Below, in pieces: positions 1-64,000 of a stretch of 64,000 bases of DNA; position 1 is the first letter of the stretch; every line of letters starts with the position of its first letter. The notes under the pieces were generated by a model, which saw nothing but the letters and a program-made list of their open reading frames with translations, did no database searches and was not told the origin of the DNA. The stretch is from Pelagibacterales bacterium SAG-MED17 (GTDB lineage Bacteria; Pseudomonadota; Alphaproteobacteria; Pelagibacterales; Pelagibacteraceae), in contig JACWDO010000004.1 of the NCBI GenBank assembly GCA_014654115.1, positions 1 through 64,000 of the forward strand, given 5' to 3'. A program made the position numbers and the translations under genes.

Positions 1-79
1 ACAAATGTATCAATTTTGGCTAAAAAAATAAATGAGTAAAAAAAAAAATTATATAGCTAAAGATTTATTTACTCCAAAA
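1..79 (+). repeat. Inverted copy of 7055-7133 at the window edge
   Basis: The first 79 bases are the exact reverse complement of 7055-7133, which holds the end of the TPR-methyltransferase gene and the first 16 codons of the arfA-like gene. Identity stops at base 80, where the sequence becomes genuine dnaK. A perfect inverted copy of a neighbouring locus at an end, fused to a decapitated essential gene, is typical of an amplification or assembly chimera. The junction falls at a shared CCAAAA, as expected for template switching. Confidence 0.9.
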
Positions 80-1132
80 CATATTAACATGAAAATGACG
101 AGAGCAAAACTTGAGGCTCTTGTTGAAGATCTTATTTCTAGAACTATTCCGCCATGTGAAACAGCTCTTAAAGATGCTGGTTTAAATGCTAGTGAGATTG
201 ATGAAATAATACTTGTTGGTGGAATGACAAGAATGCCAAAAGTAATAGAAGAAGTTAAAAATTTCTTCGGTAAAGAACCAAACAAATCAGTAAATCCAGA
301 TGAAGTTGTTGCAATGGGTGCTGCGATCCAAGCAGGAGTATTACAAGGCGATGTTAAAGACGTATTATTGTTAGATGTTACACCACTTTCACTTGGAATA
401 GAAACTTTAGGTGGAGTTTCGACTAAATTGATAGATAAAAATACAACAATACCAACCAAAAAAAGCCAAGTTTTTTCAACAGCAGAAGATAACCAACCTG
501 CAGTTTCAATTAGAGTTTTGCAGGGTGAAAGAGATATGGCTTCAGACAATAAGGTTTTAGGTAATTTTGAACTAGTGGGTATAGCACCAGCTCCTAGAGG
601 TGTGCCCCAAATTGAAGTTACATTTGATATTGATGCAAATGGAATTGTAAATGTTTCTGCGAAAGATAAAGGAACTGGTAAAGAACAAAAAATTCAAATT
701 CAAGCATCTGGTGGTTTAAGTGATGAAGAAATAAATCAAATGGTTAAAGATGCTGAGACAAATAAAGAGGCTGACAAGAAAAAAAGAGAAGCTGTTGATG
801 CAAGAAATCAAGCTGATACCCTACTTCATTCTACGGAAAAAAATCTAAAAGAACATGGGAGCAAAGTTTCTGATGCTGATAAAAAAGCTATTGAGGATGC
901 ATCTGCCAATGTACGAAATGCATTAAAGGGAACAGATGTAGAAGAAATTAAAAAGAAAACTCAAGATTTGGTTCAAGCTTCAATGAAACTTGGCGAAGCT
1001 ATTTACAAATCACAACAAAGCACAAAACCTAGTGACGCACCTAAGGATGCAAAGGATGAAGGAAAAAAAGACGATAATGTTGTTGATGCAGACTTTGAAG
1101 AAGTAAAAGACGATAAAGAGAAAAGCGCCTAA
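32..1132 (+). pseudogene. dnaK: Chaperone DnaK (Hsp70), 5'-truncated and chimeric start
   Basis: This is the Hsp70 chaperone that folds client proteins with DnaJ and GrpE. From about residue 17 the ORF matches DnaK from the end of the ATPase domain onward: the VGGMTRMP and [11 protein letters not shown] motifs, the substrate-binding domain starting near [11 protein letters not shown], the helical lid, and the acidic tail ending near [10 protein letters not shown]. About 290 N-terminal residues, including the phosphate-binding loops, are missing. The first 16 residues ([16 protein letters not shown]) belong to the arfA-like gene copied from 7055-7102, so this start is not real. dnaJ follows 28 bases later. 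The intact gene presumably exists in the organism; the break looks like a sequence artefact, not a biological pseudogene. Confidence 0.9.
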
Positions 1133-1160
1133 ACTATCAACCATTTGTCTATAACTAGTT

Positions 1161-2291
1161 ATGGCAAAAAGAGATTACTACGATGTTTTGGGTGTTGAAA
1201 AAAGTGCTGGTCCAGACCAAATAAAAGCCGCTTACAGAAAACAAGCAGTAAAACATCATCCTGATAAAAATAAAGGTGACAAAGGAGCAGAGGAAAAATT
1301 TAAAGAAGCTTCGGAAGCCTACCACGTTCTATCAAATTCAGAGAGAAAACAAAATTATGATAATTTTGGACACGCTGCATTTGAAAATGGTGGTGGAGGT
1401 GGCAGAGGGGGTTTTGGAAACTTTGACTTTTCTGGCTCTTTTTCCGATATTTTTGAAGACTTTTTTGGTGAGGGTTTTGGTGGAGGTGGAAGAAGGACAA
1501 GAAGATCTAACAACCGTGGATCTGATTTAAGATATGATCTTTCTATAAGCTTAGAAGAAGCTTACGCTGGAAAAAAGCAAGATATTAAATTCTCAACATC
1601 TGATAGATGTGATACTTGCAGTGGTTCAGGATCTAAACCAGGTCAAAGTGCAAGCACTTGCTCTATGTGTGGTGGACACGGACAAGTTCGTTCTAGCCAA
1701 GGTTTTTTTACTGTTCAACAAACATGTCCTCAATGCGCCGGTTCGGGTGAACAGATTACTGATCCATGTAAAAGTTGCGGTGGCCAAGGTAAAAAACAAT
1801 CAAGTAAAAGACTTTCAGTAACTATTCCTAAAGGAGTAGACGATGGAACTAGGATTAGATTATCTGGGAAAGGAGAAGCGGGATCAAGAGGTGCAAGTAA
1901 TGGAGATTTATATTTATTTATAAATGTGAATTCTCATGAATTATTCAAAAGATCTGAGGAAAATTTATTTTTTGAGTGCCCAATATCTATTGCAGACGCA
2001 GCACTTGGAGCTGAAATAAAAATACCTACAATTGATGGTGGAAAAGCAAAAATAAAGATTCCAGCTGGAACACAAAGTGGAAAACAATTTAGATTAAGAG
2101 AGAAAGGAATGCCACTAATGAGAGGAAATGACTATGGGGATTTATATGTTCAAGTTAATACTGAGGTTCCAGTATCTTTGAATAAAGAACAAAAAGAGTT
2201 ACTTGAAAAATTTAGAGAAATTGAGAATGAAAAATCAAACCCAAGTATTAAACAATTCTTTAAAAAAGCAAAAAGTTTTTGGAAAAATTAG
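1161..2291 (+). CDS. dnaJ: Chaperone DnaJ (Hsp40)
   Basis: DnaJ delivers unfolded proteins to DnaK and stimulates its ATPase. At 376 residues it has the full type I layout. The J domain covers about 1-70 with the HPD motif (KHHPDKN), followed by a Gly/Phe-rich linker at about 75-110. Four zinc-finger CxxCxGxG repeats lie at about 150-215 (CDTCSGSG, CSMCGGHG, CPQCAGSG, CKSCGGQG), and the C-terminal client-binding domains follow. It sits 28 bases after dnaK in the usual dnaK-dnaJ order and is probably cotranscribed. The stop codon is immediately followed by the ATG of a 33-residue membrane ORF. Confidence 0.97.
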   Translation: MAKRDYYDVLGVEKSAGPDQIKAAYRKQAVKHHPDKNKGDKGAEEKFKEASEAYHVLSNSERKQNYDNFGHAAFENGGGGGRGGFGNFDFSGSFSDIFEDFFGEGFGGGGRRTRRSNNRGSDLRYDLSISLEEAYAGKKQDIKFSTSDRCDTCSGSGSKPGQSASTCSMCGGHGQVRSSQGFFTVQQTCPQCAGSGEQITDPCKSCGGQGKKQSSKRLSVTIPKGVDDGTRIRLSGKGEAGSRGASNGDLYLFINVNSHELFKRSEENLFFECPISIADAALGAEIKIPTIDGGKAKIKIPAGTQSGKQFRLREKGMPLMRGNDYGDLYVQVNTEVPVSLNKEQKELLEKFREIENEKSNPSIKQFFKKAKSFWKN

Positions 2292-2393
2292 ATGAAAAAA
2301 AAAATTAAGTATTTTATTTTTGCTACTATTTATATTTTAGCAATTATAATTCTAGGCGCCTATTTTTATAAAAATGGAATTGGGATAATTTAA
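2292..2393 (+). CDS. 33-residue single-pass membrane protein (hypothetical)
   Basis: This short ORF is below the ORF-track cutoff. Its ATG directly abuts the dnaJ stop codon. The product starts with a basic stretch (MKKKIKY), then one hydrophobic segment of about 18 residues (FIFATIYILAIIILGAYF), then a short KNGIGII tail, as in a small inner-membrane protein with a positive-inside N terminus. Its TAA overlaps the convergent gene's TAA in a 4-base TTAA, the same arrangement seen at other convergent gene ends in this window, which supports its being real. I do not recognise a family. Low-complexity AT-rich DNA can make such ORFs by chance, so confidence is moderate. Confidence 0.5.
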   Translation: MKKKIKYFIFATIYILAIIILGAYFYKNGIGII

Positions 2394-3091
2394 TTATCTT
2401 TTGCTAATCTTATAAATATATCTCCCATACCACCTTGTACTTGCTCAAGAGGAGCATTATTTCTTAGTTCGCAATATTGTCCCGTAACCTCATGACTGTC
2501 AATAGCAGCAATACTTTGAGAATTACATTTTGTAGCATTATGAAATAAACCAATTACTAGTCTCTCATCTAATACAAATACTTGATTGTTATCGAGTTTT
2601 TTTCCATCACAAAAATAATCCTTGTTTACCTCTCTTGGAAAATCTTCTTTTCCACAAGGATTATTGATTGTAAGAACAAAAAATTCTCTTTCACCATCTG
2701 TAAAGGTATATTTCATTTTTTTTACTTTAGAGTATTTCATCAAATCACACGAGCATGGATAACAACACTTATGATAAAATCCACAAATTTTCTCTTCATT
2801 TTCTACATTTTTAAGATATACAAATTCTGGTTTATTATTTGGATCCATCAATGATCCAGAAACAGCACAATATAACTTGTTGTATTCGATAAAATCTTGA
2901 TAAGTAATATTTTTAGTTAAAATATGTTTGAAAAATTTTGGACCTGCAGCATTTCTATTTTTATCAGGAAAAATTTCAGGCCAATCTTTCACCAGGTCTG
3001 CGTAATAATTAAACTGGTTTGAATAAGTTGGTTTGATTAAGCTAAAAGTAATTAGTAGAAAAAAGATAGTAAAATATTTTAATTTATTCAT
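2390..3091 (-). CDS. Exported cysteine-rich protein of unknown function
   Basis: The 233-residue product begins with a clear signal peptide (hydrophobic FTIFFLLITFSLI, probable cleavage near TYS-N at about residue 24), so it should act in the periplasm. The mature part has ten cysteines, including a dense CGFYHKCCYPCSC cluster near the middle. That suggests disulfides in an oxidising compartment or a metal site. I recognise no family. It is convergent with the dnaJ-linked small ORF and lies downstream of the FG-GAP protein on the same strand (48-base gap), so the two may be cotranscribed. The start is the first ATG, just before the hydrophobic segment. Confidence 0.8.
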   Translation of the reverse strand: MNKLKYFTIFFLLITFSLIKPTYSNQFNYYADLVKDWPEIFPDKNRNAAGPKFFKHILTKNITYQDFIEYNKLYCAVSGSLMDPNNKPEFVYLKNVENEEKICGFYHKCCYPCSCDLMKYSKVKKMKYTFTDGEREFFVLTINNPCGKEDFPREVNKDYFCDGKKLDNNQVFVLDERLVIGLFHNATKCNSQSIAAIDSHEVTGQYCELRNNAPLEQVQGGMGDIFIRLAKDN

Positions 3092-3139
3092 ATAGTAACG
3101 TTTAAACTACTTTAATTTGTTTGCTTATTGAATTGAGTA

Positions 3140-4588
3140 TTATTGTCCTATTTTTTTTTGATTTATTTCTATTGTTTTATTGAGTTCTTTTATTTTAAAT
3201 GATTTTGACGAACCATCAGTCCAAACAACTTTGATAGAAATATTTTTCTCACCCTTTCTAATTCCATAGTGAGCTACAGGTTCCATCTGGCATAAATATC
3301 CGGAACCTGCATCAATAGTTTTAGCGTGATTTCTTAGGTTTGAACTTAATATAACTGTTGCACCTCGTGCTGATGCACCAAATATGTTTAGAGGCTTAAT
3401 TCTTATATAATTAAAATTTTTTTTAATATCTGCTTTATACATTGTTAGTGGTTGCATGCCAGATTCTCCATGAGAAATTAATAATTCTAAAATTCCATCA
3501 TCATCTATATCTGCAATTGCTGCTCCTGTTCCCAATCCGTTAGACTCGTAAGCATTTTGAATTTTTATCTCTTCAAAAAATCCATTTTCTTTTATTTTGA
3601 ATAATTTATTTGGTTCGCCAATATTATTCATGAATATTTCATCATAGCCGTCATTATCAAAGTCTGCTGATATCACTGTTCTAATTCTAGAAGGAATATT
3701 GTAGGTTGGAGTAGCTATATCCTTAAATTTGTTATCTTCTAACACAAAAGCTCTATGATAACCGTTCCAATTGGATGTGATTATATCTAATCTCCCTCTA
3801 TAAAGTATGTCTGATAAAGTTGTACCTCTTCCATTTTCATATTGATCATCAATTTTATAATCCTTAGCTATATCCTGAAAGAAACCATCAGAATTATAAT
3901 ATAAAAAATTTTTTCCCCTTTCGTTTGCAGCAAATATGTCAGTTTTTCCCGATAAAATATTTCCTGCAACTACAGCTCTTCCACCAGTTATTTTATCAAT
4001 TTTAAGCTGCTCTGCTAAATCTAGTATTTGTCCAGAACTTTGTTCATAAAAACGAGTTGGACCGCCATAATTAGCAACATAAATACCATATTTTCCATCG
4101 CCATTTCTATCAACACAAACAACAGATCTACCAGCGGTTAAGTTTAAATTTTTTTTGTTAATATCTTTTTCAAATAAATCAATAAAACCATTACTACTAT
4201 TATCAATCAATCTATCTGAATATTTTTTTTCTCCACTATAGGTATCAGTATTTAAAAAATAAATTTCTTCAAATCCATCTTGGTCAATATCGCAAGCAGC
4301 AACCCCGATAGTTTTTCTTTCAGCATCATTAAAGATTTCATTTTTATTTATATTTATAAGTTTCCCATTTTGATAAGACAACGCTAAGTTTGAAAACCCA
4401 AACCCAGTAACGACAAATTCATATTTATTATCTAGATTTATATCAGTGACAGACACACCATAACTTAGTCTAAAATCATTATTATCAATTAGAAATGTTA
4501 TATCTTTAAAAAAGTCAGCTTTAGATTGATTGATAGACACAAAAAAAATTAAAACCAAAAATAATTTTAAAAGGTATTTAATAAACAT
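3140..4588 (-). CDS. Exported FG-GAP/VCBS-repeat protein with ASPIC/UnbV-like C terminus
   Basis: At 482 residues it starts with a signal peptide (about 1-25, SINQSKA then DFF). The body holds several FG-GAP-type beta-propeller blades, each with an Asp-rich calcium-loop motif such as DIDQDGFEE, DRNGDGKYG, DFDNDGYDE and DIDDDGILE. The last about 75 residues fit the ASPIC/UnbV domain (GASARGATV, GSGYLCQMEPVAHYGI, then a WTDGSSK segment). Family knowledge suggests an extracytoplasmic calcium-stabilised propeller of the CRTAC1 type; its ligand is unknown. It is divergent from dapB, 41 bases away. Confidence 0.85.
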   Translation of the reverse strand: MFIKYLLKLFLVLIFFVSINQSKADFFKDITFLIDNNDFRLSYGVSVTDINLDNKYEFVVTGFGFSNLALSYQNGKLININKNEIFNDAERKTIGVAACDIDQDGFEEIYFLNTDTYSGEKKYSDRLIDNSSNGFIDLFEKDINKKNLNLTAGRSVVCVDRNGDGKYGIYVANYGGPTRFYEQSSGQILDLAEQLKIDKITGGRAVVAGNILSGKTDIFAANERGKNFLYYNSDGFFQDIAKDYKIDDQYENGRGTTLSDILYRGRLDIITSNWNGYHRAFVLEDNKFKDIATPTYNIPSRIRTVISADFDNDGYDEIFMNNIGEPNKLFKIKENGFFEEIKIQNAYESNGLGTGAAIADIDDDGILELLISHGESGMQPLTMYKADIKKNFNYIRIKPLNIFGASARGATVILSSNLRNHAKTIDAGSGYLCQMEPVAHYGIRKGEKNISIKVVWTDGSSKSFKIKELNKTIEINQKKIGQ

Positions 4589-4590
4589 AA

Positions 4591-4618
4591 TTGTTGTATA
4601 TTGTTGAAAAAATATATT
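4591..4618 (+). promoter_or_regulatory. Candidate promoter of dapB
   Basis: TTGTTG and TATATT separated by 16 bases lie 11 bases before the dapB ATG, predicting a leader of only about five bases. This is pattern reading in AT-rich DNA, so it is tentative. Confidence 0.35.
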
Positions 4619-4629
4619 AAAATAATTTA

Positions 4630-5406
4630 ATGAGCAAAGTAAATTTAGCGATATCTGGTTGCATGGGACGAATGGGCCAACAACTGGTAAAATCTTCTAG
4701 AGTTGATAAAAATTTTAAACTAACAACTCTTACAGAAAATAGATTAATAAAAAAAAAAATTTCTGGAATTAAACCTAGTTTAAATAATGAAAATTCCCTC
4801 AAAAATGTTGATTTAATCATCGATTTTACTGTCCCTAATTGTACTTTTGAAATTCTTAAAATTGCATCAAAGCTAAAAAAAAGAGTTGTTATTGGTACAA
4901 CTGGATTTACCAAAAAAGAAGAGGGTCTTATTAAAAGATTTTCAAAGAAAATTCCAATACTGAAGGCTGGAAACATGAGCTTAGGCATAAATTTGTTAAT
5001 GTATTTAACTGAAATAGCGTCTAAATCATTAGGAAATAATTTTTTAAGTAAAGTATATGAGGTTCATCATAAACATAAAATAGACTATCCATCTGGAACA
5101 GCATTAATGTTGGGTAAAGGAATTGCCGTTGGCAAAAATAAAGATTTTTATAATTTATTTGGAAAAAAATATCTTAATAAAAAAAGTTTTCCTTATGGAA
5201 AAAAAATAAATTTTAACTCAATACGAAAAGGTAAAACAGTTGGTGAACACGAAGTTAAATTTTCAAGTGGAAAAGAAATTATTACATTAAATCACGAAGC
5301 TTTTGATAGGGCTTTATACAGCGAAGGAGCTTTGACAGCTGGAAAATGGTTAATGAAAAAAAAACCAGGTTTATATTCGATGCGTGATGTTTTAAATTTT
5401 AAATGA
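4630..5406 (+). CDS. dapB: 4-hydroxy-tetrahydrodipicolinate reductase
   Basis: DapB reduces 4-hydroxy-tetrahydrodipicolinate with NAD(P)H in the diaminopimelate/lysine pathway, feeding peptidoglycan and lysine synthesis. The 258 residues are near the usual length. The N-terminal nucleotide-binding motif is GCMGRMG, the GTTGF segment lies at about residue 89, and the substrate-binding EVHHKHKIDYPSGTA block is near residues 140-155. The dnaJ-dapB neighbourhood is common in alphaproteobacteria. The gene overlaps nth by four bases (ATGA), implying translational coupling. Confidence 0.95.
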   Translation: MSKVNLAISGCMGRMGQQLVKSSRVDKNFKLTTLTENRLIKKKISGIKPSLNNENSLKNVDLIIDFTVPNCTFEILKIASKLKKRVVIGTTGFTKKEEGLIKRFSKKIPILKAGNMSLGINLLMYLTEIASKSLGNNFLSKVYEVHHKHKIDYPSGTALMLGKGIAVGKNKDFYNLFGKKYLNKKSFPYGKKINFNSIRKGKTVGEHEVKFSSGKEIITLNHEAFDRALYSEGALTAGKWLMKKKPGLYSMRDVLNFK

Positions 5407-6056
5407 GTGAGGAGCAAAGGGCAAAAATTGTTCTTCGAACTTTAAACAAAATATATCCAAAGACCCCAATTCCTCTTAAACACAGAAATATCTTTACTTT
5501 ACTGGTTTCTGTTCTTTTATCTGCACAGTGTACAGACGTAAATGTTAATAATGTTACAGAAAATATATATCCAAAATATAATAAGCCTGAACACTTTGTT
5601 AAGTTGGGAAGAAAAAAAATTGAAAAACTAATACGAAGTATTGGTATTTTTAGAATTAAAGCCAAAAGTGTTTACAATTTATCAAAAACTTTAGTTGAAA
5701 AATACAACGGGAAAGTTCCAAAAACATTTGAACAACTTGAAGAATTACCAGGTGTTGGACATAAGACTGCCAGTGTAGTGATGTCTCAAGGATTTGGATA
5801 TGCTGCCTTTCCAGTAGACACCCATATTCATCGGCTAGCTCAAAGATGGGGATTAACTAATGGAAAGAATGTCGTTCAAACAGAAGAAGATCTTAAAAGA
5901 CTTTTTCCTAAAAAGTATTGGAATAAATTACATCTTCAAATAATTTATTATGGAAGAGAATACTGTAAGGCTAGAGAATGCTATGGTTTATCTTGTAAAA
6001 TCTGTACTACTTGTTATCCTAGCAGAAAAAAACCACTTATAACCAAGAAAGCATAA
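5403..6056 (+). CDS. nth: Endonuclease III (base-excision repair glycosylase/AP lyase)
   Basis: Nth removes oxidised pyrimidines and nicks the abasic site. The 217-residue protein shows the helix-hairpin-helix LPGVGHKTASVV with the catalytic Lys, and the catalytic Asp in FPVDTHIHRLA. The C-terminal iron-sulfur region is odd. The family spacing is C-x6-C-x2-C-x5-C, but here the cysteines run CKARECYGLSCKICTTC: the canonical second ligand position is Gly, and extra Cys occur two residues before it and between the third and fourth positions. The cluster may use a shifted ligand. The start overlaps the dapB stop by 4 bases. Confidence 0.95.
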   Translation: MSEEQRAKIVLRTLNKIYPKTPIPLKHRNIFTLLVSVLLSAQCTDVNVNNVTENIYPKYNKPEHFVKLGRKKIEKLIRSIGIFRIKAKSVYNLSKTLVEKYNGKVPKTFEQLEELPGVGHKTASVVMSQGFGYAAFPVDTHIHRLAQRWGLTNGKNVVQTEEDLKRLFPKKYWNKLHLQIIYYGREYCKARECYGLSCKICTTCYPSRKKPLITKKA

Positions 6057-6059
6057 ATA

Positions 6060-6989
6060 ATGAAAATATTAGGAATTGGAAATGCAATAGTAGATGTGAT
6101 TTGCAAAGTTGAAGATGATTTTATCACTAAAAATAATTTAACAAAAAGTACTATGAAATTAATTTTTGACGATAAAGAATTTAAAAATTTATTGTCTAAT
6201 CTTAAAATAGAAAAAACTGTTTCAGGAGGATCAGTTGCTAACTCAATAGTTGGTTTATCCCAGTTAGGGAATGAAGTTGGATTTATTGGTAAAGTAAATG
6301 ATGATGAACTTGGTGGAAAATATGAAGATGGTCTAAAACAAGAAAATGTTAAATATATTTATTCAAAGAAAAAAGAGGAACTACCAACTGGAACTTGTTT
6401 AATATTAGTTACACCGGATTCGGAAAGAACAATGTGTACGTTTTTAGGAACTGCAGGTAAAATAAATGAAAATGATGTAAGTGAGGATGCTATTAAACAA
6501 AGCGAAACAATACTTTTAGAAGGCTATCTTTGGGACGAAGGAGAACCCAAAAAAGCTTTTGAAAAAGCAATTCAAAGTGCAAACAAAGTTGCAATGTCAT
6601 TATCAGATCAGTTCTGTGTTGATAGACATAAACCTCATTTTTTAGAATTAGTTAAAAATAAATTAGATATAACCTTTGCCAATGAGCAAGAGATAATGTC
6701 GTTGATAGATGCAAAATCTTTTGATGAAGTGATCAACTTTTCGAAATCACTTGGAAAAATTATTGTTTTAACAAGAGGTGAAAAAGGTGCTGTAGCAATT
6801 AATGGAGACGAGGTTGCTGAATGTGGAATAAAAGACGGTCTTAAAATTGTTGATTTAACTGGAGCCGGGGATCTTTTTGCTGCAGGTTTTTTACATGGAC
6901 ATGTAAATAATATGTCACTAAAAGAAAGTTTAGATAAAGGAACTGAAATGTCCTCTAAAGTTATTCAACAAATTGGGGCCAGACTTTAA
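6060..6989 (+). CDS. PfkB-family sugar/nucleoside kinase (adenosine kinase-like)
   Basis: This 309-residue member of the ribokinase/PfkB fold phosphorylates a sugar or nucleoside with ATP. Visible signatures are the N-terminal GNAIVDVIC strand, the GGSVANSIVGLSQLG substrate loop at about 56-70, the FIGKVNDDELG block, and the C-terminal PfkB signature DLTGAGDLFAAGF with the catalytic Asp near residue 268. The overall pattern resembles adenosine-kinase-like members common in alphaproteobacteria, but the substrate cannot be fixed from sequence. It starts 3 bases after nth and shares its TAA with the convergent arfA-like gene in a TTAA overlap. Confidence 0.88.
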   Translation: MKILGIGNAIVDVICKVEDDFITKNNLTKSTMKLIFDDKEFKNLLSNLKIEKTVSGGSVANSIVGLSQLGNEVGFIGKVNDDELGGKYEDGLKQENVKYIYSKKKEELPTGTCLILVTPDSERTMCTFLGTAGKINENDVSEDAIKQSETILLEGYLWDEGEPKKAFEKAIQSANKVAMSLSDQFCVDRHKPHFLELVKNKLDITFANEQEIMSLIDAKSFDEVINFSKSLGKIIVLTRGEKGAVAINGDEVAECGIKDGLKIVDLTGAGDLFAAGFLHGHVNNMSLKESLDKGTEMSSKVIQQIGARL

Positions 6990-7102
6990 GATTGTTTTTT
7001 CTTTCTTTTAAAACTACCTTTACCTTTTTTAGGTTTAACAACTCGAGTTTTATATTTTGGAGTAAATAAATCTTTAGCTATATAATTTTTTTTTTTACTC
7101 AT
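6986..7102 (-). CDS. arfA: ArfA-like alternative ribosome-rescue factor (38 residues)
   Basis: This gene is too short for the ORF track. The product starts [17 protein letters not shown] and contains TRVVKPKKGKGSFKRK. It matches the core of E. coli ArfA (LFRQRV followed by KKGKGSYMRK), the part that enters the empty mRNA channel and recruits RF2 to release peptides on nonstop ribosomes. Its ATG directly follows the stop of the TPR-methyltransferase gene, and its TAA overlaps the convergent kinase gene by four bases, so both ends are locked in place. ArfA is best known from beta- and gammaproteobacteria. At 38 residues it is shorter than E. coli's active form. The family match is by eye. Confidence 0.72.
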   Translation of the reverse strand: MSKKKNYIAKDLFTPKYKTRVVKPKKGKGSFKRKKKQS

Positions 7103-7133
7103 TTATTTTTTTAGCCAAAATTGATACATTTGT
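7055..7133 (-). repeat. Native copy of the inverted repeat seen at 1-79
   Basis: This stretch spans the last codons of the TPR-methyltransferase gene and the first 16 codons of the arfA-like gene. Its perfect reverse complement forms the first 79 bases of the window. Both genes are complete here, so this is the original location and the edge copy is secondary. Confidence 0.9.
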
Positions 7134-9196
7134 ATGAATGTATCTGGGTTTTTTATTTCAAATTGATTCCAATTTTCAAGTGATGTATTTTTTAAGTCAC
7201 TAGGATAATATTTGGAATATTTCTTTTTAATTAATGAATTTGTAAATCCTAAAAATTCTAAATCATATTTTTTTAGTAATTTTGAAATTTTTGTAAGAGT
7301 ATAACGATGTTCTTGTACGTGAAAGATTAAATCTCTAAAATTAGAAGTTGAATAGAAATCATAATTATAAATAAGTTTTTGAAATTTTTTATTTTCTTTA
7401 TCGTTCTTTATAATTTCTCTACAATTCCTGATAGTAGAAATATTATTATTAATATTATGTTTTTTTAATAATTTTCTTGTTTCAACAATATGTTTTCTGG
7501 CATAATCACTATATAGACCAAGCTTAAGATAACCATTTGGCTCTAAATTGTTTAGCAATACTTTCAAACCTTCCTCGGGATCTTTTAAATGATGAAGTAC
7601 ACCAACACATTCAATAACACTGAATTTTTTATTTAGATTATTTAAATTAAGTATATCACCATGTAAAAATTTAATATTAGTGTAATTAAGTTCCTGCATT
7701 TTACGTTTTGCAAAAGATAAACTGGATAAGCTTAAATCCACTGCGAGAATATCTGAATTCTCATATGATGCATTACTAACTAATTGTTGTCCAGTACCAC
7801 AACCAGCAATTAATATATCTCTTTTTAAATTATTAGTATTTAAATTAATTTTATTTGGATAAATGTTATTATTTAATTTTGATAAAAAATCATTTTTAGG
7901 GGTCATGTTCGTGTATCTCCATCTAGGATAAGGGTTTTCCTCATACTGGTCCCTAACTTTTTTAGAAATATTATCAGAGATAGTATCAAATGAATTAATA
8001 CTTTTTTTTAGCTCTTCTTCCCTTAAGTGATCTTTTATCTGGATTAATATAAGATCATTAAACAAATTATTCTTTGCAGAATAGTTAACTAATTTATTAC
8101 TAATTATTTTAGATAAATTTAAGGGTACATAGCATGCTAAAATTGAAATTTCTAATTCATTAATATTTTTATCTTTCTCAATTTTTGTTTTTAAATCATA
8201 AATTATTCTTATCTCATCATTTGATTGAAAAAATAGGTACTCATTTAAAAAAGATTGTTGGGCAAATGAAATAATAAAATCTAAAAATTCAATAATTAAT
8301 TTTTCATTTTTATCTTTTAATAATAGAAGGAATTCTTTTCTTATATGACATAAAAATTTTTCTAAAAATTTATCCCTAAATAATGATTTTTGTAATGTAA
8401 GTAAAAAAAGTTCTTTTTTTATTGCTTTTTTTACTACATCAAGGCTTAAAAGGGACTCATTAAGATCCATGTGATGCTGTATTTTTTTTTTATTTTCATC
8501 AGAAAAAATAAAATTTTTTGCATTATTAAATAACATGTTGTGATCAATTGTGTTTTTTTTTAATAAAAAAACAAATAATTCACTTAAATCAAAACTATTG
8601 TTCTCTGCTATATTTGATAATTCAATAGATGAAAGTAAATTTAATAATGAATTTACTACACGTAAATTATTAGGAGCAATATTTAGAGATCTTTTTAAAT
8701 ATAAAAGTGACTTTTTAAAATCTCCAACTTCTTGGAAAATAATTCCTAGAACATTATATGCATCTATATTATTTGGCTCTATTTGAATTACTTTTTCAAA
8801 ACACTTTATTGCATCCTGATATTTTTTTTGATTATTCAAAATAATACCTTTATTAAAATGTGCTAAAATGAAATTTGGTTGAATTTGAATTATTTTTTCA
8901 AAATATTTTAATGAAGTTTCACGATCTCCTCTATCTAAAATTAAATTTCCAATATTAAGGAGAATGTTAATGTTATTTGGGTTTAATTCTTTGGCTTTCA
9001 TAAGTAATGGTAATGCCAAATCAAATTTTCTTAATTGGGAGTATAAAGTACCTAGATTAAAATTAGCGTCTAAGTGATTTTTATTTATATTAAGTATTTC
9101 TTTATATAATTTTTCAGCTGTTTGAAATTTTTTATTTTTATGATTCTTAAATGCTAAACTAAGTTGTTTCTTAATTTGTAATTCATCAAATTTCAC
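7103..9196 (-). CDS. TPR-repeat protein with C-terminal SAM-dependent methyltransferase domain
   Basis: The 697-residue protein has an N-terminal array of about five TPR units (about 10-190; LDANFNLGTLYSQLRKFDLA is one). A long helical middle follows, then a class I methyltransferase domain from about residue 460 with the SAM-binding motif IAGCGTGQ, the acidic AVDLS strand end, and a GVLHHLKDPEEGL post-motif. TPRs usually dock protein partners, so a protein or glycan target is plausible but unproven. The start is GTG, overlapping the upstream regulator's TGA as GTGA. The stop directly abuts the arfA-like ATG, giving an apparent three-gene operon. Confidence 0.82.
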   Translation of the reverse strand: MKFDELQIKKQLSLAFKNHKNKKFQTAEKLYKEILNINKNHLDANFNLGTLYSQLRKFDLALPLLMKAKELNPNNINILLNIGNLILDRGDRETSLKYFEKIIQIQPNFILAHFNKGIILNNQKKYQDAIKCFEKVIQIEPNNIDAYNVLGIIFQEVGDFKKSLLYLKRSLNIAPNNLRVVNSLLNLLSSIELSNIAENNSFDLSELFVFLLKKNTIDHNMLFNNAKNFIFSDENKKKIQHHMDLNESLLSLDVVKKAIKKELFLLTLQKSLFRDKFLEKFLCHIRKEFLLLLKDKNEKLIIEFLDFIISFAQQSFLNEYLFFQSNDEIRIIYDLKTKIEKDKNINELEISILACYVPLNLSKIISNKLVNYSAKNNLFNDLILIQIKDHLREEELKKSINSFDTISDNISKKVRDQYEENPYPRWRYTNMTPKNDFLSKLNNNIYPNKINLNTNNLKRDILIAGCGTGQQLVSNASYENSDILAVDLSLSSLSFAKRKMQELNYTNIKFLHGDILNLNNLNKKFSVIECVGVLHHLKDPEEGLKVLLNNLEPNGYLKLGLYSDYARKHIVETRKLLKKHNINNNISTIRNCREIIKNDKENKKFQKLIYNYDFYSTSNFRDLIFHVQEHRYTLTKISKLLKKYDLEFLGFTNSLIKKKYSKYYPSDLKNTSLENWNQFEIKNPDTFIQMYQFWLKK

Positions 9197-9750
9197 TTAA
9201 TTATATAACCTAATTTAGAACTTTCGATAAATTGATTGTCACCAAAAATATTATTTATTTTTTTTCTTAATCTATAAATATGTGTTTCAACTGTGTGAGT
9301 TTCTAATTTTGAATTATGACCCCAAACTTCAGTTTGTAATTTAGTAATTTTGACTGCACTTTTTGAGTTGTTAAGAAAAAATATAATATTCGCCTCTCTT
9401 TCAGTTAAATCAAGGCTCTTTTCACTATTATAAATTTTTCTTGAGTTTAAATTTAATTTATAAACTCCAATATCTATCTCCGATTGTTGGCTATATTTTT
9501 TTTTTAAAAATTTAATATTAATATTTTCAACTAACTTAACTATATCAATTGGAAAATTTGTTATTTCAATTTGATTTTCAAAATCTTTAATTTTTTTATT
9601 TGATATTACCAAATAATTATTCAGTGCTTTTGAATCAAGATCAGTAATTTTATTTATACAAGTCAATTTAAAATTTATATGATCACTTATTTCATTTAGT
9701 ATTTCGTATAAAATTTTAAAATCATAAATTACTAAATTTTCATTATTCAT
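9193..9750 (-). CDS. OmpR/PhoB-type winged-helix DNA-binding regulator
   Basis: The C-terminal about 85 residues form an OmpR/PhoB winged helix: LDLTEREANIIFFL, then EVWGHNSKLETHTVETHIYRLRKK (recognition helix), and a SSKLGYIIK wing. The N-terminal about 100 residues lack a recognisable receiver with its phospho-Asp, so it is either a degenerate receiver or another sensor. I start at the ATG at 9750 (MNNENLVIYD), 15 codons inside the tracked ORF, because the longer version would run 31 bases into the divergent gene. It overlaps the TPR-methyltransferase by 4 bases and may regulate that operon. Confidence 0.75.
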   Translation of the reverse strand: MNNENLVIYDFKILYEILNEISDHINFKLTCINKITDLDSKALNNYLVISNKKIKDFENQIEITNFPIDIVKLVENINIKFLKKKYSQQSEIDIGVYKLNLNSRKIYNSEKSLDLTEREANIIFFLNNSKSAVKITKLQTEVWGHNSKLETHTVETHIYRLRKKINNIFGDNQFIESSKLGYIIK

Positions 9751-9751
9751 A

Positions 9752-9757
9752 TATAAT
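9752..9757 (+). promoter_or_regulatory. -10 element TATAAT for the L,D-transpeptidase-like gene
   Basis: A consensus TATAAT ends seven bases before the ATG at 9765, in a 14-base divergent gap. Transcription would begin at or next to the start codon. The -35 is weak (TTACTA at 9729-9734, 17-base spacing). Confidence 0.4.
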
Positions 9758-9764
9758 AAACAAT

Positions 9765-10259
9765 ATGACAATTGTTTTAAAAAATAAAGTATCACTTCAA
9801 TTTGATGATTTTTTATTTTATTGTGCTATTGGAAAGAAAGGACTAGTTAAAAATAAGATCGAAGGCGATAAAAAAACTCCAATTGGAACATATTCATTGG
9901 GCAATTTATATTACAGAAAAGATAGGAACCCAAAACCATTAACAAAATTGAAGTGTATTCCAATTAAAAAAGATATGGGGTGGTGTGATGATATAAGAAG
10001 TAAAAAAAATTATAATAAATTAATTAAAGTTGATAAAAAAATAAAGCATGAAAAATTATTTAGAAAAGATTACAAATATGATTTTATGATCCCGATTAAT
10101 TACAATTCAAAAAAGACTAAGTTAGGCAAGGGTAGTGCTATCTTTTTACATTTAACCAAAAATTTTAGTTCAACATTGGGATGTGTTGCAATTAAAAAGA
10201 AAGACTTTTTAATTCTTTTAAAATTAATAAATAAAAATACCAAAATAAGATTAACTTAA
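9765..10259 (+). CDS. L,D-transpeptidase-like (YkuD-fold) protein
   Basis: The 164-residue protein shows the hallmarks of the YkuD/ErfK family: an early GDKKTPIGTYSLG strand pair, a His-containing FLHL segment, and the catalytic-type STLGCVAI motif (Ser/Thr-x-Gly-Cys) at about residue 142. Such enzymes cross-link peptidoglycan stems through meso-DAP or anchor proteins. No signal peptide is visible, so export is uncertain. Some short cytoplasmic-looking members of this family occur in alphaproteobacteria. It is divergent from the winged-helix gene and shares a 4-base TTAA with the convergent YggS-like gene. Confidence 0.78.
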   Translation: MTIVLKNKVSLQFDDFLFYCAIGKKGLVKNKIEGDKKTPIGTYSLGNLYYRKDRNPKPLTKLKCIPIKKDMGWCDDIRSKKNYNKLIKVDKKIKHEKLFRKDYKYDFMIPINYNSKKTKLGKGSAIFLHLTKNFSSTLGCVAIKKKDFLILLKLINKNTKIRLT

Positions 10260-10918
10260 CCTCTTTTACCAAAAATATTAGAGCCAATTCTTAAATAAGT
10301 AGAGTTGTATTCTAACGCATTTAAATAATCTGAGGACATTCCCATACTTAACTCATTTAGATTTATAATATTATTAAGTTCACTCATTTTTGAAAAGTAC
10401 TGTGATGAGTCTTCCTCAAAGGGAGGAATGCACATTAAACCTATAACATTCAGATTAAGATCTTTAGTAAATTTATAAAAATCTAATAGATTTTCTTTTA
10501 CTATTCCTGATTTTTGAACTTCTTCACCAAGATTTATTTGTATAAAAATTTTAGGTTTTTTATTTTGTCTTTCTTGCTCCTCTGAAATTTTTTTAGCCAA
10601 CTTTTCATTATCTAAGGAGTGAATATAATCAAATATTTTTACAGCGAATTTGACTTTATTAGTCTGCAATTTTCCAATTAAATGTAAATTTATTTTATCA
10701 TTTTTAATTTTAACATCAGTCCATTTTTCAATTGCCTCTTGAACTTTATTTTCTCCATAGTCTAAATGTCCATATTCAACTAATGGTAATATATGATCCA
10801 GCTTAAAAGTTTTTGAAACTGCAATTATTTTAGGTATTTTCTCTTTATTTTTCAGGTTTAATAACTTTGAATTGATTGAGCTTTGAATTGATATTAAGTT
10901 TTGTACTATTTCATGCAT
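10256..10918 (-). CDS. YggS/PLPBP-family pyridoxal-phosphate homeostasis protein
   Basis: This 220-residue PLP-binding TIM barrel is thought to buffer free PLP and affect amino-acid balance. Visible signatures are IIAVSKTF with the PLP Lys near residue 36, the YGENKVQE segment, LHLIGKLQTNK, and the C-terminal LSMGMSSDYLNALEYNSTYLR phosphate-binding region. Its ATG lies in a palindromic ATGCAT that also contains the start of the divergent ThiE-like gene. The stop overlaps the transpeptidase-like gene in TTAA. Neighbourhood with leuS and thiE-like genes is common in alphaproteobacteria. Confidence 0.92.
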   Translation of the reverse strand: MHEIVQNLISIQSSINSKLLNLKNKEKIPKIIAVSKTFKLDHILPLVEYGHLDYGENKVQEAIEKWTDVKIKNDKINLHLIGKLQTNKVKFAVKIFDYIHSLDNEKLAKKISEEQERQNKKPKIFIQINLGEEVQKSGIVKENLLDFYKFTKDLNLNVIGLMCIPPFEEDSSQYFSKMSELNNIINLNELSMGMSSDYLNALEYNSTYLRIGSNIFGKRG

Positions 10919-11458
10919 AAAAATTTATTAATAAAATATTACTTTATAGAAAAATTTGAAAAAAGTAATATCGACTTACAAACAAAAAACACAGCGATTA
11001 TATATAGGAATTATAAAAAAAAATATAATATTAAAGAGCTAATAAATTTAAAGAATTACTGTCGAAAAAAAAGCTTAAAATTGTTAATATCCAACAATAT
11101 AAAATTATCTATTAAATTAGACTTAGATGGCGCTTATATACCCTCTTTTAACAAAGAATATCTTCATCTTAGTTATTTTTTAAAGAAGAACTTTATTTTA
11201 ATAGGCTCTGCACACAATTTAAAAGAATTTAGAATTAAGGAAAAACAAAATGTAAATCAAATTTTTTTATCCTCAATATTTAAAAAAAATAATAATTACT
11301 TAGGAATAAGTAAATTCAAAATATTTTCAAATTATACAAATAAAAAAATAATAGCTTTAGGGGGTATCTCAAAAAAAAACTTGAAATTAATTAAGCTCAC
11401 TAAATCAAGTGGATTTGCAGGGATATCTTATTTTAAGAACAAAAAAAAAGGCCCCTAA
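10913..11458 (+). CDS. Thiamine-phosphate synthase/TenI-like protein (divergent)
   Basis: The 181-residue product resembles the ThiE/TenI barrel in a reduced form: LKLLISNN early, a DGAYIPS segment, LIGSAHNL, and a late IALGGISKKNL phosphate-binding loop followed by GFAGISYF. ThiE joins the thiazole and pyrimidine moieties of thiamine; TenI relatives do not. The key pyrophosphate-binding residues are not obvious, so the activity is uncertain. I use the ATG at 10913 instead of the TTG at 10901: it falls in the ATGCAT shared with the divergent YggS-like start. A hairpin terminator overlaps the stop codon. Confidence 0.6.
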   Translation: MHKNLLIKYYFIEKFEKSNIDLQTKNTAIIYRNYKKKYNIKELINLKNYCRKKSLKLLISNNIKLSIKLDLDGAYIPSFNKEYLHLSYFLKKNFILIGSAHNLKEFRIKEKQNVNQIFLSSIFKKNNNYLGISKFKIFSNYTNKKIIALGGISKKNLKLIKLTKSSGFAGISYFKNKKKGP

Positions 11459-11472
11459 AAAGAGGCCTTTTT
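11445..11472. terminator. Bidirectional rho-independent terminator
   Basis: The arms AAAAAGGCC and GGCCTTTTT surround a 10-base loop, with T-runs on both strands. It sits between the convergent ThiE-like gene (whose TAA lies in the loop) and the porin gene, and can stop both transcripts. Confidence 0.85.
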
Positions 11473-11494
11473 ATTAAGTATTATAAACTATTAA

Positions 11495-12427
11495 TTAAAA
11501 CGCAAATTTAAAGTTTACTTCATAAGCACTGTTATCAGCAGTTGTCGCACCAGCTACGTTATTCATACTTCCGTATGAACCCGAGATAGTCATTCCACCT
11601 GAAGTGTGAGAGAAACTCACGGCAGTTGCTTCTTGATCATCTAATGTAGTTGACTCAAAATCAATTGTAGATGTGTTTAGTGATACTGAAAGATCATCAC
11701 TTACAGCGTATGATACACCAAGAGCTGTGAAATCTTCATCTGCAGTACCTGTACCGAAATCAGTTTCGTTTACTTGGTAACCTACAGATAATGCGCCAGC
11801 TGTATATTTAACCATCATCATAGATACGTCAGCAGCATTTGCAGCATCATTATTTTCACCCATTGCTGCATATACATCTAGACCTTCTATTCCAGTATAA
11901 TGTATACCATAGTCTAATGATCCATCGACATTAGCAGTTCCTGATGGAACATAACCAGCTTTAAGAGCTAAACCATCCATTACTGTATAATCATAAACGA
12001 ATATGTTATGCGTTATTGCTGAACCATTAGCAGCACCTGCTGGAGTACCCATGTAACCTACACCTTGTGCTTCTTCGTTAGCAGTTGGAGTTAAATCATC
12101 CCAAGCACCAATAACTGAAGTACTACTTCCACCTACGAATGTTAATTTACCCATGTCTCCTGTATCAATTGCAATAGCGTTAAAACCAACACCAGCTCCA
12201 CCGTCAAGCTCAATGCTATGAGTTACAGTAAAACCATTGTCCATCTCTCCACTTGCTGAGAAACTGATTGAATCAGACATTGACCAACCATTACCTTTGA
12301 CACCGTTATCGGCACCAGCTAATGTAATTTGGCTAGTTGCTGACATTGAGAAGTCTGCAGCTTGCGCTGAAGATGCTACTAATGCAGTTCCTAATGCTGT
12401 CAATCCTACTTTTTTTAGATTGTTCAT
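11495..12427 (-). CDS. Outer-membrane porin
   Basis: The 310-residue product starts MNNLKKVGLTALG with a signal peptide cleaved near SSAQA-ADF. An alternating beta-strand pattern rich in Gly, Ser, Thr and Asp follows, and the chain ends in FKFAF, the terminal Phe recognised by the outer-membrane assembly machinery. It fits the general porin family typical of SAR11. I choose the ATG at 12427, not 12463, because a strong Shine-Dalgarno-like GAAAGGAAA precedes it and the signal peptide starts there. Codons are less AT-biased than in the neighbours, consistent with high expression. The upstream region is unusually long and rich in palindromes. Confidence 0.93.
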   Translation of the reverse strand: MNNLKKVGLTALGTALVASSAQAADFSMSATSQITLAGADNGVKGNGWSMSDSISFSASGEMDNGFTVTHSIELDGGAGVGFNAIAIDTGDMGKLTFVGGSSTSVIGAWDDLTPTANEEAQGVGYMGTPAGAANGSAITHNIFVYDYTVMDGLALKAGYVPSGTANVDGSLDYGIHYTGIEGLDVYAAMGENNDAANAADVSMMMVKYTAGALSVGYQVNETDFGTGTADEDFTALGVSYAVSDDLSVSLNTSTIDFESTTLDDQEATAVSFSHTSGGMTISGSYGSMNNVAGATTADNSAYEVNFKFAF

Positions 12428-12445
12428 ATTATTTCCTTTCGTTAA

Positions 12446-12463
12446 TTGTTTAATATTAAACAA
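12446..12463. promoter_or_regulatory. 18-base perfect palindrome in the porin leader
   Basis: TTGTTTAATATTAAACAA is perfectly self-complementary and ends 18 bases before the porin ATG. It may be an operator or an mRNA hairpin just upstream of the Shine-Dalgarno sequence. Confidence 0.5.
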
Positions 12464-12534
12464 GCAATATTTACCAATTAATTGAACTACTTTATTTTAA
12501 TAATGAATATTATGTGTTTTTTTTAAATATGTGT

Positions 12535-12571
12535 TGTAAATTTACATCACCTATAATTGTTGTTTTATAGG
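12535..12571. promoter_or_regulatory. Two further inverted repeats upstream of the porin
   Basis: A 12-base palindrome TGTAAATTTACA (12535-12546) is followed four bases later by the stem CCTATAA and TTATAGG (12550-12571, 8-base loop). They lie in the about 220-base divergent region between the porin and the DUF3576 lipoprotein gene. I see no ORF in that region. These may be regulator sites; no factor is identified. Confidence 0.35.
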
Positions 12572-12647
12572 TATTATTTAAGAAATGTTGAAAATATCCT
12601 TTTAATTTTTGCATTTTTTAAACTAAAACGATTTATTAGATAAAATT

Positions 12648-13214
12648 ATGACATTTTTAAAAAAATTAAGACTTTTTTTCATTATTGGATTCGCTGCAGT
12701 TTCATTGATATCTTGTGAGGGAATGCCTGGAGGTGATGCTCGAAAAAATCCACCTGATCCAGATTTAAGGGTAAAGAAAAACCTTGAGGAAGGAAGAGGC
12801 TTTAGACTAGACAATGCTTTTAAAAATAGAAATAAAGGTGGAGACTTTATGTTTGCAAGTTCAAATGAGCTTTGGAGGGCATCTCTGGATATAATAGATT
12901 TTATGCCTCTTTCATCAGTAAATTATAGTGGAGGCATTATAGTAACAGATTGGTATTCAGATGGGAAAAATCTTAACGAAGCTGTAAAAATTTCAATACG
13001 GTTCTTATCAAATGAAATAAGAACAGATGCACTCGACATAAAGATTTTTTATAAAAAATGTAATCAAATGGCATCTTGTGAAGTTACACAAAAAAAAGGT
13101 CCTCTTTTAGTTGAGTTAAAAAAAGAAATTTTAACTAAAGCTACAATTTATAAAAAAGAGAAGAAAGATAAAAACTTTAAAGAGTATAAAGGTTCAAAGA
13201 AACTGTCTAATTAA
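12648..13214 (+). CDS. DUF3576-type outer-membrane lipoprotein
   Basis: The 188-residue product carries a lipoprotein signal (basic N terminus, hydrophobic FFIIGFAAVSL, lipobox LISC, lipidated Cys at about residue 23). The body, with ELWRASLDIIDFMPLSSVNYSGGIIVTDWY-type sequence, matches my memory of the DUF3576 family, which precedes leuS in many alphaproteobacteria. The function is unknown; the conserved position beside leuS-lptE hints at an envelope role. leuS begins 20 bases downstream, so cotranscription is likely. Confidence 0.85.
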   Translation: MTFLKKLRLFFIIGFAAVSLISCEGMPGGDARKNPPDPDLRVKKNLEEGRGFRLDNAFKNRNKGGDFMFASSNELWRASLDIIDFMPLSSVNYSGGIIVTDWYSDGKNLNEAVKISIRFLSNEIRTDALDIKIFYKKCNQMASCEVTQKKGPLLVELKKEILTKATIYKKEKKDKNFKEYKGSKKLSN

Positions 13215-13234
13215 CCCAACAAATAAAAACTTAA

Positions 13235-15787
13235 GTGAATTCCGAAAGATATAATTTTAAAACAGTTGAGCTTAAATGGCAAAAAAAATGGGCTAAAAAT
13301 CGTTTATTTTCCTCAAAAATAGACTATTCAAAAGAAAAATTTTATTGTCTTGAGATGTTTCCATACCCCTCAGGAAAAATCCATATGGGACATGTAAGAA
13401 ATTATACAATTGGAGATGTTTTATCGAGATATAAAACATTAAAGGGTTTTAATGTTCTTCACCCTATGGGTTGGGATGCTTTTGGAATGCCAGCAGAAAA
13501 TGCAGCTAGAGAAAACAATTTAGATCCTAAAGAATGGACAAATAAAAATATAACAACAATGAAAGAGCAATTAAAAAGGCTTGGACTTTCTATTGATTGG
13601 GAAAGAGAAATATCTACTTGTTCTGAAGAATATTATAAACACCAGCAATTATTTTTTTTGGAACTTTATGAAAAAGGGCTGGTTTATAGAAAAGAAAATT
13701 ATGTAAATTGGGACCCAGTAGATCAAACTGTACTTGCAAATGAGCAAGTTATAGATGGTAAGGGCTGGAGATCAGGCGCAATTGTAGAACGAAAAAAATT
13801 AAATCAATGGTTTTTTAATATTTCTAAATTTTCTCAGGAACTTCTTGATGGCTTGGATAAATTAAAAGATTGGCCAAACAAAGTAAAAGTAATGCAAAAG
13901 AACTGGATAGGTAAATCATTTGGTTGTGAAATCGCATTTCAAACAGAAGGTGATTTACCAGTGAAAGAAATCAAATGCTTTACTACAAGACCTGACACAT
14001 TGTTTGGTTTTTCTTTTTTAGCATTATCTGTAGATCATGAAATTTCAAAATTTTTTTCTGAAGATATGGAATTTCAAGAATTTAAAAGGGAATGTTCTAA
14101 AACAGGTACTACAGAGGAAGCAATCGCTATTGGTGAAAAAATAGGTTTTAAAACTAACTTGATGGCTGTAAATCCATTAAATCCATCGCAAAAAGTACCA
14201 GTTTTCTTTGCTAATTTTGTATTAATGGATTACGGATTTGGAGCAGTATTTGGATGTCCAGCACATGATCAAAGAGACTATGACTTTGCTAAGAAATATG
14301 ACCTAAAGATTAAAACCGTAGTAAGACCTGAAGACCAAGATGATAAATTTAATGTTGGAAAAGAGGCCTTTGCCGGATCTGGGATTATTATAAATTCAAA
14401 ATTTTTAAATGGACTTAAAGTTCCAGAAGAGTCGATTATAAAAACAATCGAAATATTGGAAGAAAAAGATATTGGTAAGAAAAAAGTTAATTTTAGATTA
14501 AAAGACTGGGGTGTGTCTAGACAAAGATATTGGGGATGTCCAATCCCTATTGCCTATGATGAAAATGGAAGAGTAATAACTCTACCAAAAGATGACTTAC
14601 CAGTTAAACTTCCAGAGAAAGTAGACCTTAATTCAAAAGGTAATCCGCTAGACTTTAAAGAAGATTGGAAGAGTGTAATAATTGATGGAAAGAAATATAC
14701 CAGAGAAACAGATACTTTAGATACATTTGTATGCTCCTCGTGGTATTATCTTAGATTCTGTTCACCGACTGAAACTGGATATGGATTTAAAAAAGAAGAG
14801 ATTGATTATTGGATGCCTGTAGACCAATATATAGGTGGAGTTGAACATGCAATCTTACACTTGCTTTATTCCCGTTTTTTTATGAAGGCTATTGGATATA
14901 AAAATAAAGATTTTAAATTTGATGAACCATTTGAAGGCCTATTCACGCAGGGAATGGTCTGTCATGAAACATACAAAGATCAGAATAATAATTGGCTAAG
15001 TCCTGATCAAATAGTATTAACAGGAGATAAATACTATAAAAAAGATGAGCCAGAAAATATTGTGAAAGTTGGACCATCAGAGTCAATGTCTAAATCAAAA
15101 AAAAATGTTATTGATCCAGAAAATATAATGGATAATTACGGCGCTGATGCTGTAAGATTATTTATCTTATCTGATAGTCCTCCAGAAAAAGATGTGCAAT
15201 GGTCTGAACAAGGTATGAACGCTTCTTACAAATTTTTACAAAAGCTATGGACACTTCATAATAAAGTTAAAGCTAAAATACAAAATAATTTAGACTTAAT
15301 TGGATCTGAAAAAGACTTAGAAAATTTTACTAATCAAATGATTAGTAAGATAACAAATAATCTTGAAAATTTTAGTTACAATGTAATTATAGCAAATATT
15401 TATGAAACATATAATTTTTTGAATAAAGAAATTGAAAAAGAAATTGATGCTAAGAAGCTGAAAGAAAATTACACAAAGATATTAATTTTGTTTTCTCCTG
15501 CTATCCCACATTTTTCATCAGAGTGTTTTGAAGATTTAGGATATAGCGATGAAATAAATTGGCCTAAAGCCAATTTAAGCTTCGTTAATAAAGATAAAAT
15601 AGATTATGTAATACAGATTAATGGGAAAAAAAGAGCTATTTTAAATGATAATAGAGACATTGATCAAGAAAGCCTTTTACTGAAGATAAAATCAAATAAG
15701 ATAATAGAAAAGTATATTAAAGATAAATCCATAAATAAGATTATCTTTGTTAAAAATAGATTAATTAACTTATTAATGCATGAATAA
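13235..15787 (+). CDS. leuS: Leucyl-tRNA synthetase
   Basis: LeuRS charges tRNA-Leu. The 850 residues contain the HIGH-type motif [11 protein letters not shown] at about 43-53, the CP1 editing domain with TTRPDTLFG and [12 protein letters not shown], the KMSKS motif as SMSKSKKN at about 620, and the anticodon-binding and C-terminal domains. The start is GTG at 13235, 20 bases after the lipoprotein gene. The last 8 bases overlap lptE, so the order DUF3576-leuS-lptE-holA is a tight operon, as in other alphaproteobacteria. Confidence 0.97.
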
Positions 15788-16256
15788 TTTTTTTTTGAAA
15801 TATCTAGCAGTTTTTTTTATATTAACGCTTTCAGCTTGTTCATATAAACCTATTTTTTCTGAAAGTAATTATAATTTTGAAATAAACGAAATAATATTCA
15901 GTGGTGAAAGGTACATTAATAGAATTATTAAAAATAAATTAGATTTAATTAAGAATGAAAAAGATCAAAATAAAAAAAAATACGATCTTTTAATACAAAC
16001 CAATAAAGAAAGGTTAATTGTTTCAAAAGATTCAAAGGGTGATCCTCTTAAATTTGATCTTGTAGTAACAACAAATTATGAAATTAGTTATGAGAAAAGA
16101 CTACTTTTTAAAAAAGAAGTAATAAAAAATAATATTTATAATAATGATGTAGATAAATTTAAGCTAGAGCAGAATGAAAAAATAATTTTGGAAAATTTAT
16201 CTGAAAAAATTAGTGAAAACATAATTTCATCAATAATAAATTTAGATGATAATTAA
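15780..16256 (+). CDS. lptE: LPS-assembly lipoprotein LptE-like
   Basis: The 158-residue product has a lipoprotein signal peptide ending in lipobox LSAC and begins its mature part CSYKPIFSE, typical of alphaproteobacterial LptE. LptE plugs and stabilises the LptD translocon that inserts lipopolysaccharide in the outer membrane. Sequence conservation in this family is low; the call rests on the lipobox, size and the diagnostic leuS-lptE-holA order. It overlaps leuS by 8 bases and holA by 11 bases. Confidence 0.8.
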
Positions 16257-17223
16257 AAGCTTTGAAATAGACAAATTAAATAACTCTGATTCTAATTTTC
16301 ATTTAATTTATGGAAACAATGAGGGCATCAAACAAGATTTAATAAATAATATTTATCTAAAAAATTATGAAGGTGATATTTTAAAGTATGATGAGCATGA
16401 AGTTTTTAATAACATTGATGAGTTTATTTCAAATTTATTAACAAAGTCTTTATTTGGTGATAAAAAAATAATCATTATTTCAAGAGCTACAGATAAACTT
16501 TACACTTTGATAAATGATTTATTAGACAGGGAAATAATAGAAACAAAGATTATTATCAAATCTTCAAGTTTAGAGAAGAAATCAAAACTTAGGAATTTAT
16601 TTGAAAAAGAACATCAATTAGTTTGCACACCCGTTTATGAAGATGACGTGAGAGCATTAAATTTAGTGATTCAAAATTTTTTAAAAGGAAATAACTTAAG
16701 TTTATCACAAGAGATTAAAAACATTCTTATAGAAAGATCAAAGGGTGACAGGATTAATCTGAAAAATGAATTATCCAAATTAAAAAATTTATCATTAAGT
16801 AAAAGTAAATTAAGTATAGACGATGTAAATAAGCTATCAAACCTTGCAGAAAATTATAGTGTATTTGAATTATCAGACAACTATTTAGCTAAAAATTCTA
16901 AGAAAGTATCTAATATCCTTAATGAGAATAATTATTCATCAGAAGACTGTATTTTAATTATAAGAACAATATTAAATAAATGTAAAAGACTTTTAAAAAT
17001 CCGAAATGAAATTGATAATAATATAAATATAGATCAAGTTATATCTAGTTTTAAACCACCTATATTTTGGAAAGAAAAAGATATTGTTAAAAAACAAGTT
17101 CAATCATGGTCAACTAATGAAGTGAAAGAAATAATATTTAAAATCAATAACTTAGAGGCTTTAGTTAAGAAAAATACGTCAAATCCACTACTTTTCGTCT
17201 CTAATTTTGTAAGTAATTATTAG
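16246..17223 (+). CDS. holA: DNA polymerase III delta subunit
   Basis: The delta subunit opens the sliding clamp as part of the clamp loader. The 325-residue protein shows the expected divergent AAA+-like pattern: an early HLIYGNNEG segment, a SLFGDKKIIIISRATDK segment at about 70-85, and helical ends, but no functional Walker A, as usual for delta. Placement after lptE and next to parB matches other alphaproteobacteria. It overlaps lptE by 11 bases and ends in a 4-base TTAG overlap with convergent parB. Confidence 0.87.
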   Translation: MIIKSFEIDKLNNSDSNFHLIYGNNEGIKQDLINNIYLKNYEGDILKYDEHEVFNNIDEFISNLLTKSLFGDKKIIIISRATDKLYTLINDLLDREIIETKIIIKSSSLEKKSKLRNLFEKEHQLVCTPVYEDDVRALNLVIQNFLKGNNLSLSQEIKNILIERSKGDRINLKNELSKLKNLSLSKSKLSIDDVNKLSNLAENYSVFELSDNYLAKNSKKVSNILNENNYSSEDCILIIRTILNKCKRLLKIRNEIDNNINIDQVISSFKPPIFWKEKDIVKKQVQSWSTNEVKEIIFKINNLEALVKKNTSNPLLFVSNFVSNY

Positions 17224-18071
17224 TAATTTTGCTTAATGATCTCTACCAATCTATCAAGCTGATCAGTCTCTTTATACTCTAAACTAATAGTTCCAGAATT
17301 ATTTCTTTTATTTTTAACAAAAACTCTCATTCCAATTTTATCTGTTAACTCTTCTTCAAGACTTACAATATTAGGATCTTTTTTCATAGGATTGCTATTA
17401 GAACTAGATTTCAACATACGTACCAAACTTTCAGCTTGTCTAACTGATAGTTTTTTTGAAATAATTTTCTTTGCTAAAAAAATAGCATTCTCTAATCCCA
17501 CTAAAATTTTTGCATGTCCTTGTGTTAATTTTTCTTCAATTATTAATTCTATAATCTCTTGTGGAAGAGATAAAAGTCGTAAACAATTTGATATATGCGC
17601 TCGACTCTTACCTATAAATTTAGACACTTTGTCCTGATCGTAACTAAATTCATCTATTAGTCTTTTATAACCTTCAGCTTCTTCAATTGGATTTAAGTCT
17701 TTTCTTTGAACATTTTCAACAATTGCAAATTCTAATGATTTAAGATTATCTACATTAATCACAACCACTGGTACTTCATGAAGCCCGGCGAATTGTGCTG
17801 CCTGCCATCTTCTTTCTCCAGCTATTATTTCAAATTTATCTTCTTCATCAGAAGATGGTCTTACAACGATGGGTTGGATAATGCCTCGTTCTCTTATAGA
17901 GTTGGTTAACTCCTCTAAACTAACTTCATCAAATTTTTTTCTTGGTTGATGCTTATTTCTAACTAATGAACTTATAGATATATTTTTTTTATCATCGATT
18001 TTTTCACTATCCCCTATCAAGGAAGACAATCCTCTTCCAAGTCCTTTTTTTGATTTAAACGGATTAATCAT
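17220..18071 (-). CDS. parB: Chromosome-partitioning protein ParB
   Basis: ParB binds parS and, as a CTP-dependent clamp, loads the origin region for ParA-driven segregation. The 283 residues include an N-terminal KGLGRGLSSLIGD box, the CTP-binding ParB/Srx domain with IIAGERRWQAA at about residues 83-93, a helix-turn-helix (SKFIGKSRAHISNCLRLL), and a C-terminal dimerisation region. It overlaps parA by 4 bases. Two parS-like sites lie nearby in rsmG and mnmG, and a probable oriC is about 9 kb away. Confidence 0.96.
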   Translation of the reverse strand: MINPFKSKKGLGRGLSSLIGDSEKIDDKKNISISSLVRNKHQPRKKFDEVSLEELTNSIRERGIIQPIVVRPSSDEEDKFEIIAGERRWQAAQFAGLHEVPVVVINVDNLKSLEFAIVENVQRKDLNPIEEAEGYKRLIDEFSYDQDKVSKFIGKSRAHISNCLRLLSLPQEIIELIIEEKLTQGHAKILVGLENAIFLAKKIISKKLSVRQAESLVRMLKSSSNSNPMKKDPNIVSLEEELTDKIGMRVFVKNKRNNSGTISLEYKETDQLDRLVEIIKQNY

Positions 18072-18868
18072 GCTGCACTCTCCACTGGTTTATCTTGATT
18101 TAAAAATTCTTCTGTAAAACTAAAGTATGCTCTACTGCCTGGACAAGCTTTATCATAAATAAGAACAGGAACGCCGTGAGAGGGCGCCTCTGATAATCTT
18201 ACGTTTCTTGGAACTGCTGTATTGTAAACTTTATCCTTAAAATAGTTCCTTGCCTCTGTTTCTACCTCTCCAGATAATTTATTTCTCTTATCATACATTG
18301 TCAGAAGTATTCCTCTTATGTCTAAAGATGGATTTAAATTAGACTTTATTCTTTCTATTGTTTTCATAAGTTGAGTTAGCCCTTCTAAAGCAAAAAATTC
18401 TGTCTGAAGTGGTACCACAAGCGCGTCAGAGGCTACCAATGCCATGATTGTAAGGAGACTTAAGGATGGTGGGCAGTCAATTATGATGTAATCATAAGAT
18501 GACCCAGAATTGTTTAAAATAGGGTATAATTCATCTTTTAATTTAAAGGCTCTTCGACTATCACCTGCTGTCTCTACCTCTAGCCCAGATAAATCAACAT
18601 TTGATGATATCAAATCTAAATTTTCAAAGTTTGTAGACTGGATTACCTCTGAAATTTTTTTATTTCCATTCAACACATTATAAATTGTTTGATCAGAACT
18701 TGTTGTGTTAGATAATCCAAGGCCTGTTGTAGCATTGCCTTGTGGATCAAGATCAATTACAAGAATTTTTTTTCCTTTCATTGTTAAACCAGCTGCAAGA
18801 TTGATAACAGTAGTGGTCTTACCCACTCCACCTTTTTGGTTTATTACCGAAATAATTTTTCTATTCAT
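18068..18868 (-). CDS. parA: Chromosome-partitioning ATPase ParA
   Basis: This Walker-type ATPase moves ParB-parS complexes. The 266 residues begin with the deviant Walker A INQKGGVGKTTT, followed by VIDLDPQGNATTG, Walker B-like DYIIIDCPPSLSLLT and a C-terminal AVPRNVRLSEAPSHGVPV, all standard for chromosomal ParA/Soj. It overlaps both rsmG and parB by 4 bases, so the operon mnmG-rsmG-parA-parB is translationally coupled. Confidence 0.97.
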   Translation of the reverse strand: MNRKIISVINQKGGVGKTTTVINLAAGLTMKGKKILVIDLDPQGNATTGLGLSNTTSSDQTIYNVLNGNKKISEVIQSTNFENLDLISSNVDLSGLEVETAGDSRRAFKLKDELYPILNNSGSSYDYIIIDCPPSLSLLTIMALVASDALVVPLQTEFFALEGLTQLMKTIERIKSNLNPSLDIRGILLTMYDKRNKLSGEVETEARNYFKDKVYNTAVPRNVRLSEAPSHGVPVLIYDKACPGSRAYFSFTEEFLNQDKPVESAA

Positions 18869-19503
18869 ATTTTTTTTAAATTTGAAATTTTTACTACTGA
18901 TGACTCAACACTTGTTAAACTTTTCATTTCTTCTAAGTCAAATTTCCAACTTGTAGAAACATCTTTCATAATTTTTTTTCCACTCTTTCCTAAATATATG
19001 ACTATATATTTAAAGTTTTTAAAATTCTTTGTTGCTATATCAAAAATCACTGGCAAGGGTTTGAATGCTCGACAAATTATTACATCTGTTACTAAATTTT
19101 TCTCTTCAAATATATTTTTTTGATAAATTTTAGCTTCCAATTTAAACTTTTTTGCCATCTCTTTTAAGAAATTGCTTTTATGATAGCTCTTTTCGTAAAA
19201 AATTAGCTTAAAACCTTGCTTTTTAGATTTCATCAAAATACCTAAAACTATACTAGGAAGCCCTGCACCAGAGCCAAGATCAGTACATATATTAATATCA
19301 TTTTTATCAATAAAATCAATGGTTTGTGCACTATCATAAATATGCCTTGTATTTATTGACTTTTCTGTACTTGAACTTATCAAATTAATTTTCTTATTTG
19401 CATTTAAAATTGACTGTGAATAGTCCTCTAATTCTCCCAAGGTTTCACGTGAAACATTTGGTATATAAATTCTATCTGTTTTAGTTATTTTCGAATCAAT
19501 CAA
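18865..19503 (-). CDS. rsmG: 16S rRNA (guanine-N7) methyltransferase RsmG (GidB)
   Basis: RsmG methylates G527 (E. coli numbering) of 16S rRNA using SAM. The 212-residue protein has the Rossmann SAM motif [15 protein letters not shown] at about 85-98, and the [10 protein letters not shown] segment late. Its N-terminal NVSRETL sequence is encoded by a parS-like palindrome, a dual use known in other bacteria. It overlaps mnmG and parA by four bases each. Confidence 0.95.
19441..19456. promoter_or_regulatory. parS site within rsmG
   Basis: GGTTTCACGTGAAACA matches the parS consensus TGTTTCACGTGAAACA at 15 of 16 positions. It lies inside rsmG (encoding VSRET), less than 2 kb from parB and about 8 kb from the probable oriC. 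Confidence 0.92.
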
Positions 19504-21371
19504 GCTATATGTTTAATAGACTTTCTTTTGACATGAGACAACAAAATATATACTGCTGCTGGAGTAATTCCATCTATTCTAAGTGCTTGGCCCAAAGTTT
19601 TTGGCTTAATATCCTTAAATTTTGACTTAACTTCATTTGATAGTCCAGAGAATTGATCATAATCAAGATTTTCTGGAATTTTAAGATTTTCATCCCTTTT
19701 AAATGCTAAAATGTCTGCATTTTGTTTCTTTAGATAACCTTTATAATGAGCTTTTATCTCAATTTGCTCATCTATTTCACGTGAAATATATTTAATTTCA
19801 GGCCATATTTCCCTAATTTTTTTCATATTTACAAAATTTTGGCTCAATATTTCTATTGCATTTCTTTTAACCCCATCCTTCGCAATATTTATTCCAAATT
19901 TTGATGCTTTTGTTGGAGAAATCATGATTTTTTCCATATTGTTTAGACTTTCTTCAAGTTTAGAGGCTTTCTCTTTATATAGCGTTTTCCTTTCATCAAG
20001 TATTAGACCAATATCAATTCCTTTTTGGGTTAGTCTAAGATCAGCATTATCAGATCTTAAGGATAGCCTATATTCTGCCCTTGAGGTAAACATTCTATAA
20101 GGTTCTGCAACTCCTTTTGTGACTAAATCATCTATCATAACTCCTATGTAGGCTTCAGATCTATCAAGGATAAATGGTTCTTTGCCTCTTATTGAGAGGG
20201 CAGCATTAATTCCTGCTATTAGTCCTTGAGCTGCGGCCTCCTCATAGCCTGTTGTTCCATTTATTTGTCCCGCAAGATAAAGATTTCTGATTTTTTTTGT
20301 CTCTAATGTTAAAAAAAGCTCTCTTGGATCAACAAAATCATACTCTATGGCATATCCAGGCCTTAAAATTCTTACATTTTCTAAACCATTGATATTATTA
20401 CATATTTCTTGCTGTATTTCAGCAGGAAGGGAAGTTGAAATTCCATTAGGGTAGATAGTTTTGTCATTAAGACCCTCTGGCTCCAAAAATATTTGATGTT
20501 TTTGCTTATCAGCAAACTTTACAATCTTATCTTCTATTGAGGGGCAGTATCTAGGACCTACTCCTTGGATACTTCCAGAATACATAGCACTCCTTTTTAT
20601 ATTTTTAGATATGATTTCATGCACTGCTTGATTGGTATAAGTCATCCTGCATGAAATTTGTCTATTGATATTTTTTTTTGTAAGGAAAGAAAAAAAATAT
20701 GGATCTTCGTCTGCATGCTGCTCTTCGAGTTTTTCAAAATTAATTGTTGTTGCATCTAATCTTGGAGGTGTGCCTGTCTTTAATCGTCCAATTTTGAAAT
20801 TATATTTTTCTAATTGTTCACTTAATCCTGTTGAAGGTTTTTCATTAAATCTTCCCGCTGGCGTTTTTTCCTCACCAATGTGAATTAAACCATTTAAAAA
20901 AGTTCCAGTTGTTAGAATTACTTTTGATGATAGTACTTTTTTACCTTCTTGTGTTATAAAACCAATTATATCGTTTTTATCAAAAATAAACTCAATTACA
21001 GGATCAGAAAAAATGCTTAAATTACAATAATTTACAAGTTTTTCTTGCATATATTTCTTATATAACGATCTATCACTTTGAGTTCGTGGTCCACGCACAG
21101 CAGGGCCTCTGCTTCTATTTAATAATCGAAATTGTATTCCTGATTTATCTGCAACTTCTCCCATTACACCATCAAGTGCATCTATCTCTCGAACAAGATG
21201 ACCTTTACCTAATCCTCCTATTGCTGGATTACATGACATCTCGCCAATAGTATCAAATTTGTGTGTAAATAAGGCAGTATTTACACCTAATCTAGCCGAT
21301 GCTGCTGCTGCTTCACAGCCAGCATGACCGCCACCTATTACAACTACATCAAATGAGATCTCATTTTTCAT
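19500..21371 (-). CDS. mnmG: tRNA uridine-5-carboxymethylaminomethyl modification enzyme MnmG (GidA)
   Basis: MnmG, with MnmE, adds the cmnm5 group to wobble U34 of certain tRNAs using FAD, glycine and methylene-folate. The 623-residue protein has the N-terminal FAD motif [10 protein letters not shown], the family signatures [13 protein letters not shown] and [11 protein letters not shown], and a C-terminal helical domain ending in the [15 protein letters not shown] segment. It overlaps rsmG by four bases. A second parS-like palindrome is embedded near the 3' end, encoding ISREI. The upstream partner mnmE is 76 bases away. Confidence 0.97.
19773..19788. promoter_or_regulatory. Second parS-like site within mnmG
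   Basis: TATTTCACGTGAAATA is a perfect palindrome matching parS at 14 of 16 positions, about 330 bases from the first site. Both flank the same partition operon, so this is a plausible second ParB nucleation site. Confidence 0.75.
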
Positions 21372-21380
21372 AGTTGTAAT

Positions 21381-21408
21381 TTATTATTGATCTTAGAATT
21401 TACAAGAA
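21381..21408 (-). promoter_or_regulatory. Candidate promoter of mnmG-rsmG-parAB
   Basis: Reading the minus strand, TTCTTG and TAATAA are separated by 16 bases, with the -10 ending nine bases before the mnmG ATG. It lies in the 76-base gap after mnmE. Confidence 0.35.
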
Positions 21409-21447
21409 AACAGTTTAAAATGCCTAGAAAGTAAGGAAATTCGATAG

Positions 21448-22779
21448 TTATTTACCTATACAAAAATCACTAAAAATCGACCCTAATATTTCTTCAACGT
21501 CTACTTTTCCTACTATCATACCTAGGTGTCTTGTTGCTAACCTCAAATCTTCTGCAGCTTTATCGAAATCTTCCTGAGAGTTTTTTTCTTCAAAGTTTTT
21601 TAAATTTTGAAGGCAAGCTTCTAAACTTCGCCTATGTCTTTCTCTGGTAATTAAAGTTTCATTTGAACTAACAAATTTATTTTTTAATTTATCTTTAATT
21701 CTAATTATTAACTCGTCTAAGTTTGTTTCGTTTTTAATTGATAAAAAAATTGGATTAAATTTTGAAATTTGTTGATTGATATTATTATAACCAAGATCTA
21801 TTTTATTAATCACAATTATTGATTTTTCGCTTACTAAATCGTTCAGAAACCCAGTAAAATCAATACTTTTTGGCTCTATTACTATTATATTTAAGTCGGC
21901 ATCCTCAGCACGTTTGAGAGCTAATTTAATTCCCTTTCTTTCAATCTCATTTCGAGATTCTCTTATTCCAGCAGTGTCAGAAATCACAACAGGATAACCA
22001 TCTAAATTTAAATGAGCTTCGATAACATCTCTCGTTGTTCCTGCAATTTCTGAAACGATAGCTACATCACGATTAGATAGATGATTTAGTAAAGAAGATT
22101 TTCCTGCATTGGCTGGTCCAATAATTGCAATCTTAAAACCTTCCCTAATTCTTTCTCCAACTTTTTGATCATCCAAAACTTTTTCAATTTCTTTTCTTAC
22201 TTTTTGAGAGTTATTTTTTATATTTTCAATTACCTCATCTGGAAGGTCTTCTTCTGGAAAATCAATTTTAGCTTCAACGTTTGATAAAATTTTTAAAAGT
22301 TTTTCTCTAAGTGAATTAAACTTTTCAGAACTTTTCCCACTCATTATTTTAAGGGCTTGTTGTCTTTGTATTTCTGTTTCAGCAGAAATTAAATCTGAAA
22401 TACTTTCAGCTTTTAAAAGATTAATTTTTTCATTTTGAAAAGCTATTTTTGTAAACTCTCCAGGTTCAGCTAAACGACAATCTTCAAATTTTGATAATTG
22501 ATCTAATATTGACCTAACAACTGCTATGCTACCGTGCACATGTATTTCAGCCATGTCCTCACCTGTGTAGCTCTCTGGGCCTGGAAACCACAATAATATG
22601 CCTTCGTCTATCAGCTCAGAATTATTGATTTTATTGAATTTTTTTAATGTTGCAACTCGAGGAGGTGGCATTTCACCATTTGTAATACTCGATATAATTT
22701 TTTTTGTGTGAATTCCAGATACACGAACAACTGCTATACCTGAAACTCCAGGACCTGATGAAAGCGCATATATGTTCAT
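21448..22779 (-). CDS. mnmE: tRNA modification GTPase MnmE (TrmE)
   Basis: MnmE is the GTPase partner of MnmG in wobble-uridine modification. The 443 residues show the N-terminal folate-binding domain (ALSSGPGVSGIAVVRVSG), a helical region, the inserted G domain with GPANAGKSSLLN (P-loop), SDTAGIRES (G3) and NKID (G4), and the conserved C-terminal FCIGK with the catalytic Cys. It lies in the usual alphaproteobacterial order between rho and mnmG, but a sulfotransferase gene on the opposite strand separates it from rho here. Confidence 0.97.
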   Translation of the reverse strand: MNIYALSSGPGVSGIAVVRVSGIHTKKIISSITNGEMPPPRVATLKKFNKINNSELIDEGILLWFPGPESYTGEDMAEIHVHGSIAVVRSILDQLSKFEDCRLAEPGEFTKIAFQNEKINLLKAESISDLISAETEIQRQQALKIMSGKSSEKFNSLREKLLKILSNVEAKIDFPEEDLPDEVIENIKNNSQKVRKEIEKVLDDQKVGERIREGFKIAIIGPANAGKSSLLNHLSNRDVAIVSEIAGTTRDVIEAHLNLDGYPVVISDTAGIRESRNEIERKGIKLALKRAEDADLNIIVIEPKSIDFTGFLNDLVSEKSIIVINKIDLGYNNINQQISKFNPIFLSIKNETNLDELIIRIKDKLKNKFVSSNETLITRERHRRSLEACLQNLKNFEEKNSQEDFDKAAEDLRLATRHLGMIVGKVDVEEILGSIFSDFCIGK

Positions 22780-22812
22780 TAAATTATTATAGTTTTATAT
22801 TGGGCATAATTA

Positions 22813-22818
22813 TATAAT
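22813..22818 (+). promoter_or_regulatory. -10 element TATAAT for the sulfotransferase gene
   Basis: A consensus TATAAT ends eight bases before the ATG at 22827 in the 47-base gap after mnmE. The -35 is weak. It predicts a leaderless or nearly leaderless mRNA. Confidence 0.4.
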
Positions 22819-22826
22819 TTTTATTA

Positions 22827-23687
22827 ATGATTATATGGTTAGCATCTTATCCTAAGAGTGGAAATACATGGGTAAGATCTTTTATAGCTTCTTTACTGTT
22901 TAACGAAAATGATAATTTAAGTTTAAAAAATTTGTCAAACATACCTCAATTTCCACTTAGATCATATTTTAACAACTTTGTTAATAATCATGAAATTGAT
23001 GATTTAAAGAAAGTATCTTCATATTGGATTAAATCCCAACAAATAATTAATTTAGATAAAAAGGTAAAATTTTTTAAGACACATCATGCCTTGTGTAAGA
23101 TTAATAGTTCAATTTTTACAAATTATGAAAATTCGTTAGGGGTAATTTATATTGTTAGAGATCCTAGAAATGTTATTTCATCAATTAAATATCATTTTTC
23201 AAAAGAAAATTATATTGAAGCTAAAAATTTTTTATTTGATGAAAATAAATGTTTAGGTAAAAAGTTTGATGAAACTTCTAAAGATAAAAATAGAGATATA
23301 GTCACTCTAATAGCATCATGGAAGACACATTATAATTCATGGAAAAATTTTAAAAAAAATTATCTTTTGATAAAATATGAAAATTTAGTTTCTAATCCTT
23401 ATGAAGAATTTACAAAAATTTCAGAATACTTAGCAAAATTAATTAACATAAAAATACAGGAAGATAAGATACTGAAGGCAGTTGAAAATAATAACTTTGA
23501 AAATTTAAAAAAAATTGAAAATAGAGATGGCTTTGCAGAACAAGCTAAAGATACAAATACAGGGAAAACAAAAAGTTTTTTTAACTTGGGCCCTAAAAAT
23601 AAATGGCAGGAAAAATTAAATATTGAGATTAGTCAAAGTATTGAAGAAAAATTCGAAATTGAAATGAAGGAATTAGGTTATTTGTAA
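22827..23687 (+). CDS. PAPS-dependent sulfotransferase-like protein
   Basis: The 286-residue protein begins with the 5'-phosphosulfate-binding motif SYPKSGNTWVR at about residues 7-17 and has the 3'-phosphate motif IVRDPRNVISS at about 108-118. A late GFAEQAKDTNTGKTKSFF region resembles the PAPS loop of cytosolic-type sulfotransferases. It would transfer sulfate from PAPS to an unknown alcohol, amine or glycan. It stands alone on the plus strand inside the otherwise minus-strand mnmE-rho block, which suggests insertion into a conserved operon. Confidence 0.85.
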   Translation: MIIWLASYPKSGNTWVRSFIASLLFNENDNLSLKNLSNIPQFPLRSYFNNFVNNHEIDDLKKVSSYWIKSQQIINLDKKVKFFKTHHALCKINSSIFTNYENSLGVIYIVRDPRNVISSIKYHFSKENYIEAKNFLFDENKCLGKKFDETSKDKNRDIVTLIASWKTHYNSWKNFKKNYLLIKYENLVSNPYEEFTKISEYLAKLINIKIQEDKILKAVENNNFENLKKIENRDGFAEQAKDTNTGKTKSFFNLGPKNKWQEKLNIEISQSIEEKFEIEMKELGYL

Positions 23688-23691
23688 ATAT

Positions 23692-24963
23692 TTATGAAGG
23701 TTTATTCATTGAGTTAAAGAACTCAGCATTATTTTTTGTAGTCTTTAACTTAGAATTAATAAAATCGATGGCATCCATAGATCCCATAGGAGCAATTATT
23801 CTTCTTAAAACATTCATTTTTTGAAGATCATTTTTGTCAAAAATTAATTCCTCTCTTCTTGTTCCTGATTTAGTAATATCAATTGCAGGGTAAATTCTTT
23901 TCTCTGAAATTTTTCTATCTAAAATTGTTTCACTATTTCCAGTACCTTTAAATTCCTCAAAAATTACTTCATCCATTCTACTTCCCGTATCAATAAGAGC
24001 AGTAGCTATAATTGTTAATGATCCACCTTCTTCAATATTTCTGGCTGCACCAAAAAACCTTTTGGGTCTTTGAAGAGCATTAGCATCTACTCCACCAGTT
24101 AAAACTTTTCCTGAACTTGGTACAACTGCATTATAGGCTCTTCCTAATCTTGTTATAGAATCTAAAAGTATTACGACATCTTTTTTATGTTCCGTCAGTC
24201 TTTTAGCTTTTTCGATAACCATTTCAGCAACAGCTACATGTCGTTGAGCCGGTTCATCAAAAGTTGAGCTTATAACTTCACCTTTAACTGTTCTTTGCAT
24301 ATCTGTTACTTCTTCCGGTCTTTCGTCAATTAATAAAACCATAAGATAACATTCGGGATGATTGGCTGTTATAGAATTTGCAATACTTTGCAAAATCATT
24401 GTTTTCCCTGCTTTAGGTGGAGATATAATCAATGATCTTTGACCTTTACCTATTGGGCTAACTAGATCAATTAGTCTTGGAGTAAGATCTGGTCTTTTTT
24501 CAATCTTATTTGTTTCAACTTCCATACCTAATTGCTTATTAGGGTAGAGAGGAGTTAAGTTATCAAAAGCAATTTTATGTTTGAATTGCTCAGGTTTTTC
24601 AAAATTTATTTTACTAACTTGAAGAAGTGCAAAATATCTTTCTCCTTCTTTTGGAGATCTAATAGGACCTTCAACACTGTCACCTGTTCTTAATCCAAAT
24701 CTTCTAATTTGACTCGGACTTACATATATATCATCTGCTCCTGGTAAATAATTTGACTCCATTGCTCTAAGAAATCCAAATCCATCTTGGAGTAGCTGTA
24801 ATACGCCTCCGCCAGTTATTTCTTCTCCCTTTTCTGCAAGCTTTTTTAAAATTGCAAAATAAATTTCTTGTCTTCGGAGTGTGCTGGCGTTTTCAATGCC
24901 CAGCTTTTCAGCTTCAGTGATTAACTTTTCGGAAGATTTTTCTTTTAATTCTTGGATGTTCAT
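23692..24963 (-). CDS. rho: Transcription termination factor Rho
   Basis: Rho is a hexameric RNA helicase that ends transcription. I start at the ATG at 24963 (MNIQELKEK), which aligns with known Rho N termini; the tracked ORF begins 19 codons earlier at a TTG that coincides with a promoter-like -35. The 423-residue protein has the N-terminal helical domain, the RNA-binding cold-shock-like domain ([10 protein letters not shown]), Walker A (SPPKAGKT), the Q-loop ([15 protein letters not shown]) and the arginine-finger region ([17 protein letters not shown]). It ends 4 bases from the convergent sulfotransferase. Confidence 0.97.
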
Positions 24964-24992
24964 GTGTGGAAGTTTTTTTTTAAGATAACTGA

Positions 24993-25020
24993 TATATATA
25001 TACTGGTATAAAAATTTCAA
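24993..25020 (-). promoter_or_regulatory. Candidate rho promoter
   Basis: On the minus strand TTGAAA and TATATA are 16 bases apart, with the -10 about 29 bases before the rho ATG. This gives a real leader, unlike several other promoters here, and would allow rho autoregulation. Confidence 0.45.
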
Positions 25021-25022
25021 CC

Positions 25023-25457
25023 CTAGATAGGCTTAAAAACTACAATAAAAACAATAAAAATTAGCAAAATTGTGGGTATTTCATTGATAATCCTATAAAA
25101 TTTTGATGATTTTGTGTTTTCTTTTGACTTTAATAAACGCATACATCTTCCAAGATACTCATGATAAATTGTTAAAATTACTACTAAAAGAATTTTAATT
25201 TGTAGCCACAGGTAAGCAAAACTTTCAATCCCGTTTATCCAAATTAAGATAATACCAAAGAGCCAAGATAAAATCATGGCCGGTCTCATTATGTAATTAT
25301 ATAATTTTCTTTCCATAGTTTCGAAAATCTCAGTTACATTTTCTTTTTCAATATTCTCAACATGATAAACAAATATTCTTGGTAAATACAAAAGTCCAGC
25401 CATCCAAGAAATTACTGCTATTAGATGAAGTGATTTAAATAAAAGATAGCCGCTCAT
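25023..25457 (-). CDS. hemJ: Protoporphyrinogen oxidase HemJ-like membrane protein
   Basis: The 144-residue protein has four predicted membrane helices and the HemJ/UPF0093 pattern: [22 protein letters not shown] near the N terminus with conserved His and Arg, [14 protein letters not shown], and [17 protein letters not shown]. HemJ oxidises protoporphyrinogen IX using a quinone-linked haem, replacing HemG or HemY in many alphaproteobacteria. It sits directly between hemH and rho, as expected for the haem cluster beside the origin. Confidence 0.88.
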
Positions 25458-25460
25458 TAA

Positions 25461-26453
25461 TTATAAGTTTTTTGAAACTAGATTTTTGAATAAAGCTATA
25501 TGATCTTCATTGTCATTTAAACATGGCACCATTTCAAAATTTTCACCACCTGAATTTATAAAGCTTTCTTTTCCTTGAATAGATATTTCCTCTAAAGTTT
25601 CAACGCAATCTGACGAAAATCCAGGGCAAATTACCAAAATATTTTTTTTATTTTCTTTGGGTAGAGCTTCAAAAGTTTTATCAGTATAAGGTTGTAACCA
25701 TTCTTGCGGACCAAATCTTGATTGAAATGTTGTTTTAATTTCAATGTCTTTATATTTTTCAGAAATTAGCCTAGTAGTTTTGTGACAGTAACAATGGTAT
25801 GGATCTCCTTTGTCGAAATATTTTTTTGGAATTCCATGATAAGATGCTACTATCAGATCTGGTTTCCAATTAATTTCATTAATTTTCTTTACAATACTAT
25901 TTTTGATTGCTTCTATATAAAGAGGTTCCGACTCATAATGTGGAATTATTTTAAGATTTGGTTGCCATCTCATTTTCATTAACGTTCTATAAACTTCATC
26001 GCAAACTGTTGCTGTTGTTGCAGCAGCGTATTGAGGGTATAGAGGAAGTATAATTAAATTTTCACAACCTCTCTCTTGAAGTGCATAAATTTTTCTTTTG
26101 ATGCTTGGGTTTCCATATCTCATGGCAAAATCAACAACTAAATTATTGTTACTTATTTCTTTAGACAATTTCTTTGCTTGGCTCTCTGTAAAATATCTTA
26201 GCGGAGACATATTTATATCCTTCATCCATATCTTTTTGTAAGCTCTAGCAGTTTTGGACGGTCTAAAAGTAAGTATAAATAAGTTAAGTATTACTTGCCA
26301 AATTAAGGGGTTTACCTCGATAACTCTTCTATCTGATAAAAATTCCTTTAAGTACTTTCTTATATCCCACCAGCTAGTGGAATCTGGTGTCCCAAGGTTT
26401 ACAATTAAAACTCCTGTCTTGCCATAATTAACTTTTGGGTGATCTAGTGTCAT
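25461..26453 (-). CDS. hemH: Ferrochelatase
   Basis: HemH inserts ferrous iron into protoporphyrin IX, the last step of haem synthesis. The 330 residues include VLIVNLGTPDS at the N terminus, the catalytic-His region VASYHGIPKKYFDKGDPYHC at about 205-225, the FQSRFGPQEWLQPYT motif, and the C-terminal CPGFSSDCVETLEEI with the conserved Glu. It overlaps hemE by four bases and precedes hemJ by three, so hemE-hemH-hemJ form one operon for the late haem pathway. Confidence 0.97.
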   Translation of the reverse strand: MTLDHPKVNYGKTGVLIVNLGTPDSTSWWDIRKYLKEFLSDRRVIEVNPLIWQVILNLFILTFRPSKTARAYKKIWMKDINMSPLRYFTESQAKKLSKEISNNNLVVDFAMRYGNPSIKRKIYALQERGCENLIILPLYPQYAAATTATVCDEVYRTLMKMRWQPNLKIIPHYESEPLYIEAIKNSIVKKINEINWKPDLIVASYHGIPKKYFDKGDPYHCYCHKTTRLISEKYKDIEIKTTFQSRFGPQEWLQPYTDKTFEALPKENKKNILVICPGFSSDCVETLEEISIQGKESFINSGGENFEMVPCLNDNEDHIALFKNLVSKNL

Positions 26454-27451
26454 TTGAAATTTCTTACAATATTGATCAAGTTTTCAACCATTTCAATTTT
26501 AGTTTCAGGCAGTATACCGTGGCCTAAGTTAAATATATATGGATGGTCTTTAAAAATGCTCAGATATTTTTCAACTTTGTTCTTTAGATTTATTTGGTCA
26601 GTTAATAAAATTGTTGGGTCAAGGCCACCTTGTATTGGTATTTTTATTTCCTTAATTATTTTTTTTGGGTCAACATCATAATCTATGTTTACAGCATCAG
26701 GCTTAACTATTTCACAAAAATTTTTATAATCTTTAATGCCTCTTGGGAAACAAATAACAGGAACCCCTAATTGTTTTACGTATTCAACAATTTTTAATGT
26801 GGGTTCATAAATATACTCTGGAATTTCGTTTTCTAGCAATCCAGCCCAACTATCAAAAATTTGAATTACTTTAGCACCAGCATCAACTTGATTTTTAATG
26901 TGAAGTTTTAAAAATTTATCTATTATTGTTAGTAATTTATTTATCAACAAATCATCTTTATAAAATTCACTTGATAAACCTTTTTTTGGAGATGATTTAT
27001 TTATCATATAAACAAGGATTGTCCAAGGAGCCCCAACAAAACCTATCATATCTCGATTTGTCATTATTGGATTTTTAGACGTCTTAGAAATTGCTTCATA
27101 AACTTTTGAAAGATTTTCTGTAAAGTTTATTTCATCTATCTTATTTATTTTCTCTATTTCTATATCTCCTAGCTTAGGACCATAATTTTTTTCAAATTCA
27201 ACCCTCTGCCCAATTCCATAAGGTAACATTAAAATATCAGAGAAAATTACTGCACCATCAAAACCAAATCTTTTTATAGGTTGAAGAGTAATTTCAGATG
27301 CCAAATCACTATTTAAGCATAATTTAATAAAATTTTGATTTTCTTTTCTTATCTCTCGGAATTCAGGAAGATATCTTCCTGCTTGTCTCATTAACCATAT
27401 AGGATTAATTTTAGTATCTTTATTTTTAATACAGTTAGTTATGGGACTCAT
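26450..27451 (-). CDS. hemE: Uroporphyrinogen decarboxylase
   Basis: HemE decarboxylates uroporphyrinogen III to coproporphyrinogen III. The 333-residue protein carries the N-terminal signature PIWLMRQAGRYLPEFRE with the substrate-binding Arg residues, a central GFVGAPWTILVYMI segment, and the C-terminal NLGHGILPET motif. It is the first gene left of the probable replication origin, the same position it has in Caulobacter and many other alphaproteobacteria. Confidence 0.97.
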   Translation of the reverse strand: MSPITNCIKNKDTKINPIWLMRQAGRYLPEFREIRKENQNFIKLCLNSDLASEITLQPIKRFGFDGAVIFSDILMLPYGIGQRVEFEKNYGPKLGDIEIEKINKIDEINFTENLSKVYEAISKTSKNPIMTNRDMIGFVGAPWTILVYMINKSSPKKGLSSEFYKDDLLINKLLTIIDKFLKLHIKNQVDAGAKVIQIFDSWAGLLENEIPEYIYEPTLKIVEYVKQLGVPVICFPRGIKDYKNFCEIVKPDAVNIDYDVDPKKIIKEIKIPIQGGLDPTILLTDQINLKNKVEKYLSIFKDHPYIFNLGHGILPETKIEMVENLINIVRNFK

Positions 27452-27492
27452 ATAAATAGATATATATTATTTACTGTATTAGTATTATGTAT

Positions 27493-27501
27493 TGTGAATA
27501 A
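27493..27501 (-). promoter_or_regulatory. DnaA box TTATTCACA
   Basis: A perfect match to the TTATNCACA consensus on the minus strand inside the probable origin. I found no second perfect copy in the gap. Confidence 0.6.
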
Positions 27502-27524
27502 CGTAAATTAGTCAATTACCACAG

Positions 27525-27593
27525 TTAATTAACTTTTTATTAACATTCTCAATATTAAATTAGCAAGGTATTTCAAGCTTTAATTAACTTTTT
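27525..27593 (+). repeat. Direct repeats TTAATTAACTTTTT with a CtrA-like site
   Basis: Two identical 14-base copies start at 27525 and 27580, 55 bases apart. The first continues into TTAAC so that 27529-27544 fits TTAA-N7-TTAAC, the binding consensus of the alphaproteobacterial cell-cycle regulator CtrA. The second lacks the downstream half. Confidence 0.5.
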
Positions 27594-27735
27594 CGTCATT
27601 TTTTACATATTAAGTATAACTATAATAACAATTTATAATTTGGTTAACTAAAGGGGAAAAAAGCTAACTTAATTCTACCTAAAGCCTAAATCTGCATTTT
27701 TCTTATTTTACTAATAGTTTATAAACATCTTATAC

Positions 27736-28563
27736 ATGAGAAACTTATACCAAATTTATTTGATATCAGATTCAACAGGTGAAACTCTTGATAGAATTTT
27801 TCTAGCTTTAAAAGCTCAGTTCCCTAATTTTGAGTATGAAACTAATAACTTTTCATTTACTAGAACAGAAAGTCAAACTCTAAGCATCTTAAAACAAGCA
27901 AGAGAAGATAAAAATTCAATAATTTTATACACTATTGTAAATAGTAAATTAGCAAAGTATCTTACAGAGAAAGCCTATGAGAGAAATATACCTTGTTTTG
28001 GGGTTCTTGGAGACTTAATTTTAAATTTTTCAAAAGTCTTAAACCAAAAAGCATCTCACCAACCAAGTGGTCAACATATTTTAAACGAGGAATATTACGA
28101 TAGAATTGAAGCCATTCAGTTCACAATGAACCATGATGATGGAAACCAATTAGATGATGTAGAAAAATCTGATATTATTCTTTTAGGTGTTAGTAGAACA
28201 AGCAAAACCCCAACATCAATTTACCTTGCTAATAGAGGTTTTAAGACATCCAATATTCCGTTGGTTAACAAAGATTCTATACCAAGCAAAGTTATGAAAA
28301 AAAATTTTATGCCATGTGTTGTTGGTTTAGTTACCGAAGCTGAGCGATTATATGATTTGAGAAAAAATAGACTAACTTCTTTAAAGGAAGATCAAAATAG
28401 TGAATATGTTAATATAGATAAAATTCGAGATGAATTAGATAGTGCTAGACAAATATTTAAAGAGAATAATTGGCCGACTATTGATGTAACAAGAAAGTCT
28501 GTTGAGGAAACAGCTGCATCCGTAATTAAAATATATGAAATAAAAAGTAAAAAAAATGCCTAA
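27736..28563 (+). CDS. ppsR: PEP synthase/pyruvate-phosphate dikinase regulatory protein (bifunctional kinase/pyrophosphorylase)
   Basis: This 275-residue DUF299-family protein reversibly phosphorylates PEP synthase or pyruvate-phosphate dikinase with ADP/Pi, controlling gluconeogenic flux. It shows the N-terminal YLISDSTGETLDRI motif and the P-loop-like GVSRTSKTPTSIYLANRG at about 151-168, then NIPLVNKDSIP. It is the first gene right of the probable origin and overlaps maf by 8 bases. The target kinase is not in this window. Confidence 0.92.
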   Translation: MRNLYQIYLISDSTGETLDRIFLALKAQFPNFEYETNNFSFTRTESQTLSILKQAREDKNSIILYTIVNSKLAKYLTEKAYERNIPCFGVLGDLILNFSKVLNQKASHQPSGQHILNEEYYDRIEAIQFTMNHDDGNQLDDVEKSDIILLGVSRTSKTPTSIYLANRGFKTSNIPLVNKDSIPSKVMKKNFMPCVVGLVTEAERLYDLRKNRLTSLKEDQNSEYVNIDKIRDELDSARQIFKENNWPTIDVTRKSVEETAASVIKIYEIKSKKNA

Positions 28564-29140
28564 TATTATTTTGGCTTCAAAAAGTAAAGTTAGAAAAGAA
28601 ATACTGGATAATCATAACGTGCCCTGTAATGTTGAGGCATCAAATGTAGATGAAGAACCAGTAAAAGAAAGTTTACTTAAAGAAGGTGCTTCACCTGAAA
28701 TTATTTCTAAAAACCTCGCTGAATTAAAAGCTAATAAAGTAAGCAATAAAATGACTAATAGCTTAGTTTTAGGAGCAGATAGTGTAATTGATCTAACCGG
28801 TGAGTTAATATCCAAACCAGAGAGTAGGGACGAAGCACTTAACATTTTAAAAAAACTTAATGGAAAAAGGCACTCTTTGATTAGTTCAGTTTGTATATCA
28901 AAAAATGGCTCAATGATTTGGAATTCTACAGATAAAGCACATTTAACAATGAAAAATTTTTCTGAAAATGAATTAATAGAGTATCTAAATAAAATAAGTG
29001 ATGAAAATTTATATGCATATAATGTTTACCAAATTGAAGGCGAGGGAAAAAATTTATTTTCAAATATCGATGGAGATGAGGATACAATAATGGGCCTTCC
29101 CATAAAAAAAATCAAGGAGTATTTAAAACTTCAAAAATGA
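28556..29140 (+). CDS. maf: Maf-family nucleotide pyrophosphatase
   Basis: Maf proteins hydrolyse non-canonical or selected nucleoside triphosphates and act as house-cleaning enzymes. The 194 residues begin ILASKSKVRKEIL (the usual SxSxxR start motif), contain VLGADSVIDL with the catalytic Asp, the SKPESRDEA block, and a late YQIEGEG segment followed by IMGLP. It overlaps ppsR by 8 bases and aroE by 4, matching the conserved maf-aroE-coaE-dnaQ order to the right of alphaproteobacterial origins. Confidence 0.94.
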   Translation: MPNIILASKSKVRKEILDNHNVPCNVEASNVDEEPVKESLLKEGASPEIISKNLAELKANKVSNKMTNSLVLGADSVIDLTGELISKPESRDEALNILKKLNGKRHSLISSVCISKNGSMIWNSTDKAHLTMKNFSENELIEYLNKISDENLYAYNVYQIEGEGKNLFSNIDGDEDTIMGLPIKKIKEYLKLQK

Positions 29141-29928
29141 AAAATTTTTTAGTAATTGGAAATCCAATAGAACATTCATTATCTCCTAAATTACATAATT
29201 ACTGGATAAAAATAAATAATTTAAATGCAATTTATAATAAAAAAAAATTAGAAATTTCTGAGTTAGAAATTTTAATTAAAGATGTAAGAGAGAGAAAAAT
29301 TCACGGTATTAATGTTACTGTCCCATTTAAAAATAATATTATTCCGTTTTTAGATAAATTATCTAGTGAAGCTGAAAAAACACAATCAGTTAATACCATC
29401 TATTTAAAAGATGATATAGTCGTTGGTCATAATACAGATATAGAAGGTTTTGAGTTAGCTATTAAAAATATAAAGTATGACGTTTCAGGAAAAAAAGTAT
29501 TATTATTGGGTGCAGGAGGCGTCTCTCCCTCAATTATATTGGCTTTAAGCAAAATGCGAGCTAATAAAATTTTAATAAGTAACAGAACGCAAAGCAAAGC
29601 TGAAAATTTAAAAAAGACTTTTAAAGAAATCGAGATAGTAGAATGGGGAGCAATCCCCAATTTTGATATGATTATTAATGCTACTAGTTTAGGTTTAAAA
29701 GATAATGAAAATATCAACATAGATTATTCCAAAGTTGGTTCAGGTAAGTTATTTTATGATGTTATATATAATCCTTCTGAAACTAAATTTTTAAAATCTG
29801 CAAAAAAAACTGGAAATAAGGGAGAAAATGGTAAAAAAATGTTTATTTACCAGGCACAAGCTTCTTTTAAAATATGGAATAGTTTAGAACCCACCATAGA
29901 TGAAAAAGTTATGGAGCTTGTAAATTGA
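29137..29928 (+). CDS. aroE: Shikimate dehydrogenase
   Basis: AroE reduces 3-dehydroshikimate with NADPH in aromatic amino-acid synthesis. The 263-residue protein has the substrate motif NPIEHSLSPKLHN, the catalytic Lys in NVTVPFKNNI, the NADP motif LLGAGGVSPSI at about 122-132, ISNRTQSKAE, and INATSLGL. The start overlaps maf as ATGA; the TGA stop overlaps the TTG start of coaE. Length is normal for the family. Confidence 0.96.
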   Translation: MKNFLVIGNPIEHSLSPKLHNYWIKINNLNAIYNKKKLEISELEILIKDVRERKIHGINVTVPFKNNIIPFLDKLSSEAEKTQSVNTIYLKDDIVVGHNTDIEGFELAIKNIKYDVSGKKVLLLGAGGVSPSIILALSKMRANKILISNRTQSKAENLKKTFKEIEIVEWGAIPNFDMIINATSLGLKDNENINIDYSKVGSGKLFYDVIYNPSETKFLKSAKKTGNKGENGKKMFIYQAQASFKIWNSLEPTIDEKVMELVN

Positions 29929-30512
29929 TTAAAATTGCTGTGCTTGGTGATATTGGGTCAGGAAAGAGTTTTGTTGCAAAACAATTTGGCTACCCAGTAT
30001 TTGATGCTGATAAAGAAGTCACAAAGATTTATAGAAGTGATAGGTCGTGTTATAAAAAAATTAAAAAAAATTTTCCAAGTTTTATTAATTCAAAAATAAT
30101 AAAAAAAAATGAGCTTGGAAATGTCATAAGAGAAAATAAAAAAAATCTAAAAAAAATTTCAGATATAGTCCATCCAATAGTAAGAAAAAGAATGCATAGT
30201 TTTATTAAAAAGAATAATAAAAAAAAAATGTTGGTTTTTGATATACCTCTCTTGGTTGAAAATAAACTGTATGATAAAAATTTTTATTTAATTTTCATTC
30301 AAGCCGCTAAAAATGAAATTGATATAAGACTTAAAAAAAGACCACTTTATAATAAAAATATTATAAATAGTCTTAGAAAAGCTCAAAAATCTCTTCTTTA
30401 TAAGAAAAAGATTTCCAATTTTATTTTAAAAAATAATTTTAAACTTCAAACTGTAAAAAAAAGAATTAAAATAATTAAGAAAGAAATAATTAATGAAAGA
30501 AATAGTTCTTGA
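29925..30512 (+). CDS. coaE: Dephospho-CoA kinase
   Basis: CoaE phosphorylates dephospho-CoA, the last step of coenzyme A synthesis. The 195-residue product starts at a TTG (MIKIAVLGDIGSGKS) with a clear P-loop at about residues 8-15, then FDADKEV, VHPIVRKRM and VFDIPLLVENKLYD signatures. It is extremely Lys/Asn-rich in the C-terminal half. The TTG lies within the aroE stop (TTGA), and the 3' end overlaps dnaQ by 20 bases, so expression is tightly coupled. Confidence 0.94.
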   Translation: MIKIAVLGDIGSGKSFVAKQFGYPVFDADKEVTKIYRSDRSCYKKIKKNFPSFINSKIIKKNELGNVIRENKKNLKKISDIVHPIVRKRMHSFIKKNNKKKMLVFDIPLLVENKLYDKNFYLIFIQAAKNEIDIRLKKRPLYNKNIINSLRKAQKSLLYKKKISNFILKNNFKLQTVKKRIKIIKKEIINERNSS

Positions 30513-31158
30513 TACTGAAACAACCGGTTTATCTGTTAGAGATGGACACCGAATAGTTGAAATTGGATGTATAGAGTTAGATAATTTAGTACCCACAAAA
30601 AATATATTTCATTTTTATTTAAATCCTGAAAGAAAAGTATCTGAAAAAGCATTTGAGGTTCATGGATATTCAGATGAATTTTTATCAACTAAGCAAAAAT
30701 TTGCTGAAATAGCTGATGATTTTATTGAATTTATAAAGGATAAGAAGATTATAATCCATAACGCAGAGTTCGATATTGGTCATCTAAATAACGAATTAGC
30801 TTTAGTAGGTAAAAAAAAAATAAATATTTCGAATGTTATAGATACCTTAGAATTAGCTAGAAATAAATTTCCTGGATCAGGTATTAGTCTTGATGCGTTA
30901 TGTAAAAGGTTTAGAATCGATAATTCAAAAAGAATGAAGCATACTGCTTTGATTGATTGTGAGTTACTTGCAAAAGTCTATATAAATTTAATTGACCAAA
31001 AAGAACCAACTCTGAATCTAGCAGACAATAATGAGTCTAAGGTTTCAATAAGTGAAGGTAGTTTGGAATATTTTAAAAAAGTAATTATTCCATCTGAGAA
31101 GGAATTGTCTGATCATAAAGAATTTCTAAAAAGAAACTTAAAAAAAAATTTTTTTTAG
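30493..31158 (+). CDS. dnaQ: DNA polymerase III epsilon (proofreading) subunit
   Basis: DnaQ is the 3'-5' exonuclease of the replicative polymerase. The 221 residues contain the three DEDDh motifs: ExoI LDTETTGLS at about 6-14, ExoII HNAEFDIGHL at about 90-100, and ExoIII HTALIDCELLAKVY near residues 150-160. It ends the maf-aroE-coaE-dnaQ operon and overlaps the convergent secB-like gene by 4 bases (TTAG). A C-terminal tail of about 50 residues probably contacts the alpha subunit. Confidence 0.95.
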   Translation: MKEIVLDTETTGLSVRDGHRIVEIGCIELDNLVPTKNIFHFYLNPERKVSEKAFEVHGYSDEFLSTKQKFAEIADDFIEFIKDKKIIIHNAEFDIGHLNNELALVGKKKINISNVIDTLELARNKFPGSGISLDALCKRFRIDNSKRMKHTALIDCELLAKVYINLIDQKEPTLNLADNNESKVSISEGSLEYFKKVIIPSEKELSDHKEFLKRNLKKNFF

Positions 31159-31577
31159 TTTAATCTTTCATTATATAATTTTTCAAAATCAATTTTAGAA
31201 CCAAATTTTAAATCAGGTAAACCAGAGTTTCTTAAAATATTTAAAAATTTATTCTCTAATTCTGGATATATTTTTGTTTGTAAGTCACATAGAACAATTT
31301 TTTCCAGCTCATTTTTTTTAATTTGCACATCTAATATATCAATTGCAGTTGCATATTTAATTTGGAAAAAACCTTTTTCCTGTTTCTTATTTGGGTTTTC
31401 GTAAGTTAAAGTTGTAAGAACTTCTATCATTTTTCTTTTTAATGGCTTTGATTTTATATCAACTTTCATTTGATATTCTGGAATAGTGTTCCTAATTGTA
31501 ATCAGAGTCTCTGGGCTAGGTATTTCTACTGACAAATCTTGAATATAACTGACGATTATTTTATATTTATTTTCCAT
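31155..31577 (-). CDS. secB: Protein-export chaperone SecB-like
   Basis: The 140-residue protein fits SecB, the tetrameric cytosolic chaperone that holds preproteins for SecA. It has an early YIQDLSVEIPSPET motif (similar to YVKDLSFENPNAP in other SecBs), alternating beta strands, and a late LRNSGLPDLKFGSKIDFEKLYN helix region. Sequence is divergent and slightly short. Position beside dnaQ and fxsA agrees with the alphaproteobacterial origin neighbourhood. It overlaps fxsA by 11 bases. Confidence 0.85.
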   Translation of the reverse strand: MENKYKIIVSYIQDLSVEIPSPETLITIRNTIPEYQMKVDIKSKPLKRKMIEVLTTLTYENPNKKQEKGFFQIKYATAIDILDVQIKKNELEKIVLCDLQTKIYPELENKFLNILRNSGLPDLKFGSKIDFEKLYNERLN

Positions 31578-31995
31578 CCTTATCCTCTATATCCTCATAC
31601 TCACCCTCTATGTAATCTTTTTCGCTAGTCCTATTTTTTTTTTTAGATGAATATTTTTTTGTATATTTACTTAAAATTATTTTTCTTGTAACTGGGAAAA
31701 CTAATAAAATACCGATTATGTCTGTTGCAAAGCCTGGTAAAATTAATAGTAAAGCCGCAAAAGCAATTGCAGCTCCAGAAATAATTTCATAAAGAGGCAT
31801 TTCGTTTTTAAATAATTGTGACATTCCGGAACGCAATGTGTTAAACCCTTCATATCTCGCGTACCAAATACCTGCAACTGCAGTTATTGCTATTAGTAAA
31901 ATGGTGTTTAATGCACCTATTTGTGAGCCAACTTTTATGAAAAGGTAAATTTCGATTAAAGGTATCCCTAAAATAAGAATTATTGCTGTGTTCAT
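31567..31995 (-). CDS. fxsA: FxsA-family membrane protein
   Basis: The 142-residue protein has the FxsA pattern: an N-terminal helix (IILILGIPLIEIYLFIKVG), a second hydrophobic segment (NTILLIAITAVAGIWYARYEG), and a third (GAAIAFAALLLILPGFATDIIGILLVFPVTR). The tail is highly charged and cytoplasmic. FxsA influences phage exclusion in E. coli when overexpressed; the normal role is unknown. It is the first gene of the minus-strand pair fxsA-secB and is divergent from the Tim44-like gene, with facing promoters. Confidence 0.88.
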   Translation of the reverse strand: MNTAIILILGIPLIEIYLFIKVGSQIGALNTILLIAITAVAGIWYARYEGFNTLRSGMSQLFKNEMPLYEIISGAAIAFAALLLILPGFATDIIGILLVFPVTRKIILSKYTKKYSSKKKNRTSEKDYIEGEYEDIEDKDGK

Positions 31996-32003
31996 TTGTC
32001 TAT

Positions 32004-32032
32004 AATGTAAATTGCAGGTTGAAATTAATCAA
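32004..32032 (-). promoter_or_regulatory. Candidate fxsA promoter
   Basis: On the minus strand TTGATT and TACATT are 17 bases apart; the -10 ends eight bases before the ATG, predicting an almost leaderless mRNA. Its -35 lies two bases from that of the divergent gene. Confidence 0.5.
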
Positions 32033-32047
32033 CATAGTAAATATTAT
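32019..32047 (+). promoter_or_regulatory. Candidate promoter of the Tim44-like gene
   Basis: TTGAAA and TATTAT are 17 bases apart; only six bases separate the -10 from the ATG at 32054, so transcription should begin at the start codon itself. Confidence 0.55.
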
Positions 32048-32053
32048 TAGTAT

Positions 32054-32644
32054 ATGAATTATAGCTTCGAATATATCGATATAATACTACTCGCAATGAT
32101 AGCAGGATTTATTTTCCTTAGATTAAGAGGAATTTTAGGAAAAAAAACGGGTTTTGAGGAAAATATTAATTCAAGTTTCCCTCACGAAGAAGTTCCAGAA
32201 ACTAAAGTTTCTCCCGTTTTAAATGCTGAAACTTTTGACGATGCAGCAAAAAAAGATTTTCTTAATGGAGCGAAGATAGCTTACGAAAGTGTTATTACTA
32301 GTTTTTCAAAAGGAGACCTCAAATCAATAAAAAATCTTCTGGCAAAAGATGTATATGATCAATTTGATGAAGCCATCAGGGATAAACAAGCAAGAAATGA
32401 AACTTCAGATACCACATTCATAGGCATTAACTCTGCAGAAATCAAAGATCATAATCAAAACAAAAATATGCTTGAAGTAAGTGTAGAATTTGTAAGTGAA
32501 ATTATATCTTGTATCAAAGACAAAGATAATAAAGTCGTTTCGGGTGATGCTCAAAAAGTAAAAAAAGTCCTAGATACTTGGAAATTTATTAAAGACAGTA
32601 CATCAAAAAATCCTAACTGGTTAATAGTAGACACCCAGGCCTAG
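32054..32644 (+). CDS. Tim44/TimA-family membrane-anchored adaptor
   Basis: The 196-residue protein has one N-terminal membrane helix (YIDIILLAMIAGFIFLRLRGILG) and a soluble Tim44-like domain (about 70-195) with FLNGAKIAYESVITSFSKGDL and late VLDTWKFIKDSTSKNPNWLIVDTQA, the family's signature ending. In mitochondria the related Tim44 domain tethers Hsp70 to the translocase. The bacterial role is unclear but probably membrane protein-related. The flanking order secB-fxsA-tim44-smr is conserved in alphaproteobacteria, although the usual mltA between the last two is absent here. Confidence 0.88.
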   Translation: MNYSFEYIDIILLAMIAGFIFLRLRGILGKKTGFEENINSSFPHEEVPETKVSPVLNAETFDDAAKKDFLNGAKIAYESVITSFSKGDLKSIKNLLAKDVYDQFDEAIRDKQARNETSDTTFIGINSAEIKDHNQNKNMLEVSVEFVSEIISCIKDKDNKVVSGDAQKVKKVLDTWKFIKDSTSKNPNWLIVDTQA

Positions 32645-33061
32645 TTGATTAAAAAAATATCAGACAAAGACAAAAAAGACTGGCAAGACTTTTTAAATAG
32701 TACTGAAAAATTAGAAATTAAAGATCAAAAAATTTCTTCAACACCCAATAGATACATCGAACAATCCATTGATTTACATGGTTATACTTTAGAAGAAGCA
32801 AACCAAAAAATGACTTCCTATATAGAAGAATGTTTCTTAAATGGAGTTAATAAAATTAGTGTAATCACAGGAAAGGGTCTAAGATCAAAAAATTTAAATG
32901 ATCCATACCAATCTAACAATTTGAGTATATTAAAACATTCAGTACCTAATTTTATTAAAAACAATGATCATCTAATGAGTAAAATTATTAGTATAGATTT
33001 TGAGGCTGTTGAAAATCCGTCTGTTGGAAATTTTGATATTTTTTTGAAAAAAAAAAAATAA
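32645..33061 (+). CDS. Smr-domain protein (DNA/RNA-binding nuclease-like)
   Basis: The 138-residue product begins at a TTG that directly abuts the previous stop. The C-terminal Smr domain has the IDLHGYTLEEA motif at about residues 38-48 and the VITGKGLRSK motif near residue 80. Small MutS-related domains nick or bind nucleic acids; some act on stalled translation complexes. This stand-alone form follows the Tim44-like gene in alphaproteobacteria. It ends 3 bases before the convergent hslU. Confidence 0.85.
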   Translation: MIKKISDKDKKDWQDFLNSTEKLEIKDQKISSTPNRYIEQSIDLHGYTLEEANQKMTSYIEECFLNGVNKISVITGKGLRSKNLNDPYQSNNLSILKHSVPNFIKNNDHLMSKIISIDFEAVENPSVGNFDIFLKKKK

Positions 33062-33064
33062 CTA

Positions 33065-34435
33065 TTACAAAATAAATTTTGAAAGATCTGCGTCTTTAAC
33101 AAGTTCACCAATATTTTTCTTAATATAATCCGAGTCTATGCTGATTTTTTCACCAGCTCTATCTGTTGCCGTAAAACTAATTTCATCTAAAACTCTTTCA
33201 ATAATAGTATGCAGTCTTCTAGCCCCAATATTTTCAACGGTCGTATTCACTTCGCTTGCGATTGTTGCAATTGTATCTATTCCATCTTCAGTAAATTCTA
33301 AGTCAACGTTTTCTGTTTTAAGTAGAGCTTTGTATTGTTTTATTAAACTATTGTCTGGCTCTTTAAGAATTCGCTTAAAATCATCACTATTCAATGCATC
33401 TAGCTCAACTCTGATTGGCAATCTTCCTTGAAGCTCAGGTAAAAGATCTGATGGTTTTGCTAATTGAAATGCCCCAGAAGCTATAAATAATATGTGGTCT
33501 GTTTTGATTGGACCGTATTTAGTGCTTACTGTTGTACCCTCTATTAAAGGAAGCAAGTCTCTTTGAACCCCTTCTCTCGATACATCGCCGCCAACTCTAT
33601 CAGTTCTTGCTGAAATTTTATCTATTTCATCTAAAAATACGATACCATTGTTCTCAGTAGTATTTTTTGCTGATTTAATAATTTTGTCTTGTTCGATTAA
33701 TTTATCAGCCTCCTCATTTAATAAAATTTCGTGAGATTCTTTAACAGACATTTTTTTCTTTTTAGCTTTTTGGCCCATTGATTTTCCAAGCATATCTGAA
33801 ATATTAATCATGCCGACATTTGCACCAGGCATCCCAGGAATTTCAAATGATGGCATTCCACTATTACTTTCTGTAACAGCTACCTCAATTTCATTATCGT
33901 CTAGGTCGCCATCTCTTAATCTTTTCCTAAAACTTTCTCTTGTTGCTACACTTGCTTTATTTCCAACAATTGCATCAAGAACCCTGTCCTCTGCTAGTTT
34001 CTGTGCCTTTGAATGAACTTCTTTTCTTTTTTTCACTTTTTCCATTGCAATAGCAATCTCTAAAAGATCTCTAATTATTTGTTCAACATCTCTTCCTACA
34101 TATCCTACTTCTGTAAATCTTGTTGCTTCAACTTTAACAAAGGGTGCTTCAGCTAATTTTGACAACCTTCTAGATATTTCTGTTTTACCAACTCCAGTTG
34201 GTCCCATCATAAGAATATTTTTTGGAAGAACTTCATCTTTCATATCACCTTCTAAAGCTTGTCTTCTCCATCTATTTCTCAAAGCAATAGCAACAGCTCT
34301 CTTTGCATTATTTTGTCCAACAACAAATCTATCTAACTCAGATACTATTTCTCTTGGAGTTAATGAATTTTGAATACTATTCTTTTCTTTCCTAACTTTT
34401 GAATTTGGTAGCGTTGTGACGTTTGATTTTTCCAT
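33065..34435 (-). CDS. hslU: ATP-dependent protease ATPase subunit HslU (ClpY)
   Basis: HslU is the AAA+ unfoldase that feeds substrates to HslV. The 456-residue protein includes [17 protein letters not shown] near the start, Walker [10 protein letters not shown], an intermediate I domain with a GMPGANVG-type segment, Walker [11 protein letters not shown], and the sensor 2 region IGARRLHTI. The C terminus ends LSKFIL, similar to the HslV-docking tail. One base separates it from hslV; they form a heat-shock type operon. Confidence 0.97.
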
Positions 34436-34436
34436 T

Positions 34437-34952
34437 CTAAATTTTCTCTATGTTTAAATTATCATTAGTGAAAACACATATTTCAGATGCAACTTTAATT
34501 GCCTTTTTTGCAATCTCTTCTGCTGACAAATCTGTATCCATTAATACTTTAGCAGATGCTAATGCATAATTTCCACCAGATCCTATTCCAATAACATCTC
34601 CTTCAGGCTCTAAAACATCACCAGTTCCTGAAATAATAAAACTATTTTCCTTATCTCCTACTGCCATCAAGGCTTCTAATCTTCTTAAATACTTATCTGT
34701 TCGCCAATCTTTAGCTAATTCAACAGCTGCTCTTGCTAAATTTCCAGCATGTTTTTCTAGTTTAGATTCTAATCTTTCAAATAATGTTAAGGCATCTGCC
34801 GTAGAACCAGCAAATCCCGCGATCACATTTCTTTTCTCAATCTTACGAACTTTATTTGCAGTTTTCTTAATTACTGTATTTCCCATGCTTACTTGGCCAT
34901 CACCTGCAACTACTACTTCATTGTTTTTTCTTATTAATACTATTGTTGTCAT
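34437..34952 (-). CDS. hslV: ATP-dependent protease peptidase subunit HslV (ClpQ)
   Basis: HslV is the proteasome-like Thr protease partner of HslU. The 171-residue protein starts [11 protein letters not shown]; removal of Met exposes the catalytic Thr. It shows [15 protein letters not shown], the [17 protein letters not shown] block, and [16 protein letters not shown]. The start is fixed by the catalytic Thr at position 2. The only promoter-like signal ends five bases before the ATG, so the transcript may be leaderless and the regulation heat-shock dependent. Confidence 0.97.
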
Positions 34953-34957
34953 GGATT

Positions 34958-34987
34958 ATAGATGGATACTAAATCCAATAGTTCAAG
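34958..34987 (-). promoter_or_regulatory. Candidate heat-shock (sigma-32-type) promoter of hslVU
   Basis: On the minus strand CTTGAA and CCATCTAT are 16 bases apart. This resembles the alphaproteobacterial RpoH consensus (CTTGAA and a CCCATnT-like -10). It fits the known heat-shock control of hslVU. The -10 ends five bases before the ATG. Confidence 0.45.
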
Positions 34988-35003
34988 ACCGAGGCTAGAA
35001 TTA

Positions 35004-35032
35004 TTGCCATAATTGAATAATAGATATATACC
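35004..35032 (+). promoter_or_regulatory. Candidate promoter of the his operon
   Basis: TTGCCA and TATACC are 17 bases apart, ending 11 bases before the hisB ATG. It lies beside the divergent hslV signal in a 91-base gap. Confidence 0.35.
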
Positions 35033-35043
35033 TTTTTCAGATT

Positions 35044-35634
35044 ATGAAACGTAAAGCCAAAATAAGTCGAAAAACAAAAGAGACCAGTATCAGTGTTGAT
35101 TTAAACATAGATGGTAAAGGTAAATACAAAGTTGACACAGGTATAGGATTTTTAGATCACATGCTTGAGCAATTATCAAAACATTCTTCAATGGATATGA
35201 ATATCAAAGCTAAAGGTGATACGCATATTGATCTTCACCACACAACAGAAGATACAGGAATTGCAATTGGAGAATGTTTGAAAAAAGCTTCTAAAAAATT
35301 TGTTGGCATTAAAAGATATGCACATGCGATGATTCCGATGGATGAAACATTAACTAGAGTTGCAATCGATGTTTCAAATAGACCCTATTTAATTTGGAAA
35401 GTAAAATTAAAAGTAGAAAAATTAGGTGAGATGGATACAGAATTATTTAAAGAATGGTTCCAAGCGTTTTCACAAGCCGCAGGTATTACTTTGCATGTTG
35501 AAAATATTTATGGTGATAACAGTCACCACATAATCGAATCTTGTTTTAAAGGATTAGCAAGATCATTGCGTACTGCTTTAGAGATGGATCCAAGAAATAA
35601 AACTACAATACCTTCTACAAAAGGTTCTTTATAA
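35044..35634 (+). CDS. hisB: Imidazoleglycerol-phosphate dehydratase
   Basis: HisB dehydrates imidazole-glycerol phosphate in histidine synthesis. The 196-residue single-function form has the manganese-binding motifs [14 protein letters not shown] at about 37-50, [16 protein letters not shown] at about 66-80, and the second-half repeats [13 protein letters not shown] with ALEMDPR. No phosphatase domain is fused, as usual in alphaproteobacteria. It opens the plus-strand his operon, divergent from hslV. Confidence 0.97.
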
Positions 35635-35639
35635 ATTTA

Positions 35640-36266
35640 ATGAATGTCACAATTGTTGACTACAATTCAGGCAATATAAGTTCTGTAATTAATTCGTTTA
35701 AAGAAGTTGCAAAAGATAAAGTAAATATTGAAGTAACATCAGATCTTGCAACTATAAAAACTAGCGACAAAGTTGTATTACCTGGGCAAGGTTCTTTTAA
35801 AAGCTGTATTGATGGTCTCAATAGCATTAGTGGTTTGATAGATACTCTTAACGAGTTTGCAATTGAAAATAAGAAACCGCTTCTTGGAATTTGTGTTGGT
35901 CTTCAAATGTTTGCAGATGTTGGTTATGAGGAAGTTGAGACTAAAGGTTTAGGATGGATCTCAGGAAAAGTATCTAAAATTGATAACCAAGGCGGTAAAT
36001 TTAAGCTCCCACACATTGGTTGGAACGAAATTAATATAATAAAAGATAGCAAGATTTTCAAAGGAATAGAAAATAAATCCCACATGTACTTTGTTCATAG
36101 TTATGAGTTCGTACCCGAAGATAAATCTGTAATTTCAGCAACAACTGATTACTCATCAAATGTTGTTTGCGCTGCAGAAAAAGAAAATATATTTGGTACG
36201 CAATTTCACCCTGAAAAGAGTGATAAAATAGGACTGAAGTTGATTAAAAATTTTTTGGAGTTGTAG
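35640..36266 (+). CDS. hisH: Imidazole glycerol phosphate synthase, glutaminase subunit
   Basis: HisH hydrolyses glutamine to supply ammonia to HisF. The 208 residues show the N-terminal VDYNSGNISSV, the oxyanion PGQGSF, the nucleophile elbow GICVGLQMFAD with the catalytic Cys at about residue 83, and the late FGTQFHPEKS with the catalytic His and Glu. It starts five bases after hisB. Its partner hisF lies two genes downstream. Confidence 0.97.
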   Translation: MNVTIVDYNSGNISSVINSFKEVAKDKVNIEVTSDLATIKTSDKVVLPGQGSFKSCIDGLNSISGLIDTLNEFAIENKKPLLGICVGLQMFADVGYEEVETKGLGWISGKVSKIDNQGGKFKLPHIGWNEINIIKDSKIFKGIENKSHMYFVHSYEFVPEDKSVISATTDYSSNVVCAAEKENIFGTQFHPEKSDKIGLKLIKNFLEL

Positions 36267-36268
36267 TT

Positions 36269-37225
36269 ATGAAATTTCTCTTAAGTATTTTATTTATTTA
36301 TTTATTGTTAATTGGAAAAGGTTTTTCTAAAATTTTAAATATAGATGATTTAGTTTATCTAGAAGTCCCAAGTAATTCTCATTATAAAAAAATTGAAAAT
36401 TCAAGTGCTTTTCAAGAAGATTTAGATTTTTTGGATGAACTTGGTATTAGTATTTATGTAGTAGGTAGTAAAAATGTAATCAATTTTTTTGATAAATTTT
36501 TCAAAGGACAAGATATTAATAATGAAGATTGGGTATTAGAACTAGTCTCAAAAATTGAAAAAAAAGCAAGCAAAACTAAAAGTAGAAAAGCTCTAGCAAG
36601 TTACGCAAAGAAAGAGATCAAAAGAACCTTTTTAAATTATGATTTAAATTTATGGACTATACTTTTAGTAGTGGATAAACCTTTTCAAGATAGTGAAATA
36701 GAAACTGAGATCATAAAAGCCTTGCAAGAGTATGGAATTTTAAATAATTTAAATAATCTTAGTAGTTCAGATCTTAAAAAAATTCAAAATATTATAAACA
36801 AAGAGATAAAAAAAAATTCTACGTTCGTAGCCGATCAAAACATAACTTATAAATTTAATCCATTGAGAGTATCTAAAGACAAATTCTCGGATATTTTTAT
36901 ATCAGGAAAAGCTAGTATCTCAGCATCAATATGGGATGAACTAAAATTTTCATATTCTGGAAAATATTATTTCACATTAAAAAATAGTATGATTTTTGGA
37001 GTGTATCAAGAATGTGTTCTTAAATGTAGTAATTTTAATGAAACATTTAAAAAAACTATAAAACCTATCTCTAATATCAGCTCGAATAAAAAATTAGATT
37101 ATGAAAAAAATTTAGAACCAAATGATGATTTTATAAATCAATTAAAACAACTTAACGATTTATATAAATCTGGAGTTTTGACCAAAGAAGAGTTTGAAAA
37201 AGCAAAGAAAAGAATATTAAACTAA
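36269..37225 (+). CDS. Exported protein with C-terminal SHOCT-like motif, inserted in the his operon
   Basis: This 318-residue protein is not a histidine enzyme. It has a signal peptide or N-terminal anchor (LLSILFIYLLLIGKGFS), an N-terminal half that resembles TPM-type domains (a strand reading ISIYVVGSK, helices, then LWTILLVVDK), and a C-terminal SHOCT-like helix pair (LKQLNDLYKSGVLTKEEFEKAK). The TPM resemblance is weak and by eye. It starts two bases after hisH and its stop overlaps the hisA start as TAATG, so it is cotranscribed with his genes. Function unknown. Confidence 0.75.
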   Translation: MKFLLSILFIYLLLIGKGFSKILNIDDLVYLEVPSNSHYKKIENSSAFQEDLDFLDELGISIYVVGSKNVINFFDKFFKGQDINNEDWVLELVSKIEKKASKTKSRKALASYAKKEIKRTFLNYDLNLWTILLVVDKPFQDSEIETEIIKALQEYGILNNLNNLSSSDLKKIQNIINKEIKKNSTFVADQNITYKFNPLRVSKDKFSDIFISGKASISASIWDELKFSYSGKYYFTLKNSMIFGVYQECVLKCSNFNETFKKTIKPISNISSNKKLDYEKNLEPNDDFINQLKQLNDLYKSGVLTKEEFEKAKKRILN

Positions 37226-37950
37226 TGAAAATATTTCCTGCAATAGATATTAAAGATAAAAAGTGCGTGAGGTTAGTAAAAGGAGACTTTGATAATAAAA
37301 CTGAATATAACATGTCCCCAGTTGAACAAGCTGGAAAGTATAAAGACCATGGATTTAAAAATCTGCACATAGTTGATTTAGATGGAGCGTTGACAGGAGA
37401 GACTGTAAACATAGATATTATTAAGGAAATTGTTGGTAAATTTGATCTTAAAATTGAAATAGGTGGTGGTGTTAGAAACTTTGAAAGTATTCAAAAATAT
37501 GCTGATGCCGGTGTTGAAAAAGTAATTTTAGGAAGTGCTGCAATTAAAGATAAAAATTTTTTAAAAGAAGCTTGTCAAAAATTTCCAGATAAAATTGCTT
37601 TAGGTCTAGATGCTAAAGATGGCTATCTATCTGTATCTGGATGGAAAGAAAATTCTAATTTAAAAATTTTAGATTATTTGAAAGAAGTAAATGATTTTGG
37701 AGCTAGTAGATTAATTTATACAGATATTAATAGAGATGGAATGAAAATGAGCCCAAATTTTGATGAAACAGAAAATGTAGCTAATAATTCAAATTGTCCT
37801 GTTATAATTTCAGGAGGTGTTTCATCAATAGATGATATTAAAAAAGCTAAAGAAATAAATAATAAAAATATTGAAGGTATCATAGTTGGTAAAGCTATAT
37901 ATGATGGTGATATTAAATTAGATGAACTTGTAAAAGAAATAAATGCTTAA
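37225..37950 (+). CDS. hisA: Phosphoribosylformimino-5-aminoimidazole carboxamide ribotide isomerase
   Basis: HisA is a TIM-barrel isomerase in histidine synthesis. The 241 residues show the first half-barrel [19 protein letters not shown] with the catalytic Asp, the [10 protein letters not shown] segment, [11 protein letters not shown], and the second catalytic Asp in YTDINRDGM, then [13 protein letters not shown]. Its start overlaps the preceding stop by one base and its end overlaps hisF by eight. Confidence 0.97.
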
Positions 37951-38698
37951 AAATAGAATTATACCATGTTTAGATGTTAAAAATGGAAGAGTTGTAAAAG
38001 GTATAAACTTTGTTGATTTACAAGATGCAGGTGATCCAGTGGAACAAGCAAAAATTTATAGTGATGGTGGAGCAGATGAAATTTGCTTTTTAGACATCAC
38101 TGCCTCAAATGAAAATAGAGATACTATTTATGAAGTTGTAAAAAAAACTTCAAAAAAATGTTTTGTACCTTTAACAGTTGGTGGTGGAGTTAGAAGTGTA
38201 GATGATATTAGTAAGCTTTTAAATTGTGGAGCTGACAAAGTTTCAATTAATACTGCTGCTGTTCAAAACGCTGATGTTGTAGTTCAAAGCTCAAAAAAAT
38301 TTGGCTCTCAATGTATTGTAGTTGCAATAGATGCTAAGAAAAATGGAGAAAAATGGGAAGTATTTACTCACGGTGGCAGAAATAATACTGGAATTGATGC
38401 TTTAGAGTTTGCAAAAAAGATGGAAGAGAGTGGCGCAGGTGAGTTGTTAGTGACTTCAATGGACAGAGACGGCACTCAGGTAGGCTATGACATTGATTTG
38501 ATGTCTAAAATTTCATCTAAGGTGAACATACCTACTATAGCATCAGGAGGAGTTGGTGATCTTGATCACTTAGTTGATGGCATCAAATTAGGTAATGCTA
38601 GTGCGGTTTTAGCAGCTTCTATATTTCACTACGGTAAATATTCTGTCAAAGAAGCCAAAGAATATTTGGACTCAAAAGGAATACCTGTTAGGATTTGA
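37943..38698 (+). CDS. hisF: Imidazole glycerol phosphate synthase, cyclase subunit
   Basis: HisF cyclises PRFAR with ammonia from HisH, releasing AICAR that PurH (also in this window) returns to purines. The 251-residue TIM barrel shows [18 protein letters not shown] with the catalytic Asp near residue 11, [17 protein letters not shown], the second catalytic Asp in [12 protein letters not shown], and [11 protein letters not shown]. It overlaps hisA by eight bases; hisE follows 1 base later. Confidence 0.97.
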
Positions 38699-38699
38699 G

Positions 38700-38972
38700 A
38701 TGCTAAATACCCTCGAGAGCCTATTTAAACTCGCAAGAGAAAGAAAATCTTCACCAGTTGATGGTTCGTATACTAATAAGCTTCTAAGCGATAAATCTTT
38801 GAGCAAAGCTAAAGTTTTAGAGGAAATAAATGAATTGATAGAGGCAGTAGAAGAAGATACAAATAAAATTCATGAAGCTGCAGATGTGTTTTATCATCTA
38901 GCCATGTACCTTGAAGCAAATAATATTAAAATTGAAGATGTAATGATTGAATTAGATAAAAGAAAAAAATGA
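38700..38972 (+). CDS. hisE: Phosphoribosyl-ATP pyrophosphatase
   Basis: HisE hydrolyses phosphoribosyl-ATP, the second step of histidine synthesis. The 90-residue alpha-helical protein has the MazG-like metal-binding pattern: KVLEEINELIEAVEE followed by HEAADVFYHLAMYLE. It is the stand-alone form, without HisI. Its stop overlaps the malyl-CoA lyase start by four bases (ATGA), joining the histidine and C2/C4 genes in one transcript. hisG, hisD, hisC and hisI are not in this window. Confidence 0.93.
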   Translation: MLNTLESLFKLARERKSSPVDGSYTNKLLSDKSLSKAKVLEEINELIEAVEEDTNKIHEAADVFYHLAMYLEANNIKIEDVMIELDKRKK

Positions 38973-39907
38973 GCCATAAATTCTATAAACCTGCAAGATC
39001 AAGATTACAAAGAAGTGAATTAGCAGTCCCGGGATCATCTCCTAAAATGTTTGAGAAAGCTCTAAGTTCAGCATCAGATTATGTTTTTTTAGATTTGGAA
39101 GATGCAGTTTCTCCTAATGATAAAATTACCGCTAGAGCAAATGTTATTAAGTCTTTAAATGAAATGGATTGGAGAGGTAGTGGTAAAACTATTTCTGTAA
39201 GAATAAATAGTTTAGATACTCATTACATGTATTCTGATTTAATTGAGATTGTTGAACAAGCTGGAGAAAATGTTGATACAATTTTAATTCCAAAAGCTGG
39301 AACCGCAAGTGACGTTTATATGGTTGATTGTTTGTTAACTCAAATTGAGACAAATAAAAAATTAAAAAATAAAATTGGTATTGAGTGTTTAATCGAAACT
39401 GCTTTGGGAATGTCGAATATAAAAGAAATTGCAACCTCAAGTGAAAGATTAGAGGCATTACACTTTGGTGTTGCAGATTATGCAGCAAGCTTAAGGGCAC
39501 GTACTACAGTTATAGGTGGATTAAATCCTAATTATCCAGGTGACCAGTGGCATCATGGTTTATCAGAATTAGTAATGACTTGTAGAGCATATGGACTAAG
39601 ACCAATTGATGGACCATTTGGAGATTTTAATGATCCTGATTCTTATACAGATGCTGCTAAAAGAGGCGCTGCAATTGGTATTGAGGGTAAATGGGCCATA
39701 CATCCTTCACAAATTGAATTAGCAAATAATGTATTCTCTCCACCAGAAGCCGAAGTTACTAAGGCTAAAAGGATCTTAGAAGAGCTAGAAAAGGCTGCCA
39801 AAGAAGGTAAAGGAGCTGCTCAGCTTGATGGCAGAATGATAGATGCTGCTTCAGCTAAAATGGCCGAAAACATTGTAAATATCGACAAGTTAATCCATAA
39901 TAAATAA
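38969..39907 (+). CDS. mcl: Malyl-CoA lyase (HpcH/HpaI-CitE superfamily)
   Basis: The enzyme reversibly cleaves L-malyl-CoA to acetyl-CoA and glyoxylate. The 312-residue protein has the CitE-type opening RSELAVPGSSPKMFEKA, the metal-binding VFLDLEDAVSP, an IECLIETALGM segment, and FGVADYAASLRARTTVIGGLNPNY with GLRPIDGPFGDFNDPD and GKWAIHPSQIE. These last motifs are typical of true malyl-CoA lyases rather than citrate lyase beta. It overlaps hisE and lies 8 bases before mtkA, whose product supplies malyl-CoA. Confidence 0.88.
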   Translation: MSHKFYKPARSRLQRSELAVPGSSPKMFEKALSSASDYVFLDLEDAVSPNDKITARANVIKSLNEMDWRGSGKTISVRINSLDTHYMYSDLIEIVEQAGENVDTILIPKAGTASDVYMVDCLLTQIETNKKLKNKIGIECLIETALGMSNIKEIATSSERLEALHFGVADYAASLRARTTVIGGLNPNYPGDQWHHGLSELVMTCRAYGLRPIDGPFGDFNDPDSYTDAAKRGAAIGIEGKWAIHPSQIELANNVFSPPEAEVTKAKRILEELEKAAKEGKGAAQLDGRMIDAASAKMAENIVNIDKLIHNK

Positions 39908-39915
39908 ATAAAATT

Positions 39916-41082
39916 ATGGACATTCACGAATATCAGGCAAAGAAAATACTTTCAAACTTTGGAGTTACAATTCCTCGAGGTGGAATTGTCTACAGTCCAG
40001 AAAATGCTGAGAACAAAGCTAGAGAAATTGGTGGATCAAGATGGGTAGTAAAGGCACAAATTCATTCTGGCGCAAGAGGAAAGGCTGGAGGTATAATTGT
40101 TTGTAACACCCCGTTAGAAGTTGCCCAAGCAACAGATAAATTATTGGGAAAAAAATTAGTAACAAATCAAACAGGACCTGAAGGAAAAATTGTAAATAGA
40201 ATTTATATTGAGGAAGCGACAGATATCGAAAAGGAATTATATTTAGGATTGGTATTTGATAGAAGTTCAGAAAGCATCATGGTTGTAGCATCTACAGAAG
40301 GTGGAATGAGTGTTGAAGAAATTTCAAAGGAAAAACCAGAAACAATAATTAGATCAAAAATTGAAGTTGCTGTAGGCATGCAAAGTTTTCAAGCTAGAGA
40401 ATTAGCATTTGGACTTGGAATAGAACCAGACTTAATTAGAAGAGCATCTGATACTATTATTGGATGTTATAAAGCTTTCAGTGAATTAGATGCAACAATG
40501 GTTGAAGTTAATCCACTGGTCATTTCAAAACAAAAACAAATATTAGCACTAGATTGTAAAATGAGTTTTGACAACAACGCTATGTTTAGAAGAAGTCAGG
40601 TTTCAGAACTTAGAGATAAAACACAAGAAGATTCAAAAGAAATTTTTGCATCCGATAGAGGTTTAAACTATGTCAGTTTAGATGGAAATATAGGTAATAT
40701 TATTAATGGTGCTGGTCTTGCAATGGCTTCAATGGATATGATTAAATTAGCTGGAGGATCTCCTGCAAACTTTTTAGATGTAGGTGGTGGTGCTACTCCA
40801 GAAAAAATAGTTAAAGCATTTAAATTAGTTACAATGGATGAAAAAGTTAAAGTAATTCTTGTAAATATTTTTGCTGGCATCAATAGATGCGATTGGGTTG
40901 CAGAAGGAATTGTAGATGCTTTGAAAAAAATTGAAATTAAAGTTCCATTAGTCATTCGTTTAGCGGGTACCAATGTTGAAAAAGGAAATCAAATTTTAAA
41001 AGAGAGTAAAATAAATTATATAGAGGCAAATACTTTAGAGGATGCAGCCAATAAAGCAGTTGCAGCACTAAATAAATCATGA
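39916..41082 (+). CDS. mtkA: Malate-CoA ligase (malate thiokinase) beta subunit
   Basis: This 388-residue ATP-grasp subunit belongs to the succinyl-CoA synthetase beta family. It begins MDIHEYQAKKILSNFGV, has KAQIHSGARGKAGG, MVEVNPLVI, DCKMSFDNNAMFRR and GGGATPEKI motifs, and late VNIFAGINRCDWVAEG. The wording around NAMFRR, MASMDMIKLAGG and NRCDWVAEG follows MtkA of methylotrophs, as I remember it, rather than SucC. Adjacent malyl-CoA lyase supports malate over succinate as substrate. It overlaps mtkB by four bases. SucC remains the alternative. Confidence 0.82.
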   Translation: MDIHEYQAKKILSNFGVTIPRGGIVYSPENAENKAREIGGSRWVVKAQIHSGARGKAGGIIVCNTPLEVAQATDKLLGKKLVTNQTGPEGKIVNRIYIEEATDIEKELYLGLVFDRSSESIMVVASTEGGMSVEEISKEKPETIIRSKIEVAVGMQSFQARELAFGLGIEPDLIRRASDTIIGCYKAFSELDATMVEVNPLVISKQKQILALDCKMSFDNNAMFRRSQVSELRDKTQEDSKEIFASDRGLNYVSLDGNIGNIINGAGLAMASMDMIKLAGGSPANFLDVGGGATPEKIVKAFKLVTMDEKVKVILVNIFAGINRCDWVAEGIVDALKKIEIKVPLVIRLAGTNVEKGNQILKESKINYIEANTLEDAANKAVAALNKS

Positions 41083-41966
41083 CTGTACTTGTAGATAAAA
41101 ATAGTAAGATAATTATTCAAGGTTTTACCGGAAAAATGGGATCTTTTCATGCAGATGAGATGATAAAATATGGCTCTAACGTAGTTGGCGGAGTAACTCC
41201 AGGAAAAGGAGGCTCAAAACATTTAAATTTACCTGTATTCAATACCGTGAAAGATGCCGTGAATGAAACAGGAGCTGACGCTTCAATTTTATTCGTACCC
41301 CCCGCTTTTGCAGCAGACTCTGCAATGGAAGCGGCTGATGCTGGAATTAAAACATGCGTAGCAATTGTTGATGGAATACCTTCACACGACATGATTAGAA
41401 TTAAAAGGTATATGAGAAGATATACTAAAAGTTCAAAAATGACTTTGGTTGGACCAAACTGTGCTGGAATTATAAGTCCCGGAAAATCAATGTTAGGAAT
41501 TATGCCAGGTCATATTTATAAAGAAGGAAGAGTTGGAATTATTAGTAGATCAGGAACCTTAGGTTATGAAGCTGCTCAGCAACTTAAAAATTTAAATATA
41601 GGTGTTTCAACAAGTGTAGGTATTGGGGGTGACCCAATAAATGGAAGTTCATTTAGAGATATTATAGAAAAGTTTGAAACAGACGACGAAACAGATACAA
41701 TTTTAATGATTGGTGAAATTGGAGGACCACAAGAAGTGGCAGCAGGAGAATTTGCAAAAGAAAACATGAAGAAACCAGTAATTGCATATATTGCTGGGTT
41801 GACCGCTCCAAAAGGAAGAGTAATGGGTCATGCAGGTGCAATAGTTTCAGCTTATGGAGAGAGTGCAATTGAAAAAGTTGAAATTTTGAAAGAATGTGGA
41901 ATTACAATTTCTAAAAATCCATCAGTTATGGGTGATACTGTAAAATCAGTTTTAGAAAAAATGTAA
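41079..41966 (+). CDS. mtkB: Malate-CoA ligase (malate thiokinase) alpha subunit
   Basis: The 295-residue CoA-binding subunit has VQGFTGK-like IIIQGFTGKMGSFH at about 9-22, YGSNVVGGVTPGKGG, VGPNCAGIISPG, SRSGTLGYEAA, VGIGGDPINGSSF, and the phospho-His site GHAGAIVSAYGES at about 249-261. Its length and the RIKRYMRRY segment match MtkB better than SucD. With the beta subunit it makes malyl-CoA from malate, CoA and ATP. The start overlaps the mtkA stop (ATGA). Confidence 0.82.
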   Translation: MTVLVDKNSKIIIQGFTGKMGSFHADEMIKYGSNVVGGVTPGKGGSKHLNLPVFNTVKDAVNETGADASILFVPPAFAADSAMEAADAGIKTCVAIVDGIPSHDMIRIKRYMRRYTKSSKMTLVGPNCAGIISPGKSMLGIMPGHIYKEGRVGIISRSGTLGYEAAQQLKNLNIGVSTSVGIGGDPINGSSFRDIIEKFETDDETDTILMIGEIGGPQEVAAGEFAKENMKKPVIAYIAGLTAPKGRVMGHAGAIVSAYGESAIEKVEILKECGITISKNPSVMGDTVKSVLEKM

Positions 41967-41968
41967 CA

Positions 41969-42334
41969 ATGAGTTACGATGATAATAATATTTTCGCAAA
42001 AATATTAAGAAATGAAATACCTTGTAATAAAATTTATGAGGATGAATTTGTTTTATCCTTTCATGATATAAATCCTCAAAAAAAAATTCATGCTTTAGTA
42101 ATTCCTAAAGGAAAATATATTGACTTAGATGACTTTAGTCAAAATGCATCTCCTGAAGAAATGGTTGGATTGCTTAAGGGTATAAATATTGTAGCAAATA
42201 AACTAAATATTTCTGTTGATACAGGTAAGGGATATAGAGCGCTAGCAAATATAAGCGAAGACGGAGGGCAAGAAGTTCCACATCTGCATTTTCATTTGTT
42301 TGGTGGAGAGAAAATTGGAAAAATGGTTTCGTGA
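41969..42334 (+). CDS. HIT-family nucleotide-binding hydrolase
   Basis: The 121-residue protein is a histidine-triad hydrolase of the Hint branch, which cleaves phosphoramidate or AMP-linked substrates. It shows IFAKILRNEIPCNKIYEDE near the start, FHDINPQ, ALVIPKGKY and the triad HLHFHLFGG near residue 110. It starts two bases after mtkB and overlaps the GNAT gene (GTGA). In many alphaproteobacteria a HIT gene follows the hisE neighbourhood, so the position may be inherited. Confidence 0.92.
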   Translation: MSYDDNNIFAKILRNEIPCNKIYEDEFVLSFHDINPQKKIHALVIPKGKYIDLDDFSQNASPEEMVGLLKGINIVANKLNISVDTGKGYRALANISEDGGQEVPHLHFHLFGGEKIGKMVS

Positions 42335-42843
42335 AAATTAATGTAGACAGAAATTTTTTAGAAATAAATTCAATAAGAGATCTTAACTGTTCAAAAAGTC
42401 CAGGATCAAACTTTCAAATCAGTGAAGTAGACCCACCAGACTTCCAACTCAATAAGTTTTTTTACAAACAAATTGGAAGAAAGCATAGATGGATAGATAG
42501 ATTATCTTGGGGGGATCAAAAATGGATTGAGTATGTTGAAAATTCTAGAATAAAAACCTTTATTTTAAAGGATAATAACAACCTAGTTGGATATTACGAA
42601 ACTATCCGTGATTTCGACCATAATCATTCTGAAATCGCATATTTTGGTATCCTAGAGGAATATTTTGGAAGAAAATGTGGTGGCTACCTTCTCTCTGAGG
42701 CCATTAAGAAGTTATTTGAAGAAGGAATGTCAAGAGTTTGGCTACACACTTGTTCACTGGACCATGAAAATGCAATTAAAAACTATTTAGCTAGAGGAAT
42801 GCAGGTATTTAAATCTGAAAAGATAAATGTTGATCTTAATTAG
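42331..42843 (+). CDS. GNAT-family N-acetyltransferase
   Basis: The 170-residue protein has the GNAT fold: a DRLSWGDQKWIEYVE helix region, the strand VGYYETIRDFDHNHSEIAYFGILEEYFGRKCGGYLL with a GNAT-type acetyl-CoA loop (RKCGGY, a variant of R/Q-x-x-G-x-G/A), then MSRVWLHTCSLDHENAIKNYLARGM, the typical C-terminal helix. The acceptor is unknown. It begins at GTG overlapping the HIT stop and ends in an 8-base overlap with convergent lolA. Confidence 0.85.
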   Translation: MKINVDRNFLEINSIRDLNCSKSPGSNFQISEVDPPDFQLNKFFYKQIGRKHRWIDRLSWGDQKWIEYVENSRIKTFILKDNNNLVGYYETIRDFDHNHSEIAYFGILEEYFGRKCGGYLLSEAIKKLFEEGMSRVWLHTCSLDHENAIKNYLARGMQVFKSEKINVDLN

Positions 42844-43396
42844 TATATTTTTGTATAGAAAATATTTTTTCTTCAACATCAATATTAATATTAATATCAC
42901 TTAAAAAAGTTTGTATTAGATTTTGATATACATCTTTAGTTTCCCAACCTATTAAATCTAAACTTTCTTTATCAAAAAAAACCTTAATTAAAGTATTTTC
43001 ATATTCAAAATTAAAGACATAATAAAAAGGGTAATTAGTATCATCTTCTGCCTTATTCATTTTTGAAATTAAAAAGTTTTTATCGAGAATAAAATTTAAA
43101 GGTGTTTTATCTAGTGGATATCTATAGTAATTTTTGATTTTATCTGAATTGATAACTAGAGATTTACCATTTGAAACCAGTATCTTGTTATAAATGTCAT
43201 AATATTCACAAAAAATTTTTTTAGGGTATAAAATTATACATTCTCCTTTTTCAATATTATTATTATCTATTTTCTGAGTAAATTTGAATTGTAAAGAATT
43301 TATACTTTCTAAGTGATTAATAATTTCTTGATTTGAAGAACTGTGCACGTTTATATTAAAAAAAAAAATCAAAAAAAAAATTAAATATTTTTTCAT
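42836..43396 (-). CDS. lolA: Outer-membrane lipoprotein carrier protein LolA
   Basis: LolA shuttles lipoproteins across the periplasm from LolCDE to the outer membrane. The 186-residue protein has a short signal peptide (FFLIFFFNINVHSSS), an early LESINSLQFKFTQKI typical of LolA, the GECIILYPKKIFCEY strand, and alternating beta structure. It contains an unusual pair of Cys in that strand region. It overlaps ftsK by four bases, the common ftsK-lolA order. This window also encodes lipoproteins (LptE, DUF3576) that would depend on it. Confidence 0.87.
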   Translation of the reverse strand: MKKYLIFFLIFFFNINVHSSSNQEIINHLESINSLQFKFTQKIDNNNIEKGECIILYPKKIFCEYYDIYNKILVSNGKSLVINSDKIKNYYRYPLDKTPLNFILDKNFLISKMNKAEDDTNYPFYYVFNFEYENTLIKVFFDKESLDLIGWETKDVYQNLIQTFLSDININIDVEEKIFSIQKYTN

Positions 43397-45480
43397 TTAA
43401 GTACCTCTCTTTTGCCAACGTGATTGGCTTGACTTACTTCTCCATTTGCTTCCATTTGATCAACTATTCTAGCTGCTCTATTGTAACCAATTTGCAATTT
43501 TCTTTGTAAAAAAGATGTTGATGCCTTTCTTTCAGATTTTACAATTTCAAGAGCTGTTTTATATAATTCATCTAGATTTTCATTATCTTTTGAATCACTA
43601 TTACTCTCTTTCTCATCTGCAAAATTAAGAATTTCATCTACATAGTCTGGTTCAGCTTGACTTCTTAAAAAATTATTTATTTTTTCAATTTCTCCCTCTG
43701 ATACAAATGGTGCATGAATTCTAGTCATTCTATTTGCAGAAGTCATGTAAAGCATGTCACCTTTTCCAAGCAGTTGTTCAGCACCTTGTTCACCAAGTAT
43801 AGTTCTACTATCTATTTTAGAAGTAACTTGAAATGAAATCCTCGTTGGAAAGTTAGCTTTTATTGTTCCTGTGATTACGTCAACACTTGGTCTCTGTGTT
43901 GCCATTATTATATGAATTCCTGCAGCCCTAGCCATTTGAGAGAGTTTCTGAATATAATTCTCTATATCTTTTCCAGCAACCAGCATCAAATCTGACATTT
44001 CGTCAACAATTACAACAATATATGGCATAGAAATTTTATGTTTTTCATTGTATCCGTCAATATTTCTCACCCCAACTTTAGTCATTAATTTGTATCGGTT
44101 TTCCATTTCTTTAACTACCCAACCCAAAACTGAAGCTGCTTTTTTTGCTTCAGTAATAACTGGACATAGTAAATGTGGAATTCCTTCGTAAGTTGATAGT
44201 TCTAACATTTTAGGGTCGATCAATATAAATTTACATTTTTCTGGAGAATGTTTGTATAAAAGGGATAAAATAATTGTATTAATACAAACCGATTTCCCTG
44301 ATCCTGTTGTACCAGCTATAAGTAAATGAGGCATACTACTTAAGTCGCCAGTTATTGGTAGCCCAGAAATACTTTTACCTAGTGCAATCGGAAGTTTTAT
44401 GTCTTTCTTTTTATAACTAGGATCAGAAATTATTTCACTCAAAAAAACATTTTCACGTTGTGGTTTCGGTAATTCAATTCCTATTGTACTACTTCCAGGT
44501 ATAGTTGCAATTCTAGCAGATTCGGAACTAGTATTTCTTGCAATATCCTCTGAAAGATTAATTATTTTTGATACTTTAACTCCAGGAGCGGGCTCAAATT
44601 CATATAATGTAACAACAGGTCCCTGACTTACTTTTTTTACTTCTCCTTCTACGCTAAAATCTAATAAAATTTTTTCTAAAATTTTTTCGTCGATTTTATT
44701 TTCTGATAAATGTTTATCTTTTTTAGAGGGAATTTTTAAAAAATCTATGGAAGGTAATTTATATTTTATAATTTTTTTACCTGTTTGTTTTATATTTTTT
44801 TCAAACGAGAAATTTTCCTGAACTCTAGTTTCATTACTAATATAATTATCCTCATTAATTACATTTTCATCATAACTCTCAATAATATTCTTGCTCGGCA
44901 TTTTTCTATTATTAGTAAAAATTTTAAAAATAAATTTAAAATATTTAAATTTAAAATTAATACTTAAGAGAAAAAATAATAATGTTAAAATTATTAATAT
45001 AAAATAACTTATTTGATTATTTAGGTTTATTAAATTTACTATGAAAGTTTCTTCAAATAAATTACCTATAAATCCATTATTTCCATTTATTAAAAGCCAG
45101 TATGTTTCAGTATGAAAAACAGTAAAAAATAACGTTCCTGTTATTGAATATAAAATTATAAAAAATAAGCTTTCAACAACATGTAAAATTTTCTTTTCAA
45201 CTATTACTGATAGAGATATAAAAAAAAAAGAAATTGGTACTAATAATGATATTAAACCGATTGATTGATATAAAATATCAGAGGCATAACTTCCCTTTGC
45301 ACCCAACAAATTCTTGATTTCAGCATTCTCGGGAAAAATGAAGTTTGGATCTTCTGGGGAGTAGCTAATTAAAGACGTTAAGAGTAAAATAGAAAAACAA
45401 AATAGGGCTAAACCTGTTAGCTCAGATAATCTTTTAAAGAGAAAAATAGTTATTTTATCTACTAAATTTTTAATATTCAT
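43393..45480 (-). CDS. ftsK: DNA translocase FtsK
   Basis: FtsK couples division to chromosome clearance and dimer resolution. The 695-residue form has four N-terminal membrane helices (about 15-175), a short linker, an alpha domain (EILLDFSVEGEVKKVSQGPVV), Walker A AGTTGSGKSVCIN at about 390, Walker B YIVVIVDEMSDLM, and the C-terminal winged-helix gamma domain (QRKLQIGYNRAARIVDQME) that reads polar DNA motifs. The linker is reduced compared with E. coli, in line with a small genome. It overlaps lolA by 4 bases. Confidence 0.96.
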   Translation of the reverse strand: MNIKNLVDKITIFLFKRLSELTGLALFCFSILLLTSLISYSPEDPNFIFPENAEIKNLLGAKGSYASDILYQSIGLISLLVPISFFFISLSVIVEKKILHVVESLFFIILYSITGTLFFTVFHTETYWLLINGNNGFIGNLFEETFIVNLINLNNQISYFILIILTLLFFLLSINFKFKYFKFIFKIFTNNRKMPSKNIIESYDENVINEDNYISNETRVQENFSFEKNIKQTGKKIIKYKLPSIDFLKIPSKKDKHLSENKIDEKILEKILLDFSVEGEVKKVSQGPVVTLYEFEPAPGVKVSKIINLSEDIARNTSSESARIATIPGSSTIGIELPKPQRENVFLSEIISDPSYKKKDIKLPIALGKSISGLPITGDLSSMPHLLIAGTTGSGKSVCINTIILSLLYKHSPEKCKFILIDPKMLELSTYEGIPHLLCPVITEAKKAASVLGWVVKEMENRYKLMTKVGVRNIDGYNEKHKISMPYIVVIVDEMSDLMLVAGKDIENYIQKLSQMARAAGIHIIMATQRPSVDVITGTIKANFPTRISFQVTSKIDSRTILGEQGAEQLLGKGDMLYMTSANRMTRIHAPFVSEGEIEKINNFLRSQAEPDYVDEILNFADEKESNSDSKDNENLDELYKTALEIVKSERKASTSFLQRKLQIGYNRAARIVDQMEANGEVSQANHVGKREVLK

Positions 45481-45503
45481 TTTGTCATTAATGATTTGTC
45501 ACT

Positions 45504-45532
45504 TTGTATCATTTAATTTTTATTGATAAAAT
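45504..45532 (+). promoter_or_regulatory. Candidate promoter of the UbiH-like gene
   Basis: TTGTAT and TAAAAT are 17 bases apart, with the -10 ending 11 bases before the ATG at 45544. The leader would be only about four or five bases. Confidence 0.4.
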
Positions 45533-45543
45533 TAAATAATATT

Positions 45544-46605
45544 ATGAATATTTGTCTTTTAGGAAATAATTTAACCAATCTAGTCCTAGCAAACATATTA
45601 TTAAAAAAAAAGATCAATGTTGACATCATCACTCAAGCTAAACCATCCTTGTTAACAAATACTATTAGAACAATTGCAATTTCAAATGAAAATTACGAAT
45701 TTTTGAGGCAAAACATTAAAGGCTTTTCAAACTTTGGGTGGCCAACAGAAAAAATTAAAATTTATTCAGCCAAAAATAAATCATCTGAGTTATTTGAGTT
45801 CAAAAATAAAAATCAAAGTAATTTTTTCTTATTAAAATATAGTGCACTCTATAATTTGATGAAAAAAAATAAATCTTTAAAATTTATTAATCTTAAAAAT
45901 TATAATATCGATGATATAAAAAAAAGAGATTATAATTTAATTATTAACTCTGAACAAAATAATCCAATAACAAAAAAATATTTTCAAAAAACAATAGAAA
46001 AAAACTATAAGTCATTGGCACACACAGCGATAATAGATCATAAAAAAATTGAAAATAAAATTGCCTCTCAAATTTTTACAAAAAATGGTCCTATAGCATT
46101 TCTCCCTTTATCTAAAAACCAAACTTCAATTGTGTTTTCTAATAATTCTACAAAATTAATGGACAAATTAAGTCTTCTTCAAATAATCAATAAGTATAAT
46201 CATCAATATAAGATAACTAAAATTAGTGAAGTCGAGTCTGTGGGTATCAAGTTTTTAGTACTTCGAAACTATTTTTTTAAAAATATTTTATCTTTTGGAG
46301 ACTTGATACACAAAGTTCATCCGCTCGCAGGACAAGGTTTTAATATGACTATAAGAGATATCAAATCTTTGTCTAATATTTTAGAAGAAAATATTAAATT
46401 AGGGATTGATGATGGAGAAATAATTGCTAAAAGATTTCAAGAAATTAATAAGCACATAAATTTTATGTATGGATTTGGAATTGATGCTATCAATTCTTTT
46501 TTCAAATTTGATAGTAAATTACAAAATAATTTTTCAGGACCAATATTTAAAATTTTAAAAGGAAATAAATTTTTAAACAAATATGCAACATTCTTGTCTA
46601 ATTAG
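45544..46605 (+). CDS. UbiH/UbiF/VisC-family FAD-dependent hydroxylase
   Basis: The 353-residue flavoprotein (from the ATG at 45544; the tracked ORF begins at a TTG seven codons earlier that overlaps the promoter-like -10) has an N-terminal FAD Rossmann segment, reduced to ICLLGNNLTNLVLA, and the second FAD motif FGDLIHKVHPLAGQGFNMTIRD near residue 255. The family hydroxylates the ubiquinone ring. The GxGxxG motif is degenerate (GNNLTN), so the call is family level. Divergent from ftsK, convergent with the Lon-domain gene. Confidence 0.78.
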   Translation: MNICLLGNNLTNLVLANILLKKKINVDIITQAKPSLLTNTIRTIAISNENYEFLRQNIKGFSNFGWPTEKIKIYSAKNKSSELFEFKNKNQSNFFLLKYSALYNLMKKNKSLKFINLKNYNIDDIKKRDYNLIINSEQNNPITKKYFQKTIEKNYKSLAHTAIIDHKKIENKIASQIFTKNGPIAFLPLSKNQTSIVFSNNSTKLMDKLSLLQIINKYNHQYKITKISEVESVGIKFLVLRNYFFKNILSFGDLIHKVHPLAGQGFNMTIRDIKSLSNILEENIKLGIDDGEIIAKRFQEINKHINFMYGFGIDAINSFFKFDSKLQNNFSGPIFKILKGNKFLNKYATFLSN

Positions 46606-46618
46606 GTTTTACTATAAA

Positions 46619-47260
46619 TTATTGTAAGGTCTTGTTATTAAAGTTATCTAAAATATAAGTATTTAGAATTTCTTCTAACTTTTCTTTTCTATTATTTAGA
46701 TCTTTACTTTCAAGTAAAACTTGTTTTTCTTCAAGTGAAAAAGGAGAGGCCATTGACAAGGTATTTATTGTTTGATCAAGACTTTGTTTCTCAATCTCTT
46801 TCCAATTTATTTCGTACCCTTGCTTTTTAAATAATCCTTTTAAATTTTGAAATATTAGTTTTAAATCTGAAAACTTAATTTCATCAGTTTTTTTAACCAA
46901 ATCTGTTGAAAAATCATCATATTTGACATTGCATTCTCTGTACAAATTGCCATTGTCGATTTCATTCATTATTTCGAATCTGCATATACCATTCAAAATT
47001 ATTAAATATCTTCCATCATCAGTTTCATTAAAACTAGTTATTTTTCCTGCACACCCAATATTATGTAAATCTGGTTTTTTTAACTCACCAGTCTTTTTTG
47101 GTTGTATCATACCAATAATTCGGTTGCTTTTCATACTTTGATCTACCATTTTAATATATCTTGGTTCAAAAATATTCAATGGCACTGTTGTGCGAGGAAA
47201 TATTATAAAGTTAGATAAAGGAAAAACTGGTAATATGTTTGGAAGATCTTCTTTTTTCAT
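46619..47260 (-). CDS. Lon N-terminal (LON/PUA-like) domain protein
   Basis: The 213-residue product carries only the substrate-binding domain of Lon protease: LPVFPLSNFIIFPRTTVPLNIFEPRYIKMVDQ near the start, IGCAGKITSFNETDDGRYLIILNGICRF, and a helical C terminus. There is no ATPase or protease domain. Stand-alone members are common in alphaproteobacteria and of uncertain role. I start at 47260 (MKKEDLPNILP), 12 codons inside the tracked ORF, because the longer start would overlap the divergent gene and add a non-family extension. Confidence 0.88.
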   Translation of the reverse strand: MKKEDLPNILPVFPLSNFIIFPRTTVPLNIFEPRYIKMVDQSMKSNRIIGMIQPKKTGELKKPDLHNIGCAGKITSFNETDDGRYLIILNGICRFEIMNEIDNGNLYRECNVKYDDFSTDLVKKTDEIKFSDLKLIFQNLKGLFKKQGYEINWKEIEKQSLDQTINTLSMASPFSLEEKQVLLESKDLNNRKEKLEEILNTYILDNFNNKTLQ

Positions 47261-47286
47261 AATAATTAAAATATAACATAAAAATA

Positions 47287-48924
47287 ATGAATTCAAACAA
47301 TTTAGATAAAAATAATATATTAAATTTATATAAAGAAAAAAATTACAATAGTTTTATAAAATTAGGATTAAAATTATTAAAAAAAAACCCTAAAAATTAT
47401 CAATTAACATATTTGATAGGTTTATCTTATGTAAATCTTCAAAAGTATGCTGAAGCGGAAAAGTATTTTGATAAATTATTATATGTTCAAAAAAAACCAG
47501 AGATTTTTTTTATACAAGCAAATATTCATAAGCAATTAAAAAAATATGATAGTGCAATAAGTTACTTTGAAGAAGCAATTAAACTAAACCCAAACTTTTC
47601 TGAAGCATATAATAATTTGGGAAATACAAAAAAGCGTGTTGGTAAAATTGATGAAGCAATATCTTGTTTTGAGAAAGCTATTCAATTAAAAGAGAACAAT
47701 ATTGAAGCATATTTTAATCTAGCAAATATATATAAAGAAAATAAATATTTTAATGATTTAATTAAAATTTATGAAAAAATATTAAGTTTTAATAAAAATG
47801 ATATAAAAACTTTATATAATTTAGGTAGCGCCTATCTATTTTTAGGTGACATACACAACGGAAAATATTATTTTGAAAAGATTATTAAAATTAATAAAAA
47901 TCACATTCCAAGCTATAGAAATTACATATCAGTTACTAAAATTACAAAGAAAAACGAAATTTTTAAAAAATTAGAGCTTTTAAATGAAGATGTTTTTTCA
48001 AATGACGATAAAATTTTGTTTTATGATGCATTAAGTAAAGGATATTTTGATCAAGATAATGATGAATTAGCATTTAAATATTTAGAAAAATCAAATTCTC
48101 TAAAAAAGAAAAACTCAAAATTCTCTTTTGAAAAAGTAGAGATAGAATTCAAAGATACTAAAACCTTTTTTGATAAAATTGGTAATGTTAATATTAATTA
48201 CAAAGATACATTAAAAAGTAGACCAATTTTTATAATTGGAATGCCAAGATCTGGCACTACACTTATAGAGCAGATATTATCTAGTCACACACAAATTCAT
48301 GGAGCTGGAGAGCTAGATTATTTGCCTAAAATTATTGATAATCTAGGTATAAAAAAACCTCGAAATCCAGAGAGTTTTTTCACAGAGATAAGAAACTCAT
48401 ACTATGATCAAATAAAAAGAATTTCTGAAGACAATTATATTATTGATAAATTACCAGCAAATTATAAATGGATTGGATTTATAGTTAATGCATTTCCAGA
48501 ATCAAAAATTATACATATTGAAAGAAACCCCATGGCTGTATGCTGGTCAAATTACAAAACATCATTTATCGATAGTGGTATGGATTTTAACTTAAGTCAG
48601 CAAGATATAGCTAAATATTACTCATTATACTTAGACACGATAAATTTTTGGAAATCAAAGTATGCTAAAAAAATATTTGATGTTAATTATGAAAATTTTG
48701 TAAATAATTTTGAAACTAATTCTAATGAAATTTTAAATTTTTTAGATTTAAAATGGGAAGATCAGATTAAAAATTATGACAAAAATATTAGACCTGTAAC
48801 AACTGCATCTTTTCAACAAGTTAGAGAGGGAATAAAAAAAAATACATCAATGGCTTGGAAAAAGTATAGTAATTATTTAGTACCTATGCAGGAAACTCTT
48901 AATAATATGAAGATAAAGTTTTAA
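47287..48924 (+). CDS. TPR-repeat sulfotransferase (first of cluster)
   Basis: The 545-residue protein has at least five TPR units over about 20-250 (such as YDSAISYFEEAIKLNPNFSEA), and a C-terminal sulfotransferase domain with the PAPS-binding IIGMPRSGTTLIEQIL at about 315-330 and the 3'-phosphate motif IHIERNPMAVCWS. The arrangement resembles TPR-sulfotransferases thought to modify proteins or surface glycans, but the acceptor is unknown. It is followed after 9 bases by a second TPR-sulfotransferase, so the pair is probably cotranscribed. Confidence 0.85.
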   Translation: MNSNNLDKNNILNLYKEKNYNSFIKLGLKLLKKNPKNYQLTYLIGLSYVNLQKYAEAEKYFDKLLYVQKKPEIFFIQANIHKQLKKYDSAISYFEEAIKLNPNFSEAYNNLGNTKKRVGKIDEAISCFEKAIQLKENNIEAYFNLANIYKENKYFNDLIKIYEKILSFNKNDIKTLYNLGSAYLFLGDIHNGKYYFEKIIKINKNHIPSYRNYISVTKITKKNEIFKKLELLNEDVFSNDDKILFYDALSKGYFDQDNDELAFKYLEKSNSLKKKNSKFSFEKVEIEFKDTKTFFDKIGNVNINYKDTLKSRPIFIIGMPRSGTTLIEQILSSHTQIHGAGELDYLPKIIDNLGIKKPRNPESFFTEIRNSYYDQIKRISEDNYIIDKLPANYKWIGFIVNAFPESKIIHIERNPMAVCWSNYKTSFIDSGMDFNLSQQDIAKYYSLYLDTINFWKSKYAKKIFDVNYENFVNNFETNSNEILNFLDLKWEDQIKNYDKNIRPVTTASFQQVREGIKKNTSMAWKKYSNYLVPMQETLNNMKIKF

Positions 48925-48933
48925 TAAATATTT

Positions 48934-50301
48934 ATGAATTTAGATCCAGTTAAAAAATTAATGTACGAACAAGATTTTATGGGGGCTGAAAAAATTTTAC
49001 AAAAAGGATTAAAAACAGAAAAAGATAAGTTTATGATTTTTTATTTTTTAGGTCTTGTCCATTTTGAATTGAGAAACTTGGATAAGAGTATTCAATTTTT
49101 CGAAAAGTCTTTAAATTTAAGACCTAATAATATCTCAGCATACCTTAAATTAGCAGTTTTATATCAAACGATGGGTAATACAGAGTCATCAAAAAATAAT
49201 TATTTAAAATCTATTGAATTGGATAGTAATCAGATCAGAAGTTATTACGGTTTATATCAGTTAAAACCAAAATTTCTTAAAGATGAGTATTATGATAAGA
49301 TAAGAAATATTTCATTGACAACAAAAGAGAATTCAACAGATCTTGCAATAAGCAAATTTTTACTTTCAAAGTTTGAAATAAGTAAAAAAAATTTAAAAGA
49401 AGAGCTAACGTTATTAGAAGATGCTCATAAAGCAATATTTAATGCAAATTTACAGTACAACAGGGAGTCTGATTTTTATTACAAAAAAATTATGCAAAAA
49501 TTTCACAATAAAATAAAATTTTTAAATTTAGATAATTCAGTAAAACAAAAATATACAAAACCGATTTTTATTATTGGCCTTCCAAGAACAGGATCTACTT
49601 TAATTGAAAGTATTATTTCTAGCGATGACAACAATTATTTATCATTTGGAGAAAGTTCTTTTTTTCATATGGGTATATTGGAACAAATTAAAAAAAAAAA
49701 TCTTTTCAATAATGATGACTACTATAATATAAATAATATTGAATTGGATCTTAAAGAATTAAAAGACTATTTATACAAAAGATATTCTCAATTTAACTCA
49801 TCAGAAAATGAAAATGAAAAAGAAATTATTGATAAATCTTTAGATAATTTTTTTAATATTGAAACAATATTAAAAGTTTTTCCAGATGCAAAAATCATAA
49901 ATTCAACAAGAAACATTTACGATAACATAGTTGCAATTTACGAAAAGCTTTTGGCCAAATTATCATGGGCTCACACAATTAAAGACATATTAGATTATAT
50001 AGACATATATTTGAGAATAATGGATTATTATAAAAAAAAATATCCACAAAATATTATTACAATATCCTTAGAAAGTTTAAATAATGACAAATATAAAGAA
50101 ACAAAAAAGATTTTTGAATTTTGTGACTTAAATTGGAATGAGGAAATATTCGAATTCCATAAAAGAGACGACTTATATATTAAAACTAGCAGTAATGTAC
50201 AATTAAGAACTGGTATTCAATCATACGACTACAATAAATATAAAAGATATTACTCTTTATTTGAGAATTATAAAAAAAACTACGTGTGGTTAAACAATTA
50301 A
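48934..50301 (+). CDS. TPR-repeat sulfotransferase (second of cluster)
   Basis: The 455-residue protein has about three TPR units near the N terminus (about 10-110, such as LDKSIQFFEKSLNLRPNN) and a sulfotransferase domain with IIGLPRTGSTLIESII at about 213-228 and the 3'-phosphate-type INSTRNIYDNIVAIYE. The TPR part is shorter than in the preceding paralogue, and the two differ enough not to be a recent duplication. It ends about 100 bases before a tRNA gene. Confidence 0.83.
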   Translation: MNLDPVKKLMYEQDFMGAEKILQKGLKTEKDKFMIFYFLGLVHFELRNLDKSIQFFEKSLNLRPNNISAYLKLAVLYQTMGNTESSKNNYLKSIELDSNQIRSYYGLYQLKPKFLKDEYYDKIRNISLTTKENSTDLAISKFLLSKFEISKKNLKEELTLLEDAHKAIFNANLQYNRESDFYYKKIMQKFHNKIKFLNLDNSVKQKYTKPIFIIGLPRTGSTLIESIISSDDNNYLSFGESSFFHMGILEQIKKKNLFNNDDYYNINNIELDLKELKDYLYKRYSQFNSSENENEKEIIDKSLDNFFNIETILKVFPDAKIINSTRNIYDNIVAIYEKLLAKLSWAHTIKDILDYIDIYLRIMDYYKKKYPQNIITISLESLNNDKYKETKKIFEFCDLNWNEEIFEFHKRDDLYIKTSSNVQLRTGIQSYDYNKYKRYYSLFENYKKNYVWLNN

Positions 50302-50359
50302 AAAAATTTCATTCACACTTACAGGGACAGTTGATTGTCAATTCTAATCATTTTACTGC

Positions 50360-50388
50360 TTGCTTAATTAAAGAAAAGCTACTATTTT
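50360..50388 (+). promoter_or_regulatory. Candidate promoter of tRNA-Gly
   Basis: TTGCTT and TATTTT are 17 bases apart, with the -10 ending 17 bases before the mature tRNA 5' end. The 104-base gap before the tRNA contains no ORF that I can support. Confidence 0.45.
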
Positions 50389-50405
50389 CAATACTATTAG
50401 AACAA

Positions 50406-50480
50406 GCGGGCATAGCTCAGTGGTAGAGCGTCTCGTTGCCAACGAGAAGGTCGTGGGTTCGAGTCCCATTGCCCGCTCCA
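50406..50480 (+). tRNA. tRNA-Gly (GCC anticodon)
   Basis: The acceptor arms GCGGGCA and TGCCCGC pair perfectly, followed by T and an encoded CCA. The D arm (GCTC, loop, GAGC), the anticodon stem CTCGT/ACGAG with loop TGCCAAC (anticodon GCC), and the T arm with GGTTCGAGTCC are all canonical. It lies between TPR genes, 22 bases before the next start codon. Confidence 0.97.
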
Positions 50481-50502
50481 AAATTGCTAAAAATATTTGG
50501 AA

Positions 50503-51630
50503 ATGAATACTTCAAACTACATAGATGAATTTAATCAATTAAATAAAATTATAAAAAGCTACAGCCTAAATTCTCTAAAAGATACCTTATTGTTTGCAAA
50601 TAATAGTAAATTTAAACTTCCAAATTTAAATAATATCCCACAATATCACAATATTGTAGGGCTTGTAAATTTTAGACTTAATGATTTAGAAAATTCAATA
50701 CTAGATTTTGAAAAGGCAATTAATCTTGACCCAAATTTTCATTCTGCTTACTATAATTTAGGATTATTATTTTTTAAAACTAAAGATTTAAAAAAATCCT
50801 ATAGTTTTTTAAATAATGCAATAAATATTAAAAATGACTACAAATTAGCAAGAGATAAATTAATTGAGATACTATCTTTTTATGAACCAGAAGATGAAAA
50901 TTCAAATTTTATAAGTGATATTGATAAAAAAATTAAACAAGTTCCTTATGAAATAGATTTTTCAAAAGAAATAACAGATCAACAAATTATAAATTATTTT
51001 AAGAATTGTAAAAAAGTTGTACTAAAAAATTTAGAGGACCTTTCTTATAATAAAGTTCAAATTTATAGAACCAAATCTATTAATCTTAACTGTGAAAGAC
51101 ATAAAGCAATTTTTTTTGAATATAATTCCATACCAAAATACTGTTTTGAATGTTACAAAGTAGTAATTGAGTCAAAAAATTTTTATGATTTATTAAAGAT
51201 GTCCTTAATTTTTGACCAAATAACTTACTTCCATAAGTTTAACAGAAAAAATATGATAGATAAAAAATCAGAAACTGATGTTTTTAAAAGTATTATCTAT
51301 TGTCAAAGTCTAGAGGAAGTTTTTCAAGTAGAAAACGAAACAAAAAAGATTCTTAGTATTTATTTTGATGAACAAATTTCTATTGAGAGTAAGAGAGGCT
51401 GTCATGAGTATGCATCAAAATATCCTGAGTATAAAAAAATTTTTAAAAAAAAATCAGAAATGATGCTTATGCCTAGTGAATGGTTAGATAATGAAAAGAA
51501 ATATGATTTAGAAAATACAAAAGATGGTTTTGAGAATGCAGGAGTTTCTCATGATACAATAAAAGGAATTTCTTTAAATAATTTTCTTGTTATGAATAAT
51601 TGGTTTAATAATCAAAAAATTTTTTTATAA
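50503..51630 (+). CDS. TPR protein with a conserved-looking Cys/His C-terminal domain of unknown function
   Basis: The 375-residue protein (ATG at 50503; the tracked TTG is two codons earlier) has two or three TPR units at about 45-130 (LENSILDFEKAINLDPNFHSAYYNL). The rest forms a separate domain with a repeated Cys/His pattern: LNCERHKAIFFEY, YCFECYKVVIE, SIIYCQSLEE and KRGCHEYASKYPEY. The CxxC and CH pairs could bind a metal. I do not recognise the domain, and it lacks sulfotransferase motifs. It lies just after tRNA-Gly and the two TPR-sulfotransferases. Confidence 0.7.
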   Translation: MNTSNYIDEFNQLNKIIKSYSLNSLKDTLLFANNSKFKLPNLNNIPQYHNIVGLVNFRLNDLENSILDFEKAINLDPNFHSAYYNLGLLFFKTKDLKKSYSFLNNAINIKNDYKLARDKLIEILSFYEPEDENSNFISDIDKKIKQVPYEIDFSKEITDQQIINYFKNCKKVVLKNLEDLSYNKVQIYRTKSINLNCERHKAIFFEYNSIPKYCFECYKVVIESKNFYDLLKMSLIFDQITYFHKFNRKNMIDKKSETDVFKSIIYCQSLEEVFQVENETKKILSIYFDEQISIESKRGCHEYASKYPEYKKIFKKKSEMMLMPSEWLDNEKKYDLENTKDGFENAGVSHDTIKGISLNNFLVMNNWFNNQKIFL

Positions 51631-51651
51631 AAAAAATTAATTACGTACTTC

Positions 51652-51679
51652 TTGCAATTAAAACTTAAATATTTATAAT
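51652..51679 (+). promoter_or_regulatory. Promoter of the pterin dehydratase gene
   Basis: TTGCAA and a consensus TATAAT are 16 bases apart. Only eight bases lie between the -10 and the ATG at 51688, so the mRNA should begin at or within two bases of the start codon. Confidence 0.6.
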
Positions 51680-51687
51680 AAAATTCA

Positions 51688-52026
51688 ATGACTGATTTAG
51701 CTGATAAAAAATGTATTCCATGTGAGGGAGGGATTCCAAGTTTTAATATTGAGGAAATCCATAAATATCTTAAAAAAGTTGACGGTTGGGAAGTCAATTC
51801 AGATGATAAAAAGGATTACTATATTATTAAAGACTTTAAATTTAATAATTTTTTAGAAAGCCAATCTTTTGTTAATAAAGTTGGAGAGATAGCGGAGCAG
51901 GAAGGTCATCATCCCGACATATGGTTTGGATGGGGTTACGCAAAAATTAAGATACAAACACACGCAATTAATGGATTGCATGAAAGTGACTTTGTACTCG
52001 CTGCAAAAATTGATAAAATTTTTTAA
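51688..52026 (+). CDS. 4a-hydroxytetrahydrobiopterin dehydratase (PCD/DCoH family)
   Basis: The 112-residue protein recycles carbinolamine pterin produced by aromatic amino-acid hydroxylases. The family motif is clear: EQEGHHPDIWFGWGYAKIKI, then THAINGLHESDF with the active-site His residues and Asp. The N terminus (CIPCEGGIPSF) is also typical. No hydroxylase partner is in this window, so the role could instead be general pterin repair. It ends 3 bases before convergent purH. Confidence 0.93.
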   Translation: MTDLADKKCIPCEGGIPSFNIEEIHKYLKKVDGWEVNSDDKKDYYIIKDFKFNNFLESQSFVNKVGEIAEQEGHHPDIWFGWGYAKIKIQTHAINGLHESDFVLAAKIDKIF

Positions 52027-52029
52027 AAT

Positions 52030-53574
52030 TTAATGTTTAAAATGTCTGGTTTTGGAAAACACCAGAATAATGCCTAATTTATCCGCAAATTTAATGATTT
52101 CCTTATCTCGAATAGATCCAGAAGGTTGGATGATTGCACTTACTCCATTTTGAACTAGGGTTTCAATTCCATCCACGAATGGAAAAAATGCATCTGAAGC
52201 ACCTATAATTATATCATTTTCACTAATTTTTTGAAATCTGTTCATTTTCTCAATTGCTATTTTACAACTATCTAATCTACTTGGTTGACCTGATCCAATT
52301 CCAACTGTCGAACTATTCCTTGTTAAAACAATTGCATTAGATTTTACATTTCTACATACATTGAAGGCAAAGAATAGATTATCTAAAATTTTTTTTGTTG
52401 GTTTAATTTTAGAGACAACTTTAAAATTATCTTTAGTAAAAATTTTGTTATCCATACTTTGAAATAATAACGAGTCGAAGTGACTGTTAACATTGTCAAA
52501 GCTTTGTTCACTCAATTTTGATGCATCAATTAATCTTAAATTTTTCTTCTTTTTTAAAATTTTTAGAGAATCTTTATCAAAACCAATTCCAATAATTACT
52601 TCTAAAAATATTTTATTTAATTCTAAAGCCGTCTTTTTATCTACTCTAAAATTACATGAAACAATTCCACCAAATGCACTTATGGGATCACAAGCTAGAG
52701 CCTCTTTGTAGCTCTCTATTTTATTATTATTAATTGAAACACCACAAGGGTTTGCATGTTTTACAATTACAGTTCCATTATTTTTTGGAAGTGTTCGTGA
52801 AATATTTAATGCTGAAAAAATATCATTATAATTATTATAACTTAATTTTTTTCCACTTAATTGTGATATATCTAAATTATTATTTTTACTATAAATTGCT
52901 GCTTGTTGGTGGGGGTTTTCACCATATCGCAGTACTTCTACTAAATTTCCATAAATAGTTTTCTTTTGAGGAAAATGATCATTATTTGTATTATTTAAAT
53001 ATTCTGAAATTACAGAGTCATAGTAAGCCGTCAAATTAAATGCTTCTTGAGATAGTTTTTTTCTTAGTTCCAAACTTGTGGAACCTTTATTTTTTTCTAA
53101 ATCTAAAATAAATTCTTTGTATTGATGTGGAGAGGTGAGAACAGTCGTATATTTATAGTTTTTAGCTGCTGCTCTAACAAGAGTTGGACCTCCAATATCT
53201 ATATTTTCAATCAGTTTATTTTGATTTTTTGTTCTTTTTAGTGTTTCTTCAAATGGATAAAAATTAACTATAACTAGATCTATTTCATCATAATTATTTT
53301 TTTTGAGCTCTTTTTTATGATTTACGTTATCTCTCTTATTCAAAATGCCAGCATACAACTTTGGATGAAGTGTTTTAACTCTACCATCCAAAATCTCATC
53401 ACTATTTGTGTATTCTGATACATCGGTACATTCGTAGCCTAGTTTCTTAATTTCTTTAGATGTACCCCCAGAGCTTATGACATTGACCTTAAATTTTTTA
53501 AGGGTATTTAATACTAACTTAATTTCTGATTTGTCAGAGAGAGATATAACAGCTTTTTTAATTTTATAACTCAT
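52030..53574 (-). CDS. purH: Bifunctional AICAR formyltransferase / IMP cyclohydrolase
   Basis: PurH performs the last two steps of IMP synthesis. The 514-residue protein has the N-terminal MGS-like cyclohydrolase domain (VISSGGTSKEIKKLG, EILDGRVKTLHP) and the AICAR transformylase domain with the catalytic VKHANPCGVSI, GEN-HQ segment LRYGENPHQQAA, and the late GIGSGQPSRLDS and ASDAFFPFVDGIE. It overlaps the heparinase-like gene by four bases. AICAR released by HisF enters here. Confidence 0.97.
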   Translation of the reverse strand: MSYKIKKAVISLSDKSEIKLVLNTLKKFKVNVISSGGTSKEIKKLGYECTDVSEYTNSDEILDGRVKTLHPKLYAGILNKRDNVNHKKELKKNNYDEIDLVIVNFYPFEETLKRTKNQNKLIENIDIGGPTLVRAAAKNYKYTTVLTSPHQYKEFILDLEKNKGSTSLELRKKLSQEAFNLTAYYDSVISEYLNNTNNDHFPQKKTIYGNLVEVLRYGENPHQQAAIYSKNNNLDISQLSGKKLSYNNYNDIFSALNISRTLPKNNGTVIVKHANPCGVSINNNKIESYKEALACDPISAFGGIVSCNFRVDKKTALELNKIFLEVIIGIGFDKDSLKILKKKKNLRLIDASKLSEQSFDNVNSHFDSLLFQSMDNKIFTKDNFKVVSKIKPTKKILDNLFFAFNVCRNVKSNAIVLTRNSSTVGIGSGQPSRLDSCKIAIEKMNRFQKISENDIIIGASDAFFPFVDGIETLVQNGVSAIIQPSGSIRDKEIIKFADKLGIILVFSKTRHFKH

Positions 53575-55199
53575 ATTTTACCAATCTGCCATTCAATTAA
53601 CTGTTCATTATTTTGTGTAACACCTGAGATAAAAATATTCTGGTTCTCTATATATTTATTTTTATAACCAAAGTATAGCCCAGTTTCGACTCCTATCAAT
53701 CCATCATTTGAAAAGAATCTCCAGCCCGAATTTTCTAATTCAATTAAAACTGATTTATTATCTTGAAGCTTTGTTACTTTAATATTCGGCAGAAGATGGA
53801 ACCTAATTTCAAAGTTTGTAATCTTAAAATTCTTCTTTTTGATAAGTTTTTCTTTTCCAAAAAGAATATTTTTATCTAAGTCAAATTCTATATTTCTTTG
53901 ATGAATTACTCCATATCTTGATAAATATCCATCATGCGAACAATTAATACTCCAATAATTTTTTTCATAGGTCACTTCATTACCAAATGTTTTAAATCCT
54001 TTGGTAACCAAACTAGGACCTTTACTATTTTTTTTGAAATTACAAGTAGAAGAACTATCTAAAATTAATGTCGAGTGAGTTGCGCTAGTTTTTGAAATCG
54101 AATTCAGTTGATGGTTATGATCTTGAAAATAACCAGAGTTTGTAATGAGTTTTTTACCTTTAAAAAAAAATTCAAACGATAATGGTCCACTCTGATAATT
54201 TTCAGAGTAATTTTTTGCAGGGTTACTCCCTGTATCCATTGCAAGAACTGCGTTTTTATTTTTTAAAATTGTGTAGCCAGAAATATCTAACCTATCACTT
54301 TTAAACTTATACCTAAAAAGAGATAGGTATTTGTCAAAGTCTTCATTATCAGAATCATTATTGCCATTAAATAATAAGCCCTGTTTAAATGACCCCCAAA
54401 TAAAATCATAGGATTTACCAAGAAAATGAATTATTTCATTTAAGTATTCTGGAATATCATTTAGAGAATCTTTCAAAAGTTCTCTGATCAAAATAAAATA
54501 TTTTAAATAAAAAATCATTTGCCTTATATTCCTTGATTTTGGAAAGTAGTTGTTATCAAAAGAAGTATTTATTATTTTTTTAAGTAAATCTAATCCATAC
54601 TCCATAAACTTATTATTTTTGTATGCTATTCCTGTGAGGGTTATCGCTGTACACCCGATCATTTTGTCGTTTAAATCAGAGGATCTATCAATTTCATTCA
54701 TTAAATGATTTACTTGCTTGCTGATTATTTCATTAAAACTATTTTTGTAGTTATTATCAGACTCATTATAGGTTATTTTTGAATTTGAGATCCAGGCTAT
54801 TACCCTTTTAGAAAGAATATCTATTTCCCAACTTTTCGTTTCATAATTTTGATTCTTTTTAATCCAATTTTCAATAATTGACTGGGTAAGTTTATTAGAA
54901 GATTTAAGATCTATTGAAAACAACCAATAAAAACTATGAAGTTTTTTAAAATCATTATTATTTAAACGTTTATTCTCCCATATAGATTGAACATTAAAAT
55001 CTTCGATTTTCTTTTTTTGTTTTTCGTATTTTATTAATGAACTAAGAATATTAAGACTTGGTTGATAAACTAAAACATTTTCATCAACTCTTGAAATTTT
55101 TCTATTATATATAGATGATTTTAAATAAATTTTCCGTATTAAGTTTTTAAAGATAAAATAAAATTCATTGATATAATTAAAAGAGCTCTTCAAAAACAT
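53571..55199 (-). CDS. Heparinase II/III-family protein
   Basis: The 542-residue protein fits the heparinase II/III superfamily: an N-terminal helical toroid (about 60-300; WENKRLNNNDFKKLHSFYWL) and a C-terminal beta domain with SGYTILKNKNAVLAMDTGS, GPLSFEFFFKGKKLITNSGY, and the ATHSTLIL segment. Members eliminate uronic-acid glycans, but the group located next to purH and rpe in alphaproteobacteria has no proven substrate. No convincing signal peptide is seen. It overlaps purH by four bases and follows rpe by 1. Confidence 0.85.
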   Translation of the reverse strand: MFLKSSFNYINEFYFIFKNLIRKIYLKSSIYNRKISRVDENVLVYQPSLNILSSLIKYEKQKKKIEDFNVQSIWENKRLNNNDFKKLHSFYWLFSIDLKSSNKLTQSIIENWIKKNQNYETKSWEIDILSKRVIAWISNSKITYNESDNNYKNSFNEIISKQVNHLMNEIDRSSDLNDKMIGCTAITLTGIAYKNNKFMEYGLDLLKKIINTSFDNNYFPKSRNIRQMIFYLKYFILIRELLKDSLNDIPEYLNEIIHFLGKSYDFIWGSFKQGLLFNGNNDSDNEDFDKYLSLFRYKFKSDRLDISGYTILKNKNAVLAMDTGSNPAKNYSENYQSGPLSFEFFFKGKKLITNSGYFQDHNHQLNSISKTSATHSTLILDSSSTCNFKKNSKGPSLVTKGFKTFGNEVTYEKNYWSINCSHDGYLSRYGVIHQRNIEFDLDKNILFGKEKLIKKKNFKITNFEIRFHLLPNIKVTKLQDNKSVLIELENSGWRFFSNDGLIGVETGLYFGYKNKYIENQNIFISGVTQNNEQLIEWQIGKI

Positions 55200-55200
55200 T

Positions 55201-55860
55201 TTACATTGATTTTAGTTTTTCAATATTAGTTTTGATATTGCCGTTGTTCTCCTTGAACACTGTTGTTCCAGATACTAAAATATTAGCTCCAGCTTCTAAA
55301 ACTATTTTTGAATTACTAAAATTAATTCCTCCATCAACTTCAATATCAAAATGATATCGACCTTCATCTTTTATCTTTTTTAATTCTCTAATTTTGTCTA
55401 ATACTTCAGGCATAAATTTTTGCCCACCAAAACCAGGATTAACACTCATTACAAGAACTAAATCAATATTATCTATTTCATCAATTAAAGTTTTTATTTC
55501 AGTTTTTGGATTTAAAGATACACCAACTTTTTTGCCAAATCTCTTTATTAAACTTATAGATTCTTTTAAGTTTTTAGTAGCCTCAGGATGAATAGTTATT
55601 ATATCAGCGCCAGCATTTGCATAATTTTCAATGTAATCATGTACCGGAGAAATCATTAAGTGTACATCAAATGGAAGCTTAGTATATTTTCTTAAGTTTT
55701 TTATTACAGGAGGTCCTATTGTTAAATTTGGAACAAAGTGACCGTCCATTACATCTACATGTATCAAGTCAGCTCCACCTTGTTCTAGCTTCTTAATTTC
55801 ATTACCAAGCTGGCTGAAGTCAGCAGACAATATAGAAGGAGAAATCTGAATTTTTTTCAT
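55201..55860 (-). CDS. rpe: Ribulose-phosphate 3-epimerase
   Basis: Rpe interconverts ribulose-5-P and xylulose-5-P. The 219-residue TIM barrel has SPSILSADFSQL, DLIHVDVMDGHFVPNLTIGP, DVHLMI, VMSVNPGFGGQKF and IEVDGGINFSN, with the metal-binding His and Asp residues in place. Its ATG lies immediately beside a 25-base perfect hairpin, leaving no room for a Shine-Dalgarno sequence. It leads the operon rpe-heparinase-like-purH. Confidence 0.97.
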   Translation of the reverse strand: MKKIQISPSILSADFSQLGNEIKKLEQGGADLIHVDVMDGHFVPNLTIGPPVIKNLRKYTKLPFDVHLMISPVHDYIENYANAGADIITIHPEATKNLKESISLIKRFGKKVGVSLNPKTEIKTLIDEIDNIDLVLVMSVNPGFGGQKFMPEVLDKIRELKKIKDEGRYHFDIEVDGGINFSNSKIVLEAGANILVSGTTVFKENNGNIKTNIEKLKSM

Positions 55861-55885
55861 TTGATACTAAAAATATTAGTATCAA
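55861..55885. promoter_or_regulatory. Perfect inverted repeat abutting the rpe start codon
   Basis: TTGATACTAA and TTAGTATCAA arms of ten bases flank a five-base spacer, ending exactly at the base before the rpe ATG. A T-run follows on the plus strand only. It may be an operator, a translational hairpin, or a terminator for antisense transcription. Confidence 0.55.
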
Positions 55886-55903
55886 TTTTTTGTTCTATTT
55901 GAA

Positions 55904-56254
55904 TTAGTTTTTACTGAATATTCTATATATTTCTCGAGCAATTTCACTTTCAAGGGGGAATGAAAGCATACCCATAACAGAATATCCAAGTAAATAAGGC
56001 ATTAAATAGAAACGACCCATATAAAAGAACCACGCCACATAAAGTGGTACTAAAGGTCCTATGATGAAGCTTGGAGTAATTGGTTTAAATATTTTTATAA
56101 GTGGGTTTGTAATTTTGACAAATACTTTCATAAAGAAAAATTGTGAATCTTCTTTCTGAAATATATTCATTGCAACTCTTCCAATTAGAGTCCACATAAT
56201 AACTCCAAGGATATAATCAATTATATAAACTAAAGGATGAAAGTTTGCTGACAT
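55904..56254 (-). CDS. YggT-like small membrane protein
   Basis: The 116-residue protein has two or three membrane segments (IIDYILGVIMWTLIGRVAMNIF, then a FIIGPLVPLYVAWFFYMGRFYLMPYLL region) flanking a VKITNPLIKIFKPITP motif. That pattern is close to the YggT/YlmG family (nPl..l..it.P...p), which is linked to membrane or envelope organisation. The family assignment is tentative. It lies 43 bases upstream of rpe on the same strand; a terminator separates it from the symporter genes. Confidence 0.65.
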   Translation of the reverse strand: MSANFHPLVYIIDYILGVIMWTLIGRVAMNIFQKEDSQFFFMKVFVKITNPLIKIFKPITPSFIIGPLVPLYVAWFFYMGRFYLMPYLLGYSVMGMLSFPLESEIAREIYRIFSKN

Positions 56255-56266
56255 TTTTGATTTTAT

Positions 56267-56292
56267 CTAGGGGCGAAAATTTCGCCCCTAAA
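56267..56292 (-). terminator. Rho-independent terminator after the symporter operon
   Basis: The arms AGGGGCGAAA and TTTCGCCCCT (56269-56289) form a GC-rich stem in otherwise AT-rich DNA, with a T-run next to it on the minus strand (TCTAGATAAAA-type flank is weaker). It follows the symporter stop at 56307 by about 18 bases. Confidence 0.75.
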
Positions 56293-56306
56293 ATAATATA
56301 TTTTAA

Positions 56307-58121
56307 TTAATGTTGTTTTCCAAGTATGGTTTTACCACTTGGAATACGTACTTCATCAACCATTTTTTGAATAGCTGCGTCTGGTGCTGCAGTAATTAAA
56401 CTGACAACAATCATCGAAACTAAACTCACTGATGCTCCAACTATTCCAAAAGTAAGTTGAGTTATGCCTAAGAACCCAGATCCACCATTACGTACCCAAA
56501 CTAAATACGCAGTTCCTGAGATAAGTCCTAGCAACATACCTGCAACAGCTCCTGGTGCATTAGCTCTCTTCCACCATACACCAAGTACAAGTGGGAAGAA
56601 TAGTCCAGACATCGCAAAGTCAAAAGCCCAAATTACCGAACCTAGAATACCTTGTATCTCTAGTGCAGCAATTGTAGCTCCTGCAAAACCAATTAATACA
56701 AGTAATACCCTCGCAACAATTAATCTTTTTGCAGTTTCAGCTTTTGGATTAATGATTTTATAGTAGACATCATGTGATAATGCATTTGAAATAGCTAAAA
56801 CTAATCCATCTGCAGTTGACATGGCAGCAGCCATACCTCCAGCAGCAACTAGTCCAGATATAACATAAGGTAATCCAGCAATTTCAGGTGTTGCTAATAC
56901 TACAGCACTTCCCTTCATGAAGAACTCGTTAAGTTCTAGAGTTCCATTGCCGTTAAAGTCACTTACGAACATCAAATTAGCTTGGTTCCAGTTTTGATAC
57001 CAATCAAGAGCTTGAACATCAGCAACTGATTTACCAATGATACCTGTAGCTAAAGTAGGATCCATCAAAGAAATTTTTGATAGAGTGGCTAACATTGGAG
57101 CAGAAGAGTAAAGTAGGAATATAAAGAATAACGACCAACCTACCGATCTTCTAGCTGTTCTTACACTTGGAGTAGTAAAGTATCTCATCATAACGTGAGG
57201 CAATGAAGCTGTTCCTGCCATCATACATACTGCTAATGAAATAAACGCCCAAGGTGTTGCATTAACTGAAGAGTGTGGTTTAGTAATACCCGCTAATCCT
57301 TTTGGAACTGTTGCTAAATCTGCAGCTGAGTTTTTAACAAATCCAAATTGACCTTCAAGTTCTGCAATTCTTGCTACTTCGTCAGCTAACATGAAGTGTG
57401 GGAAGAAACCTGCACCAATATTGTTACTTATCCAGAATACTGGAAGTAAATAAGCAATAATTAATACAATATATTGAGCAACTTGAGTCCAAGTTACTGC
57501 TCTCATTCCACCAAGCATTGAACACATCAAGATACTTAGTAGTCCAACGTAAACTGCTATGTTAAATGGTATATCTAAAGCAACAGAAGCAATAGTTCCT
57601 GTAGCGTTAATTTGAGCAGTCACATAAGTGAATGATGCAACAGTTAAGACTATAACAGCACTAAATCTTGCTAAGTTACCACCATAACGAGTTCCTATGA
57701 AATCTGGTACAGTATAACATCCAAATTTTCTAAGATATGGTGCCAATAAAGATGCAACTAGTACATATCCACCAGTCCATCCAACAAGCAGTGCCATATA
57801 ACCATAGCCTTTAAAGTAAATACCACCTGCCATGGCTACAAAAGATGCACCAGACATCCAGTCTGCTGCAGTTGCCATTCCATTAAATACGGTAGGTACT
57901 TGCCTTCCAGCTACGTAATAAGCGTCTGTTTGAAGTGTTCTTGATAACCAACCAATTAAAGCATAAATCAAAACTGTAAAAGCAACAAAAAAGATACCAA
58001 TCATTTTTGCTGACATTCCAGCTTGTTCAGCTATTGCCATTATGATGATAAATACTAGAAAACCTCCAGTATATATCCCATAGACTTTAGGTAAGTTATC
58101 TATAAATTTACCTTTTATCAT
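56307..58121 (-). CDS. Sodium:solute symporter, large subunit, with EF-hand-like loop
   Basis: The 604-residue transporter belongs to the SSS family, with about 13 membrane helices. It shows YVAGRQVPTVFNGMATAADWMSGASF (the usual substrate-path region), the helix GGMRAVTWTQVAQYIVL, and AAAMSTADGLVLAISNALSHD typical of ActP-like members. A loop near residue 387 reads DFNGNGTLELNE, a perfect EF-hand calcium-loop pattern. It overlaps the DUF4212 small subunit by four bases and is close to acs, so an acetate-like monocarboxylate substrate is likely but not proven. Confidence 0.92.
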   Translation of the reverse strand: MIKGKFIDNLPKVYGIYTGGFLVFIIIMAIAEQAGMSAKMIGIFFVAFTVLIYALIGWLSRTLQTDAYYVAGRQVPTVFNGMATAADWMSGASFVAMAGGIYFKGYGYMALLVGWTGGYVLVASLLAPYLRKFGCYTVPDFIGTRYGGNLARFSAVIVLTVASFTYVTAQINATGTIASVALDIPFNIAVYVGLLSILMCSMLGGMRAVTWTQVAQYIVLIIAYLLPVFWISNNIGAGFFPHFMLADEVARIAELEGQFGFVKNSAADLATVPKGLAGITKPHSSVNATPWAFISLAVCMMAGTASLPHVMMRYFTTPSVRTARRSVGWSLFFIFLLYSSAPMLATLSKISLMDPTLATGIIGKSVADVQALDWYQNWNQANLMFVSDFNGNGTLELNEFFMKGSAVVLATPEIAGLPYVISGLVAAGGMAAAMSTADGLVLAISNALSHDVYYKIINPKAETAKRLIVARVLLVLIGFAGATIAALEIQGILGSVIWAFDFAMSGLFFPLVLGVWWKRANAPGAVAGMLLGLISGTAYLVWVRNGGSGFLGITQLTFGIVGASVSLVSMIVVSLITAAPDAAIQKMVDEVRIPSGKTILGKQH

Positions 58122-58384
58122 TGTTCGCCCTCTCTTTCAGTAAACCCGAACTCATCATCTATTTTCTCTTGTCGACCGGCAAACCAGAAAATTAGAATGA
58201 CGAAAATTGCAAGCGATCCCTGACATGTAAACCAGTACGTTAAAGGATATCCAAATGGTCTAATGCTAGATTCTTGCATTTCGGCTCCGAAAAGAAAGAT
58301 GCCAATTGAGAAAACAAACCAAATTGCTAAAGTAATAAACAGCAAATTTCTGGTTTTTTCCCAATGTTGTTCTTGTTTTGACAT
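58118..58384 (-). CDS. DUF4212 small subunit of the sodium:solute symporter
   Basis: The 88-residue protein has two membrane helices (LLFITLAIWFVFSIGIFLFG and WFTCQGSLAIFVILIFWFAG) linked by a SIRPFGYPLTYW loop, matching the DUF4212 family that always precedes a specific group of solute symporters. It is preceded by a good Shine-Dalgarno-like AGGGAGAG about six bases before the ATG. It overlaps the large subunit by four bases. It leads the symporter operon and is divergent from the 208-residue unknown gene. Confidence 0.9.
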   Translation of the reverse strand: MSKQEQHWEKTRNLLFITLAIWFVFSIGIFLFGAEMQESSIRPFGYPLTYWFTCQGSLAIFVILIFWFAGRQEKIDDEFGFTEREGEQ

Positions 58385-58504
58385 TTTTTTCTCTCCCTAT
58401 AGGTTAAAGAAAGAACCATACCGATAATCAAACTTATTTAAACCCCTAAAAACACTCGATATTGTGTCATTTTTACTTTATACGTCTATATATTAGGTAG
58501 ATAA

Positions 58505-59131
58505 ATGGCCCTTAAATACAGATTCAACTTAAAAGATATAAAACTTCAAGATTTCAAAGTTTACTTAGTTGCAATGTTCAAAGGCATTTTGCCAAAGAAA
58601 AAAATAAAAAATTTTGAAGATCTTGGAGAATTTATCCAAGAAAAATCAGCATGGGTATCACAAGTAACTCTGTATAATTATTTGAAAACAAGAATGGGTA
58701 CTAAATGGGTTCTTCATTTTGATGATGAAACATTTTTAAAATCAATTAACACAGCTAAATGGAATATATATGCAATTTCGCTTCAAGATTTATCCTTTTA
58801 CACAATTTCGTATTTAAATGTTTTTTTTAATTATCAAGAAACCAATAAGGCCTATGAAATCTATAATAATATTTTGGATAAAGAATTAGAGAATGGAATG
58901 CCTAAGGAAATTGTTAATGAAGCGAGGATTAGTTTTCAGAAAAGATTAGATCAAATTAAATGGGATGACTATTATAAGTCTTGGCCATTTAACGAAAGTG
59001 CTCTTGCATTATATAATTGGGCTCCAGTAGCAAGTGAGCTAAAATCTATAGACAGAAAGATAGTCCTTAATTCTATGATTTTAAAATGGGATAATATTAA
59101 AGAGGAATTTTCTAAGTTAATAAAGATCTAG
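58505..59131 (+). CDS. Conserved-looking protein of unknown function between symporter and acs
   Basis: The 208-residue soluble, mostly helical protein is rich in aromatic residues (many Trp and Tyr: [40 protein letters not shown]). No signal peptide, membrane helix or catalytic motif is recognisable. I do not know the family, although the regular hydrophobic pattern and lack of low-complexity runs point to a genuine protein. It is divergent from the symporter operon (120-base gap) and ends in a 4-base CTAG overlap with acs, so a link to organic-acid use is only positional. Confidence 0.8.
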
Positions 59132-61113
59132 ATATTTTTTCTATTATCTACCAAACTTTCAACAACTGAAGGATCGGCTAAAGTGGTTGTATCTCCTAAT
59201 TGACCATGTTCATTAGCAGCGATTTTTCTTAAAATTCTTCTCATTATTTTACCAGATCTTGTTTTTGGAAGTCCTGGTGAAAATTGAATTAGGTCTGGAG
59301 TTGCTATTGGACCAATTTGTTTCCTTACCCACAGTTTTAAATCTCTTTCTAAATCAAGAGTACTTTTTTCTCCAGCATTTAGAGTTACATAACAGTAGAG
59401 CCCGTTTCCTTTTATATCATGCGGATAACCAACTACTGCTGCTTCAGCTACTTTTGGATGAGCTACAAACGCACTTTCAATTTCTGCAGTGCCTAAATTG
59501 TGCCCTGAAACAATAATTACATCATCTACTCTTCCTGTAATCCAATAATAGCCATCCTTATCTCTTCTGCATCCATCACCTGTGAAATATTTTCCATCAA
59601 ACTGTGAGAAATAAGTATCTATAAATCTTTGATGATCACCATAGACACTTCTCATTTGTCCAGGCCATGATTGTGCAATACAAAGTCTACCTTGCGCTTC
59701 TCCTTTTAAAACCTTGCCATCTTTGTCTAAGATCTCTGGTTTAATTCCATAAAATGGTTTGGTTGCAGAACCAGGTTTTAAATCTATCGCTCCAGTTTGA
59801 GGACTAATTAATATTCCACCTGTTTCTGTTTGCCACCATGTATCAACTATTGGACATTTACTATCACCAACAGTTTTATAGTACCACTCCCAGGCTTCAG
59901 GATTAATTGGTTCACCAACAGTCCCTAAAAGTTTTAAAGTTTTTCTAGATGTTTTCTTTACAGGTTTATCACCCTCTCTCATTAAAGCCCTGATTGCTGT
60001 TGGAGCTGTATAAAAAATATTAACTTTATATTTGTCAACTATTTGCCACCATCTAGATGTATCAGGATAAGTAGGTATTCCCTCAAACATAATTGTAGTT
60101 GCACCATTAGCAAGTGGACCATAAATAATATAACTGTGTCCTGTTACCCAGCCTATATCAGCTGTGCACCAGTAAATATCTTTTGGTTTGTAATTAAAAA
60201 TATATTGGTGAGTCATTGATGCATAAACCATATATCCACCAGTTGTATGCAGAACACCTTTTGGTTTTCCAGTTGAACCTGATGTGTAAAGAATAAATAA
60301 TGGATCTTCTGCGTTCATTTCTTCAGGCTCACACTTTGCTGATACCTTACTTGTCATTTTGTGATACCAAACATCACGATCATTAAACCAATCAATTTTT
60401 TTGGTACCTGTTCTCTTTACTACGATACATTTCTTTACATTGGGACAGCTTTGTAAAGCTTCATCTGTAATAGATTTTAAAGGGATTGTTTTACCACCTC
60501 TTACACCTTCATCTGCTGTTATGACATAATCAGATTCACAATCATTAATTCTACCTGAAATACTATCAGGTGAAAAACCCCCAAATATTATGGAGTGAAC
60601 TGCACCTATTCTAGCACATGCAAGCATGGTGTATGCAAGTTCTGGTATCATGGTAAGATAAATTGTTACTCTATCACCCTTTTGAACTCCTAAATTTTTT
60701 AATCCATTTGCTGCTTTTGAAACTTCTTTATGAAGCTCTTTATATGTAATTTTTTTTTGAATTTTAGGATCGTCCCCAACCCATATAATTGCAGTTTTGT
60801 CAGCATTCTTTTTAAGATGTCTATCAATACAATTCGCTGAAGCATTTAAAGTTCCATCATAGAACCATTTAATATGAACATCATCTTTACTATATTTAAC
60901 ATCTTTAATTTTTTTATAAGGTTTAATCCAATTAATTCTTTTTCCTTCTCTTTTCCAAAATCCATCATTGTCTTTAATCGACTCGTTATATTTTTTTGTA
61001 TATTGAGATTTATTAACAGTAGCTTTACTTATCCATTCTTTCTTTGTTTTATAAACTGTCTCTTTGGGTTTTTTAGAGATTACTTTTTTTTTAACTTTTT
61101 TTTTCTTAGGCAT
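59128..61113 (-). CDS. acs: Acetyl-CoA synthetase
   Basis: Acs activates acetate to acetyl-CoA through acetyl-AMP. The 661-residue protein has [19 protein letters not shown] (P-loop-like), [24 protein letters not shown] and the C-terminal [16 protein letters not shown] with the regulatory Lys. Two oddities are visible: a Lys-rich N-terminal extension ([15 protein letters not shown]), and SGHNLGTAE where E. coli has SGHRLGTAE, replacing an Arg that contacts the AMP phosphate in known structures. It is close to the symporter operon. A downstream EVE gene is 10 bases upstream on the same strand. Confidence 0.95.
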
Positions 61114-61123
61114 GAATTTTTTT

Positions 61124-61540
61124 TTAATTAATTTTACCCATCTTCAAAATTATTTTCCAGCTTTTAGTGTCAATAGGCATGACAGATAGTCTACTTTGCC
61201 TAATTAGAGATAAGTTCTCTAAAGCCTTAGTTTTTTTGATGTTTTCAAGTGTTACAGGATTTTGAAGTTTACTTTTAAATCTAACTTTAACTGCAACAAA
61301 CCTTTTTTCCTTATCCGTTGGATCAATGAATGCCGTTTTAATAACTTCGACTATACCAACTATCTCTTTTCCAATATTAGAATGATAAAAAAAACAAAGA
61401 TCTCCTTTTTGCATTTTTTTTAAGTTATTTACTGCTTGGTAATTTCTTACACCATCCCAGTCAGCTCCTTTTTCTCCAGCTTTTATTTGTTGATCAATTG
61501 ACCATACATCCGGCTCAGATTTCATTAACCAATATTGCAT
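61124..61540 (-). CDS. EVE-domain protein
   Basis: The 138-residue protein is a stand-alone EVE domain, a PUA-like fold thought to read modified bases in DNA or RNA. It opens [15 protein letters not shown] and has [26 protein letters not shown], then GIVEVIK, all typical of the thymocyte nuclear protein 1 group. Its start lies one base beyond the stop of a 38-residue basic ORF that in turn abuts tsaD, so tsaD-small ORF-EVE-acs may be one transcript. No modification enzyme partner is obvious nearby. Confidence 0.92.
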
Positions 61541-61657
61541 TTAATTTTTTTTCTTTTTCTTTTCTTTTTTAAGTTTTCTTTTTTCCTTTAAAGAAAGTTT
61601 AGCTTGTTTCATTACGCTAGCATCTTTAAATGATTTACCACTATATCTTTTTGACAT
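61541..61657 (-). CDS. 38-residue lysine-rich protein (hypothetical)
   Basis: This ORF is too short for the track. It reads MSKRYSGKSFKDASVMKQAK, then SLKEKRKLKKEKKKKKN. Its ATG directly abuts the tsaD stop and its TAA directly abuts the EVE start, an arrangement unlikely by chance and the same as for the arfA-like gene. The strongly basic C terminus suggests nucleic-acid or ribosome contact. I recognise no family. Poly-A tracts in AT-rich DNA favour Lys, so part of the tail may be low-complexity drift. Confidence 0.6.
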   Translation of the reverse strand: MSKRYSGKSFKDASVMKQAKLSLKEKRKLKKEKKKKKN

Positions 61658-62731
61658 TTATAATCTAACTCCTGCTCCTTTTAAAAACTTTGCTTTTTCG
61701 TCAAGTGGTAGTCTTGGACTTGCAGGAAGATCTAAATTATCAAATTTTTTGATTTTATACTTTTCAAGACCAACTAGTGCAATCATGGCTGCATTATCCC
61801 CACATAATTTTGGTTCAGGGAAAATTGGTCTAAAATCATTCTTCTTACATACTTTTATTAATTTTTTTCTAATACCCTTATTGGCAGCAACACCTCCAGC
61901 GATTACAAAAGTTTTGTTTTTCTTTTTACTGCCCTTTTTGAATTCATCAAATGCTATTTGAGTTTTTACTTCTAAAATTTCTTCAATTGTTTTTTGAAAT
62001 GATGCAGCAAGATCATATTTCTCTTGTATAGATTTTATACAACTTGATAACCTTAAAATTGCTGTTTTAAGACCTGCAAATGATAAGTTACATCCTCCTT
62101 TATTTATAATTGGCTTAGGAAGTTTAAATTTATTTGGATCCCCCTTCTTTGCAAAACCTTCTAGCTTTGGTCCTCCTGGAAATTCAATCCCTAATAGTTT
62201 TGCTGTTTTATCAAATGCTTCTCCTAAAGCATCATCAATTGTTGTTCCTAGTCTTTTATATTTTCCAAGTCCATTCACACTAAGATATTGAGTATGTCCT
62301 CCTGAAATTAATAATAATAAATATGGGAAATCTAAGGTTGTACTAAGTTTTGGACTTAAGGCATGCCCTTCAAGATGGTTTACACCAATAAAAGGAATAT
62401 TTAGGCTTGCAGACAATGCTTTACCAAAATTTAAACCAACAGTAAGGCAAACAATTAAGCCTGGTCCAGATGTTGAAGCAATTGCAGAAACATCATTTAA
62501 ATTCACACCGCTTTCATTAATTGCTTTTTTTGCAATTAAATCAATTTTTTCAACATGAGATCGTGCTGCAAGCTCAGGAACCACACCTCCAAATTCTTTA
62601 TGAATATCAAATTGACTTGAAACTACATTAGATAATATTTTTATCTTACCATTTTTATCTTCTTCTATGATTGATACTGCTGTTTCATCGCAACTTGTCT
62701 CAATTCCAAGGATTATTTTTTTTTCATTCAT
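61658..62731 (-). CDS. tsaD: tRNA N6-adenosine threonylcarbamoyltransferase TsaD
   Basis: TsaD, with TsaB and TsaE, installs t6A at position 37 of ANN-decoding tRNAs. The 357-residue ASKHA-fold protein shows LGIETSCDETAVSI, the GGVVPELAARSHVE motif, the metal-binding NHLEGHALS (HxxxH), LLISGGHTQY and the late VIAGGVAANKGIR with DNAAMIAL. It is divergent from hemC, a common alphaproteobacterial neighbour. Its stop abuts a 38-residue ORF. Confidence 0.97.
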   Translation of the reverse strand: MNEKKIILGIETSCDETAVSIIEEDKNGKIKILSNVVSSQFDIHKEFGGVVPELAARSHVEKIDLIAKKAINESGVNLNDVSAIASTSGPGLIVCLTVGLNFGKALSASLNIPFIGVNHLEGHALSPKLSTTLDFPYLLLLISGGHTQYLSVNGLGKYKRLGTTIDDALGEAFDKTAKLLGIEFPGGPKLEGFAKKGDPNKFKLPKPIINKGGCNLSFAGLKTAILRLSSCIKSIQEKYDLAASFQKTIEEILEVKTQIAFDEFKKGSKKKNKTFVIAGGVAANKGIRKKLIKVCKKNDFRPIFPEPKLCGDNAAMIALVGLEKYKIKKFDNLDLPASPRLPLDEKAKFLKGAGVRL

Positions 62732-62785
62732 AAATATTTATAATTAATACAATTAAACTATAAGAATGTAATAAAAATAAGAATT

Positions 62786-63697
62786 ATGAAAAGAGATAAA
62801 TTTATTATTGGTACTCGTGGAAGTAAGTTAGCTCTAATTTATACTGAAAAAGTAATAAATGCTTTAAAAAATGTTTCACCAACACAAGTAGAAACAAAAA
62901 AAATAATTACGAGCGGTGATGAGAACCAAAAAGATAGGCTTTCAAACATTGGAGGAAAAGGTTTATTTTCAAAAAAGATTGAAACAGAACTAATAAATCA
63001 GAGTATAGACATTGCAGTCCATGCTTTAAAGGATATGCCATCGATTGAAACTAATGGTCTATTAACAAACTTTTATTTAAAAAGAAACTCACCTAATGAA
63101 ATTTTTATTAGTAATAACAATATAAAGTTCCAAGATCTTAAACCAAATTCAACAATCGGTACTTCATCTTATAGAAGAGAATATCAACTTAAAAGTATTA
63201 GATCAGATCTAAATTATAAACTGATCAGAGGAAATGTAGACACCAGGATAAAAAAATTAGAAAATGGCGAATATGATGCAATTTTACTTTCCAAAGCTGG
63301 AATTGAAGCTTTAGGTTTATCAAATAAAATCACACATGAATTTAATACTAAGGAGCTAATACCTTGTGCTGGACAAGGTATTATTGCAATACAATGTAGA
63401 AAAAATGATCAGGAAATTATAAATGTATTAGAAAAAATTAATGATGAGCAGTCTAGAATAATTGCAAATGCTGAAAGAAAAATTTTAAAAATACTAGAAG
63501 GTGACTGTGATACAGCAATTGGTGTTTACGCAAAGATTGATAAAGATCTTGTAAATATAAAAGCAGAACTATTTTCAGTAGATGGCAAACAAAGATTTTT
63601 TGTTGAAGAAAGTGAAGATAAAAAAATGATTCAAGATTTAAGTATTAAAATTGGAGAAAAATTAAAATCAGAGTCAAAAGGATCTTACAAAAGGTAA
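62786..63697 (+). CDS. hemC: Porphobilinogen deaminase (hydroxymethylbilane synthase)
   Basis: HemC joins four porphobilinogens into hydroxymethylbilane. The 303-residue protein starts IIGTRGSKLALIYTEKV and has the HALKDMPS motif with catalytic Asp, the TSSYRREYQLK and RGNVDTRIKKLENGEYDAILLSKAGIEALG segments, and the cofactor-binding Cys in LEGDCDTAIG at about residue 238. Adjacent hemD completes the next step, and hemE-hemH-hemJ lie near the origin in this window. Confidence 0.97.
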   Translation: MKRDKFIIGTRGSKLALIYTEKVINALKNVSPTQVETKKIITSGDENQKDRLSNIGGKGLFSKKIETELINQSIDIAVHALKDMPSIETNGLLTNFYLKRNSPNEIFISNNNIKFQDLKPNSTIGTSSYRREYQLKSIRSDLNYKLIRGNVDTRIKKLENGEYDAILLSKAGIEALGLSNKITHEFNTKELIPCAGQGIIAIQCRKNDQEIINVLEKINDEQSRIIANAERKILKILEGDCDTAIGVYAKIDKDLVNIKAELFSVDGKQRFFVEESEDKKMIQDLSIKIGEKLKSESKGSYKR

Positions 63698-63698
63698 A

Positions 63699-64000
63699 AT
63701 GCATATTTTATTAACTAGACCATTGGAAGATAGTAAAGAATTAATATTAAGATTTAGTTCTTTGGGTCATAAAGTTTCTCATTTACCTGTGATAAAAGTT
63801 GAACCAGTTAAATATGATGAACCTGACTATGTCCAATTTAAGGGAGTAATATTTACAAGTTCCAATGCGATTAAGAATTTAGATTCAAATAAAATTGATA
63901 AAAATATTGAATGTTATTGTGTTGGCTTTGCAACAGAAAAAGCTGCAAAGCTAAAAGGTTTTCAAAATATTATCTCTGCAGAAGGAAATGTAAATAATTT
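63699..64000 (+). CDS. hemD: Uroporphyrinogen-III synthase, N-terminal part (runs off window)
   Basis: This ORF opens MHILLTRPLEDSKELILRF one base after the hemC stop and continues to the window end, giving about 100 residues. The TRP opening, VIFTSSNAIKNL and CVGFATEKAAK segments match the first domain of HemD, which cyclises hydroxymethylbilane with inversion of ring D. The family has low sequence identity; position after hemC makes the call firm. The C-terminal half is outside the window. Confidence 0.88.
   Translation, partial: MHILLTRPLEDSKELILRFSSLGHKVSHLPVIKVEPVKYDEPDYVQFKGVIFTSSNAIKNLDSNKIDKNIECYCVGFATEKAAKLKGFQNIISAEGNVNN

Follow-up and report, generated by a model that had tools for sequence, protein, structure and literature searches.

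The stretch of 64,000 nucleotides analyzed here (the window) belongs to a SAR11 genome of 0.9 Mb that is 61% complete (G000) and whose relatives are named Pelagibacteraceae. The gene under study is located on the forward strand at 50503..51630 and encodes 375 amino acids plus stop, with an ATG start and a TAA stop codon; an alternative TTG start 6 bases upstream of the ATG would give a protein of 377 amino acids. It lies downstream of two TPR-sulfotransferase genes on the same strand (47287..48924 and 48934..50301; Pfam Sulfotransfer_3 with 135.6 and 94.3 bits, respectively), and then of a tRNA-Gly(GCC) gene (50406..50480, forward strand; ARAGORN), whose end is 22 bases 5′ of the ATG.

An earlier note on this DNA had described the protein as N-terminal TPRs fused to a C-terminal part of about 240 residues without a recognizable domain. 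The TPRs were confirmed by Pfam matches above cut-off to TPR_8, TPR_11, TPR_1 and TPR_2, which cover about residues 47–112 (50641..50838, forward strand) and comprise two recognizable repeats (TPR_8: 39.2 bits at a cut-off of 25.7). For the C-terminal Cys4 domain (CTD; residues 135–375, 50905..51627, forward strand) the searches revealed no known domain with confidence, and the four motifs quoted in the note, LNCERHK (C197 and H200), YCFECYK (C214 and C217), IIYCQS (C267) and RGCHEY (C300), are all present.

The libraries Pfam, NCBIfam, PHROGs, PADLOC and PDB (by sequence) were searched with members and profiles from several branches of the family and gave no match for the CTD. PHROGs returned nothing of weight for residues 135–375, and the PDB sequence matches of the full protein fall on the TPRs only. 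A profile match to isocitrate dehydrogenase (E 0.013 over 48 residues) was rejected as local, and a Pfam match to Enolase_C, obtained for only 1 of 21 members, is not common to the relatives. In line with the earlier note, the domain does not match sulfotransferases: residues 135–375 have no Pfam match to PF13469 or PF00685, and the 5′ PAPS-binding motif (PRSGTT or YPKSGNT type) is absent from the window CTD, whereas both neighboring TPR-sulfotransferases carry it in the forms PRSGTT and PRTGST. Likewise, no Pfam match to the CxxCxxCC/FliB family (PF03692) was obtained, and the cysteine spacing of the CTD is C-x2-H-x13-C-x2-C plus a distant cysteine. Since neither membership could be established, the CTD was not placed in a known family.

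Residue conservation was determined in 137 aligned CTD sequences, using the numbering of the window protein. Seven residues are invariant (137/137), namely C197, C214, C217, C300, K219, K249 and W367, and K297 is kept in 136 of the 137 sequences. On the forward strand, the first metal-type motif, C-x2-H-x13-C-x2-C-x-K, spans 51091..51159, with the codons of C197, H200, C214, C217 and K219 starting at 51091, 51100, 51142, 51151 and 51157. It is followed by K249 (51247..51249), by the KRGCHE motif (51391..51408) with K297, C300 (51400) and E302, and by W367 (51601..51603). Thus, four of the five quoted cysteines are invariant. The fifth, C267 of the IIYCQS motif, is kept by 75 of the 80 sequences that form the main cellular set, but most phage members have an asparagine here. 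In the same alignment H200 is absent from six cellular sequences, both copies from lasso-like clusters and one phage copy, and E302 is substituted in both lasso-cluster copies and one other sequence; the equivalents of both residues are missing in the lasso-cluster members, and therefore neither can be a universal catalytic residue. The essential set of residues thus lies in three of the four quoted motifs; H200 is auxiliary, and neither it nor the IIYCQS cysteine is strictly required.

Four invariant cysteines are a classic sign of a metal site. An invariant set of four ligands, the generic criterion for a zinc or Fe-S domain, is provided by the cysteines in 137/137 sequences, and C197, C214, C217 and C300 may accordingly be regarded as a putative Cys4 metal site for Zn or Fe-S.

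An AlphaFold2 model of the window CTD reached a pLDDT of 86 and a pTM of 0.85, and that of a relative (L107, 49 sequences) was confident (pLDDT 93, pTM 0.90). The predicted order of elements is a helical N-terminal part, the C-x2-H helix, C-x2-C, a beta-alpha-beta-beta-alpha-beta core, KRGC immediately after the last strand of this core, and further helices. Strands 1 and 4 of a ferredoxin-like sheet are antiparallel neighbors. If the core is ferredoxin-like, C214 and C217 (before strand 1) would therefore meet C300 (after strand 4); it is the predicted strand order that would bring the four cysteines together in space. Foldseek searches of PDB and BFVD with the two good models gave no match at E ≤ 1e-3. 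An eIF4E fold was listed for one model with E 1.6e-3 and a probability of 0.99, yet with a TM of 0.30 and an rmsd of 6.4; this and the matches to PII/CutA, LANA and RRM (query-based TM of about 0.3 or below, rmsd above 4) were attributed to chance or to a common simple core.

More than 130 CTD homologs were found in SAR11 (patchily), other Alphaproteobacteria, Prochlorococcus/Synechococcus, another Pseudomonadota order, phage contigs and lasso-like clusters. With a CTD-only query the domain was detected in 22 of 200 SAR11-group genomes (the source genome included); of the genomes from the Prochlorococcus family 9 of 201 were positive, and of those from a further order of Pseudomonadota 3 of 48. 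The class sample (n = 385) contained one other genome with the CTD and the phylum sample (n = 399) four. In genome contigs 120 CTD loci were found, mainly of SAR11 and in addition of Prochlorococcus and other Alphaproteobacteria, and 16 contigs of uncultured phages in IMG/VR carry the domain; searches of cultured phages and of plasmids yielded nothing acceptable. A profile built from cellular sequences only scored the phage members with 39–87 bits and the two lasso-cluster members with 37–43 bits, and profile-profile comparison of the CTD groups gave 99.3% (E 5e-20). In the CTD tree a cellular TPR clade is separated from a phage-plus-lasso clade with a support of 100/100. The last approximately 30 residues, present in most other members, are missing from the window's own clade, with all invariant residues kept. 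The dN/dS ratio of the CTD among close relatives is 0.11–0.22; since the domain is conserved, shows this ratio and has four of the quoted cysteines invariant, neither the open reading frame nor the domain is due to chance. Judged by its sequences, the CTD is a constrained, widely but patchily dispersed family that is undescribed in the libraries searched.

The connection of the CTD with other TPR-borne enzymes is direct in three kinds of fusion, all of which come from one Pseudomonadota order: TPR-[CTD]-TPR-Sulfotransfer_3 (L146/L131), [CTD]-TPR-Sulfotransfer_3 (L149/L128), and GT41-TPR-[CTD] adjoining a TPR-sulfotransferase (L147/L133). Among non-redundant cellular CTD loci with enough flanking sequence, 19 of 36 have a sulfotransferase within 5 kb (the other 17 none) and 20 of 48 have one within 1.5 kb, these loci not being independent because one tRNA-Gly site is common to many SAR11 loci. 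As background for the neighborhood, Sulfotransfer_3 matches were counted per genome, and the tested SAR11 genomes (0.9–1.3 Mb) contain only 1–4 of them each. Other neighbors are a TPR-GT41 gene (L097, Pfam) and FkbM-like genes (by inspection). No pilin-like neighbors that could serve as candidate substrates of the CTD proteins were found.

In addition, the CTD gene and an adjacent TPR-sulfotransferase gene can have the same arm, with a DNA identity of 98–100% in three unrelated lineages. In G386, an alphaproteobacterium with a complete genome of 2.75 Mb, both genes, which are convergent, lie in perfect inverted repeats of 931 nt that span 373 bp upstream and the whole common 558-nt arm of both genes. 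The arms are 100% identical over 944 nt in L060, 98.2% over 787 nt in L153 and 79% over 564 nt in L150. An arm of this type additionally bears a glycosyltransferase-like end in L152 (by inspection). The use of one arm by either effector suggests that their targets are identical or alike. On this sequence evidence the CTD is interchangeable with sulfotransferase and GT41 domains on TPR arms, and its functional association with sulfotransferase/GT41 systems is strong. The role with the neighboring TPR-sulfotransferases, which the earlier note had based on adjacency alone, thus gains from gene fusions, adjacency in unrelated genomes and common TPR arms.

The G386 repeats (L148, 6769–7699 and 9801–10731) flank a segment of 2,101 nt with the CTD end of one gene and the sulfotransferase end of the other, a layout that fits either an invertible effector switch or a very recent duplication.

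The phage CTD genes lie after the major head gene region, as identified by head and portal proteins of PHROGs. In two of these contigs (L109 and L118) the CTD gene is present in two and three copies, respectively, in one head/tail module. The following gene is of the CxxCxxCC type in 8 of the 16 phage contigs (by Pfam in four, by motif in the rest); in the flagellin methylase FliB, a motif of this type binds the [4Fe-4S] cluster (PMC8598068). No sulfotransferase was seen beside the CTD members of the 16 contigs.

Two stand-alone CTD members are found in lasso-like clusters (L129/L130) together with Asn_synthase, PqqD, lasso_biosyn_B2, HPr-kinase-like and Sulfotransfer_1 genes. One of these clusters (L144) contains a transglutaminase-like B2 protein above the NCBIfam cut-off and an HPr-kinase-like protein (Pfam); three tail-collar-like proteins encoded nearby (10890–12595) are possible substrates. 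The window gene lies outside such clusters, its neighbors being TPR-sulfotransferases, a tRNA and housekeeping genes. All three kinds of CTD setting involve modified or exposed proteins or peptides.

A tRNA-Gly gene is located within 400 bp of the CTD gene in 29 fetched loci. The sites of the CTD gene are many: beside tRNA-Gly(GCC), tRNA-Met, rho, a sarcosine-dehydrogenase-like gene and others. The tRNA-Gly(GCC) site is a recurrent SAR11 islet in which TPR-sulfotransferase, FkbM-like and CTD genes change on both sides; at one such islet (L038, 3261–5138) an inserted GHKL-ATPase-like gene (by inspection) separates the CTD gene from the sulfotransferase. The rho site bears a CTD gene and sulfotransferases in L048, L052, L053 (a weaker call) and L062, and in the window genome a stand-alone sulfotransferase adjoins rho (22827–23687). 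The published account of SAR11 hypervariable region 4 includes a sulfotransferase, pilins and sarcosine dehydrogenase (PMC2217521), and some of the CTD loci may correspond to this region.

Taken together, residues 135–375 would represent a new effector domain in a system that modifies proteins under the guidance of TPR arms, with a putative metal site and a putative substrate, a reading to which we assign a probability of roughly 0.55. The CTD probably performs a yet undescribed protein modification. According to the proposed mechanism, the TPR arm would select the cytoplasmic precursor of a cell-surface protein, which the CTD would then covalently modify, beside or in place of sulfation. C197, C214, C217 and C300, with H200 nearby, could form one site for Zn or for Fe/[4Fe-4S] at the edge of the ferredoxin-like sheet, the beginning of strand 1 there lying against the end of strand 4, and the invariant lysines and conserved Arg/Lys residues may hold a charged cosubstrate or substrate. 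Phage members would modify head proteins likewise, and the lasso-cluster members a peptide. More tentatively, the domain may be the founding member of a new metal-thiolate family of protein-modifying enzymes that would place a novel side-chain modification on bacterial surface proteins, head proteins of phages and RiPPs; TPR arms would recruit it, and these would be swapped between effectors at the DNA level, in G386 possibly by inversion between the 931-nt perfect inverted repeats. The core claim of the earlier note on the window gene is supported, and neither outcome that the note had named as refuting it, a confident domain match or a lack of conservation of the Cys/His residues, was obtained: an undescribed domain with conserved cysteines was found, but the word "enzyme" in its proposal of an undescribed enzyme family goes a step further than this and remains inferential.

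The main rival reading, which we consider rather unlikely, is that the CTD is non-enzymatic and acts as a zinc-stabilized docking or substrate-binding domain passing surface proteins or peptides to a sulfotransferase, GT41 or another partner. Such a domain would account for the chemically different partners and for the fusions to complete sulfotransferase and GT41 domains, and the four invariant cysteines are compatible with a structural zinc site. However, the CTD is mostly found as a separate TPR protein, and on the common arms it replaces the effector instead of accompanying it, which would make a second substrate-binding module superfluous; moreover, two invariant lysines, the KRGC motif and the tryptophan exceed the needs of a zinc scaffold. 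It is improbable that the CTD belongs to a known domain from which it has diverged too far for the searches: the Foldseek matches to eIF4E and ferredoxin-like domains that point this way are weak, whereas the library searches from several branches were empty and neither of the two good models had a structural match at E ≤ 1e-3.

Weak fold matches to RRM (NONO/SFPQ), LANA DNA-binding and eIF4E structures, together with the basic nature of invariant residues, could indicate a nucleic-acid-binding or regulatory domain with a ferredoxin-like/RRM-type core rich in Lys/Arg. We regard this as very improbable, as none of the fold scores is significant (query-based TM of about 0.3 or below) and the genes occur in settings concerned with the modification of proteins or peptides or with virion structure. 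Hardly any weight is given to selfish or defense cargo of a tRNA-associated hot spot unconnected with protein modification; the patchy spread, the many chromosomal sites, often beside tRNA-Gly(GCC) or tRNA-Met, and the occurrence in phages fit such cargo, but it is without a PADLOC match and leaves the sulfotransferase fusions and common arms unexplained.

If the CTD is an effector of TPR-guided modification, it is a new one in a known kind of system and belongs to no known family tested. Like the window protein, the TPR-linked sulfotransferases (Sulfotransfer_3, PF13469) consist of a TPR arm and a C-terminal effector, occur at the same loci and sometimes share the arm sequence or the polypeptide with the CTD, which differs from them in lacking any sulfotransferase match and the PAPS-binding P-loop-type motif and in its order of secondary structure. 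TPR-GT41 proteins (O-GlcNAc transferase/SPINDLY type) are also composed of a TPR arm and an effector, and the L147 protein combines GT41, TPRs and CTD, but no similarity between the effector domain sequences was found. The CxxCxxCC/FliB family (PF03692; flagellin lysine methylase, [4Fe-4S]) is Cys-rich like the CTD, modifies a surface protein and is encoded next to the CTD in half of the phage contigs; by its cysteine spacing and missing Pfam match the CTD is a separate family. Two stand-alone members share clusters with lasso-peptide tailoring genes (HPr-kinase-like, sulfotransferase), but the CTD matches no described tailoring enzyme found.

In SAR11 and Prochlorococcus, TPR-sulfotransferases and TPR-GT41 proteins are encountered repeatedly in the flexible genome; among the papers searched, none on TPR-sulfotransferases in either group was found. 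A third, unrelated effector on the same arms would point to modular protein-modification systems with interchangeable chemistry, and the CTD genes in phage head operons and lasso-like clusters offer accessible routes to a possible new post-translational modification. In G661 (C21; L146 and L147) an array of about 40 kb of giant TPR proteins, one of them the GT41-TPR-CTD protein, surrounds a secreted-looking protein of 1,321 amino acids and is a candidate for a system with its substrate. Another TPR-effector protein is encoded in the window itself at 7103–9196 on the reverse strand (697 amino acids), with N-terminal TPRs and, by inspection, a C-terminal SAM-methyltransferase-like region.
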